A DNA stretch of 39,315 nt from a virus, in IMG/VR virus record IMGVR_UViG_3300030450_002007, positions 1-39,315 of that record; one strand, given 5' to 3'. Position numbers and translations under genes: made by a program. Below are positions 1 to 39,315 of this stretch, piece by piece (the stretch's first letter is position 1; the number at the start of each line of letters is the position of its first letter). The notes beneath the pieces were generated by a model. That model was not told the DNA's origin, did not search any database, and saw only the letters and a program-made list of their open reading frames with translations.

Positions 1-2
1 AA

Positions 3-1772
3 GTTGCTAACAATACTTTATTTCTTGATGCAAATGAAACACGCATGAGATCTGCCGATGAGGGTGAAATTTTAGCTAAATTTATTGATAATGGAGCCGT
101 AGAACTCTATTACGACAACAGTAAAAAACTTGAGACAACAAGTGGTGGAGTAGATATTACTGGAACTATGATGGCTGACGGTATCCAAATACAAGATACC
201 CACAAAATAAATCTTGGAAATAGCCAAGACTTACAAATTTATCACGATGGCACGAATAACCTGATCGACTGTACAAATAGTAATCCATTATTTCTTCAAT
301 CCGATCTTCTTTATTTAATGAGAGAAGATGGAAATGAAACTATGGCAAAACTTACTGCTAATGGATCCGTAGAACTCTATTACGACAACAGTAAAAAGTT
401 TGAGACACATTCTGCTGGTGTGCTAGTTAGCGGAAATGTTTACTTAAATGATAATAATAGATTTATTGCTGGAACAAGTAATGACCTAAAAATTTATCAC
501 GATGGAATTAATAGTTATATCGAAGAGTCAGGTACTGGAGGTTTAGTTTTACGAACGAGTACTTTTGCTTTAAAAAATACAGCAAATAATGAAAATATTA
601 TTTCTGGATTTGAAAATGGCTCCGTAGAGCTATATTACGATAACGGAAAAAAATTAGAGACTACTTCAGATGGCATTACTGTAACTGGTAAGATTATGCC
701 TTCGGCTAATAATACTCATAATATAGGTTCTGCTAGTCTGAGATTCGTAAATCTCTTCATGTCAAACGCTATAGATTTGGGAGATGGTGCAACTGTTCAA
801 TTTGGAGATGACGATGATTTTAAAATTTTGCACGATGGAACTACCTCACTTATTAAAAGTATTAGTCACCCTTTAGCTTATTATTCAAATACTAGACATC
901 ATTTTCTTAATGGAGATGGTAGTGAGGCTATGGCTGTTTTTGTAGCTAATGGAGCCGTAGAGCTATATTACGACAACAGTAAAAAGTTTGAGACAAATAT
1001 ACAAGGCTGTTTAATGTTAACTAATTCAAAACTTTTAATGGGTGATAGTGGAGAATTACAAATTTATCACGATGGTAATGATTCTATTATTAAAAATACA
1101 ACAGGTGATCTTGAAATAAGAGGTGCTGGGACTGGTGTAGGTAATGTATTACTTAGACCTAAAACTGGTGAAAATGGAGTAATTGTAAAACCTGATAATG
1201 CCGTAGAGCTATATTACGACAACAGTAAAAAGTTTGAGACCAACAGTTTAGGCATTGGCATTGGAACTTCCGATACTATTATCTTTGACCATTCGGGTAC
1301 AGGAACAGATACAGGTGTTGTTTTAGGTACTGATGGTGGATTACAAATAGCTAGAAATAACGACATGCCAGCACTTCTTAACAGAAAAGGAACTGATGGT
1401 AATTTATTAGGAGTTTATAATGATGGTACTTTTGTTGGTGCGATTGCAGTTAGTGGTGCTACTACAGTTTATGCAACATCTTCTGACTATCGTTTAAAAG
1501 AAAATGTAACTGCAATATCTGATGGAATAACAAGACTAAAAACATTAAAACCTTATAGGTTTAACTTTAAATCAGACTCAACAAAAACAGTTGATGGTTT
1601 TTTTGCTCACGAAGTAACAGCAGTTCCAGAAGCTGTAACAGGAACGAAAGACGCTGTAAATTCTAATGGTGATATTGATCCACAAGGTTTAGATCAAAGT
1701 AAACTTGTACCTTTAATTGTAGCTGCTGTACAAGAACTTATAGGTAAAGTAGAAAAACTAGAAGCAGCATAA
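3..1772 (+). CDS. Tail fibre, C-terminal part, with peptidase S74 chaperone (5'-truncated at window edge)
   Basis: The frame is open from base 3, so this is the 3' part of a gene that starts outside. It is very probably the continuation of the fibre gene at 37270-39315, because the same repeats fill both pieces. About 470 residues are made of modules alternating an IYHDG motif with a VELYYDNSKK motif, as expected of a trimeric beta-structured fibre that contacts the host. The end is a peptidase S74 (intramolecular chaperone) domain: SSDYRLKEN, then a LKPYRFNF stretch and GFFAHEV. Counting from the ATG at 45, Ser480 and Lys485 have the S-D-x-R-x-K spacing of the self-cleaving dyad, so the chaperone is probably released after trimerisation. 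A short coiled tail (QELIGKVEKLEAA) follows. The first ATG at 45 is internal to the repeats and is not a real start. Confidence 0.9.
   Translation, partial: VANNTLFLDANETRMRSADEGEILAKFIDNGAVELYYDNSKKLETTSGGVDITGTMMADGIQIQDTHKINLGNSQDLQIYHDGTNNLIDCTNSNPLFLQSDLLYLMREDGNETMAKLTANGSVELYYDNSKKFETHSAGVLVSGNVYLNDNNRFIAGTSNDLKIYHDGINSYIEESGTGGLVLRTSTFALKNTANNENIISGFENGSVELYYDNGKKLETTSDGITVTGKIMPSANNTHNIGSASLRFVNLFMSNAIDLGDGATVQFGDDDDFKILHDGTTSLIKSISHPLAYYSNTRHHFLNGDGSEAMAVFVANGAVELYYDNSKKFETNIQGCLMLTNSKLLMGDSGELQIYHDGNDSIIKNTTGDLEIRGAGTGVGNVLLRPKTGENGVIVKPDNAVELYYDNSKKFETNSLGIGIGTSDTIIFDHSGTGTDTGVVLGTDGGLQIARNNDMPALLNRKGTDGNLLGVYNDGTFVGAIAVSGATTVYATSSDYRLKENVTAISDGITRLKTLKPYRFNFKSDSTKTVDGFFAHEVTAVPEAVTGTKDAVNSNGDIDPQGLDQSKLVPLIVAAVQELIGKVEKLEAA
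90..1245 (+). repeat. Fibre module repeats (VELYYDNSKK units), first block
   Basis: Five copies of a roughly 40-base unit encoding [AS]VELYYDN[SG]KK[LF]ET begin near 96, 366, 624, 954 and 1200. Units encoding [DE][LF]xI[YL]HDG lie between them. Several copies are nearly identical at the DNA level. Bases 387-488 match 38977-39078 with two differences, and 624-704 match 39235-39315 exactly. Confidence 0.9.
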
Positions 1773-1829
1773 GCCGTATTGCCGTTACACGTTCCAGCAG
1801 CTACACTTTAAAATAATTACGAAAAATTT

Positions 1830-2066
1830 ATGTCAAAACTATCTGACAGATGCGAAGAGCGTAAAAATGAAGCACAAGCTCTTGCTGATAAATTCAACGC
1901 TGAAAAAACAGAGATTGAAAAACTCAGAGGTGAAGCAAATAAAAAGGAAAAAGAAAATGCTATTGTTTACGAACAATTTATGGTAAAAAATTCTCAATAT
2001 GCAGAATTGCTTGGATTAGTTAAAGAAGAAGAGGGTGTTGAAACTTCAAGCGAAGTCGTAGAATAA
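1830..2066 (+). CDS. Small acidic coiled-coil protein, unknown function
   Basis: This 78-residue protein is almost wholly charged heptad-like sequence (residues 5-50 are rich in E, K, A and L) with an acidic C-terminus. It has no signal peptide or membrane segment. It lies 57 bases behind the fibre gene in the same direction, so it could be a fibre chaperone or a small virion protein, but nothing in the sequence proves a role. The start follows an A/T-rich stretch without a clear Shine-Dalgarno, as for many genes here. I do not recognise a family. Confidence 0.75.
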   Translation: MSKLSDRCEERKNEAQALADKFNAEKTEIEKLRGEANKKEKENAIVYEQFMVKNSQYAELLGLVKEEEGVETSSEVVE

Positions 2067-2099
2067 GGTTAAACTATTAGTAAAAGTAATTTTTTTATC

Positions 2100-2435
2100 A
2101 TGGCTATTACTTACACATGGGAAATCAACGGAACCGCTTGTAAAAGAGATGTTGCTGATGGTTACTTTACAAATGTTGTCTATCGAGTAAAAGGTATGGA
2201 CGGCACAGAAGAAAAAGCAAGACGTACAGGTGAAATAACTTACGTCAAACCTGAGTCATTGCCTTCTGGATTCATTGCCTTTGACGAATCCAAAAAAACA
2301 CCAGACAGTGCAACCATGATAACTTGGGTTAAAGATGCACTTGGAACGGATGAAGTTACTGCTTTAGAAGCTGGAATAAAAGCAGAAATTGATCTTAAAA
2401 ATACACCAGTACAAGCAACAGGTGTTGCCTTCTAA
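2100..2435 (+). CDS. Small conserved phage protein, copy A of a tandem pair
   Basis: This 111-residue soluble protein opens with alternating hydrophobic residues (MAITYTWEIN), followed by DGYFTNVVYRVKGMDG, which reads as a beta-rich fold, then KPESL and a helical VKDALGTDEV segment. It is related to the next gene: both share KPESL, VKxxLGTDxV and a late K-x-TP. Proteins of this look occur downstream of tail genes in marine myo- and siphophages, but their role is unknown to me. The next ATG lies two bases after this stop, so the two genes are cotranscribed. Confidence 0.75.
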   Translation: MAITYTWEINGTACKRDVADGYFTNVVYRVKGMDGTEEKARRTGEITYVKPESLPSGFIAFDESKKTPDSATMITWVKDALGTDEVTALEAGIKAEIDLKNTPVQATGVAF

Positions 2436-2437
2436 TT

Positions 2438-2740
2438 ATGGCAACTGTTACCTGGGCATTAGCTAACGTTGACTTTGATGTAGACGATGGCTTTTGTCAT
2501 ACTGCACACTGGACAGTAACTAGAGTTGATGGAGATTATTACGCATCATCTTATGGAAGCTGTGCGTTGACTAAACCAGAATCTTTAACAAGTAGAACTG
2601 ATTTAAAGACAGCAGATATTATTGCTGATGTAAAAGCTGTCCTTGGAACGGATAGAGTCGATGAGATTTTATCTGGGTTAACTTTAAAAATTAGTGAAGA
2701 AAAAACTCCTACGCAGGGAAGTTTCGTACCAGCTAGTTAA
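2438..2740 (+). CDS. Small conserved phage protein, copy B of a tandem pair
   Basis: This 100-residue protein has the same plan as its upstream neighbour: a beta-rich N-terminal half, then TKPESL, then VKAVLGTDRV, then KTPTQG near the end. The N-terminal halves have diverged strongly while the second half keeps its motifs, which fits an old tandem duplication. There is no membrane segment or signal peptide. The function is unknown. A roughly 125-base gap follows before the next gene. Confidence 0.75.
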   Translation: MATVTWALANVDFDVDDGFCHTAHWTVTRVDGDYYASSYGSCALTKPESLTSRTDLKTADIIADVKAVLGTDRVDEILSGLTLKISEEKTPTQGSFVPAS

Positions 2741-2865
2741 CCTTATCTGTAAGTTGTCTTGTCATTAGTCCTGTTATTAAATACAAAGGAGCTATGGTTG
2801 GTATTATGAGCAGCATTGATATAATAAGGCTATGACTTATTGCTCGGAGGATAGCTTCTTTTACC

Positions 2866-3084
2866 ATGTTTGCTCGTGTTTGTCAGATAGCTTCATTGTT
2901 GTCTCTATTTCTTACCTTGTCAATGTTAGGCGGTTCGTACTACGCTTTCCGCTTTGTAACCAGCGAACAATTTAAGGCAAGAGTAATGAATGAGGTTCTT
3001 GATAATGTTTCTGGCATGATGCCAAAAGTATTAGACCAAGAATTACCAAAAAAAACAGGTCCATCTATGCCGATAATAAAATAA
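2866..3084 (+). CDS. Small single-span membrane protein
   Basis: This 72-residue protein has a hydrophobic segment at about residues 7-28 (IASLLSLFLTLSML and following) and a polar, lysine-containing tail. It could be an inner-membrane protein with its tail in the cytoplasm or periplasm. A GGAGG at 2846-2850 lies about 15 bases before the ATG, which is too far for a good ribosome site. The stop codon directly abuts the ATG of the next tiny membrane gene, so they form a unit. A lysis role (holin or spanin-like) is possible because no other lysis gene is seen, but no motif supports it. Confidence 0.6.
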   Translation: MFARVCQIASLLSLFLTLSMLGGSYYAFRFVTSEQFKARVMNEVLDNVSGMMPKVLDQELPKKTGPSMPIIK

Positions 3085-3174
3085 ATGTTTTTTCCTATAT
3101 TTACTGTTTTTCTGGCAATTTTGATTTATTCAGCTTGTGCTTTTGCAATGTATAAACATTTTTCTGGTAAGTAA
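3085..3174 (+). CDS. 29-residue membrane peptide
   Basis: An ATG follows the previous stop with no gap and opens a 29-codon frame. It is essentially one hydrophobic helix (FPIFTVFLAILIYSACAFAM) with a short basic end (YKHFSGK). Its stop directly abuts the GTG of the next gene. Head-to-tail fit on both sides and a clean transmembrane profile argue that it is real despite its length. Function is unknown; a lysis or tail-tip membrane accessory role is speculative. Confidence 0.55.
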   Translation: MFFPIFTVFLAILIYSACAFAMYKHFSGK

Positions 3175-3813
3175 GTGTCTGAAATAAAGATACCTGAAAT
3201 AAAACTTCCTACTATTGATTTACCAGATGCACCATATTTTACAAAACCAAAACTAGAAGGCAACTTGCCTGGATGTTATTTATATCATCGTGATCTAGAA
3301 ACTACACGCAATCCATCATTGCTTATATCGGACAAACGTGGAACATATACAGTATGTCCAAATGGTGAAATCCCATCATATACTCCGATAAGATATGATC
3401 CTGCACAAATAATCAATACAGAGCCAGTGCCAGTAAATACTGCTCCAACTCAAAAAGATACAAACGTGGCACAACCAAAGCCAAAGAAAGATAAGAAAGT
3501 AGTATATGAACCTTGCCCTCCAGAAAAACCACAATTTATGAAAGGTGATTACAGAAATGACAAAAGGATTCAAAGATTTGTTTCTTACGAAAGAATAGAG
3601 ATAAATGGAGGTTTTGACTGTGTCGAGAACTGGGAAGAAGTACCATTCAGAGAAAGTTTTATTGGAACTCCTGAAGGGCTTATATCAACTACTGTGTTGG
3701 GTGTGGTTGCTGGTGGCTCTGCATTATTGGCTCCTCTGATAAAAAAGGTGATCTCTGAAATATTTAAAAAGATAAAAAAACATTTGACAAAGAAAAAAGA
3801 TACTACTTTGTGA
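3175..3813 (+). CDS. Proline-rich protein with C-terminal membrane helix and lysine tail
   Basis: A GTG start directly follows the previous stop. The 212-residue product begins with a repetitive E-I-K-x-P-E-I/T pattern and then has a central domain with four cysteines (34, 61, 114, 149). A hydrophobic glycine/alanine-rich segment at about 168-189 could cross a membrane. The C-terminal tail at 190-210 is extremely lysine-rich. The middle region at 85-110 is a proline/lysine linker. I do not recognise a family with certainty. Its position after two membrane peptides suggests a membrane-associated complex. Its last 11 bases overlap the convergent gene on the other strand. Confidence 0.7.
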   Translation: MSEIKIPEIKLPTIDLPDAPYFTKPKLEGNLPGCYLYHRDLETTRNPSLLISDKRGTYTVCPNGEIPSYTPIRYDPAQIINTEPVPVNTAPTQKDTNVAQPKPKKDKKVVYEPCPPEKPQFMKGDYRNDKRIQRFVSYERIEINGGFDCVENWEEVPFRESFIGTPEGLISTTVLGVVAGGSALLAPLIKKVISEIFKKIKKHLTKKKDTTL

Positions 3814-4543
3814 GATTATGAGTGTGCGGTAATACTTGATTGGGAATTGTTGTTAATACTACGTTTTTACACGCTACTGCATCTTCATTTATCAGCTTAA
3901 CACCAAGTTTAAACTGCTCGCTACATACCTTCATCCTCGCTAGATTTGCCTCTAAACGAGCCTTCTGCAATGCAAATTCCTGTCCTTTTATTTGGTTTTC
4001 AGCAGCTTTGACGCAAAGATCAGACCCTTCACCCAATGGTATCTGTAGGCTAACAGTAAATCCATAATTAAAATTATGAGTTGATTGTTCTATTCTTGGC
4101 TGTTCACTTATATATAAAATTTCTCCTGGGCTTATTAAATTACCATCTGCATCTTCTGCCAAATTGTAGATATTGGTTCTAGTCTTTGTAATTCTAGGTG
4201 TACTGTAGTTTTCTCCTTTAGTAACAAATGGAGTGAAAGCTAGTGTCGGTTGTTGACATTGAATATTTCCTCCATAAGTCATCGTTGGAAAGCCCCCATT
4301 TATAGTTTGATATCCGTTATTGATTACCGTTCCAGAACTTGATGCTGATGGGGAACTAACAGTATTTGCAAAGGTTTTGGGCGAATATAATAATAGAAGT
4401 AAACTTAATTTGAAAAAATTGACAAGCTTGTACTTTGACTTTCTGTATTGATTGTTCTTTGTACAGTGCTGGTTGCGTCTAAACCTGGAGCAAGAAAATT
4501 CTCCGTTATGCTGAACGCTTCGCCTGGGGTTTGGATTTCCCAT
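3803..4543 (-). CDS. Secreted protein with internal signal-like segment; start uncertain
   Basis: The open frame reaches 4576; the second ATG at 4543 gives 246 residues. A classic signal-like stretch, FFKLSLLLLLYSPKTFA, sits about 40-60 residues into the frame and is followed by an exported-looking domain. That domain has QCQQPTLAFTPF, a TNIYN segment, NFNYGFTVSLQIPLG, a helical KAAENQIKGQEFALQKARL region and Cys/Lys-rich helices. No ATG, GTG or TTG lies in frame just before the signal stretch, and the N-terminal part overlaps the preceding gene in another frame. The true product may therefore begin by frameshift or at a non-standard start. I have a memory of similar exported proteins in marine cyanophages but cannot confirm it here. 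Function is unknown. Confidence 0.6.
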   Translation of the reverse strand: MGNPNPRRSVQHNGEFSCSRFRRNQHCTKNNQYRKSKYKLVNFFKLSLLLLLYSPKTFANTVSSPSASSSGTVINNGYQTINGGFPTMTYGGNIQCQQPTLAFTPFVTKGENYSTPRITKTRTNIYNLAEDADGNLISPGEILYISEQPRIEQSTHNFNYGFTVSLQIPLGEGSDLCVKAAENQIKGQEFALQKARLEANLARMKVCSEQFKLGVKLINEDAVACKNVVLTTIPNQVLPHTHNLTK

Positions 4544-4833
4544 TGGGGTTTGGTCGGTAAATCTGGAGTTACCCATTTGAATGAAACTCCATTAACTGTC
4601 TGTGTGTTTGTATAGGTTGCATCAGGAGATATAACTGTTCCATCCTTAACTTTGATGTTATTGCCTTGCAAACTATATGAGTAACCTGTGCGGTAGTTTT
4701 CCGTAACAATAGTTTCCACAATAATAGTTTTACTAGAGCTAGAAGATTCCATCTGCCCTGTAGAGAACGATGGAGTAATTCCCCCTGCATAAGCACTAGG
4801 AATGCCAAATAAAAATATTATTAGCCATTTCAT
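4405..4833 (-). CDS. Secreted protein, shorter paralogue of the upstream gene
   Basis: This 142-residue protein has a signal peptide (MKWLIIFLFGIPSAYA, cleavage likely after AYA). A Ser/Thr-rich, probably beta-structured exterior domain follows. GEAFSITENFLAPG near residue 105 matches GDAWSVSESFIQGD in the neighbouring 176-residue protein, and both continue with a Thr/Val-rich stretch ending in xIF. This copy stops there, about 50 residues short of its paralogue, exactly where the next downstream frame takes over. Its ATG overlaps the stop of the upstream gene by one base. Function is unknown; it probably acts outside the cytoplasmic membrane. Confidence 0.75.
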   Translation of the reverse strand: MKWLIIFLFGIPSAYAGGITPSFSTGQMESSSSSKTIIVETIVTENYRTGYSYSLQGNNIKVKDGTVISPDATYTNTQTVNGVSFKWVTPDLPTKPQWEIQTPGEAFSITENFLAPGLDATSTVQRTINTESQSTSLSIFSN

Positions 4834-5363
4834 TAATCAATTTCAAGTTTTATTGTGCTAGACATCTGGGCTGTAACACCTGCTCCTGTAGCAGATAAGT
4901 TAACCGTCATTGCACCACCAGAATCCATTGTCATTGCAGTTGTACCAATGTCACCACCGCTTACAGTTGTTGTGTCTCCGAAAATAGGTAATGCTGGTAC
5001 AACACCATTAGTGACTGTTGTAGCTAAAAAACTTGTAGGGATAGAATCACCTTGTATGAAACTTTCACTTACAGACCATGCATCACCACTATTTGTAACT
5101 GCATAAGTAGTTGTATTATCTATTGTTGGAACGCCATTAGTTATTGCTGAATCTGTTAAATCTAAAGTTCCTATAGCATTTGCAGTATCACCTGCTGTTG
5201 GGGTGACATTTGTACCTGATGCAGAGAAGGTCGTACCCACCCGATTACTCGTTGAACTTGCTCCTAATGTACTGACCGAGACAACATTCTGTATTGAGTG
5301 ATTGATGTCAGCGTATGAAGCTGGCATACCAGCAAGCAGCAAAAGTGGTAAAAGTTTTTTCAT
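4833..5363 (-). CDS. Secreted Ser/Thr/Gly-rich protein
   Basis: This 176-residue protein starts with a textbook signal peptide (MKKLLPLLLLAGMPASYA). The mature part is rich in T, S, G, V and N with no cysteines, typical of secreted or surface beta proteins. It contains GDAWSVSESF, shared with the next gene, and ends with an alternating-hydrophobic segment (MSSTIKLEID). The gene overlaps the upstream holin-like gene by four bases and the downstream paralogue by one, so the minus-strand genes form one operon. The target is unknown. A role in modifying the infected cell envelope or superinfection exclusion would fit but is inference. Confidence 0.75.
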   Translation of the reverse strand: MKKLLPLLLLAGMPASYADINHSIQNVVSVSTLGASSTSNRVGTTFSASGTNVTPTAGDTANAIGTLDLTDSAITNGVPTIDNTTTYAVTNSGDAWSVSESFIQGDSIPTSFLATTVTNGVVPALPIFGDTTTVSGGDIGTTAMTMDSGGAMTVNLSATGAGVTAQMSSTIKLEID

Positions 5364-5629
5364 TTTTTTACAACCCCAACTTTAGAGTCTTTATTGTCAA
5401 CTATCTTAACATTATCATTAAGTTTCTTTTTGTCATTACCTTTTTTGACGTTTAGCCCAAATTGAGCACTCACTGCCGACAAAAGTCCAGCAGCGAAAGT
5501 TGTATCAATTTGCCTGGTAGGGTTTGGATTGAAGTACGACCAAGAAATAACCCCTAAACTCCAAAAAAGAATAATTAATTGCACCACATTGGCAATCAGG
5601 CTATTACCTTCTTTTTCTTGATCTTCCAT
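5360..5629 (-). CDS. Holin-like small membrane protein
   Basis: The likely start is the ATG at 5629, giving 89 residues (MEDQEKEGN...); an earlier ATG at 5704 would add a poor N-terminus. An acidic N-terminus is followed by a membrane helix at about 12-33 (VVQLIILFWSLGVISWSYF), a second apolar segment near 44-62 (TTFAAGLLSAVSAQFGL), and a lysine-rich C-terminal tail. Two helices with a charged tail is the usual plan of class II holins, so this is the best lysis candidate in the window. The call rests on topology only. It heads the minus-strand operon of secreted proteins. Confidence 0.6.
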   Translation of the reverse strand: MEDQEKEGNSLIANVVQLIILFWSLGVISWSYFNPNPTRQIDTTFAAGLLSAVSAQFGLNVKKGNDKKKLNDNVKIVDNKDSKVGVVKK

Positions 5630-5662
5630 AAGAAAAAAGCTGCTTGTGGGTATCTCTAAGCA

Positions 5663-5691
5663 TTGACTTCTGCTTAACAAACAGCTATGTG
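5663..5691 (+). promoter_or_regulatory. Possible sigma70-type promoter
   Basis: TTGACT, 17 bases, then TATGTG, lying between the divergent starts at 5629 (-) and 5740 (+). It would serve the two small plus genes. The -10 box is weak, so this is a candidate only. Confidence 0.3.
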
Positions 5692-5739
5692 CCAAATGTA
5701 GCAATTATTGTTATGTTTGGAAAGTAACACACATTTTTT

Positions 5740-5904
5740 ATGATTAAAATTTTAAAACCATTACTAATGACGTTTCTTACAACTACAACCGTAAAACGTT
5801 TAGTAGTTGATCTTTTACGTGCAATTTGTAAACAAACTTCAAATACTCTTGATGACCGTGCTGTAGATATATTGGAAAAACAATTATTTCCAGTAAGGCA
5901 ATGA
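5740..5904 (+). CDS. Small phage protein of 54 residues
   Basis: This ATG-started frame encodes 54 residues: a basic, moderately hydrophobic N-terminus (MIKILKPLLMTFLTTTTV), then VDLLRAICKQ and a helical TLDDRAVDILEKQL segment. Small phage proteins with this N(T)xDDxxVD pattern are common next to lysis or tail genes, but I cannot name a function. The stop overlaps the next ATG in an ATGA arrangement, indicating translational coupling. Confidence 0.65.
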   Translation: MIKILKPLLMTFLTTTTVKRLVVDLLRAICKQTSNTLDDRAVDILEKQLFPVRQ

Positions 5905-6182
5905 GAAAATTTTTAAATATTGAAATTGAAGAAGCACCTCCAGAACTTCAGCTTTCAGTTGAAATGAGATGCAGAGACATTATGCAAAGTGAGGATTATG
6001 ACAACATCAAAAGATATTGCACTCACTTAGTAAGACATCAAATGGATCAAGATGTTTTTTTAGCTTCAATGCTAGGAAGATTAATTGAACTAGAAGCTGC
6101 TTTAGTTAAAAAAAATTTAGCAGAAGAAAAAGAAGAGAAGAAAAATATTAATCCTATAAAAAAATTTTTTCGTATTGGTTAA
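5901..6182 (+). CDS. Small helical protein, unknown
   Basis: This 93-residue protein is coupled by ATGA overlap to the 54-residue gene before it. It is all-helical in appearance, with MRCRDIMQSEDYDNIKRYC near the middle and a Lys/Glu-rich end (KKNLAEEKEEKKN). There is no signal peptide or membrane segment. The last 29 bases overlap the end of the convergent minus-strand gene. A run of seven A followed by six T at 6158-6170 lies in the overlap and could help stop transcripts from both sides. Function is unknown. Confidence 0.7.
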   Translation: MRKFLNIEIEEAPPELQLSVEMRCRDIMQSEDYDNIKRYCTHLVRHQMDQDVFLASMLGRLIELEAALVKKNLAEEKEEKKNINPIKKFFRIG

Positions 6183-6438
6183 TTTCTTTTTCTGTAAAAT
6201 CACGAATTAGTAATTTATCAATTTTATCAACTTCGTAATTAAATTTAAGCACAGCAGTTCTTATATGTTCTGCAATCCAACGACCCTCTTCATAAACAAC
6301 TTGTGCTTTTCCATTTTCTTTTATATTTACATAATGATCTTGACCTTTAAGCTGAACATCTAAAAAGTTTCGTTCTAAATTTTTACGTCTAATATTTTTT
6401 AATCTTTGAAGTTTTACAGAAGAATGTACTTTTTTCAT
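6154..6438 (-). CDS. Small basic protein, last gene of the minus early operon
   Basis: This 94-residue protein has a strongly basic N-terminus (KLQRLKNIRRKNLER) that could bind nucleic acid, then a mixed segment (KAQVVYEEGRWIAEHIRTAV) and an acidic helical end. I do not recognise a family. The start overlaps the stop of the 51-residue gene upstream as ATGA. It is the promoter-distal gene of the operon that begins at 10192. Confidence 0.7.
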   Translation of the reverse strand: MKKVHSSVKLQRLKNIRRKNLERNFLDVQLKGQDHYVNIKENGKAQVVYEEGRWIAEHIRTAVLKFNYEVDKIDKLLIRDFTEKEINQYEKIFL

Positions 6439-6590
6439 TTTAGTTCTAGTGAAATATCAATCCAGCAAGGTTGCGGTTTTACTCCTGGAATCTGTTTATA
6501 AAAAGGATTAGTTATATATTCATAAGTTTTTTTACCATCAAAAAAAATTCTACCTATGTATGGATCAGATGGAAACTTTGGTTTTTTCAT
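6435..6590 (-). CDS. 51-residue protein, unknown
   Basis: The frame from the ATG at 6590 gives 51 residues: a KKPKFPSDPYIGRIFFDG start, an aromatic-rich centre (TYEYITNPFYK), and PCWIDISLEL at the end. Its stop overlaps the next ATG (ATGA), and it follows the T5orf172-like gene by only four bases. This coupling on both sides is the main support. Function is unknown. Confidence 0.6.
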   Translation of the reverse strand: MKKPKFPSDPYIGRIFFDGKKTYEYITNPFYKQIPGVKPQPCWIDISLELK

Positions 6591-6594
6591 AGAA

Positions 6595-7254
6595 TCATAT
6601 AACTACATTAATTTTATTGCCTAATTCTTTCATAATTACTTTTATATCATCTTTATTAAGATTCCTAAAAACTTCATATTTAAGAACTCTTTTATCTTTA
6701 AACATTTTATGAAGCTTTCTTTCTAATGATTTAAAGTCACTACGACGAGGACTAACAGCTAAAACTTTATCAGGTTGTTGTTCTTTTATTCTTATTTTTA
6801 TTCTTGAAGCTGTAGCTCGACCTATTTTCCAATAGCCTTGACTTTCAACAAAATAAACATGACCCCATTCTTTAGATTTTTCTGGCGCTTTATAACTTTC
6901 AGGAGGGGTCCAGGCATTTTCCCAACCTTCGTCAAGTGCTTCTTCATTCCATACTTCTTTACCTCTAACATATTTAACAAAGCCTTTTCTTATAAGCCAT
7001 AACATAGCTTCAAAGTCGCTAGACATTTCATATTGCCTTACGCCGTTTATAACATATTTTGTTTTTTTAAAAACAATTCCATATTTTTTATATATTGTTT
7101 CTTCGTCCATACCAAAAAACTTTTCATGTTCAGTTCTAGTATCTTCTTCATAATCACCAGTAAAAGTCCGAATAGTACCATCACCAGATGTGGTGACAGT
7201 ACAATTACCTTTGTTTGTATTAAAAACTAATTTAGGATAATCGGAATTAAGCAT
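6595..7254 (-). CDS. T5orf172 / GIY-YIG-like nuclease-domain protein
   Basis: The C-terminal 90 of the 219 residues match the T5orf172 (Mug113-like) branch of the GIY-YIG superfamily. Visible are GHVYFVES (131-138), YWKIGRA (141-147), an arginine region at 150-156, LERKLHKMF (177-185) with the glutamate and histidine usual for this family, and a final YEVFRNL where other members have E-W-F-x-L. The N-terminal 125 residues form a separate domain I do not recognise. Family members are often predicted DNA-binding or nicking proteins in phages. The gene overlaps the 48-residue gene upstream by 8 bases. A role in recombination or host DNA attack is inference. Confidence 0.8.
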   Translation of the reverse strand: MLNSDYPKLVFNTNKGNCTVTTSGDGTIRTFTGDYEEDTRTEHEKFFGMDEETIYKKYGIVFKKTKYVINGVRQYEMSSDFEAMLWLIRKGFVKYVRGKEVWNEEALDEGWENAWTPPESYKAPEKSKEWGHVYFVESQGYWKIGRATASRIKIRIKEQQPDKVLAVSPRRSDFKSLERKLHKMFKDKRVLKYEVFRNLNKDDIKVIMKELGNKINVVI

Positions 7255-7393
7255 TTGAATTAAATTTTGTTTTTAAATATTCAAGTTCAATTGCTTTTTT
7301 ATCTCGTAAATAATCTTCATTTGTCATAGTAGATTCCATTAAATATCGATCATTTAAACGAGACATAGCAGCGTCATATTCTTTTTGATTCAA
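7247..7393 (-). CDS. 48-residue protein with TTG start
   Basis: The frame opens at a TTG whose last two bases are shared with the TGA of the upstream SSB-like gene (TTGA overlap), preceded by GGAGG. It encodes 48 residues, strongly helical and charged (SRLNDRYLMES, RDKKAIELEYLK). Its stop lies inside the start of the next gene. An internal ATG at residue 10 is the alternative start. Function is unknown; tight coupling and the ribosome site make it credible. Confidence 0.6.
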   Translation of the reverse strand: MNQKEYDAAMSRLNDRYLMESTMTNEDYLRDKKAIELEYLKTKFNSNA

Positions 7394-7737
7394 AATGGAA
7401 TGTCCTCCGTTTCATCAACTAATTGGATTCTTCTAGGATTTATAGTTCCAAAGCATGAATCTTCATCATCTTCAAATGTATTTTTTCTACCATTTCCATT
7501 TAAATAAATACCTTCCACTTCTTCTCTTTCATTAGTTCGCATGTCATAAACTTTTCCAGTTTCAACTTTTGTTTTTGCAGCAGCTTTTATATGGTTACAA
7601 AATTCATCAATTGAGGTTAATGGAATAAACAAACGCATCTGTTTAGGATATTTTTGTTTGCTGTTTTCAAATGGATTATCTCTAACTGTAAAGTTAACAG
7701 GAAGAGTAAGTGCTGGATCAAATTCTTGATAAGCCAT
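7390..7737 (-). CDS. Single-stranded DNA-binding-like protein with DIPF tail
   Basis: The ATG at 7737 (MAYQEFDPAL) gives 115 residues; an earlier ATG at 7785 overlaps the upstream gene and is unlikely. The body is beta-rich, with RLFIPLTS and FGTINPRRIQLV strands plausible for an OB fold. The protein ends in an acidic tail, DETEDIPF, which is the signature end of bacterial-type SSB proteins used to dock repair enzymes. It sits directly beside the Rad52-like and RecE-like genes, as SSBs do in phage recombination modules. The body is too divergent for me to be certain of the fold. Confidence 0.65.
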   Translation of the reverse strand: MAYQEFDPALTLPVNFTVRDNPFENSKQKYPKQMRLFIPLTSIDEFCNHIKAAAKTKVETGKVYDMRTNEREEVEGIYLNGNGRKNTFEDDEDSCFGTINPRRIQLVDETEDIPF

Positions 7738-7742
7738 AATTT

Positions 7743-7973
7743 TTAAAATGAATGAATTGGTGTAATGTTGTGTGCTTCTTCCCAAGCCAAAACTTGATGA
7801 AGCTCGTAGCGAACTCGAGAATGACCGATCGCTAAATGATTTTTTGGTAATGTGTACCAGGTCGGACCTGTTGATTTACCAGCTTTAGTTTTATCTCGCC
7901 AACTTTTAATAGTTGCAGGTTTTAAACCATATCTATAAGCGAGGTCTTTTGTAGTTAAATACTGTTTATCCAT
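7743..7973 (-). CDS. Helix-turn-helix DNA-binding protein (excisionase/MerR-like)
   Basis: This 76-residue protein has LTTKDLAYRYGLKPATIKSW at residues 6-25, a winged HTH start typical of the HTH_17/excisionase-like fold, followed by RYELHQVLAWEEAHN. Its start overlaps the stop of the Rad52-like gene by one base. No integrase is visible, so a regulator or a replication accessory is more likely than a true excisionase. It could act on the divergent control region at 10193-10355; that is inference. Confidence 0.75.
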   Translation of the reverse strand: MDKQYLTTKDLAYRYGLKPATIKSWRDKTKAGKSTGPTWYTLPKNHLAIGHSRVRYELHQVLAWEEAHNITPIHSF

Positions 7974-8629
7974 TAGCTGTTAATTGCTTCAGTTAAATTT
8001 ACATATTTAGCTTCTAATAAATCAGTTAATTTACTATATTCTTCTTTAGTTATTTTCCCTTCATTTAATCTATCGTTAAAGGTATCAGTATAAGAATCAA
8101 GTTTTTTAAGTTGTTTACAATCTTCAATAGCTTTTTTAGCTAAAATAAAAGTTGTAGATTTTTGACTTACAGGTGGTTTTGATTCTTCTTTTTTCCATTT
8201 TTTATTTGAAGTATCAGCAGTTTTCCATGCTTTTTTACCGTCATAAAGACTAAGGCCAAATTGATAGCCAAATTGTCTTAAAGCACGTTTTTGTGCATCA
8301 CTTTCTGCTTCTTTAACTGCAGATTCGTGTTTATCGCCAATACCACCTTTTCGACCATGACCAGAGCCATAACCTTCTTTAACTACATTTCCAACAGTAA
8401 TTCTTACTTTGGCAATATAAGAAACGCATTTTATATCTTCTGAAACAAGATTAATTTCTAACGTTTCTGAGTTCCAACCATCAAAACCAAAAATACGATT
8501 GGCCGCGTCAATAGCTTTCCAGCTTTCAACATAAGGAACTTTATCCCCCCAACCACTTTCCCTTTCAGCTACATTTTCAAGCTTGATAGGTTGTTTTAAT
8601 GATTCAATTTGTTCTTTAGTAAAAGTCAT
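7973..8629 (-). CDS. Rad52/Rad22-family single-strand annealing protein
   Basis: This 218-residue protein matches the Rad52/22 double-strand-break-repair family: VPYVESWKAIDAANRIFGFD at 31-50 with GW just after, a glycine-rich GYGSGHGRKGG loop at 87-96, and KEAESDAQKRALRQFG at 106-121 followed by YQFGLSLYDGK. The C-terminal third is lysine-rich and helical. Such phage proteins anneal complementary single strands, working with a 5'-3' exonuclease. That partner is the next gene upstream, overlapping by four bases, and an SSB-like gene lies two genes downstream. Confidence 0.9.
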   Translation of the reverse strand: MTFTKEQIESLKQPIKLENVAERESGWGDKVPYVESWKAIDAANRIFGFDGWNSETLEINLVSEDIKCVSYIAKVRITVGNVVKEGYGSGHGRKGGIGDKHESAVKEAESDAQKRALRQFGYQFGLSLYDGKKAWKTADTSNKKWKKEESKPPVSQKSTTFILAKKAIEDCKQLKKLDSYTDTFNDRLNEGKITKEEYSKLTDLLEAKYVNLTEAINS

Positions 8630-9432
8630 TTTTTAAATGCCCAATAAGGTATGCTAATAGTTTTAATTCCTTCATTTGGCTTGTTATAGCCAGGCCAAAT
8701 TCCGGATTTTACGTAAGACTTTATTCTTTTTAACGATTCTTTTTGTACTTGTAAGCCTTCTTGTATTGTTTCCTCGTCAAGTTCATAAACACCAATATTA
8801 AAAGGGTAAACCTTTTCAACAGCTACAAATACAAACTTTTTAAGACCAATTCCTTCGCAGTAATGAGCAGCTTGAATATGGTATAAAAAATTTGCTACTG
8901 CACGAGAAAAAGTATCTTCATGAGCACCACCTTCAGAAGTTGTTTTTAAATCAATGATAGTATCACCATTAATCCAATCAGCTCTGCATTTAAGTGGTAA
9001 ATTTGTTTCTTTATGATCCCAGAAAAAACTTTGTTCAGGTGCACCATTAGCGAATAATTCTGAAGCTATTGGGTGATTTGCTACAGCGTCACATATATCA
9101 TTACAAAGAATTTTTTCTTCAAATGAAATAGCTTCAATACCTTTTTCTTCTAATTCCAGGATTTTTGCTTTACCTTCTTTAGTTCTTTTATTTTCAATTA
9201 CTTGATAAAAAGAATTAAATTCATTAGGTTCTAGAACTGCTTTATGCAGCATTGAGCCTAATTTAAGTGCAGGTGTTGGTGGTTTTGGTCTTGTATTGGG
9301 ATTAAATTTTTGGTCCCATAAAGTAAAACCATTGTATTTGATTTCCGTTTTAATGTCAGTTGCGGAATAATCAGAAGATGATCTATAAACTTTTTCAGTT
9401 ATAAATTCATCTTTAAATAAAGCGTTTGTCAT
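8626..9432 (-). CDS. RecE/YqaJ-type PD-(D/E)XK exonuclease
   Basis: I choose the ATG at 9432 (MTNALFKDEF, 268 residues) because the earlier one at 9471 overlaps the upstream gene by 59 bases. Visible nuclease motifs are LGSMLHKAVLEP (residues 58-69) with its histidine, CRADW (149-153), IIDLKTT (159-165) giving the D-x-K pair, and YHIQAAHY (184-191) with the usual glutamine and tyrosine. This is the plan of RecE / exonuclease VIII-like phage enzymes that resect double-stranded ends to 3' overhangs. It is paired with the Rad52-like annealing protein, as in RecET or lambda Red modules. Confidence 0.88.
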   Translation of the reverse strand: MTNALFKDEFITEKVYRSSSDYSATDIKTEIKYNGFTLWDQKFNPNTRPKPPTPALKLGSMLHKAVLEPNEFNSFYQVIENKRTKEGKAKILELEEKGIEAISFEEKILCNDICDAVANHPIASELFANGAPEQSFFWDHKETNLPLKCRADWINGDTIIDLKTTSEGGAHEDTFSRAVANFLYHIQAAHYCEGIGLKKFVFVAVEKVYPFNIGVYELDEETIQEGLQVQKESLKRIKSYVKSGIWPGYNKPNEGIKTISIPYWAFKK

Positions 9433-9622
9433 CTGTTGATGTATAAAGATTGATGTTGTGTATTTTTTCATGACTATTTACTGTTTTTTCTAATTTTTCT
9501 AATTTGAATTTTTGAATGTTCAGTAAATCGTTTTGAAGATTTAATTGTTTTTGTTGATTGTCAACAACACTAGAAAGTTCTTCAATTAAGAGTTTTAATT
9601 TAAGAAAATTTGCATCATTCAT
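9413..9622 (-). CDS. Small coiled-coil protein, unknown
   Basis: This 69-residue protein is almost entirely heptad-like (LKLKLLIEELSSVVDNQQKQ and onward, then NIQKFKLEKLEK), suggesting a dimeric or trimeric coil. It overlaps the exonuclease start by about 20 bases and is ATGA-coupled to the 50-residue gene upstream. That gene has the same character, so the pair could form a hetero-coil. No family is recognised. Confidence 0.65.
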   Translation of the reverse strand: MNDANFLKLKLLIEELSSVVDNQQKQLNLQNDLLNIQKFKLEKLEKTVNSHEKIHNINLYTSTDDKRFI

Positions 9623-9771
9623 TTTTCTGAAGTGTTAATTTTATTTTTAAGCTTAATAACATCATCAACTAGAATATCTATTTGAAGCTGTTGCCTTTGA
9701 ACAATTACTTTAAGTTCTTTAATTAAATTAAAAGATTGAACAAGAATTGTTTCTTTCATTTGTTCTTTCAT
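9619..9771 (-). CDS. 50-residue coiled-coil protein, unknown
   Basis: The frame from the ATG at 9771 encodes 50 residues with regular hydrophobic spacing (ILVQSFNLIKELKVIVQRQQ, then IDILVDDVIKLKNKI). It is ATGA-coupled on both sides, to the 43-residue gene upstream and the 69-residue gene downstream. Its likeness to the downstream coil suggests they act together or arose by duplication. Confidence 0.55.
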   Translation of the reverse strand: MKEQMKETILVQSFNLIKELKVIVQRQQLQIDILVDDVIKLKNKINTSEK

Positions 9772-9899
9772 TTATTTAAAGCTGCGCAAGCGCGTTGTAT
9801 TCCATTTGCACAATGGATTTGTGTACTTTTGTCTAAAGACGAAGAAAAGGCAGTGTAGCAAATAAAGCCCACTGCCATATAAAGAAATAGATTTTTCAT
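9768..9899 (-). CDS. 43-residue secreted or membrane peptide
   Basis: The frame from the ATG at 9899 encodes 43 residues: a hydrophobic leader (MKNLFLYMAVGFICYTAFSS) resembling a signal peptide, then a short polar part with two cysteines (HCANGIQRACAALNK) that could form a disulfide outside the membrane. Its start shares one base with the stop of the DUF2958 gene and its stop overlaps the next ATG. Function is unknown. Confidence 0.55.
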   Translation of the reverse strand: MKNLFLYMAVGFICYTAFSSSLDKSTQIHCANGIQRACAALNK

Positions 9900-10192
9900 T
9901 AAACTAAAGAGTTAATATTTACGGGATCAAATGACCAATCTCTTTCAACTGGTAATTTAAGTGGACCTCGTAAGGCTTTAATTTCATCAATCATGAAATA
10001 GCCAAACTCTTTAGCAAATCCGTCGACTAATCCCCAACACATACCATTTTCAGGGTTGTATTCGGCGACGTACCAAGTAAAGTTAGCATCTGGTGTAAAC
10101 CATTTAACAATAGCTTGGGGCTCCTTTTTGGTTTTAATTGAATGACCGAGAGGAGGTAACTTCTTAAGAAGTTCTTTTGTAAGTAAGTTCAT
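9899..10192 (-). CDS. DUF2958 protein, first gene of the minus early operon
   Basis: This 97-residue protein matches DUF2958 across its length: MNLLTKELLKKLPPLG at the start, IVKWFTPDANFTWYVAEYNP, CWGLVDGFAKEFGYFMIDEI, and VERDWSFDP near the end. The family is widespread on plasmids and phages and its biochemical role is not established. It is the promoter-proximal gene of a tightly packed operon running to 6154. A promoter-like -35/-10 pair lies 33-61 bases upstream of its ATG. Confidence 0.85.
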   Translation of the reverse strand: MNLLTKELLKKLPPLGHSIKTKKEPQAIVKWFTPDANFTWYVAEYNPENGMCWGLVDGFAKEFGYFMIDEIKALRGPLKLPVERDWSFDPVNINSLV

Positions 10193-10224
10193 AGCGGGTT
10201 GAACATAAAATAAAGTACATATTT

Positions 10225-10253
10225 ATTATGCACTGACTTTCAATAACTGTAAA
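10225..10253 (-). promoter_or_regulatory. Candidate promoter for the minus early operon
   Basis: On the minus strand TTTACA (10253-10248) is followed by a 17-base spacer and CATAAT (10230-10225), a good sigma70-like match. The DUF2958 ATG lies about 33 bases beyond the -10 box. The -35 box overlaps an AATAGCT element on the plus strand that recurs inverted near the opposite promoter. Confidence 0.55.
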
Positions 10254-10307
10254 TAGCTATGCTAAGAATACTACGATTGCAACGCATTAGAGCTATTGAC
10301 AGCTATT
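10252..10307. promoter_or_regulatory. Operator-like AGCTATT repeats in the divergent control region
   Basis: AATAGCT at 10252-10258 is the inverse of AGCTATT, which occurs twice in direct order at 10291-10297 and 10301-10307. The copies touch the -35 box of the minus promoter and flank the TTGACA of the plus side. A regulator bound here could switch between the two directions. The inference rests on pattern alone. Confidence 0.4.
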
Positions 10308-10329
10308 ACTTATAAATACGGCGTATAAT
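10296..10329 (+). promoter_or_regulatory. Candidate promoter for the plus early genes
   Basis: TTGACA at 10296-10301 and a perfect TATAAT at 10324-10329 lie 22 bases apart, longer than the usual 17. Either the -35 box is not the one used or the promoter needs an activator. The first plus gene starts 27 bases after the -10 box. An AACCCGC at 10338-10344 in the leader mirrors one in the opposite leader at 10200-10194. Confidence 0.45.
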
Positions 10330-10355
10330 ATATATATAACCCGCAAGTTATTCTA

Positions 10356-10553
10356 ATGAATTTAAACCAAGAACAAATTCAATACGTCATCAATCTTTTA
10401 CAAGTTGATGCTCAACAAGTTTTAAATTTTAAACTTGATCGTCTACAAAAAAATGCAGACACTACAAAACAAGATGAATTTTTAAAATTCAACAAAACAA
10501 TCAATGATGAATTTGATTACTTATTAAACGACATCAAGAGAAACGGTTTTTAA
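10356..10553 (+). CDS. Small early protein, unknown
   Basis: This 65-residue helical, glutamine- and asparagine-rich protein (MNLNQEQIQYVINLLQVDAQ, then FKLDRLQKN, then NKTINDEFDYLLNDI) has no membrane segment. It is the first gene on the plus side of the divergent control region, so it is probably made early. Its stop codon lies in the loop of an intrinsic terminator. No family is recognised. Confidence 0.65.
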   Translation: MNLNQEQIQYVINLLQVDAQQVLNFKLDRLQKNADTTKQDEFLKFNKTINDEFDYLLNDIKRNGF

Positions 10554-10572
10554 TCGTTTCTTTTTTATTTTT
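10539..10572 (+). terminator. Intrinsic terminator / attenuator after the first early gene
   Basis: AGAAACG (10539-10545) pairs with CGTTTCT (10555-10561) around a nine-base loop, followed by a T-rich run (TTTTTATTTTT). The 5' arm lies in the last codons of the gene and the stop codon is in the loop. Read-through would be needed to express the next three genes from the upstream promoter. Confidence 0.75.
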
Positions 10573-10592
10573 ATAAACATTTAAAAAAAACA

Positions 10593-11054
10593 ATGACACA
10601 AACTAAAGAAAAAACAATTACTGTTTCAAAACTTCAACATAGACAAAACCAAAGAAGTGGTTTTATTTCTTATTGTTGTGAGCTTCGTGTAGGTAGAACT
10701 TGCTACGCTGCTGTTGAACAAGAAGGAAATGGTGGTGACGAAAGAGTTGATTGGAACTCTACAGAAAACTATTTATTTATTCATCATTGGATTTTAAATA
10801 CTCAAAAAGAGTTTTATAGAAATATGGAATATGAATCTTTAGATTTTTTACCTAAAGAAATAAGAAACAAAAAAGTTTTAGAATTTGTTGAACTATTTTC
10901 TGAAGGTGGTAAATGGGATAAAGCAGCAAAAAGAAAACCAAAAAGTTGGAAAGAAGCTAGAGAAATTCAAGAAAAACTAGGTTTCTTTGATGACATGGTT
11001 GGTACATGGACAACTGTTTATGTAGAAAACAAATTAGCTGATAGGTACTATTAA
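10593..11054 (+). CDS. Early protein of unknown function
   Basis: This 153-residue soluble protein has a beta-looking N-terminal half (RSGFISYCCELRVGRTCYAA) and a charged aromatic middle (YLFIHHWILNTQKEFYRNM). A helical C-terminal half follows, with lysine/tryptophan-rich GGKWDKAAKRKPKSWKEARE. The basic end could touch nucleic acid. It lies just after the terminator and runs directly into the next gene with no gap. I do not recognise a family. Confidence 0.7.
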   Translation: MTQTKEKTITVSKLQHRQNQRSGFISYCCELRVGRTCYAAVEQEGNGGDERVDWNSTENYLFIHHWILNTQKEFYRNMEYESLDFLPKEIRNKKVLEFVELFSEGGKWDKAAKRKPKSWKEAREIQEKLGFFDDMVGTWTTVYVENKLADRYY

Positions 11055-11252
11055 ATGTCTAAATTAACTTTTTCTATCAATCTTGATAACGATATGTTTT
11101 ATGAAGATGCTGCACCTGAAATTAGCAGAATCTTTCAAGACTTATCAAACTTTGCTAAAGAAACCACTTTAACAAAAAAAGATTTGCCACTATCTAAACC
11201 ATTAAAAGACACTAATGGAAACAAAGTTGGCTACTTAAAAATTACTAAATAA
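11055..11252 (+). CDS. Small early protein, unknown
   Basis: This 65-residue protein starts immediately after the stop of its neighbour. It has an N-terminal strand (KLTFSINLDNDMF), a short helix (EISRIFQDLSNFAKE) and a C-terminal beta hairpin-like part (TNGNKVGYLKITK). This is a compact alpha/beta look without known motifs. It is part of the plus early gene set. Confidence 0.65.
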   Translation: MSKLTFSINLDNDMFYEDAAPEISRIFQDLSNFAKETTLTKKDLPLSKPLKDTNGNKVGYLKITK

Positions 11253-11257
11253 AAATC

Positions 11258-11650
11258 ATGAAAGCAGGACACTACTTAAATCGTGCTGAAAAAGCATACG
11301 AAATTCTAAACAAATTCCACACTAAAATGTTTGAATTAGGTGGAGAAGAATCTGAACATTGGTGTGATGAATTAAACCATTGGGAAAGAGTTTTAAGACA
11401 AGCAATTGAATGGGGCAAAGATTCTGAAGAATTTCAAATTCTTGAAAAACAAGACAGAAAAATTCATTCATGTAATTACTATTTGAAAGATTATCAAAAT
11501 CAAATAAATTATTTAAAAACTTTAATTAAAAAAACTAAACAACAAAAAGTTGATTTACTTAAAGAAAAAGAAGATTTATTGGTTGAATTTAATGTTGACC
11601 ATAAAAACATAGAGAAAAGATTAAGTCAATCTTATCCTGAATTTACATAA
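11258..11650 (+). CDS. Coiled-coil early protein, unknown
   Basis: This 130-residue helical protein has an N-terminal region with conserved-looking aromatic and histidine residues (HWCDELNHWERVLRQAIEWG). From about residue 85 a coiled coil follows (INYLKTLIKKTKQQKVDLLK and onward). It is last of the four plus early genes. A structured non-coding gap follows, and then the convergent RusA gene. Confidence 0.7.
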   Translation: MKAGHYLNRAEKAYEILNKFHTKMFELGGEESEHWCDELNHWERVLRQAIEWGKDSEEFQILEKQDRKIHSCNYYLKDYQNQINYLKTLIKKTKQQKVDLLKEKEDLLVEFNVDHKNIEKRLSQSYPEFT

Positions 11651-11666
11651 ATAAATCTGCTATTCT

Positions 11667-11737
11667 AAGTTTAGTCGAATCCTTTTTGGATAAAATACCT
11701 TCTCTATTGCAAAGCTATTGAAGGGAAAGACTAACTT
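11667..11737. other. Structured intergenic region with three-way-junction potential
   Basis: An outer stem AAGTTTAGTC (11667-11676) pairs with GACTAACTT (11729-11737) apart from one bulged T. It encloses ATCC-TTTTT-GGAT (11679-11691) and CCTTC...GAAGG (11698-11702 with 11720-11724). The fold lies between convergent genes and could be a terminator pair, a processed 3' end or a small RNA. AACCCGC, found in both early leaders, follows on the minus strand at 11746-11740. Confidence 0.4.
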
Positions 11738-11759
11738 TTGCGGGTTGGGGTCTGTTCGG

Positions 11760-12191
11760 CTATTCTTTACTTAAAATTAAAATTTGTGCTCCAGGTTCTT
11801 CATGTTCAGTGACGAACCTTTTTTTTGCATTTAACTGCACAACGGTGGCATCATCTGAAATAGCTGTCATGCTTAGTGAATCAAAACATGCTCTAACTAA
11901 TTTATCAAGATCACCTCTGTTCTTTGTAATTACATGCTTTGGTGCATCTTCTCTTAGTTCACCACTAGATAAAAAATGATACTGAGGCCTTGATAAACGA
12001 AAACAAATGTGGACTTCACAAGGTCCAGTTATCATTTCTTTATTAGCTTTTTTGATTTCTTTTTTTATTAAAACCCGCCATGACTTCAATCTTTTACAAC
12101 TTTCAATCATTCGACCCTTTCCCAAGTAGACTTTACTTCCTTGCGGAGCTGGATCTAGCCCTTTGACATCAATATAAATTTTTTGAACCAT
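11760..12191 (-). CDS. rusA: RusA-type Holliday junction resolvase
   Basis: This 143-residue protein, typical in length for the family, has RGDLDKLVRACFDSL at 92-106 and AISDDATVVQLNAKKRF at 110-126. Asp94, Asp96 and Asp113/114 hold the spacing of the acidic metal-binding residues of RusA, and lysines follow as usual. RusA dimers cut four-way junctions, here probably to debranch recombining or replicating phage DNA before packaging. The start codon shares CATG with the start of the divergent initiator gene. The start choice is supported because the family begins just before this IYIDVKG strand. Confidence 0.88.
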   Translation of the reverse strand: MVQKIYIDVKGLDPAPQGSKVYLGKGRMIESCKRLKSWRVLIKKEIKKANKEMITGPCEVHICFRLSRPQYHFLSSGELREDAPKHVITKNRGDLDKLVRACFDSLSMTAISDDATVVQLNAKKRFVTEHEEPGAQILILSKE

Positions 12192-12987
12192 GAGTTTTAT
12201 ACCAGAAAAAACGCCCTTTGTATCATTACCAACAGCTTTAAAAGGTAGAATTGATCCTTATGAATTAGCTGTTTTATGGGTTTTACAAAGTTACTATCCT
12301 AATATATGGCCTTCTTATTCAACTATCGCTAAAGATGCAAAAATTGGTCGCAATAAAGTTGTTAAAGTAATTAAATCTTTATGCGAAAAAGGTTGGTTAG
12401 AAAAAATTGGTAGAGTTGAAGATGGCCTTCAATCAACAAATGCTTATAGAGTTACAGTATGGCATGAATTAAAAGTTGAACCACCAAACAGGCAGTCTCT
12501 CACAAATACCACCACCCACCCAGAACTTCAAAACCCTAGTAAACAACCGCAGTATTTCTCAGATACTAGTATTTCTAAGATACCACCCCAGTCTTTCTCA
12601 GATACTAGGGGTAGTATTCGAGAGATACACGAACTAAAACAAGATAAACTAAAACAAATAACTAAAACAAATAATATATATACTGATGAATTTAATGATT
12701 TTTGGAATCAATATCAAAAAATAAAAAAAAGAGCCAGTGGTCAATCTAAAAAACTTACTTTTCAGCATTACAATAAACTTTCAAAAAAAATACAAAGTCA
12801 GTTAAAACCTGCTTTATTAAGAGCTATAGCTGACCAAAATAAAATTGAAAAAGATGGTGGTTTTGTTACCTGTTTTCCAAATGCTTTTAAATGGTTACGT
12901 GATGGCTACTATGAAGTATTTCTTTGTGTACAAGAACAAAAAAGCAAGTTAAAATTAGAATCCAGGAACAAAAATGTTCCATTTTAA
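12190..12987 (+). CDS. Replication-initiator-like protein with winged HTH
   Basis: The N-terminal 100 of 265 residues form a winged HTH domain of the HTH_36 type found in phage O-like initiators: LPTALKGRIDPYELAVLWVL, then WPSYSTIAKDAKIGRNKVVK, and a CEKGWLEKIG wing. A Gln/Thr/Ser-rich linker follows (about 105-150). A C-terminal domain then has FWNQYQKIKKRASGQ and CFPNAFKWLRDGYY, as in primosomal or loader-binding ends. It probably recruits host replication proteins to the phage origin; no phage helicase or polymerase is seen. Its ATG overlaps the RusA start on the other strand. Confidence 0.75.
   Translation: MSFIPEKTPFVSLPTALKGRIDPYELAVLWVLQSYYPNIWPSYSTIAKDAKIGRNKVVKVIKSLCEKGWLEKIGRVEDGLQSTNAYRVTVWHELKVEPPNRQSLTNTTTHPELQNPSKQPQYFSDTSISKIPPQSFSDTRGSIREIHELKQDKLKQITKTNNIYTDEFNDFWNQYQKIKKRASGQSKKLTFQHYNKLSKKIQSQLKPALLRAIADQNKIEKDGGFVTCFPNAFKWLRDGYYEVFLCVQEQKSKLKLESRNKNVPF
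12480..12640 (+). other. Possible origin-like repeats inside the initiator gene
   Basis: Within the linker-coding part of the initiator gene, a CTCAGATACTAG(T/G) segment appears near 12558 and again near 12597, with further TTTCT-AGATACC variants between. As in lambdoid phages, an origin inside the initiator gene is possible. The repeats are few and irregular, so this is tentative. Confidence 0.3.
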
Positions 12988-12997
12988 ATCCCGCATT

Positions 12998-13150
12998 ATG
13001 TTTAATCCTACAAAAACACATCAAACTCTTTCTGATGTTCAAAAAACAAGTACAAAAAAACTATTAAATTACCTTAAACAAGGAATCGCAGATATTGAAA
13101 CCGAAGATATTATTCATAAAGAAATTTATGAAATTAGAGAAAACTATTAA
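12998..13150 (+). CDS. 50-residue protein, unknown
   Basis: The frame starts 11 bases after the initiator stop and encodes 50 residues. It is helical and charged (STKKLLNYLKQGIADIETED, then IIHKEIYEIREN). No membrane segment or motif is visible. The position between replication genes in one operon is the main support. Confidence 0.55.
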   Translation: MFNPTKTHQTLSDVQKTSTKKLLNYLKQGIADIETEDIIHKEIYEIRENY

Positions 13151-13156
13151 TTTACA

Positions 13157-13627
13157 ATGACTTTTTTTAAAAGATCAGCTACTGATCGAGATTTAACTTT
13201 TCGAGTTCCAGATTACAATTGTTTTGCCTGCAATGATTCTGGAATTGTTCATAATTCTGATGGATATTTATCTAATGAATTACCTGGTTACGATCAAAAT
13301 TATGATTTAGCTATTATTTGTTGGTGTCAAGCTGCTTATCCTCAACAAGCAGATGATGGTTTAAGAGTAAAATCTGGCTTTCGTGATGAATCTTCATCTA
13401 TATGTAACAATGTTGGTGTAGATATACCAAAAGATAAAACTAGATTAATTCATACTTTAAGAAAAGAAAGTTGGGAAGCTAGTTGTAAAGAATTAAATAA
13501 AATTAGACAAGAAAATTTAAAAGGAAATAAAATGGAACTTCCTAGTTATATTCTTAAAATTAAAGAACAGTTAAACAACTCAAAAGGTATTTTTAATGAC
13601 ATCAGAAAGACAGAAACCAGTGATTAA
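13157..13627 (+). CDS. Small cysteine-motif (zinc-binding-like) protein
   Basis: This 156-residue protein has CFACNDSGIV (22-31) and a later CWC (55-57) with intervening beta sequence. This C-x-x-C ... C-x-C layout is often seen in phage zinc-knuckle proteins near replication genes. The C-terminal half is helical and basic. It overlaps the next gene by 32 bases. A nucleic-acid-binding role is plausible but not shown. Confidence 0.65.
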   Translation: MTFFKRSATDRDLTFRVPDYNCFACNDSGIVHNSDGYLSNELPGYDQNYDLAIICWCQAAYPQQADDGLRVKSGFRDESSSICNNVGVDIPKDKTRLIHTLRKESWEASCKELNKIRQENLKGNKMELPSYILKIKEQLNNSKGIFNDIRKTETSD

Positions 13628-13847
13628 ATCTTTAAAAAAATTATTGTTTAAAGCTGAAGTAATAGCAGCAGCTATTCGTGATAATGCTATAGAAGAAAAG
13701 ATGCCAATTGAAAAAGACTTGATATTATCAGTTCATAACCAATTAAAATCAATAGACAAATCTTTAGATTATGCAGGAAAAATCGGAAAACACGATCTCA
13801 ATCCAGGAATTAAATCAAGATCCGAACAATGCTCGATTGAGAACTGA
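13596..13847 (+). CDS. Small helical protein, unknown
   Basis: This 83-residue helical protein (KSLKKLLFKAEVIAAAIRDN, then EKDLILSVHNQLKSIDKSLD) overlaps the gene before it by 32 bases and the ParB-like gene after it by 77 bases. The last 25 residues, coded in the overlap, look unstructured, which is typical when a downstream frame dictates the sequence. No family is recognised. Confidence 0.6.
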   Translation: MTSERQKPVIKSLKKLLFKAEVIAAAIRDNAIEEKMPIEKDLILSVHNQLKSIDKSLDYAGKIGKHDLNPGIKSRSEQCSIEN

Positions 13848-14295
13848 TCGATCAGCAAAATTAATTTCTGAATCTTTAGAAAAATTTGGTACTGGTAGAT
13901 CAATTGTTATTGATGAAAATAATACAATTATTGCTGGAAATGGAACTATTGAAGGTGCAAAGGCTGCCGGAGTAAAAAATGTAAAAGTTATAGAAACTAA
14001 TGGTGATGAAATTATTGCTGTAAAAAGAACTAATTTAACTAAAGATCAAAAAGTTGGTTTAGCTATTGCAGATAATAGGTCATCTGATTTATCGGAGTGG
14101 GATAGAGAAGTTCTTGAAGAACTGACTATGGATTATGATTTGAAGCCTTTTTTTGATGATGATGATTTATCACAATTATTAGGTGACGGTGAAATAAAAG
14201 ATTTTGAAGGTTCACGAGAACACGGTGAAGCAGAATTTAATGAATTTGATAATACTTGCCCTCGCTGTGGATTTGAATTTAATAATAAAAAATGA
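13771..14295 (+). CDS. ParB-like nuclease/CTPase-fold domain protein
   Basis: This 174-residue protein matches the ParB N-terminal fold: NNARLRTDRS (residues 19-28), a helix ISESLEKFG, then GRSIVIDENNTIIAGNGTIE (42-61) and EGAKAAGVKNVKV. It then has an ADNRSSDLSEWD stretch and an acidic segment (FDDDDLSQLLG). The C-terminus carries a lone CPRCGFEF zinc-ribbon half. Such ParB-like proteins sit beside DNA methyltransferases in many phages, as here, where the next gene overlaps by four bases. It may recognise DNA for modification or packaging rather than partition. The start is deep inside the previous gene but gives the complete domain. Confidence 0.82.
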   Translation: MQEKSENTISIQELNQDPNNARLRTDRSAKLISESLEKFGTGRSIVIDENNTIIAGNGTIEGAKAAGVKNVKVIETNGDEIIAVKRTNLTKDQKVGLAIADNRSSDLSEWDREVLEELTMDYDLKPFFDDDDLSQLLGDGEIKDFEGSREHGEAEFNEFDNTCPRCGFEFNNKK

Positions 14296-15323
14296 TTGAA
14301 AAAAAACTTGGTGCTTGGCAACTATCTGATTTAAAAGATATTAAAAAAAATAATTTAAATGTTTTTAGTTGTTTCCACTGCGGTGGTGGTTCTTCAATGG
14401 GCTATAAACTTGCAGGCTTTAATGTTTTAGGTGGTGTTGAAATTGATAAAGAAATGATGGCTATTTATAGAGCTAACCATAAACCTAAATATAGTTATTT
14501 AATGGGAGTCCAGGAATTTAATAAATTAAACGAAATACCTGAAGAATTAAAAAATTTAGATATATTAGATGGTTCACCGCCTTGTTCAACTTTTAGTATG
14601 GCAGGCAAGCGTGAAAAAAAATGGGGTACTGAATATCAATTTCGTGAAGGTCAAAAATATCAAAGACTTGATGACTTATTTTTTCATTTCATTCAAACAG
14701 CTAAACTTTTACAACCTAAAGTAGTTATTGCTGAAAATGTAAAAGGTTTAATTGCTGGAAATGCTCGTGGCTATGTAAAAGAAATATTTAGAGATTTTAA
14801 AAAAGCTGGTTATGAAACTCAATTATTTTTATTTAATGCCGCAAAAATGGGTGTACCGCAGGCAAGAGAAAGAACTTTTTTTATTGCACGCCGATCTGAT
14901 TTAAATTTAAAACCTTTTAAACCTGTATTTAATGAAAAACCAATTTCAGTTGCAGAAGCGTGTAAAACAATAAAAGCTAATACAGAAGAAAAATTAATAA
15001 GTGATAAATTAAAAGAACTTTGGTATAAAGTAAAACCTGGTAAATCTTTTTCAACTGTTCACCCAAAAGGACATTGTTTTAACATGAGTACTGTTAATCC
15101 TCGATTACCTTCGCGTACTGTAACTGCAACTCAAGGATTAGTTTATTGGAAAAAACCTAGATATTTAAACTCTTATGAAATAAAAAGAATACAAACTTTT
15201 CCGGAAGATTTTAACTTTTTAAATACTGATCCATGCTATGTAATGGGTATGAGTGTTCCCCCTTTTATGACTCAGCGTGTAGCATTAGAAATATACAAAC
15301 ATTGGTTTCAAAAGGATAATTAA
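14292..15323 (+). CDS. C5-cytosine DNA methyltransferase
   Basis: The 343-residue length and motifs fit a complete C5 methyltransferase. FSCFHCGGGSSMG (25-37) is the SAM-binding motif I, GSPPCSTFSMAG (94-105) carries the catalytic Cys98, AENVKGL (147-153) is motif VI, and QARERTFFIA (190-199) is motif VIII. SRTVTATQG-like and GMSVPP sequences near the end are motifs IX and X. Motif I has the unusual CFHCGGG in place of the common DLFAGIGG. No restriction partner is nearby, so it is probably an orphan that shields phage DNA from host restriction or marks it, possibly with the coupled ParB-like protein. Confidence 0.92.
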   Translation: MIEKKLGAWQLSDLKDIKKNNLNVFSCFHCGGGSSMGYKLAGFNVLGGVEIDKEMMAIYRANHKPKYSYLMGVQEFNKLNEIPEELKNLDILDGSPPCSTFSMAGKREKKWGTEYQFREGQKYQRLDDLFFHFIQTAKLLQPKVVIAENVKGLIAGNARGYVKEIFRDFKKAGYETQLFLFNAAKMGVPQARERTFFIARRSDLNLKPFKPVFNEKPISVAEACKTIKANTEEKLISDKLKELWYKVKPGKSFSTVHPKGHCFNMSTVNPRLPSRTVTATQGLVYWKKPRYLNSYEIKRIQTFPEDFNFLNTDPCYVMGMSVPPFMTQRVALEIYKHWFQKDN

Positions 15324-15326
15324 TTA

Positions 15327-15650
15327 ATGGCAGCTGCTGAATCAAGCAAAATTGAGATAGATGTCAGAGTACAAAAGCTTTCTCGTATCATTGCGCGAGG
15401 TGGTAGAAGATCTGATTGTCTACGATACGCTAGGGAAAATTGGGGGGTGTCTGAAGCTACAGTTGATAATTATTTAAAAAAAGCTAGAGATGAAATTAAA
15501 AAAGATTGGGATATTGAAAGACCACAAATGATTGCTGATTTATTAGCTCAATGTTCAACCTTACAAATGGAAGCAAGAAATGCAGGTCAATTTAATATTG
15601 CTCTTGGAGCTATAAATACAGCAGCTAAATTAGCTGATCTTTGCTCGTGA
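15327..15650 (+). CDS. Terminase small subunit-like protein
   Basis: This 107-residue protein lies immediately before the large terminase, with the large subunit's GTG overlapping its stop as GTGA. The N-terminal half contains RRSDCLRYARENWGVSEATV, an HTH suited to DNA binding. The rest is helical (IADLLAQCSTLQMEARN, INTAAKLADL), as in small subunits that form rings. It probably recognises the packaging site. Sequence is diverged, so the call uses position as much as motif. Confidence 0.78.
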   Translation: MAAAESSKIEIDVRVQKLSRIIARGGRRSDCLRYARENWGVSEATVDNYLKKARDEIKKDWDIERPQMIADLLAQCSTLQMEARNAGQFNIALGAINTAAKLADLCS

Positions 15651-16993
15651 GTTTTTTAGATACTTTAAAACAAGGTCATGTATTAAGCGGAAATGGTTTA
15701 TATGAAATTCCTTCTGCAAATGAAGTTATAACTAAAATTCGAAATAATTTATTACCGCATCAAGAAAAATTTTGTGAAGATACAGAACATAGAAAATTAG
15801 CTTTAGTTTGTGGTTTTGGTGCGGGTAAAACTTATGCTTTAGTTTCAAAATCTTTTATGCTTGCAGCTATGAATGTTGGACATATTTCTGCAGTTTTTGA
15901 ACCTACATCACCAATGCTCCGTGATATTTTAATGAGAACTATGAATGATTTACTTGAAGAATGGCAAATACCATATACTTTTCGAGCTAGTCCTTTACCT
16001 GAATATGTTTTATCTTTTCAAGAAGGAACCCATACAATATTATTAAGAACTATTCTTACTTATCAACGATTACGCGGACAAAACTTATGTGCAGTTGGAT
16101 TTGATGAAGCTGATACTGTACCAAAAAGAGACGCGGAGCAAGCTATGAATATGGCTTTAGCCAGATTGAGGTCGGGTAATATTCAACAATTTTATGCAAC
16201 AACAACTCCTGAGGGTCATTCATGGGCGTTTGAAACATTTGAAAAAAACGCCAAAGAAGATACAAGATTAATAAAAGCAAAAACAAGCGATAATCCATAT
16301 TTACCTGAGGGTTTTATTGATTCTTTATTAGAAAACTATCCGCCGCAACTAATCCAGGCATATTTGAATGGAAACTTTACCAACCTCACTACAGGAGCCG
16401 TCTATTCTAGATTTGATCGAAGTAAGCATGTAATTGATAAATTACCTTTTCCTATTGAAAACGAAATTATTAAAATTGGAATTGATTTTAACGTTATGAA
16501 TTGCAATGCAGTCGTTTGTGTTACTACCGGAGATAAATTAATTGTTATTGATGAAATTACAAAACAAGTTGACACTGATGCTCTGGCAAGAGAAATAGTT
16601 AGACGTTATGGTAGAAATAAGATTTTAGTTTATCCAGATGCTAGTGGTGCCAATAGATCAACAATCAACGCAAGCAAAACTGATATTGCTATTTTGCAAA
16701 GTTATGGATTCACAAGTATGGCGCTCCGAAGCAACCCACCAATTAAAGACCGAGTTCAAACCTTACAAGCACTCCTGGAAAACTCAAAAGGACGGGTGCG
16801 AATGGCGGTTTATGCCAGTTGCCGACGCTTAATTGAATGTTTAGAATTACAAAGTTATGATGAAAAAACAGGTGATCCAGATAAACAAAACGGATATGAC
16901 CACCTTAATGACGCTTTGGGTTATTTGTGCTACAGAGAGTTTAATATGATTTATAGTAAAGCAGGAAATAAAACAGGCATTAGAATTTATTAA
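15647..16993 (+). CDS. terL: Terminase large subunit
   Basis: I choose the GTG at 15647 (GTGA overlap with the small subunit) over a TTG two codons earlier; this gives 448 residues. The ATPase part has CGFGAGKT (Walker A, about 55-62), VGFDEAD (Walker B plus catalytic Glu, about 150-156) and ATTTPEG (coupling motif). The RNase H-like nuclease part has IGIDFNV with its Asp (about 280), VYPDASG (about 329-335) and DHLNDALGY with the last Asp (about 422). It powers DNA entry through the portal and cuts concatemers. Confidence 0.95.
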   Translation: MSFLDTLKQGHVLSGNGLYEIPSANEVITKIRNNLLPHQEKFCEDTEHRKLALVCGFGAGKTYALVSKSFMLAAMNVGHISAVFEPTSPMLRDILMRTMNDLLEEWQIPYTFRASPLPEYVLSFQEGTHTILLRTILTYQRLRGQNLCAVGFDEADTVPKRDAEQAMNMALARLRSGNIQQFYATTTPEGHSWAFETFEKNAKEDTRLIKAKTSDNPYLPEGFIDSLLENYPPQLIQAYLNGNFTNLTTGAVYSRFDRSKHVIDKLPFPIENEIIKIGIDFNVMNCNAVVCVTTGDKLIVIDEITKQVDTDALAREIVRRYGRNKILVYPDASGANRSTINASKTDIAILQSYGFTSMALRSNPPIKDRVQTLQALLENSKGRVRMAVYASCRRLIECLELQSYDEKTGDPDKQNGYDHLNDALGYLCYREFNMIYSKAGNKTGIRIY

Positions 16994-17019
16994 AGACCTG
17001 ATATTATTAAAATAAAACA

Positions 17020-18438
17020 ATGTATAGTTCTTTTTTCACAAATAAAATAGATAATTTTGAAATACAGGTTACGGAAGTACAACAGCAAAATCAAGCATGG
17101 CGAAATATGCAAAGTCATTGGGGACTTATTGAAGATTTAGTTGAGGGAACTAGTAAAATAAGAGGTAAAGCAAGAATTTATTTAAAACAAGAGCCAAGAG
17201 AAGAAGATGAAAGTTATGATGTTCGTTTAAGTAGATCAGTTTGTCCACCATATTATGTAAGAATGGAAAGAATGTTGGCTGGTATGCTTACGCGTAAACC
17301 AGTTAGATTAATTGATGTACCTGAAAGAATTGAAGAACAATTATTTGATGTTGACTTAGAAGGAAATAATTTAACTAATTTTATTTATAATATTTCTCGA
17401 TTATGTATTCGTTATGGTCATATTGGTGTATTAGTTGATGCACCATCAAGTGGTGGTAGACCTTATTGGATTCCATACACTCCACGAGACATTATCGGTT
17501 GGCGAACAGAAATTGAAAATGGCATGAGAAAATTAACACAATTAAGATTAACTGAAAGAATAGTAAAACCAAAAGGAACCTATGGTGAAGAAACAATTGA
17601 GCAAATAAGAGTTCTTGAACCTGGAGCATTTCAAATTTTTCAACGTGATAAAGATGGGGATTTTAAACAAGTAGAAGAAGGAACTACAAGTTTAGACTTC
17701 ATTCCTTTTTCAATTGCTTATTCAAATAAAGTTGGAATATATGAATCAAGACCTCCGTTAGAAGATATTGCTGAATTAAACATCAAAAGTTATCAAATTC
17801 AAAGCGATTATGATAATCAATTACATATAAGCGCAGTTCCAATGCTTGCTTTTTTTGGATTTCCAGCTGCAGCTGAAGAAGTTTCTGCTGGTCCAAGTGA
17901 AGCATTATCTTTACCTGAAGGAAGTAGTGCAAGTTATATTGAACCAAACGGAAATAGTTTTACTGCTCAAAAAGAAAGAATAGATAAATTAGAATATCAA
18001 ATTAATGAATTAGGTTTAGCAGCTATACTTGGACAAAAAATGAGTGCGGAAACAGCACAGTCAAAAAGAATTGATAGATCGCAAGGCGACTCAACTATGA
18101 TGGTTTTAAGTCAACAAATTCAAGATTTAATTGATAATTGTTTAAAATTTCATGCCAAATTTGAAAATCAAAGTGTAGCTGGAACTTCTTTTGTTAATAG
18201 AGATTTTGTAGATACAAGTTTAGATCCTAATCAAATAGATGCTTTACTTAAAATTTATGCTGCAGGTGTTATCGATCAAGAAGAACTACTTAAAAAATTA
18301 GTTGAAGGTGAAGTATTATCAGAAGATTTAGATATTGAAGAAATGTTAGATCGTAGTGAATTAGGCGATTTAAGAGAAAGAAATCAAAATATAAACCAAG
18401 TTATGGCTGAACAATCTGAAGCTGAAGATAATGAATAA
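17020..18438 (+). CDS. Portal protein (DUF4055-like)
   Basis: This 472-residue protein follows the large terminase. It has the DUF4055 portal layout: an N-terminal helical stem (RMERMLAGMLTRKPVRL), LCIRYGHIGVLVDAPSSGG, PRDIIGWR, a wing region, and a long C-terminal helical part (KLEYQINELGLAAILGQ) with an acidic end. Twelve copies would form the DNA gate of the head. The stop overlaps the next ATG by one base (TAATG). Confidence 0.88.
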   Translation: MYSSFFTNKIDNFEIQVTEVQQQNQAWRNMQSHWGLIEDLVEGTSKIRGKARIYLKQEPREEDESYDVRLSRSVCPPYYVRMERMLAGMLTRKPVRLIDVPERIEEQLFDVDLEGNNLTNFIYNISRLCIRYGHIGVLVDAPSSGGRPYWIPYTPRDIIGWRTEIENGMRKLTQLRLTERIVKPKGTYGEETIEQIRVLEPGAFQIFQRDKDGDFKQVEEGTTSLDFIPFSIAYSNKVGIYESRPPLEDIAELNIKSYQIQSDYDNQLHISAVPMLAFFGFPAAAEEVSAGPSEALSLPEGSSASYIEPNGNSFTAQKERIDKLEYQINELGLAAILGQKMSAETAQSKRIDRSQGDSTMMVLSQQIQDLIDNCLKFHAKFENQSVAGTSFVNRDFVDTSLDPNQIDALLKIYAAGVIDQEELLKKLVEGEVLSEDLDIEEMLDRSELGDLRERNQNINQVMAEQSEAEDNE

Positions 18439-19631
18439 TGTCTATACCGGAAAAATTTTATCGTAATCAAATTGATTTAAATAGATATGAAAACGATTTA
18501 GCTGCTCGGTTAATTGAAACTTATAACAAAATAATGATAGATGCAGCTGAAAGGCTTCAAAAAATTCCTATTGGTCCTGGATTAGATAAAACAAGAGAAA
18601 TACGTTTAAAAAGTATATTAAAACAAGTAAAAAACGACTTAGAAAGATGGAAAAATACTAGTTTAGGAATAATGGTTAAAGAACTTAAAGATGTTGCAAA
18701 TATACAAAAAGATTTCATAGAAGGTTTATTAGAAGATATTGCACCGGCTGAATTAAGGGGGCAAATAAATGCTTTACAGCTTGATCCAAATTTTGTTGAT
18801 AGTTTAATTAGATTTGATCCTACAAAAAGTAATCAAATAGGACTGCCTAAAGGAAAAGTTTTTGATGTTTTTAAAGATACAACTAGTTTACAAGCTATTC
18901 AATCACGTTTTGCTTTAACCGCTGCTATTGGTAAAGAAATAGTTTTACCTAACGGTCAGGTAGTAGCAAAAGCTTTTGAAGGCTTAACAGAAAAAACAGC
19001 AGAAAGATTTGCTCATACAGTTAGGCAAGGTCTTGCAGAAGGTAAAAATTTACAAACAATTCAAAAAGAATTAATTGGAACATTAAACTTTAATCCAAGA
19101 TCAAAAGGTGGTTTAATTACTGCATTAAGTAATGCACAAACAAAAACATTAGTAAAAACAACTGTACATCAACTAAATACAGAAATAAGTCGAAAAAGTT
19201 ATCAAATAAATCCTAATATTGTAAAAAAATGGGAATATTCAGCAATTCATGACCAAAAAACTTCGGCTATTTGTAGAGCATTAGATGGTAAAAGGTATAA
19301 AGTAGGTCAAGGACCTTATCCACCTCAACATTTCAATTGTAGATCTGTTGATATACCAATACCTATTGGACCTATTACTAATAAAGAATTTGTTCCTGAT
19401 GGAGAAACTTATGGTCAATGGTTTGAAAAAAAAGTAAATTCTCTTAATAAGAAAGAACCTGGTAAAGGAACTGCTTACGGTGAAAAGGTTTTAGGTATTA
19501 AAGGTTTTGAAGTTTTTAAAGGATTAAGAAAAAAATATAATTCACCAACAGAAGCTATGAGAAAATTTATTAAAAAAGATGGAACTAGAAAATCTTTAGA
19601 TCAACTAACTAAGTTATATAAGAAAAAATAA
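18438..19631 (+). CDS. MuF-like head morphogenesis protein
   Basis: The C-terminal third of this 397-residue protein carries the Phage_Mu_F signature: KKWEYSAIHDQKTSAICRAL at about 262-282, then GKRY, and PYPPQHFNCRSVDIPI with the PxHxNCR core. The N-terminal two thirds are mostly helical. It lies directly after the portal, where MuF genes usually are, and probably binds the portal or enters the head as a minor protein. Overlap with the portal gene is one base. Confidence 0.9.
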   Translation: MSIPEKFYRNQIDLNRYENDLAARLIETYNKIMIDAAERLQKIPIGPGLDKTREIRLKSILKQVKNDLERWKNTSLGIMVKELKDVANIQKDFIEGLLEDIAPAELRGQINALQLDPNFVDSLIRFDPTKSNQIGLPKGKVFDVFKDTTSLQAIQSRFALTAAIGKEIVLPNGQVVAKAFEGLTEKTAERFAHTVRQGLAEGKNLQTIQKELIGTLNFNPRSKGGLITALSNAQTKTLVKTTVHQLNTEISRKSYQINPNIVKKWEYSAIHDQKTSAICRALDGKRYKVGQGPYPPQHFNCRSVDIPIPIGPITNKEFVPDGETYGQWFEKKVNSLNKKEPGKGTAYGEKVLGIKGFEVFKGLRKKYNSPTEAMRKFIKKDGTRKSLDQLTKLYKKK

Positions 19632-19662
19632 TTATAATTATAAATAAATAATATATAAATTT

Positions 19663-19809
19663 ATGCCATTAAAAAAAGGAAAATCACGTAAAAGTATTTC
19701 AAAAAATATTGAAACTTTACGAAAAGAAGGAAAACCTTTTAAACAGGCAATAGCAATTGCATTATCTACAGCAGGAAAAAAGAAAAAGACAAGACGAAAA
19801 AAGAAATAA
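19663..19809 (+). CDS. Small basic head-region protein (DUF6496-like)
   Basis: This 48-residue, strongly basic protein reads [20 protein letters not shown], then [18 protein letters not shown]. The K-Q-A-I-A-I-A-L-S motif and the leading KKGKS are typical of a small phage family I know as DUF6496-like. Arginine and lysine fill the tail. It is the first of five such genes, and a role in binding packaged or incoming DNA is inferred from charge only. Confidence 0.7.
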
Positions 19810-19841
19810 ATAGTAAACTATAAATAGTTACTTTTAAAATT

Positions 19842-19928
19842 ATGCCAAAAGGAAAAGGAACTTATGGATCAATGGTTGGTAGACCGCCTAAAAAGAAAAA
19901 AGGAAAAAAAAAAGTTGCTAAAAAGTAA
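19842..19928 (+). CDS. 28-residue basic peptide
   Basis: A 28-codon frame, MPKGKGTYGSMVGRPPKKKK and onward, shares its last base with the next ATG (TAATG). The MPKGKGTYGSxxGRPPKK pattern is familiar from small phage genes in this position. It is almost wholly basic and probably unstructured. Very short, but the coupling and recognisable pattern support it. Confidence 0.6.
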   Translation: MPKGKGTYGSMVGRPPKKKKGKKKVAKK

Positions 19929-20131
19929 TGGCAAAGGTAAACAAACCAACCGATCCGGAACTATATGCACGTGTAAAAGCTAGAGTTAAAGCACGTGTTA
20001 AACGTTGGCCTAGTGCTTATGCTAGTGCTCAATTAGTCCAGGCATATCAAAGAGCCGGCGGAGGTTATACTACTGTTAATAAGCCAAAAGCAAAAACTAA
20101 AAAAGGTGCTAAACGTGGCAAAAAAAAGTAG
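19928..20131 (+). CDS. Small basic head-region protein
   Basis: This 67-residue protein starts AKVNKPTDPELYARVKARVK and has WPSAYASAQLVQAYQRAGGG before a lysine tail. The KPTDPELYARVKA ... WPSAYAS pattern is a known small family in phages and some marine viruses. I am not sure of its exact Pfam name. The 5' part repeats the RVKARVK unit. It overlaps the next gene. Confidence 0.72.
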   Translation: MAKVNKPTDPELYARVKARVKARVKRWPSAYASAQLVQAYQRAGGGYTTVNKPKAKTKKGAKRGKKK

Positions 20132-20393
20132 GGCTCCAGGTGGTTTAACCGATTGGTTTAAAGAAAAATGGGTTGATGTTAAAACTGGTAAACCTTGTGG
20201 AAGAAAAAAATCTGAAAAAAAAAGAAAAGGGTATCCCGCTTGTAGGCCTACTAAACGAGTTTCAAGTAAAACACCTAAAACACTTTCAGAATTAACACCA
20301 GCTGAAAAAAGAAAATTTACAAAAGCTAAAACAGGTAAAAAAAAGATTTCATTTCAAATGAGACGCAAACGTAAAACCAAAACAAAAAAATGA
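20115..20393 (+). CDS. Small basic head-region protein (LTxWFKEKWVD family)
   Basis: I prefer the second GTG (20115, starting VAKKSRAPGG, 92 residues) to the one at 20106, because family members begin with AKKSRAPGG. GLTDWFKEKWVDV, then KPCGRKKSEKK and YPACRPTKR with two cysteines, is the recognisable core. A basic C-terminal tail follows. The family occurs in many phages and some eukaryotic viruses without a proven function. It overlaps its neighbours on both sides by a few bases. Confidence 0.72.
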   Translation: MAKKSRAPGGLTDWFKEKWVDVKTGKPCGRKKSEKKRKGYPACRPTKRVSSKTPKTLSELTPAEKRKFTKAKTGKKKISFQMRRKRKTKTKK

Positions 20394-20671
20394 AAAAAAA
20401 GCGTAAACCAGTTAATTTATCTTTAAAAAAAGGGGAAAGATCCAAAAAAGGTGGATTAACTGCTAAAGGTCGCGCAAAATATAACAAAGCAACAGGCGGA
20501 AATTTACAGGCACCTGTTACAGGTAAAGTTAAACCTGGAAGCAAAGCAGCAAGTAGGAGAAAATCATTTTGTAGTCGTATGAAAGGTATGAAAAAGAAAC
20601 TAACTGGTAGCAAAAAAGCAAATGATCCAAATAGCAGAATAAATAAGGCTTTAAGACGTTGGAAATGCTAA
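20390..20671 (+). CDS. Small basic head-region protein (DUF6321-like)
   Basis: This 93-residue, Lys/Arg-rich protein contains GLTAKGRAKYNKATGGNLQA, PVTGKVKPGSKAASRRKSFC and a closing RRWKC. This order is typical of the DUF6321-like small phage family. Two cysteines and many positive charges suggest DNA or RNA contact. It overlaps the previous gene by four bases (ATGA). The role is not established. Confidence 0.78.
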   Translation: MKKKRKPVNLSLKKGERSKKGGLTAKGRAKYNKATGGNLQAPVTGKVKPGSKAASRRKSFCSRMKGMKKKLTGSKKANDPNSRINKALRRWKC

Positions 20672-20715
20672 TATTTAAAAAACAAGGTATATTAGGATTA
20701 CTTTAAATTTTTTAT

Positions 20716-21423
20716 ATGTCAGAAGAAAATCCCGCAACAACTGTTGATGCTTCAGCTGAAATAAATTCACTGAAAAAAGAAATTGAATTATTAAAACAAA
20801 AAAATAGAGAAGTAGTTGAAGAAAAACAAAAAATAACTTCTAATGCAAAATCTGTTGCATCTCTTCCAGAAGGTACAGATGTTCAAGCACTTATTGAATT
20901 TAAGCGAAAAGTTGAACAAGAAAGATTAGAAGAAAAAGGACAATATTCTGAAGCATTAAATAAAAGAGAAGAGCAATTTCGTGAAGCTATTGAAAAAAAA
21001 GATATAGAAATAAATAATTTAAAAAACGAATTAAAGGATTTAAAACTAGTTACACCTGCTGTAAGTGCTTTATCTGAAATAGTTCATGATCCTGATTATG
21101 CAATGGGTAAATTAGATAGAGACAAAATACAAGTACAAAAAGACGGAAGTGTTGTTTATTTGTCAGATGATGGATTTACTAGCAAACCTATACAAGAAGC
21201 AGTAAAAGAAAAAGTTCAAACATGGGCATTAAAACATCAAGCACCAACTGGTTCGGGTGCACCTATTGGTAAATCTGAATCTGTAGGAAATATTGCTGGA
21301 ATTGATGAAAATTTATTAAAACGTATGGCAAAAGGTGAAGATACAGCAGCTATGGAAATTCATCAAAAATATGGTCGTGAAGCATGGCTAGAAGCAAAAA
21401 AAATTGCTAAAAATTACAAATAA
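20716..21423 (+). CDS. Capsid scaffold-like protein
   Basis: This 235-residue protein sits directly upstream of the major capsid gene. It has a long acidic/basic coiled coil over residues 12-120 (SLKKEIELLKQKNREVVEEK and onward), then a mixed domain, and a short C-terminal helix set (LKRMAKGEDTAAMEIHQKYG). This is the usual place and architecture for a scaffolding protein guiding capsid assembly. No protease gene is visible nearby, so it may leave the procapsid intact or by another route. Confidence 0.8.
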   Translation: MSEENPATTVDASAEINSLKKEIELLKQKNREVVEEKQKITSNAKSVASLPEGTDVQALIEFKRKVEQERLEEKGQYSEALNKREEQFREAIEKKDIEINNLKNELKDLKLVTPAVSALSEIVHDPDYAMGKLDRDKIQVQKDGSVVYLSDDGFTSKPIQEAVKEKVQTWALKHQAPTGSGAPIGKSESVGNIAGIDENLLKRMAKGEDTAAMEIHQKYGREAWLEAKKIAKNYK

Positions 21424-21433
21424 GAAATATTGA

Positions 21434-21550
21434 GTTATAGTTTTAGTAATAACAAATTCGGCTGTGCTGATTTGAAAAGCTAAATTGAAGCTGTGCTGAC
21501 ATTTAGAGGGCTGTGCTCAACTTTGTAAATCTTTCATTTTCATTTTTGAA
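21434..21550 (+). promoter_or_regulatory. Capsid gene leader with three GCTGTGCT repeats
   Basis: A 127-base non-coding gap before the capsid gene holds GCTGTGCTGA at 21461-21470 and 21490-21499 and GCTGTGCTCA at 21510-21519. A weak hairpin GTTAT...ATAAC lies at 21434-21453. No ATG lies in the leader and no Shine-Dalgarno precedes the capsid ATG. The repeats could bind a protein or RNA that raises capsid expression. Confidence 0.5.
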
Positions 21551-22612
21551 ATGGCAACTACTTTAGCGGACATTATTGTTCCGGAGGTGTTTGCTGATTC
21601 CATTATTGAAGAAACAACTTTAAGAGATAGTTTTCTTCAAAGTGGCGTTTTAGCACCTCTACCTGAGCTAAACTTAAGCTCAACAAATGGCGGAAATTTC
21701 GTCAATATACCTTTTTACAAGGCAAATTTAAGTGGTAACTACACTCGTTTAGATGATAGTTCTTCTTTAACACCTAATAAAATTGAACAAAGCAGCCAAA
21801 TTGGTGTTGTTCTTACTGCTGGTGATGCTTTTTCTGCAAGACAACTTGCAGGTCAAAAAATTGGTTCAAACTCACCTGATCCAATAGCTGCTATCAGACA
21901 AAAATTAAGTGCTTACATAAACAATGAAAAACAAAAAGATTTGTATTCTTGTTTACAAGGTGCTTTTGGTTCCTTAACAAATAACAATAGTTCTTCTGCT
22001 CTATTTGAACTTTCAATTGATTCAGAGTCAGGTGACACACCATCAGCTCTTGGTGCTGGTACTGTTTCTAAAGCTCAATCTTTACTTGGAGATCAAGGAG
22101 ATAAATTAACAACTATTGCAATGCATTCAAAAGTGTTTTATGCACTTAAAGAAAGAAAAGCATTAGATTATGTAACTAATTCAGAAGCAAGATTAGGTAC
22201 GGCTCCAAGTGGTGCAAGTACTGTTAATGCTTTTGGTGGTTCTTCTGCAGGCGCTTATGGTGATGTTTCTGTTCCACAGTACATGGGAATGAACATTATT
22301 GTTTCAGATGATATTCCAAAATCTGGATCAGGTGCTTCAACAGAATATGCTGTTTATTTTTTCCAGCAAGGAGCCGTAGCAACGGGCGAGCAGGCAGCTT
22401 TAGTAACTAAAGTTGATGAAGATGTTCTTGCATTTGAAGATGTAGTTTCATTTAAACATGCTTACATTTATCACCCAATAGGTTTGAAATGGGCAGTTAC
22501 GACTACAAACCCAACAAGAGCACAGCTCGAAACAGCAACTAACTGGGAAAAAGTGTACGATCTCAAAAATATTGGAATCGTAAGGGCCACTGTAACTTCA
22601 CCATTAGATTAA
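21551..22612 (+). CDS. Major capsid protein
   Basis: This 353-residue protein has the hallmarks of siphophage major coat proteins: TTLADIIVPEVFADSIIEET at the start, TLRDSFLQSGVL, NIPFYKAN, then DAFSARQLAG and DPIAAIRQKLSAYINN, with late DVLAFEDVVSF and YHPIGLKW. It is placed between the scaffold and head-completion genes. It should form the icosahedral shell, probably with an HK97-like fold. The start is unambiguous. Confidence 0.9.
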   Translation: MATTLADIIVPEVFADSIIEETTLRDSFLQSGVLAPLPELNLSSTNGGNFVNIPFYKANLSGNYTRLDDSSSLTPNKIEQSSQIGVVLTAGDAFSARQLAGQKIGSNSPDPIAAIRQKLSAYINNEKQKDLYSCLQGAFGSLTNNNSSSALFELSIDSESGDTPSALGAGTVSKAQSLLGDQGDKLTTIAMHSKVFYALKERKALDYVTNSEARLGTAPSGASTVNAFGGSSAGAYGDVSVPQYMGMNIIVSDDIPKSGSGASTEYAVYFFQQGAVATGEQAALVTKVDEDVLAFEDVVSFKHAYIYHPIGLKWAVTTTNPTRAQLETATNWEKVYDLKNIGIVRATVTSPLD

Positions 22613-22614
22613 TC

Positions 22615-22992
22615 ATGGCTAGTATTTTTGAACTTCAGAATCCTCCTTTTGGTCAATTAACTAAAACAAAAGTTATTAAAACTGAAAACGGAGCACATAC
22701 TTTAACAACTGCTGAAATTATTGAAGGCATTGTTGATGGAACACCTACAGGTAATAGGGCTATTACAACTCCAACAGCTGCAGAAATTTTAACTGCTCTT
22801 GGTATTCAAAATAAAGTTGGTCAATGTTTTGAGTTAACTATTGTCAATAAGGCAGCGTCAACTCATAAATTTACTTTGACCGCTGGTTCTGGCGTCACTA
22901 TTGTTGGCGAGCCAGACGTAACTGCAGATAGTTCTGGAACTTTTATTTTTAGAGTTACTAGTTCAACTGCTGTTAGCGCGTTTAGAAAGTAA
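22615..22992 (+). CDS. Capsid decoration/stabilisation-like protein
   Basis: The 125-residue protein begins two bases after the capsid stop. It looks like a small beta protein: TKVIKTENGAHTLTTAEI, an ALGIQNKVGQCFELTIVN strand set, and SGTFIFRVTSSTAVSAF at the end. Size, place and composition fit a decoration or head-stabilising protein on the capsid surface, but no diagnostic motif is present. Confidence 0.6.
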   Translation: MASIFELQNPPFGQLTKTKVIKTENGAHTLTTAEIIEGIVDGTPTGNRAITTPTAAEILTALGIQNKVGQCFELTIVNKAASTHKFTLTAGSGVTIVGEPDVTADSSGTFIFRVTSSTAVSAFRK

Positions 22993-23144
22993 TGGGTATA
23001 GCTACATTTCGATTAGCTAGAGAAAGGGAAGCTGCTTTAAAAGTGGCTTCTCAATCTTCTGATAAAATTCAAGTAAAGCCAAAACTAACAAAATCAAATG
23101 GCAGTAACAATAGTAGCAACTCCAGGAAGCGCAACAGCAAATAG
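22992..23144 (+). CDS. 50-residue basic protein between capsid and connector genes
   Basis: The frame shares one base with the previous stop (TAATG) and encodes 50 residues: GIATFRLAREREAALKVASQ, then KLTKSNGSNN and a basic end. Its last 47 bases lie inside the following gene in another frame, so the C-terminus is probably shaped by that gene. Small xFRLxREREA proteins at this position are common in phages. Function is unknown. Confidence 0.6.
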   Translation: MGIATFRLAREREAALKVASQSSDKIQVKPKLTKSNGSNNSSNSRKRNSK

Positions 23145-23658
23145 CTATGTAACGCTTACTGATGCTCAAACTTTTATTGATGGTCTTATTGAAAATGACG
23201 ATATAGTTGCTTGGGCAACAAGTACAACTGACCAAAAAAACCGTGCGCTATTTAGTTCAGCTCAAAGAATTGATAGAGAAAGATTTTTAGGGGCTCGAAC
23301 TAATGATGCACAAGCTTTAGAGTGGCCTAGATCAGGTGTAAAAAAACCTTATACCTACTCAAGTACTTACAATGCTTTATATCCTAGTAATTTACAACCT
23401 GCTTTTTATGCTGATAATGAAATACCTAAAAGAGTAAAAGATGCGCAGGTTCATTTAGCTGTTTATTTAAACAATAATAAAGATGGACTTGATTTAAGTG
23501 GTTTTGAGGACTTTAATGAAATATCTATAGGAAATATAAATGTAAAACCTAGATTCTATGGTGCTGTCGGTGCTAACCGAATACCACCTATAATTGAACA
23601 ATATTTGACAGGCATTAGAATAAGTGGGCCTGCAACAATCGCCGTAAGGAGGAGTTAA
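23098..23658 (+). CDS. Head-tail connector / adaptor protein (DnaT-like fold annotation)
   Basis: This 186-residue protein starts with VATPGSATANSYVTLTDAQT and has NRALFSSAQRIDRERFLGAR, EWPRSG and VKDAQVHLAVYL. This pattern is widely labelled 'DnaT-like ssDNA binding' but is found in head-tail adaptor genes after the capsid. Its place argues for an adaptor ring below the portal. It begins in frame overlap with the tiny gene before it. Confidence 0.75.
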   Translation: MAVTIVATPGSATANSYVTLTDAQTFIDGLIENDDIVAWATSTTDQKNRALFSSAQRIDRERFLGARTNDAQALEWPRSGVKKPYTYSSTYNALYPSNLQPAFYADNEIPKRVKDAQVHLAVYLNNNKDGLDLSGFEDFNEISIGNINVKPRFYGAVGANRIPPIIEQYLTGIRISGPATIAVRRS

Positions 23659-23661
23659 CTA

Positions 23662-23886
23662 ATGTCTTATGATTTTCCATCAGCAAAAATTGTTAATGAT
23701 ACATCTGCAATAACAGGCAGATTTGGTAAGTTACAGGCAAATGAAGATACTGTAATTGCTTCACTAACCGCACAAAACATTGATGGGGCTAGCACAAGTA
23801 TTACATTAAATGCAAGTTGTGAAATTTGTGGAGTGATTACAGCATTTCAGTTAAGTAGCGGATCAGTTATTGCTTATAGATTGTAA
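23662..23886 (+). CDS. Small head-tail joining-region protein
   Basis: This 74-residue protein is preceded by GGAGG about 13 bases upstream. Its sequence is beta-like throughout (AKIVNDTSAITGRFGKLQAN, SITLNASCEICGVITAFQL) with one C-x-x-C. It shares one base with the next ATG. Its position between adaptor and stopper genes suggests a small connector or decoration role; I cannot name it. Confidence 0.65.
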   Translation: MSYDFPSAKIVNDTSAITGRFGKLQANEDTVIASLTAQNIDGASTSITLNASCEICGVITAFQLSSGSVIAYRL

Positions 23887-24242
23887 TGGCAAGTTTTGCA
23901 AAACTAAAAAATGCTATTCCAGGAGTTTTAAAGGCAACTGGAAGTGATATTACATTAAGATTTGTAACAATAGGAGATTATAATGAAACTAACGGAACAG
24001 TTTCAGAAAGCAATACAGATGTACCAATAAAAGCACTAGTTGATAATATTTCAAAAACTGAAGTTAATGATTTGATTAACGAAAATGATAAACGTGTTTT
24101 AATTGCTGCTAAAGATGTTACTACTACCCCAACTACAAAAGATAAAGTTTTAATTAATAATATTGTTCATCAAATAATAACTGTAGATACTACCGAAGCT
24201 GCAGGTATTGCAATTACTTTTACATTAATTGTGAGGTCTTAA
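23886..24242 (+). CDS. Head closure (stopper)-like protein
   Basis: The 118-residue protein lies second after the adaptor. A helical start is followed by beta sequence (DITLRFVTIGDYNETNGTV, VPIKALVDNISK, DKVLINNIVHQIITVDTTEA). The G-D-Y-N-E-T-N-G-T-V and late H-Q-I-I-x-V pattern is typical of head-closure proteins in siphophages. One-base overlaps on both sides indicate coupling. Confidence 0.72.
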   Translation: MASFAKLKNAIPGVLKATGSDITLRFVTIGDYNETNGTVSESNTDVPIKALVDNISKTEVNDLINENDKRVLIAAKDVTTTPTTKDKVLINNIVHQIITVDTTEAAGIAITFTLIVRS

Positions 24243-24598
24243 TGGTTACTAAAAATATAAATTTAGGACAAATAGGAGATTTTGCAGAAGAAAAGACAGA
24301 AAAAATTGTTGGTTTAGGTGCAAATATTTTATTACAAAAATTAAAAAGCACTAATGTACCTGTCAACGAAGGAACAATGAGAACTGCTTGGTTTCAAAGA
24401 CCTGTTTCAAATTTAGAAATAGATTTAATAAATAAACTTGAATATGCAGAACCAGTAACTTTTGGTACAAATATTCCACCTACGTGGAAAAATGGTTACC
24501 AATTATCTGAAGCTGATGGAACTCCTATTCCAAAAGATTGGGCAAAACGTTTTATAGATCAAACTATAAACATTATGAAAAAAGAGGCTGGTAAATAA
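24242..24598 (+). CDS. Tail-completion (HK97 gp10-like) neck protein
   Basis: This 118-residue protein has an N-terminal helix (QIGDFAEEKTEKIVGLGANI), the VNEGTMRTAWF turn and NKLEYAEPVTFGTNIPP, then a C-terminal helix (WAKRFIDQTINIMKKE). The P-V-x-x-G-x-M/L-R-x-x-W element followed by Y-A-x-x-V-x-x-G is typical of HK97 gp10-like tail-completion proteins. Its place, between stopper and terminator, agrees. Confidence 0.78.
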   Translation: MVTKNINLGQIGDFAEEKTEKIVGLGANILLQKLKSTNVPVNEGTMRTAWFQRPVSNLEIDLINKLEYAEPVTFGTNIPPTWKNGYQLSEADGTPIPKDWAKRFIDQTINIMKKEAGK

Positions 24599-25014
24599 TG
24601 AATACTATAAATGATATAAGAGCAGCTATAGAAACAAGATTAGCTACAGAAATGGCTAACTCACCTGCTTATACTATTGCTTTTCAAAATGTACCTTTCA
24701 CTCCACCAAATAATAGTAGTTGGGTTCAATCTTCAATAACATTTGGAGTACACGAATCTGCAACATTACAAGCACCAACAAGTGGATATAATAAACATAA
24801 CGGAGAATTAATTATAAATGTATTTAGTCCTCAAGGTGTTGGATCAGGAGCTAATTATATAATTGCTGAACGTATAAAAGATTTATTTCACAGACAAACT
24901 GTTAGCCAAATCATTTTTGGTGATACAGTAGGACCGAGCCAAGTTTCACCTGCAAGTCCACAACCTTTTTTTCAAACTGAGTTGAGCTTTATTTTTGAAG
25001 CATGGTTACAATAG
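24598..25014 (+). CDS. Tail terminator protein (DUF4128-like)
   Basis: This 138-residue protein resembles DUF4128 terminators: an N-terminal helix (INDIRAAIETRLATEM), IAFQNVPFTPP, SSWVQSSITFG, GELIINVFSPQGVGSGANYI, and a final beta strand (FFQTELSFIFEAWL). It would cap the tail tube and join it to the neck. One-base overlap with the neck gene; a short A/T-rich gap leads to the tail tube gene. Confidence 0.82.
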   Translation: MNTINDIRAAIETRLATEMANSPAYTIAFQNVPFTPPNNSSWVQSSITFGVHESATLQAPTSGYNKHNGELIINVFSPQGVGSGANYIIAERIKDLFHRQTVSQIIFGDTVGPSQVSPASPQPFFQTELSFIFEAWLQ

Positions 25015-25040
25015 AATAAAATCTGTTTAATTTAAAAAAA

Positions 25041-25796
25041 ATGGCAACTGTTTTATCTGGTACAAGCGGTGCGTTGTATTACAAACCAGCAGGCACTAAA
25101 GGCACTTTTGGTACAGGTGATGTAAACATTGGTACTGAAACTATTACTATAGGAACCTACTTAAATTTTAAAGTAGGTGACGGCGTTAAATTTTCCGTAA
25201 TTAATGCACAGACAGGTGGTAGTGGAACAGGAACATTACCGGCAGGTTTAAATAACAGTGATACTTTCTTTGTTATTGCTTATACAGCTTCAACTGGAGC
25301 TTTACAGGTATCAGCAACGGCAGGTGGATCAGCAATTAATATTACAAATACAGGAACAGCCGCATCTCCTAATGAATTTCAAGTTGCTTATGCAGACTTT
25401 GCAGCTGTAGGTGAAGTACAATCTTGGAGCTTTTCTATTGAACGAGAAAATATTGATACAACAACTATAGGACAACAAAGCACACAAGCTGTTCCATTTA
25501 GAACTTTTATTGCGGGTTTTGCTGATGGTGAAGGAACCGCAAGTGTGTTTGTAACTGATGAAGATTCAGCTTTAGCTAATAGAATGGTTGAAGATGTTAT
25601 TCAAAGAAATCAAGTTGGTGCAGCATTTAAACTTTATACTGATAAAAAAGGAACTGAAGCCTTAAGCAGAAGTATTCAACTTGATGCAATGCTTTCAGGT
25701 GCAGAATTTAATGTAAACCCTGACGACGCACAATTAGTTGAAGTTACATTTAAACCAACTGAAGCACCTACTTTTGACTTTAGTACAAGTAGTTGA
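25041..25796 (+). CDS. Major tail tube protein
   Basis: The 251-residue protein is placed between terminator and tail chaperone. Residues 38-105 form an inserted beta domain (VGDGVKFSVINAQTG, LPAGLNNSDTFFVIAY, ALQVSATAGGSAINI) seen in many phage tube proteins. The tube core follows with EVQSWSFSIERENIDTTTIG, a motif shared with two later genes (33764 and 34231), and LVEVTFKPTEAP at the end. It should polymerise into the tail tube. Confidence 0.85.
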   Translation: MATVLSGTSGALYYKPAGTKGTFGTGDVNIGTETITIGTYLNFKVGDGVKFSVINAQTGGSGTGTLPAGLNNSDTFFVIAYTASTGALQVSATAGGSAINITNTGTAASPNEFQVAYADFAAVGEVQSWSFSIERENIDTTTIGQQSTQAVPFRTFIAGFADGEGTASVFVTDEDSALANRMVEDVIQRNQVGAAFKLYTDKKGTEALSRSIQLDAMLSGAEFNVNPDDAQLVEVTFKPTEAPTFDFSTSS

Positions 25797-25821
25797 TAAG
25801 TTAAATTAGATTTAAATTTTT

Positions 25822-26178
25822 ATGACTTCATCTAAAACCCGCTTAACACCTCTTGAAAAGTTAAAACAAGCAGCTAACTTAAAACCAATTAAAAGAGAGG
25901 TAGAACTTACAAATGGTGACATTTTTGAATTTTGGTCAACACCATTAACAATGGCTGAAAGAGAAAGAGCATCAAAAGGTACAAAAGACGATCTTAATGC
26001 TTTTGCTCTTCAGTTGTTTATTCAAAAAGCAACTCATGAAACTGGAGAAAGAATGTTTGCTGCTGGACAAGCTTCTGAATTAAAACATGAATGTAGAGAT
26101 GCAGATTTACAAGCTTTAATGCTTGCTTTACTTAGTGAAGATCAATATGAAGAGGCTGATACCGACCCAAAAAAATAA
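25822..26178 (+). CDS. Tail assembly chaperone (G-like)
   Basis: This 118-residue protein lies between tail tube and tape measure, where lambda gpG lies. It has a basic start, VELTNGDIFEFWSTPLTMAE, an AFALQLFIQKATHE helix and LQALMLALLSEDQYEEAD. It ends on C-CCA-AAA-AAA followed by the stop, a strong -1 slippery site. The -1 frame is open into a T-like segment ending at 26360. G coats the tape measure during tail assembly. Confidence 0.85.
   Translation: MTSSKTRLTPLEKLKQAANLKPIKREVELTNGDIFEFWSTPLTMAERERASKGTKDDLNAFALQLFIQKATHETGERMFAAGQASELKHECRDADLQALMLALLSEDQYEEADTDPKK
26166..26175 (+). other. -1 ribosomal frameshift slippery site (C CCA AAA AAA)
   Basis: CCC followed by seven A immediately before the G stop codon (26176-26178) satisfies both C-CCA-AAA and A-AAA-AAA in the reading frame. 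After a -1 slip the frame reads through AAA ATA AAG CTG and onward to 26360 without a stop. Confidence 0.85.
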
Positions 26179-26360
26179 AGCTGCAACTAAAAAAGGATAA
26201 TTTTCTTATGCTTCAGTTAGGTGTAGCTAAAGAATTAAAATACACTTTATTAGAACTACAACAAAAAATGACTATAGAAGAATTATTTATATGGTCAGCT
26301 TATTTTGGGATTTTAAATGATGAACAAGAAAAAATGTTGAAAAAAACTAAATTAAGGTAA
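26169..26360 (+). CDS. Tail chaperone T-like extension, expressed by -1 frameshift (G-T fusion)
   Basis: The -1 frame runs from the slippery site to 26360. It adds about 63 residues to G for a fusion of about 179. Its core, KMTIEELFIWSAYFGILNDE, has the helical E-L-x-x-W-x-A-Y-F pattern of T domains that recruit the tube protein. An in-frame ATG at 26208 could start a separate 50-residue protein, but the slippery site in perfect frame makes the fusion more likely. This is the gpG/gpGT system of long-tailed phages. Confidence 0.82.
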   Translation, partial: KKIKLQLKKDNFLMLQLGVAKELKYTLLELQQKMTIEELFIWSAYFGILNDEQEKMLKKTKLR

Positions 26361-26384
26361 ACTTAAAAAAGATATTTTTTTATT

Positions 26385-28634
26385 GTGGCTAACGGTGAAG
26401 TTGGGATAAAAATTAAAGTTTCAGCAAGGGATGCTGTTAATAATTTAAATAAATTAAAAACTATAAGTACAAAACTGCAGACTTCTTTTAAAAAAGTTGA
26501 AACTGCTGCTGCAAGATTACAAAATAGAGCAGGCGCTTCATTTCAAAAATTTGGTAATAAGGTTCGAAATGTAAGAAGAAAAGTACAGGTTGATTTAGAA
26601 AAAATAAAAAGAGGCTTTAAAGGAATGAATAATATTGGAGCATTATTAGGAGGTGCTGGTTTAGGTCTATTTGCAAAAGCATCTATACAAACAGCAGCCA
26701 ATGCACAGGCTTTAGAATTGAGATTAAAGTTGTTAACGCAAGAATTTGGAGAATATGAACAGGCACAAGATCTTGCAAGTAGAGCAGCAAGAACTTTTGG
26801 AATGTCAAATATAGAAGCACTAGAAGGCGTGACTAATATTATTGGTCGTTTAAGACCACTTGGTTTATCGTTAAAACAAATTGAAACTACATTTTTCGGT
26901 TTTAATACTGCTGCTAAATTAGCTGGTGTATCAACTGTTGAAGCATCAAATGCATTTAGACAATTAGCACAGGCATTAGGTTCTGGAAGATTAGCTGGAG
27001 ATGAATTTAGAAGTATATCAGAACAGGTACCAACAATTTTACAACCAATAGCAGGTGAACTTGGTGTTACTGTTGGTAAATTAAAAGAATTAGGTGCGCA
27101 GGGTTTAATTACATCTGATGTTGTTATAAGAGCATTACAAAAAATTCAAACAGAAGGTGCAGGTAAAGTTTCTGGAATTATTACGCAATCTGATTTACAA
27201 ATATTTAAAAATTTCAGCAATGCTTTAGAAGATTTAAGAAAAACAGTAGGTGAAGCTTTAAATCCAGTTATTTTACCTTTAACAAAAAATATTACTAATT
27301 TAATAAATGCTTTTAATGATGCTAATCCAATTTTTCAAAAGGCTGCTGTATTAGTAGGAGCTGTTGCAACTGCAGCATTATTAGCCGCACCTGTTTTAGG
27401 AACTTTTGCTTTAGTAATGAAAGGATTAGGATTATTTTTTACATCTTCAGCAGGTGTTGCATTATTAGGATTTTTTAGTATTGCAAATTTACCATTAATA
27501 GGATTAGTTGCTGGTTTAACAGCAGCTTTTACAGGTTTAGCTGTACAAATTGGAAAAGTAAATGAAAAAAGAAGAGCTTTCCAGGATAAATTAGATTCTG
27601 GTAATTTAAAAGTATTAGAAGAAGCAAGATCTACTGAATTAAATACAATTGCACAACTTGAAAATTCAAATGCTAGAGGCATGGCAACTAAAGGAATACA
27701 AAGACAAATAAAAGAAGCTGAAGCAAGAATTGCATTAATAGATAAAGAAATAGATAGATTAGATGTTCTTAATAGAACGTACAAAATTGGTGGAATTGAA
27801 TATGACGCAAATATGGTTCCAATAAATCCACCTAAAACAGGATTTGAAAAACCACCTAAAGATGAAAAAGGTAAAGGCACACCATTATTAGATGCTTTAC
27901 AAAGGGAACAACAATTTTTAAAAGATGCTTTAACTATGGGTACAGCAAAAGCAAAATTAGAAGAACGAATAAGAGATTTAATGAAAGAACAAAATGGATT
28001 GAGTGAAGAACAAGCTCGTAAACAAGTTTTATTAGCTGACGCAGATCAAAAACGTTTAGCTTTGCAAGAACAAATAAAAGATGTTTTAGCTCAAGGCATG
28101 ACTGATGCTGTTATGGGATTAATTGAAGGCACAAAAACTTTAGGTGAAGCATTAGCAGGTATTGCAAAACAACTTGCAAGTATGTTTTTTAAACAGGCAT
28201 TTACAAGTATTTTTAGTGGAATGTTTAGCGAACAAGGTTCATATAGCAGAGCAGGTGGATTTAAAGCATTTCAACAAGGTGGTGTTGTAAATCAACCTAC
28301 ACTTGGATTAATGGGGGAAGGCGGTGAACCAGAATATGTAATTCCTTCATCAAAAATGGATGGTGCAATGGCTAGATATTCAGCAGGTGCTAGAGGTGGT
28401 GCTGTTATTCCAGGAGGTAGTCATGAATCTGGTACAGTTGCAGGTGGATCTGGCAATGCAATAGTTGAATACACTGGTCCTGTTCTTAACTTTAATGGTG
28501 ATGAGTACGTTCCAAAATCTGCTGTGCCTGAGATAATTAATACTGCTGCAAGAAGAGGTGGAGAAGCTGGACAGGCAAAAGCCTTTGCTACTTTAAAAAA
28601 CTCCCGTAGTCAACGTGCCACATTAGGATTATGA
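26385..28634 (+). CDS. Tape measure protein
   Basis: This 749-residue protein with a GTG start lies after the chaperone. The N-terminal quarter has coiled segments and the conserved tape-measure domain (NIEALEGVTNIIGRLRPLG, then FRQLAQALGSGRLAGDEFRS and SEQVPTILQPIA), with three or more hydrophobic segments at about 325-390. The C-terminal part has GMTDAVMGLIEGTKTLGEAL, LASMFFKQAFTSIFSGMF and GEGGEPEYVIPS. It sets tail length and may form a channel during DNA entry. The start overlaps nothing; the stop overlaps the next ATG by four bases. Confidence 0.93.
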   Translation: MANGEVGIKIKVSARDAVNNLNKLKTISTKLQTSFKKVETAAARLQNRAGASFQKFGNKVRNVRRKVQVDLEKIKRGFKGMNNIGALLGGAGLGLFAKASIQTAANAQALELRLKLLTQEFGEYEQAQDLASRAARTFGMSNIEALEGVTNIIGRLRPLGLSLKQIETTFFGFNTAAKLAGVSTVEASNAFRQLAQALGSGRLAGDEFRSISEQVPTILQPIAGELGVTVGKLKELGAQGLITSDVVIRALQKIQTEGAGKVSGIITQSDLQIFKNFSNALEDLRKTVGEALNPVILPLTKNITNLINAFNDANPIFQKAAVLVGAVATAALLAAPVLGTFALVMKGLGLFFTSSAGVALLGFFSIANLPLIGLVAGLTAAFTGLAVQIGKVNEKRRAFQDKLDSGNLKVLEEARSTELNTIAQLENSNARGMATKGIQRQIKEAEARIALIDKEIDRLDVLNRTYKIGGIEYDANMVPINPPKTGFEKPPKDEKGKGTPLLDALQREQQFLKDALTMGTAKAKLEERIRDLMKEQNGLSEEQARKQVLLADADQKRLALQEQIKDVLAQGMTDAVMGLIEGTKTLGEALAGIAKQLASMFFKQAFTSIFSGMFSEQGSYSRAGGFKAFQQGGVVNQPTLGLMGEGGEPEYVIPSSKMDGAMARYSAGARGGAVIPGGSHESGTVAGGSGNAIVEYTGPVLNFNGDEYVPKSAVPEIINTAARRGGEAGQAKAFATLKNSRSQRATLGL

Positions 28635-29128
28635 GTATTACCTATTTAAGTACGTTCTTGCACTTAACAAAACCTAAAGATTCTAGTTTTAATCGGTTTT
28701 TTCAAAACAGTGTAAGAGGGGATATTAATACTCTTACGGCAGCATCAAATTCAATTTTGCATAACGGTAATTTACATACATTTTTACCTTTTATTTATCA
28801 AGGTGCAGCCAAAACCAAATCAGGAGATAATTTAGAAGCACAATTAGTGCTTGCTAATAATCCTGTCTCAATGAATCATGTAAGAGATGCAATAGCAGAA
28901 AGACATAATGTGAAAGTAGAAGTATGTAAAATGAACAGTGATTTTAGTGTAGATGAAATACTGACTGTAGAAAACTGGCTTATTGCTTCTTTTGCTTACG
29001 ATGCAACAACAATAGAAGTGTTATTAAGTAGTGCAATAGATGCTGTTGGTACGACTGCTCCAAACAGAGTATTTACAACAGATATTGTTGGTTTTTTACC
29101 TCGTACTGGAAATATACAAACTATATGA
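28631..29128 (+). CDS. Minor tail protein (DUF1833-like)
   Basis: The 165-residue protein follows the tape measure with four-base overlap. It has TFLPFIYQGAAKTKSGDNLE, a VSMNHVRDAIAERHNVKVEV region and VENWLIASFAYDATTIEVLL. This is the DUF1833 pattern and resembles distal-tail (lambda gpM/gpL-like) proteins at this spot. It probably helps form the tip. Confidence in family is moderate. Confidence 0.75.
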   Translation: MSITYLSTFLHLTKPKDSSFNRFFQNSVRGDINTLTAASNSILHNGNLHTFLPFIYQGAAKTKSGDNLEAQLVLANNPVSMNHVRDAIAERHNVKVEVCKMNSDFSVDEILTVENWLIASFAYDATTIEVLLSSAIDAVGTTAPNRVFTTDIVGFLPRTGNIQTI

Positions 29129-29514
29129 AGCCACATCAACTTATTGGTTTACGTTATAGATTAGGTGCTGATCCTGTAAAACATCATGCGGCAGATTGTG
29201 TTTCACTTGCAAGAACAGTTTTAAAATATTATGGTATTACATCTCCAGAACCTACAAGAGATTGGTATAAAAGAGTAAGAAGAAAAGATTTTGGAATATT
29301 TAAAGAAGAATTAGAAAAGTGGGGAAACGAGACAAAAGAGTTTAAAATAGGTACAGTAGCATTATGTAAATCTAATATTGGATATGGCCTTGCAGTTTAT
29401 TGGAAAGACGGATGGCTGAATTGCGGAGAGTCGATGGTTCGATGGAGCCCATTAGACAAATTGGACATAGAAAAATATTATTACCCTTCGAGCAAGAACT
29501 TTGTCAGCAGTTAG
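29125..29514 (+). CDS. NlpC/P60-like tail tip protein with altered catalytic site
   Basis: This 129-residue protein occupies the lambda gpK-like position. HHAADCVSLARTVLKYYG (around residues 19-36) is the nucleophile helix of the NlpC/P60 fold with its cysteine. Where active enzymes have H-[VI]-[GA]-[IV]-Y, this protein reads YGLAVYWKDGWLN, so the catalytic histidine appears to be absent. It may be a structural tip protein or use another base. It overlaps the next large gene by about 70 bases. Confidence 0.75.
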   Translation: MKPHQLIGLRYRLGADPVKHHAADCVSLARTVLKYYGITSPEPTRDWYKRVRRKDFGIFKEELEKWGNETKEFKIGTVALCKSNIGYGLAVYWKDGWLNCGESMVRWSPLDKLDIEKYYYPSSKNFVSS

Positions 29515-32500
29515 GTCTTAGCAAAGAAGAATACTTTAAATTTTTAGAATATACAGCAAGTCAAAATGGTAAAAGACCAAAAGAATATGACAATATTCCT
29601 TATGTTGTAAATGGTCCAGTAGCTGCTTTATTTACTGCTGCTATAGGAGGAAATGTTGCGGCACAAATAGTTGTCGGTTTAATTCTTAGCGTTGTTGCTT
29701 ATTTTTTAACACCCAAACCAAAGCCCCCAAAAACCCCTCCTAGTCTTACTACAGCAGGGCAACAGGGAGTAAGAAGATTTGCACCACAAACTGGTTTTGA
29801 CTCAGCACAGGAGCTTGCAGAACTTGGTGCTGTGATACCTTTAGTCTTTGCTAAATATAAAAAAATAGGAGGAGTTGACTTTGGTGGTATTCGTGTAAAC
29901 ACATCACTTTTGTGGTCACAGATGAGGAGTCTTGGCAAAGGACAACAGATAAAAGCCATATTTAATTTATCTTCGGGAGAATTGGGAAATGAGGATACTG
30001 ATGGTGATGGTTTTGGCGGTCCAGATTTTAATGGAATTGCTATAGGAGATATTTTATTAAAAAACTATTCAGAGGGAAAATTTAGATTATTTTTTAATAA
30101 TGGTAATGAAGATACTGATGGTAAATTAAAATTTCCAGCTAATAAATATCCTCAAGGTAATTTAGAAAGAGAAATCTCAAGAAATGGTCATACTTCTTCA
30201 GACGGAACTGAGTTGCCTCTTGTTGACAGTGATTATACTGGTTCGTTTGTTGATGATACATTCTGTGCCACTCGTACTCCCTCCACTCAGAATATCTTTG
30301 GTAATTACAATCCTGTACCTAACAGCATGAGATTTATGCTTCCTTATGAATTGGTGCTTATACAGGATAATTTAGATGGAGATGTTAAAGATAAAACAAT
30401 AATAAAAAGAAGAAAAGTACAGACAAACTTTCCTAGATACCAAGCTATTGTTGCAGTTCAAAGAAATGGTACAGCTTTAACTGGAGATGTAAATGTTGTT
30501 AAAAATGATCGTGTAACTTATCAAATATCAAATCACGACCCAAATGATGAATACGATTTTAGTGACTGGAGTGCAGAAGATGTTGCTTCTTCTGTAAATG
30601 CCGATAGAGAAAATACAGATGATACTCTTGCTATAGGCGAACAATATTTAGTTGGTACAGCAATAGGTATTTTGATAAGTCACGATGAAGGTATCTGGGA
30701 AGAAAATAAAACAAAACAATTTACGTTTAAAATTATAGAGCCAGGAAAAGTACAGGTAAAATCTGTTACTGATGCACATAATCCTTTTGAAACTTTATTA
30801 ATACAAAAATGTGCTATTGGAGTGATTACTAATAGCTATAAATGTACAACAACGGAGATAGGAATAAAATCTGTTGTTAACAGGCAGATAACAGGATTTG
30901 CAAATGTAAACAGCCATCCTGGATATTGGCAATATTACGGTGAACCTGATAATGCAGGTGTTGATGGTGTTGTACATGATTATGAAAAGAAAAATGGAAA
31001 TATATCTTTAGGTCAGATGAGTAAATATGTGAAACGATATAGTTTTTTTGATTTATACTCAAGAACAGTGGGAGAAGATAATTGGACTAAAATAGGAGAT
31101 AAACCTTTTGCTGTATTAGGTAGAACACCTCAACCTCAATATAACTTTATAAGAGTTAATCATACGGATGAAGAATTAAGAGAATTTAAATTAGAACCTG
31201 TACCTGGAAATTTAATTAAGTCTCGATACATAGGAGCAGAAATAAATTTATTAACAGGAACAAGCCTTGCTCATATAAATATTAATGATTCTCAAATTAA
31301 ATCAATATATTTTAATGGACAATCTAACTATGTTCTTACTGCAAGTCGTGCTAGTAATCCTGAATGGTTTTTAGGAGAGATACCAGAATCTGATGATGCA
31401 AGTCAAGGAAAAGTTTTATCTTTTGATCGTTCTGTTGTTGGTACGCCAGCAACCAGAGAGGAATATATACCCTTTGAAACGAAATATGATGAAGATTCAG
31501 AAAATAGATCGTATGTCTATCAACGTCTTGAAAAATTTGCTACCTATCCAAAACGAAGAACACAGTTAAGTTTTTATTATGAAGATAATTTAAAAGGTAA
31601 ATATACATTTTCTGGTAGAAAAGGAACTTACGAGGGTTTTGCTGCTAACAATACTGAATTTAGTGTTATAACAGGTGGTGTACGTTATTCTCCTGGAGAA
31701 GCGATAATTAATGACAATGATGATTTTGATGGTAAATATAAAATAGTTTTATCACGTTTAGGAAATGTAACTGATGGAATAGTTTCAGGCTACCCAAAAA
31801 CAGTATCTCCTACAGGTGGTTCTGGAACAGGTTTACAAGTAGAAGTTGAATTATACGATAATGGTGCTAAGAAATGGAAAATTACAAATAAGGGTAGTGG
31901 TTATAAAGAAGGTGATAAGGTCACAATTCCTTTTGATTCATTTGGTAATGAAGATGTTTTTTGTAGTGTTGAGTTTGGTGTTTTTGTAACAGATCCTTGG
32001 CCAGCAGGTCAGAATTTAAATCCTTTTGATGCTATTGCTGACTATATAAAATTTGATGCAGAAAGACCTAGCCATTTAGATCAACCCGAACATCAGATTA
32101 CTTATGTTAACGAAATGATTCGATCAAGTAGTTTACCTTATAGTCAATTATCAAATATTGGTTTAAAAATGAATAGCAGTAAGGAATTTAATAATTTTTC
32201 TCAACTGTCTGTTTATGTGAAAAACGGTATTAAAGTAGAAAATTTAATAAGTGGTAGTACAGAATCATCTAATTTATTTCCTAACATTGCTTATCATTTA
32301 CTAGATGACGATATAAATGGTGCAGGTAATTTAATCGGAGAGAATCAAATAAATAAACAAGAAATGAAAAAAGCTTCAGAATTTTGTGAAGCAAACAAAT
32401 TATATTGGGATGGGGTTATCACACAACAACAAAATTTAAGAGAATTTATCTATCAAAATGCAGCTTTTTGTTTGTTGGATTTCACAATTAAAGGAGGGCA

Positions 32501-33311
32501 GTTTTCTCTAACACCAACAGTTCCTGTAACTTCAAGTAATCAAATAGATCGAGATGTTATAGCAAGTACAATAGTAAAAGCATTATTTACTGATGGTAAT
32601 ACACGAAATCTTAAGGTAAGTTTCTTATCTCCAGAAGAAAGACAACTGTTTCAGGCAAGAGTTTTATACCGCAAAGAAGTAGAAAATGGATTTGCTAAAA
32701 CTGAAGTTTTAGATTTACGATTTGGAGATGATTTAGGTGGTAGTGAAAGCGATCCACGAGAAGTTTTTGATATGTCAAATTTTTGTACATCTGAAAAACA
32801 CGCTAGAACATTTGCAGAATATGCTTTACTTATTAGAAAATTTGTAGATCACGGTATTAGTTTTGAAACAACACCTGAATCTGCAATGTCTTTAGAACCT
32901 GGACAATATATAAGATTTTTCTCTGAAATTACCCATAATGATAGATTTGAAAATGGATATATTTCTGGTGATGGAGTAATACAGTCTCAAGGTAATTCAA
33001 ATCCTGTTGGGCAAAATATTTATTATTGGAAAGCATTTGATATAGATGAAGCGGGAAATACTACAGATTTTGGTAATCCACGAAGAGCTACTCTAACTCT
33101 TGATGATAGTGGTAGAGCCGAAGGTAAATTTAGAAGCTCAGTATTTACCATAGAAAAAATTGATAATGCTGATCGTATTTATAAAATAGAATCTATTACT
33201 TATACAGAAGAAGGCTTTGTTCAATTAACTGGAACGCATCAACCTTTAGATGCAGATGGTAGATTTAAAGTTTTAAAATATAATCAAAATATATTCTCAG
33301 ATACTAATTAA
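29442..33311 (+). CDS. Very large tail tip / host-attachment protein (J-like, with gpI-like N-terminus)
   Basis: The open frame reaches 29400; the ATG at 29442 gives 1,289 residues. Recognisable homology-like sequence starts only at LPFEQELCQQLGLSKEEYF, after which comes a glycine/alanine-rich apolar segment (AALFTAAIGGNVAAQIVVGL, then ILSVVAYFLTPKP), as in lambda gpI-type proteins, then a long tip body. Features include GADIPL-type AELGAVIPLVFAKYKKIGG, an EGKFRLFFNNG turn, and an inserted glycine motif GSGYKEGDKVTIP near residue 835. The C-terminal third has CEANKLYWDGVI and FEVR-like fibronectin-type repeats. It should form the tail spike base that recognises the host and opens for DNA. The N-terminus may extend or shrink because no good start lies at the expected point. 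Confidence 0.88.
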   Translation: MEPIRQIGHRKILLPFEQELCQQLGLSKEEYFKFLEYTASQNGKRPKEYDNIPYVVNGPVAALFTAAIGGNVAAQIVVGLILSVVAYFLTPKPKPPKTPPSLTTAGQQGVRRFAPQTGFDSAQELAELGAVIPLVFAKYKKIGGVDFGGIRVNTSLLWSQMRSLGKGQQIKAIFNLSSGELGNEDTDGDGFGGPDFNGIAIGDILLKNYSEGKFRLFFNNGNEDTDGKLKFPANKYPQGNLEREISRNGHTSSDGTELPLVDSDYTGSFVDDTFCATRTPSTQNIFGNYNPVPNSMRFMLPYELVLIQDNLDGDVKDKTIIKRRKVQTNFPRYQAIVAVQRNGTALTGDVNVVKNDRVTYQISNHDPNDEYDFSDWSAEDVASSVNADRENTDDTLAIGEQYLVGTAIGILISHDEGIWEENKTKQFTFKIIEPGKVQVKSVTDAHNPFETLLIQKCAIGVITNSYKCTTTEIGIKSVVNRQITGFANVNSHPGYWQYYGEPDNAGVDGVVHDYEKKNGNISLGQMSKYVKRYSFFDLYSRTVGEDNWTKIGDKPFAVLGRTPQPQYNFIRVNHTDEELREFKLEPVPGNLIKSRYIGAEINLLTGTSLAHININDSQIKSIYFNGQSNYVLTASRASNPEWFLGEIPESDDASQGKVLSFDRSVVGTPATREEYIPFETKYDEDSENRSYVYQRLEKFATYPKRRTQLSFYYEDNLKGKYTFSGRKGTYEGFAANNTEFSVITGGVRYSPGEAIINDNDDFDGKYKIVLSRLGNVTDGIVSGYPKTVSPTGGSGTGLQVEVELYDNGAKKWKITNKGSGYKEGDKVTIPFDSFGNEDVFCSVEFGVFVTDPWPAGQNLNPFDAIADYIKFDAERPSHLDQPEHQITYVNEMIRSSSLPYSQLSNIGLKMNSSKEFNNFSQLSVYVKNGIKVENLISGSTESSNLFPNIAYHLLDDDINGAGNLIGENQINKQEMKKASEFCEANKLYWDGVITQQQNLREFIYQNAAFCLLDFTIKGGQFSLTPTVPVTSSNQIDRDVIASTIVKALFTDGNTRNLKVSFLSPEERQLFQARVLYRKEVENGFAKTEVLDLRFGDDLGGSESDPREVFDMSNFCTSEKHARTFAEYALLIRKFVDHGISFETTPESAMSLEPGQYIRFFSEITHNDRFENGYISGDGVIQSQGNSNPVGQNIYYWKAFDIDEAGNTTDFGNPRRATLTLDDSGRAEGKFRSSVFTIEKIDNADRIYKIESITYTEEGFVQLTGTHQPLDADGRFKVLKYNQNIFSDTN

Positions 33312-33737
33312 ATGGCAATTAAAAATATTATTGACTTTCCAAATATAAAACCTTCTTCTAGGTCATATACTCCTGGGAAGTACCCACAAACTGAATTTGT
33401 TGCACAAAATGGTGCAAAAACTGTTCTTAGATACGGTAATAAAAAAGTAGATGCAAAATTAACTTTAAGTTTTACAAATATTACAGATTCCCAAGCTAAT
33501 GAAATTTTAAATACATACGACAATGTAAATTCTGATTATGATTATATACATTTTCCGAGTGATAGTTCTATAGCTGGTGTAAATAATGTAGCTTTAAGAA
33601 GTAGATTTCAAGGAAGAGATACATCTGGAAATACTTTGTTAAGATATAGATTTGATGGTCCTCCTACCGTTACAAGTGTCAGACCTGGCAGGTCAAATGT
33701 TCAATGTAAATTTGTCGCTTGCCTCGATGGGGATTAG
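33312..33737 (+). CDS. Minor tail protein
   Basis: This 141-residue protein begins directly after the tip protein. It has RSYTPGKYPQTEFVAQNG near the start and KVDAKLTLSFTNITDSQANE, a pattern seen in small tail proteins that pair with tip or tube proteins. The end is beta-rich with VRPGRSNVQCKFVACL. No exact family is certain. Cotranscribed with the neighbours. Confidence 0.7.
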   Translation: MAIKNIIDFPNIKPSSRSYTPGKYPQTEFVAQNGAKTVLRYGNKKVDAKLTLSFTNITDSQANEILNTYDNVNSDYDYIHFPSDSSIAGVNNVALRSRFQGRDTSGNTLLRYRFDGPPTVTSVRPGRSNVQCKFVACLDGD

Positions 33738-33763
33738 AATGTATTTAAAATTAAACTAAAACG

Positions 33764-34231
33764 ATGTCTAAGTTTTATTCAGGCCAAGATGGTATAATGT
33801 TTGCAACAGATGAAAATGGAACTGTTCAACCTACAGACACAGTTGTAAAGGTTCGTTCTTGGTCTTTTACTATTAATACGTCTGTTTTAGAAACTGTATC
33901 ATTAGGTGATTTTGATAGAACAATAATTCCTGGAATAACCAGTACTACTGGATCTGCAAGTATTTATTATTACGCAGAATCTACAAGTACTGGACATAAC
34001 TCAGGACTTCTATCGACCAAAATATTAGACAAAATATTACCAAGATCAGGTAATACTCCAAGTAGTTCAGAAAGGCCTAAAGTTAAGTTTAGATTAGAAG
34101 TAGATCCAAAACACTATATAGATATACAAGGTGTAATAACTTCTTTTGATATGAGAAATTCTGTAGGAGAAGTGATGGCAGCAGATATATCTTTTGAAGC
34201 TGATGGTATTCCTAAAGAAAGTCGTTATTAA
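33764..34231 (+). CDS. Tail-tube-like protein, second copy
   Basis: This 155-residue protein has VVKVRSWSFTINTSVLETVS followed by LGDFDRTIIPGITSTTG, closely echoing WSFSIERENIDTTTIGQ of the major tube protein. It ends with VKFRLEVDPKHYIDIQGVI and ISFEADGI. Lying after the tip rather than before the chaperone, it may form part of the baseplate, a side tube or a decoration. It overlaps the next gene by one base. Confidence 0.75.
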   Translation: MSKFYSGQDGIMFATDENGTVQPTDTVVKVRSWSFTINTSVLETVSLGDFDRTIIPGITSTTGSASIYYYAESTSTGHNSGLLSTKILDKILPRSGNTPSSSERPKVKFRLEVDPKHYIDIQGVITSFDMRNSVGEVMAADISFEADGIPKESRY

Positions 34232-35091
34232 TGTCTATATATTTTGGATCAACAGGCTTTATTGAATTAAAACGTGATGCTTTAAATTCTGAAATATCAA
34301 CATCTTTAAACCCTGCTGACGTTAATACAACAAAGAAAAGATTTTCGGTAGAAAAGGTTAATGGATCATTAATTACAGGAGATCAAGTTGAAATAGAAAC
34401 TACTGATGGAAGTAATTTAGAATTATTATCTGGGCATAGTTTTCCTGATCTTCGTAAATATATTCATATTGACGATATGGGTGGTATTAAACTTTATAAC
34501 ACCTTTGCTTCTGCATTGGCTGGTGAAGTAACAGATGCACTTACATTAACAGCACCATCGTCTACAAAAGATATATTAATACGCACTAGAAATACTAGAT
34601 TTAGACCACTTGCAAAAATTACTGAATTTGAAATTACGACAACAAGAGATACTATTGATATTACTAATTTAGGACAAGAATTTAGAAAACAGTATGAAAA
34701 TGGTCTTATATCAGGGCAGGGAACAATACAAACAATATGGCAACATAGAAATTTTCAGAATGATACAAGTGATTTTGCAAGTCCAGAATTTCCTGTTTAC
34801 CTAAGTCAATTATTGGTACGGATGCAACAGGGAGCAGACTTTGAAGGTAGATTTTATGTTTATCACGACCCAAGTGCAACTACAAATAGTGTATGGTATC
34901 AATCAATGTGCGTTGTTACTAATGTAGCTGTTAATGTACCCGCAAGTGGTTTAATAGAAGCAAGAATAGAATTTATAACTAATGGAGAAATAAAATTACA
35001 TAATGGAGTTCCACCATCATTCTTGTTGTTAGAAAGTAGTGATAAGATATTGCAAGAGGATGGGGATGGTATTTTACTTGAAGATCCCTAA
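34231..35091 (+). CDS. Tail-tube-like protein, third copy, with inserted domain
   Basis: This 286-residue protein has an inserted beta domain like that of the major tube protein (GDQVEIETTDGSNLELLSGH ... GGIKLYNTFASALAGE) and the tube motif KITEFEITTTRDTIDITNLG, then QEFRKQYENGLISGQGTIQ. It ends with EARIEFITNG and an acidic tail. The likeness to 25041 and 33764 supports a common origin. Its late position points to the distal tail. The stop is followed by a short gap before the fibre genes. Confidence 0.75.
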   Translation: MSIYFGSTGFIELKRDALNSEISTSLNPADVNTTKKRFSVEKVNGSLITGDQVEIETTDGSNLELLSGHSFPDLRKYIHIDDMGGIKLYNTFASALAGEVTDALTLTAPSSTKDILIRTRNTRFRPLAKITEFEITTTRDTIDITNLGQEFRKQYENGLISGQGTIQTIWQHRNFQNDTSDFASPEFPVYLSQLLVRMQQGADFEGRFYVYHDPSATTNSVWYQSMCVVTNVAVNVPASGLIEARIEFITNGEIKLHNGVPPSFLLLESSDKILQEDGDGILLEDP

Positions 35092-35126
35092 AATAAGATT
35101 TATGATGTACTTAAAAGTAACTTGAC

Positions 35127-37235
35127 ATGGCTGATCTACAGATTACACAATTACCAGAATTAGGTTCAGCCCAACTGCAAGCAACAGACCCTATTGCGGT
35201 TGCTGATGTTAGTGCAACAGAGACTAAGAAAATAACTGCAAAAAACTTAGTACAAGGTGCTTTTGGGTTAGTAGATAATGCTTCTATACCAGCTACAGCA
35301 CTTAGTTATCCTTTATCTGTAGGTCAAATTGTTACTGCAACTTTAGCTGATAATGCTGTTACCAATGTAAAAATCACAGATGCGACAATAACTGGTGCGA
35401 AGTTAGCAAACGATACGATTACAGCTACACAGATAGCAGCAAATGCCATTACTTCTAGTGAGCTTGCAGATAATGCGGTAGATACAGCAGCGATAACAAA
35501 TTTAAATGTAACAACTGATAAGTTAGCAGCGACATCTGTAACAACTGCAAAAATAGCTGATAGTGCTATTACTTTTGCTAAGACTAATTTCAGTGATGGT
35601 GATATTCCTGGAGCTAAAATTACTTCTGATTCTGTTACTGCAACTCAAATTGCTAATAATGCTGTAACTGCAAATGAGTTAGCAGACAATGCAGTAGATA
35701 CTGCTGCTATTGCCAGTGCTGCGGTAACAGGTGCAAAAATTGCTTCAAATACTATTACTGCTGGTAATATTGCAGCAAACGCTATTGGATCGTCTGAACT
35801 TGCTGATAACGCAGTAGATAGTGGAGCTATCGCAACAAATGCTGTTACGACTGCTAAAATTACGAACTTAAATATAACTACTGATAAATTAGCTGCAAAT
35901 GCTGTTACTGCTGCCAAAATTGCTAACGATACAATAACTGCTACACAAATAGCTGCTAATGCGATAGGTTCTAGTGAGCTAGCTGATAATGCTGTTGATA
36001 CGGCAGCTATATTAAATTCTGCTGTTACTGACGGTAAAATCTCAGGTGTCTCAGGTACAAAAATAACAGATGGAACTATCACAGCAGCTAAGTTAAACAC
36101 AGCAAATATTGATAGATCATTAAATGTAGCATCAGGTAATTTAGGAATAAATAATGCAGTATCTGGTGGTGCATCTGCAAGAAATGGTATTACATATAAT
36201 AATCAAGGACTTATAACATCTACAGCAGCATTAGTTGCAAGTGATATACCAGAAGCTACAACATCAGCAGTTGGAGGTGTAAGCGTACCAACGTCAGGTG
36301 GTCTTACAGTTGCAAATACAGGTGCAATATCAATAAATAATAGTATTACTGGTACAACAAGATCAGGAATTACTTTTAATAATCAGGGATTAATTACAGC
36401 GACTGCTGCTTTACAAGGTTCTGATCTTCCAGTTGCTACCGCCAGTGCTATTGGTGGTATCACAGTCCCAGCAGGTTCTGCTCCTTTAGCATTATCAGGT
36501 TCTGGAGTTTTATCTATAGCAACATCAGGAGTTACAGCAGGTACACATACAAAAGTTACTGTTAATAATCAAGGTTTTGTTACTGCTGGAGCAACTCTTG
36601 CAGCTAGTGATATTCCTGATTTAGCCACAACAAAAATTACAACTGGTACGTTTGGGACAAATTTCTTAGCCAATGATTCCATCACAATGGATAAGCTGGC
36701 GAACTTATCTACTGGATTTATACAGGAAGCATCACCTGATATATCTAATTTGCCTACAGGTGTTTTCTGGTTGCAAGAATCTACAGGACAGCTAAGAATA
36801 TTTAACGGTAACAGTTTCTTTTCTGTTGGTTTTGGAAGATTAGCAGAAGAAAACCTTAGATTCTGCGGAACATTTAATGCTTCTAACGGCACAATAGTTA
36901 CACTCACAGCCTTTGGAACATCAGCAGGTTTTACTGTAAGTAACGCAATACCAGCAGGTACATCAACATTAACTGGTGCGTATTTTGTTTGTGTTACTCC
37001 TGGAAACGGCACAGCAGTTGTACCAAGTACCAGCTTTGATGCAGGTGATTGGTGTTTATGCGTAGGACCTGATAACTGGGATAGAATTGATACTTTATCT
37101 GGACCAGGTAGTGTATCAAGTCTTAATGACTTATCAGACGTTACATTATCTAGTCCTACAACTGGTCAGTTATTAATATTTCAGGCAAGTGGTCAATTCG
37201 CTAATGTTTCAGTAATTAGTGGAGGAACTTACTAA
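35127..37235 (+). CDS. Tail fibre with alanine/threonine-rich repeats
   Basis: The first 40 residues form a possible attachment domain (MADLQITQLPELGSAQLQAT, then DPIAVADV). Residues 60-330 repeat a roughly 25-residue unit (ITATQIAANAIGSSELADNA-type with VDTAAI and VTTAKI), which suits a trimeric coiled or beta-helical shaft. The next region repeats a block with GITFNNQGLITATAALQGSD about four times. The end (SLNDLSDVTLSSPTTGQLLI) resembles a tip domain. It should be a shaft fibre upstream of the S74 fibre. Confidence 0.85.
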   Translation: MADLQITQLPELGSAQLQATDPIAVADVSATETKKITAKNLVQGAFGLVDNASIPATALSYPLSVGQIVTATLADNAVTNVKITDATITGAKLANDTITATQIAANAITSSELADNAVDTAAITNLNVTTDKLAATSVTTAKIADSAITFAKTNFSDGDIPGAKITSDSVTATQIANNAVTANELADNAVDTAAIASAAVTGAKIASNTITAGNIAANAIGSSELADNAVDSGAIATNAVTTAKITNLNITTDKLAANAVTAAKIANDTITATQIAANAIGSSELADNAVDTAAILNSAVTDGKISGVSGTKITDGTITAAKLNTANIDRSLNVASGNLGINNAVSGGASARNGITYNNQGLITSTAALVASDIPEATTSAVGGVSVPTSGGLTVANTGAISINNSITGTTRSGITFNNQGLITATAALQGSDLPVATASAIGGITVPAGSAPLALSGSGVLSIATSGVTAGTHTKVTVNNQGFVTAGATLAASDIPDLATTKITTGTFGTNFLANDSITMDKLANLSTGFIQEASPDISNLPTGVFWLQESTGQLRIFNGNSFFSVGFGRLAEENLRFCGTFNASNGTIVTLTAFGTSAGFTVSNAIPAGTSTLTGAYFVCVTPGNGTAVVPSTSFDAGDWCLCVGPDNWDRIDTLSGPGSVSSLNDLSDVTLSSPTTGQLLIFQASGQFANVSVISGGTY
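35360..36110 (+). repeat. Shaft repeats: same protein unit, differing DNA
   Basis: About ten copies of an ADNAVDxxAI ... TAxQIAANAI unit differ freely at third codon positions while the protein stays constant. For example, the copies around 35420-35500 and 35930-36010 encode nearly the same residues with many synonymous changes. Confidence 0.8.
36165..36640 (+). repeat. Fibre block repeats (GIT(Y/F)NNQGLIT units)
   Basis: Three blocks encoding GIT[YF]NNQGLI[TV][ST]A ... ASDIP or GSDLP, plus a fourth form (KVTVNNQGFVTAGATLAASD), follow each other in the second half of the shaft fibre. Most end near [AS]A[IV]GG[IV][ST]VP. Confidence 0.75.
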
Positions 37236-37269
37236 ATTCATGTATCCTTTAGTTAAGTCTAGGTAAACT

Positions 37270-39315
37270 ATGTCGATTCAAATTAAATTAAAGAATAGTG
37301 TTGTACAGGATAGTACTCCCAGTACATCAGATTTACCTGAAGTTGGAGAGATAGCACTTAACGCCAATATAAATAGTATTGGTGGTTTTATGCGAGCCAG
37401 TGATAATACGATTGTAAAAATATTTGGACCAGGAAGTTTATCAACACCTACTGCTACAACTACAGTTTCGGGTATATCTGAATTAGCTACTAATAGTGAG
37501 ACAACAACTGGAACTGCAACAAATAGAGTTGTAACCCCTGCTGGCTTAAATGCGGTAACAGTTGCAGAACGTACCACATCGAATACTAATTATGTAGCAA
37601 AAGCTGGTAGTACTTTAACTGGTGTATTGACCATGCCTAATGGTTCTAATTCAGCACCTGCAATAAATTTTGGAGATAGCGATAGCGGAATATTTGGTGG
37701 AACGAATACTGTTAGCTTGGCTGCTGGAGGAACAACAAGATTAACTGCTGATACTGGAGTAAGTGTTGTTGGTACGTTAGCTGTTCAAGGTGCTCTTACT
37801 ACCACACAAAATTTAACTATTGCGGAAAAAGTAATTCATTCTGGTGATACAGATACCTTTGTAAGTTTCCCTGCTAATAATACTGTTTCTGTTGAAACTG
37901 GAGGTAGTGAAGCACTAAGAGTTGATAGTTCACAACATTTATTAGTTGGATCAAGTACGAGTGTTGATGTTGGATCGGGTGCTGCTGCAATGCTTCAAGT
38001 TGAACATTCAGGAAGTAATCTTTCGGCTGCATTGTATAGCACTATAAATTCTACAGGGCCAGCAGGAGTCCTTGCTTTAGGACACGCTAGGGGAAGTGCA
38101 TCAGGTATTCTTTTAGATGATGATGTTATGGGTCAAATTCGTTTTGCTGGAGGCGATGGAGTTGATCTTGAAACAGTAGGAGTACAAATATCTGCTGAAG
38201 TAGATGGCACACCTGGAGCAAATGATATGCCAGGTCGTTTGGTATTTAGTACAACGGCTGATGGTGCTGCTTCTCCTACCGAAAGATTAAGAATAGACTC
38301 TTCTGGAAATGTACAAATACGAAACGATTCAGGAAAATTAGAATTTGGAACTTCTCAAGACCTACAAATTTTTCATGATGGAACAAATTCTCATGTTTAT
38401 AATGCAACAGGTGAATTTAGGGTTCGTGGTAATGATTTACGTTTAATGAACGCTGCTGGTAATGAGCATTACCTTATTGGATCAGCTAACGGAGCAGTGA
38501 ATTTATATTACGACAATAGTAAAAGGCTTGAGACTACTTCAATAGGAATAGATGTAACTGGTGAGATAAATGTAGGAGGTAATGACAGTAGATTTGCTGA
38601 AAATAATTTAAGGTTTTTATCAGCTGGTAATGCTTTTATAGATCATGGTACAGTCGGTCAAGATTTCATTTTTAGAACTTCTCAGAACTCTGCTGTTGAT
38701 ACAACTGCTTTAACTATAGATGCTTCTGATGCTGGAACTGCAATATTCAATCATGATGTAAAAATTCCAGACAACGGAAAATTTGTAGCTGGTGCGAGCA
38801 ATGACCTAGAAATTTTTCATAGTGGAAATCATTCTCAAATTGTACATAGTGGAACAGGCAATGTATTTCTTGATTCGATTGGAGGGAATGTAGAATTAAG
38901 AGCAGGGAATAATGCTGGTGGTGTCCATAGTTCTGTAGTTTGTAATTTAGATGCAGGTGTAGAGCTTTATTTTAATAACAGTAAAAAGTTTGAGACACAT
39001 TCTGCTGGTGTGTTAGTTAGCGGAAATGTTTACTTAAATGACAATAATAGATTTATTGCTGGAACAAGTAATGACCTACAACTTTATCACGATGGTAATA
39101 ATCATATAAAGACTTCTAGTGGATATTTAAGTGTAGAAGTTGCTAACAATACTTTATTTCTTGATGCAAATGAAACACGCATGAGATCTGCCGATGAGGG
39201 TGAAATTTTAGCTAGATTTATTGATGATGGAGCAGTAGAGCTATATTACGATAACGGAAAAAAATTAGAGACTACTTCAGATGGCATTACTGTAACTGGT
39301 AAGATTATGCCTTCG
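37270..39315 (+). CDS. Tail fibre N-terminal part, open at window edge
   Basis: The ATG at 37270 follows an AGGTAAACT leader. The 682 codons stay open to the last base. The N-terminus (SIQIKLKNSVVQDSTPSTSD, then LPEVGEIALN) is the type that docks fibres to the tail. A TTTVSGISELATNSETTTGT segment, common in tail-collar-like proteins, follows, then PAINFGDSDSGIFGG and ERLRIDSSGNVQI. The rest is IYHDG/YYDNSKK modules matching those at 1-1250. Joining base 39315 directly to base 1 would meet a stop at 46-48, so a piece of 1 mod 3 length seems to be missing between them. Confidence 0.88.
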   Translation, partial: MSIQIKLKNSVVQDSTPSTSDLPEVGEIALNANINSIGGFMRASDNTIVKIFGPGSLSTPTATTTVSGISELATNSETTTGTATNRVVTPAGLNAVTVAERTTSNTNYVAKAGSTLTGVLTMPNGSNSAPAINFGDSDSGIFGGTNTVSLAAGGTTRLTADTGVSVVGTLAVQGALTTTQNLTIAEKVIHSGDTDTFVSFPANNTVSVETGGSEALRVDSSQHLLVGSSTSVDVGSGAAAMLQVEHSGSNLSAALYSTINSTGPAGVLALGHARGSASGILLDDDVMGQIRFAGGDGVDLETVGVQISAEVDGTPGANDMPGRLVFSTTADGAASPTERLRIDSSGNVQIRNDSGKLEFGTSQDLQIFHDGTNSHVYNATGEFRVRGNDLRLMNAAGNEHYLIGSANGAVNLYYDNSKRLETTSIGIDVTGEINVGGNDSRFAENNLRFLSAGNAFIDHGTVGQDFIFRTSQNSAVDTTALTIDASDAGTAIFNHDVKIPDNGKFVAGASNDLEIFHSGNHSQIVHSGTGNVFLDSIGGNVELRAGNNAGGVHSSVVCNLDAGVELYFNNSKKFETHSAGVLVSGNVYLNDNNRFIAGTSNDLQLYHDGNNHIKTSSGYLSVEVANNTLFLDANETRMRSADEGEILARFIDDGAVELYYDNGKKLETTSDGITVTGKIMPS
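38345..39315 (+). repeat. Fibre module repeats, second block
   Basis: IYHDG-type units lie near 38348, 38808 and 39076, and YYDNSKK-type units near 38490, 38957 and 39235. Bases 39137-39214 equal 1-78 exactly, and 39235-39315 equal 624-704 exactly. Confidence 0.9.

Follow-up and report, generated by a model that had tools for sequence, protein, structure and literature searches.

The window analysed here is a stretch of viral DNA of 39,315 nucleotides (positions 1 to 39,315 of IMG/VR record IMGVR_UViG_3300030450_002007). Between positions 3803 and 5629 it carries four minus-strand ORFs, located where a preliminary description of the sequence had placed them, and these are real genes because all four match named protein families. 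They encode: (i) a small holin-like membrane protein of the DUF6450 family (5360..5629, 89 aa; matches to phrog_721/21865 and DUF6450), (ii) a gp167-like exported protein (4833..5363, 176 aa; phrog_564, 5e-28), (iii) its paralogue, a gp166-like exported protein (4405..4833, 142 aa; phrog_650, 8e-32, and DUF6322, 3e-24) and (iv) a gp165-like exported protein (3803..4576, 257 aa; phrog_848/1755, with a phrog_848 match of 1e-49). Their counterparts in Syn9 are gp161, gp167, gp166 and gp165, respectively. The preliminary description viewed them as an island of what look like accessory genes, cut into the late region. Instead, they are half of one convergent cassette, whose other half (2866-3813, plus strand) encodes a gp162-like protein with a single TM segment (phrog_568, labelled 'plasmid stability'; 2866..3084) and a gp164-like proline-rich protein (phrog_570; 3175..3813). 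The gp164-like and gp165 genes overlap tail to tail by 11 nt. The convergent gp165/gp164 layout was found in all 225 viral-contig loci showing both halves, often with overlapping 3' ends, and the cassette is conserved, together with its plus-strand partners, in hundreds of cyanophages.

On the left, tandem DUF7936 paralogues (2100..2740, plus strand) occupy the interval between tail fibre and cassette, outside the cassette itself. In many cyanophages, tail fibre genes are followed by DUF7936 and then by a lysis gene or the cassette, this family marking the swap site. On the right, a gene encoding a small phrog_2738 protein (5740..5904, plus strand) is a probable associate of the cassette, which it also adjoins in the podovirus P-SCSP1a. 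It is followed by the right anchor (5901..6182, plus strand), whose homologue in phage KBS-S-2A lies directly after the endolysin (7628-7801). A minus-strand recombination/replication block comes next (6154-10192). The divergent intergenic region (5630..5739) is a candidate control region: it contains two DNA blocks, GTTACTTTCCAAACATA, common to the siphovirus P-HS2, and TTTGGCACATAGCTG, common to the podovirus P-SCSP1a, that may be control elements. Nothing in this region matched Rfam, and promoter and terminator scans did no better than with shuffled sequence. Both ends of the window (45-1772 and 37270-39315) lie in tail-fibre-like genes matching the same PHROGs (e.g. phrog_19195), which suggests that the contig broke in repetitive tail-fibre sequence.

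The three consecutive products previously noticed to have signal or signal-like segments do carry readable ones. Two of them read MKKLLPLLLLAGMPASYA-DI and MKWLIIFLFGIPSAYA-GG (the hyphen marks the cleavage position), and the 257-aa gp165-like ORF contains an internal one, LSLLLLLYSPKTFA-NT, ending in SPKTFA-NT. All end in A-x-A, and direct reading found no lipobox cysteine at the cleavage region of any of the three. These segments support the export of gp165, gp166 and gp167, with Sec signal peptides on gp166 and gp167. In gp165, a basic extension of about 55 residues precedes the signal segment. The hydrophobic core of this segment is short and leads into AxA; hydropathy gave no TM segment of 19 residues, and the model has one long helix. 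Relatives share the cleavage pattern (SPSYA-ET, TPAYA-ED, SPVLA-EG). Mature gp165 has four invariant cysteines and a C-terminal PHxH. The paralogy proposed for two of the three exported proteins holds for the products of 4405 and 4833, which both match phrog_564. AF2 models of mature gp165 (pLDDT 67) and mature gp166 (pLDDT 76) consist of a long beta-hairpin plus a helix and of two strands of about 23 residues each, respectively. Profile searches and structure prediction yielded named families and no recognised lytic fold. PDB sequence searches gave no significant match, nor did fold searches with the long-hairpin models (best Foldseek E-values of 0.14 and 0.014, VIA Z at most 4.5); the weak likenesses were to ring or pore stems (phage collar proteins, lysenin, aerolysin). 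The long paired strands of these models are only a hint of an oligomeric beta structure.

The small membrane protein at the head of the minus-strand genes, described beforehand as having two helices, has an acidic N-terminus, two hydrophobic segments, the first strong and the other weaker, and a Lys-rich C-terminus; its homologue in P-SSP7 is annotated with two TM regions. The gp164-like proteins carry a C-terminal hydrophobic segment followed by a cationic amphipathic helix.

The gp166 and gp165 genes overlap at 4405..4576 in different reading frames. The gp165 ATG sits in the codon of a conserved tryptophan of gp166 (Trp87), and in 244 of 246 loci the gp165 frame begins within gp166, shifted by -1 relative to it. 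In both the window group and the Syn9 group, a Shine-Dalgarno-like GGAG motif (4587..4590 in the window, minus strand) is kept 9-10 nt upstream of this ATG. In the final 45 codons of gp166, T-ending codons that would create a stop in the gp165 frame were never found at at-risk sites (0 of 1,680, counted in three groups that are diverged, with gp166 about 35-40% identical between groups, and made of related sequences), whereas T-ending codons account for 35-43% at harmless sites of the same stretch and 46-56% at equivalent sites upstream in gp166. Given this avoidance of stops and the placing of the ATG and GGAG, the long basic extension ahead of the gp165 signal segment is translated. However, synonymous diversity of gp166 is no lower in the overlap (0.75 vs 0.69 of expectation), so that openness alone is shown for the extension and not a conserved peptide sequence; we thus dropped the idea of protection at the sequence level. 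The distant gp165 alignment contained too few conserved stretches for a scan. For the main groups, we rejected programmed -1 frameshifting at the gp166 end as the source of gp165: a shift so late would not require the -1 frame to be free of stops throughout the final 45 codons of gp166, as it is.

Within the window clade, gp166 codons ~8-87 (4569-4808 in the window, minus strand) also avoid stops in the +1 frame, which ends at the gp165 start: stop-making codons represent 1-4%, compared with 46-98% xTA at safe sites. This was not seen in the Syn9 group, and the few sites make it weakly indicative of a possible extra small ORF or translational-coupling leader. In P-HS2 (L001 4960-5000), gp165 itself is frame-shifted at a T-run beside the gp166 stop; about 78 close environmental relatives have an intact -1 frame, the shift in P-HS2 being an indel or a sequencing difference.

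A similar gene set was described by Sullivan et al. 2010 (PMC3037559) as a 'mobile hypothetical cluster' of five hypothetical genes, often accompanied by a 'plasmid stability' protein. It comprises T4-GCs 218, 219, 234, 235 and 237 plus the plasmid-stability protein and was found in 15 of 16 cyanomyoviruses, S-PM2 being the exception, with no function assigned (PMC3037559). We equate it with the cassette through its phrog_568 member and its distribution: in agreement with Sullivan 2010, gp165 was found in Syn9 and in nine of nine other cyanomyoviruses and not in S-PM2. That description covered T4-like phages only, proposed no function and did not report the internal gene start. New here are the presence of the cassette in siphoviruses (the window and P-HS2) and in the T7-like podoviruses S-RIP1, P-SCSP1a and P-SSP7, the endolysin swap in KBS-S-2A, the near-exclusion between cassette and endolysin and the start of gp165 inside gp166. 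No paper naming this cassette was found in the literature on lysis in marine cyanophages.

Looking for the genes in related marine phages, as had been proposed, thus revealed them in cyanomyoviruses, siphoviruses and podoviruses, and the cassette is carried by most ocean cyanobacterial viruses, with all three tail types. By tblastn, the gp166 product matched 438 phage records, nearly all of them from phages of Synechococcus or Prochlorococcus or from marine phage sequence that is uncultured, and the four minus-strand families are confined to cyanophages. The gp166, gp165 and DUF6450 genes occur together in 8 of 11 records and are jointly absent from the other three. A pattern scan of the genomes of 84,980 species for a host origin matched six contigs only, some of which may be phage sequence: most are MAGs, and the others include a single-cell genome of Prochlorococcus and an assembly of Nonlabens. 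In S-RIP1 and P-SSP7 the cassette fills the interval between the tail-fibre and small-terminase (TerS) genes. T7 has its lysis genes 17.5 (holin) and 18.5/18.7 (spanin) between tail fibre and TerS. Another family, phrog_12220 (L086 6784-7017, L090 36392-36652), adjoins TerS in S-RIP1 and lies near it in the cassette-less Syn5; with its hydrophobic N-terminus, likely coiled coil and weak match to a 'lipoprotein' PHROG, it is possibly a separate lysis accessory.

The nearest annotated relative of the window is KBS-S-2A (64% identity for the portal, 60% for the major capsid protein and 71% for the major tail protein). In this phage, DUF7936 and the 5901 homologue enclose an endolysin (phrog_181, 1e-37), and six profile searches found no cassette genes. 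Conversely, neither PHROGs nor Pfam revealed a lytic enzyme anywhere in the window, as the preliminary description had noted. Among the 59 DUF7936-centred environmental loci with enough sequence, 38 have an endolysin downstream and none has the cassette. Pooling the DUF7936-centred loci with the cassette-centred loci that contain DUF7936 gave 116 viral loci, with the cassette only in 36, an endolysin only in 42, both in none and neither in 38 (Fisher 2e-9, a value that overstates independence, the loci being related within groups and gathered by queries). No endolysin was found in any of 240 cassette loci.

The same tendency appears at the scale of whole phages: a stand-alone PF00959 lysozyme is absent from all 17 marine cassette phages examined. 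In the first isolate panel, PF00959 was lacking in eight of eight cassette phages and present in the cassette-less S-PM2. In a second set of nine cyanomyoviruses, gp165 is present throughout and PF00959 is absent from eight; in the ninth, P-RSM4, this domain lies solely within a 935-codon frame, taken to encode a virion protein. Of the nine cyanophages with a lysozyme, six have none of the three cassette families that were tested. S-CAM7, which has the lysozyme, lacks gp166 and DUF6450 and retains a decayed gp165 relic with three stops (KU686212 31410-31868). The cassette-less P-SS2 also has a lysozyme (PMC2784084). Syn5 has neither cassette nor PF00959 lysozyme, and a search for PF08291 endolysins was negative in 11 of 11 phages. 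Two related phages from fresh water, DSL-LC02 and DSL-LC03, combine a lysozyme with the cassette, which in DSL-LC03 lies 2-5 kb from a C39-type and a PF00959 endolysin; therefore, the cassette need not replace an endolysin.

Known lysis systems share only some features with the cassette. Phage endolysins (PF00959 lysozyme, GH19-type phrog_181) occupy the same locus, from DUF7936 to the 5901 homologue, but Pfam, PHROGs and PDB sequence searches detected no muralytic domain in any cassette protein. Like two-component spanins (lambda Rz/Rz1, T7 gp18.5/18.7), the cassette comprises exported proteins encoded by overlapping genes nested in different frames and, in T7-like phages, lies at the same genome position. 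However, it lacks the lipobox, and thus the lipoprotein signal of an o-spanin, no sequence relation was found, and gp165 seems to have a cleavable-type signal in place of a full TM anchor. The DUF6450 protein resembles holins in being small, with hydrophobic segments (at least one TM segment) and a charged C-terminus, but has no family-level match to any named holin.

From these comparisons, we moderately favour the view that 3803-5629 encodes the exported part of a mobile cassette for host lysis (progeny release), in which a holin-like DUF6450 protein and exported beta-rich proteins would breach the envelope. The cassette is probably the means of bursting the host because, at the corresponding place in the genome, related viruses have an enzyme that cuts the cell wall. 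This reading relies on the orthotopic swap in KBS-S-2A, the near-exclusion between cassette and endolysins, the location of T7 lysis genes, the linkage in DSL-LC03 and the joint presence or absence of gp166, gp165 and DUF6450; these comparative lines point to host lysis or progeny release over superinfection exclusion or virion assembly. Among the three roles first suggested, envelope remodelling, exclusion of other phages and aid in release, the hint at lysis thus appears to be the best supported, and it is the idea of accessory genes merely inserted in the late region that has to be abandoned. Late in infection, DUF6450 would play a holin-like part in the inner membrane. The same membrane would hold gp164, which is Pro-rich and has a hydrophobic segment and a tail that is cationic and amphipathic. 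The Sec-exported, disulfide-capable, beta-rich gp165-167 would come together in the periplasm or outer membrane, and their assembly would breach the envelope. Most ocean cyanophages would then have the cassette in place of a recognisable endolysin-based system. Counting against lysis are the lack of a recognised lytic fold, the non-significant structure matches, the presence of both systems in DSL-LC02 and DSL-LC03, the absence of cassette and PF00959 lysozyme alike from Syn5, and the fact that accessory genes of many kinds tend to gather in the region following the tail fibres.

No peptidoglycan-cutting activity was identified among the proteins of cassette phages. It is conceivable, if rather doubtful, that marine cyanophages, whatever their tail morphology among the three, have in common a lysis system with no recognisable endolysin or spanin, a disulfide-bearing, beta-rich exported complex breaching the envelope. 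An unlikely variant limits the cassette to the holin-like and outer-membrane (spanin-equivalent) steps and supposes that these phages have, in addition, an endolysin too divergent to be recognised; the endolysins retained beside an intact cassette in DSL-LC02/03 and the lack of a catalytic domain in the cassette proteins would fit it, but no stand-alone PF00959 occurs in the 17 marine cassette phages, no lytic domain occurs in the window, and the endolysin of KBS-S-2A replaces the entire cassette. Superinfection exclusion or envelope remodelling, with exported proteins coating or changing the surface of the infected cell to block other phages, seems quite improbable: it would suit exported, mobile and cyanophage-specific proteins whose genes adjoin receptor-binding tail fibres and vary among clades, but fails to predict the alternation with endolysins, the DSL-LC03 linkage or the lysis position in podoviruses. 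Least probable are minor virion or tail-fibre accessory proteins, which the adjacent tail-fibre and DUF7936 genes could evoke: the products have Sec signal peptides, no strong match to virion components and no virion label was obtained from PHROGs or Pfam, and in S-TIM5 the neighbouring genes are annotated as virion structural, the cassette genes not.

The host-lysis reading matters since lysis of Prochlorococcus and marine Synechococcus by viruses drives ocean carbon release, and the genomes of these viruses do not reveal how the hosts are broken open. The cassette offers a candidate of five to seven genes that is carried by tractable phages (P-SSP7, Syn9) and for which the KBS-S-2A endolysin is a natural replacement, which makes it directly testable. 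It also gives a functional hypothesis for DUF6322 and DUF6450 and for several PHROGs to which no function had been assigned. Were the shared beta-rich system real, it would represent a lysis mechanism beyond the holin, endolysin, spanin and disruptin types.
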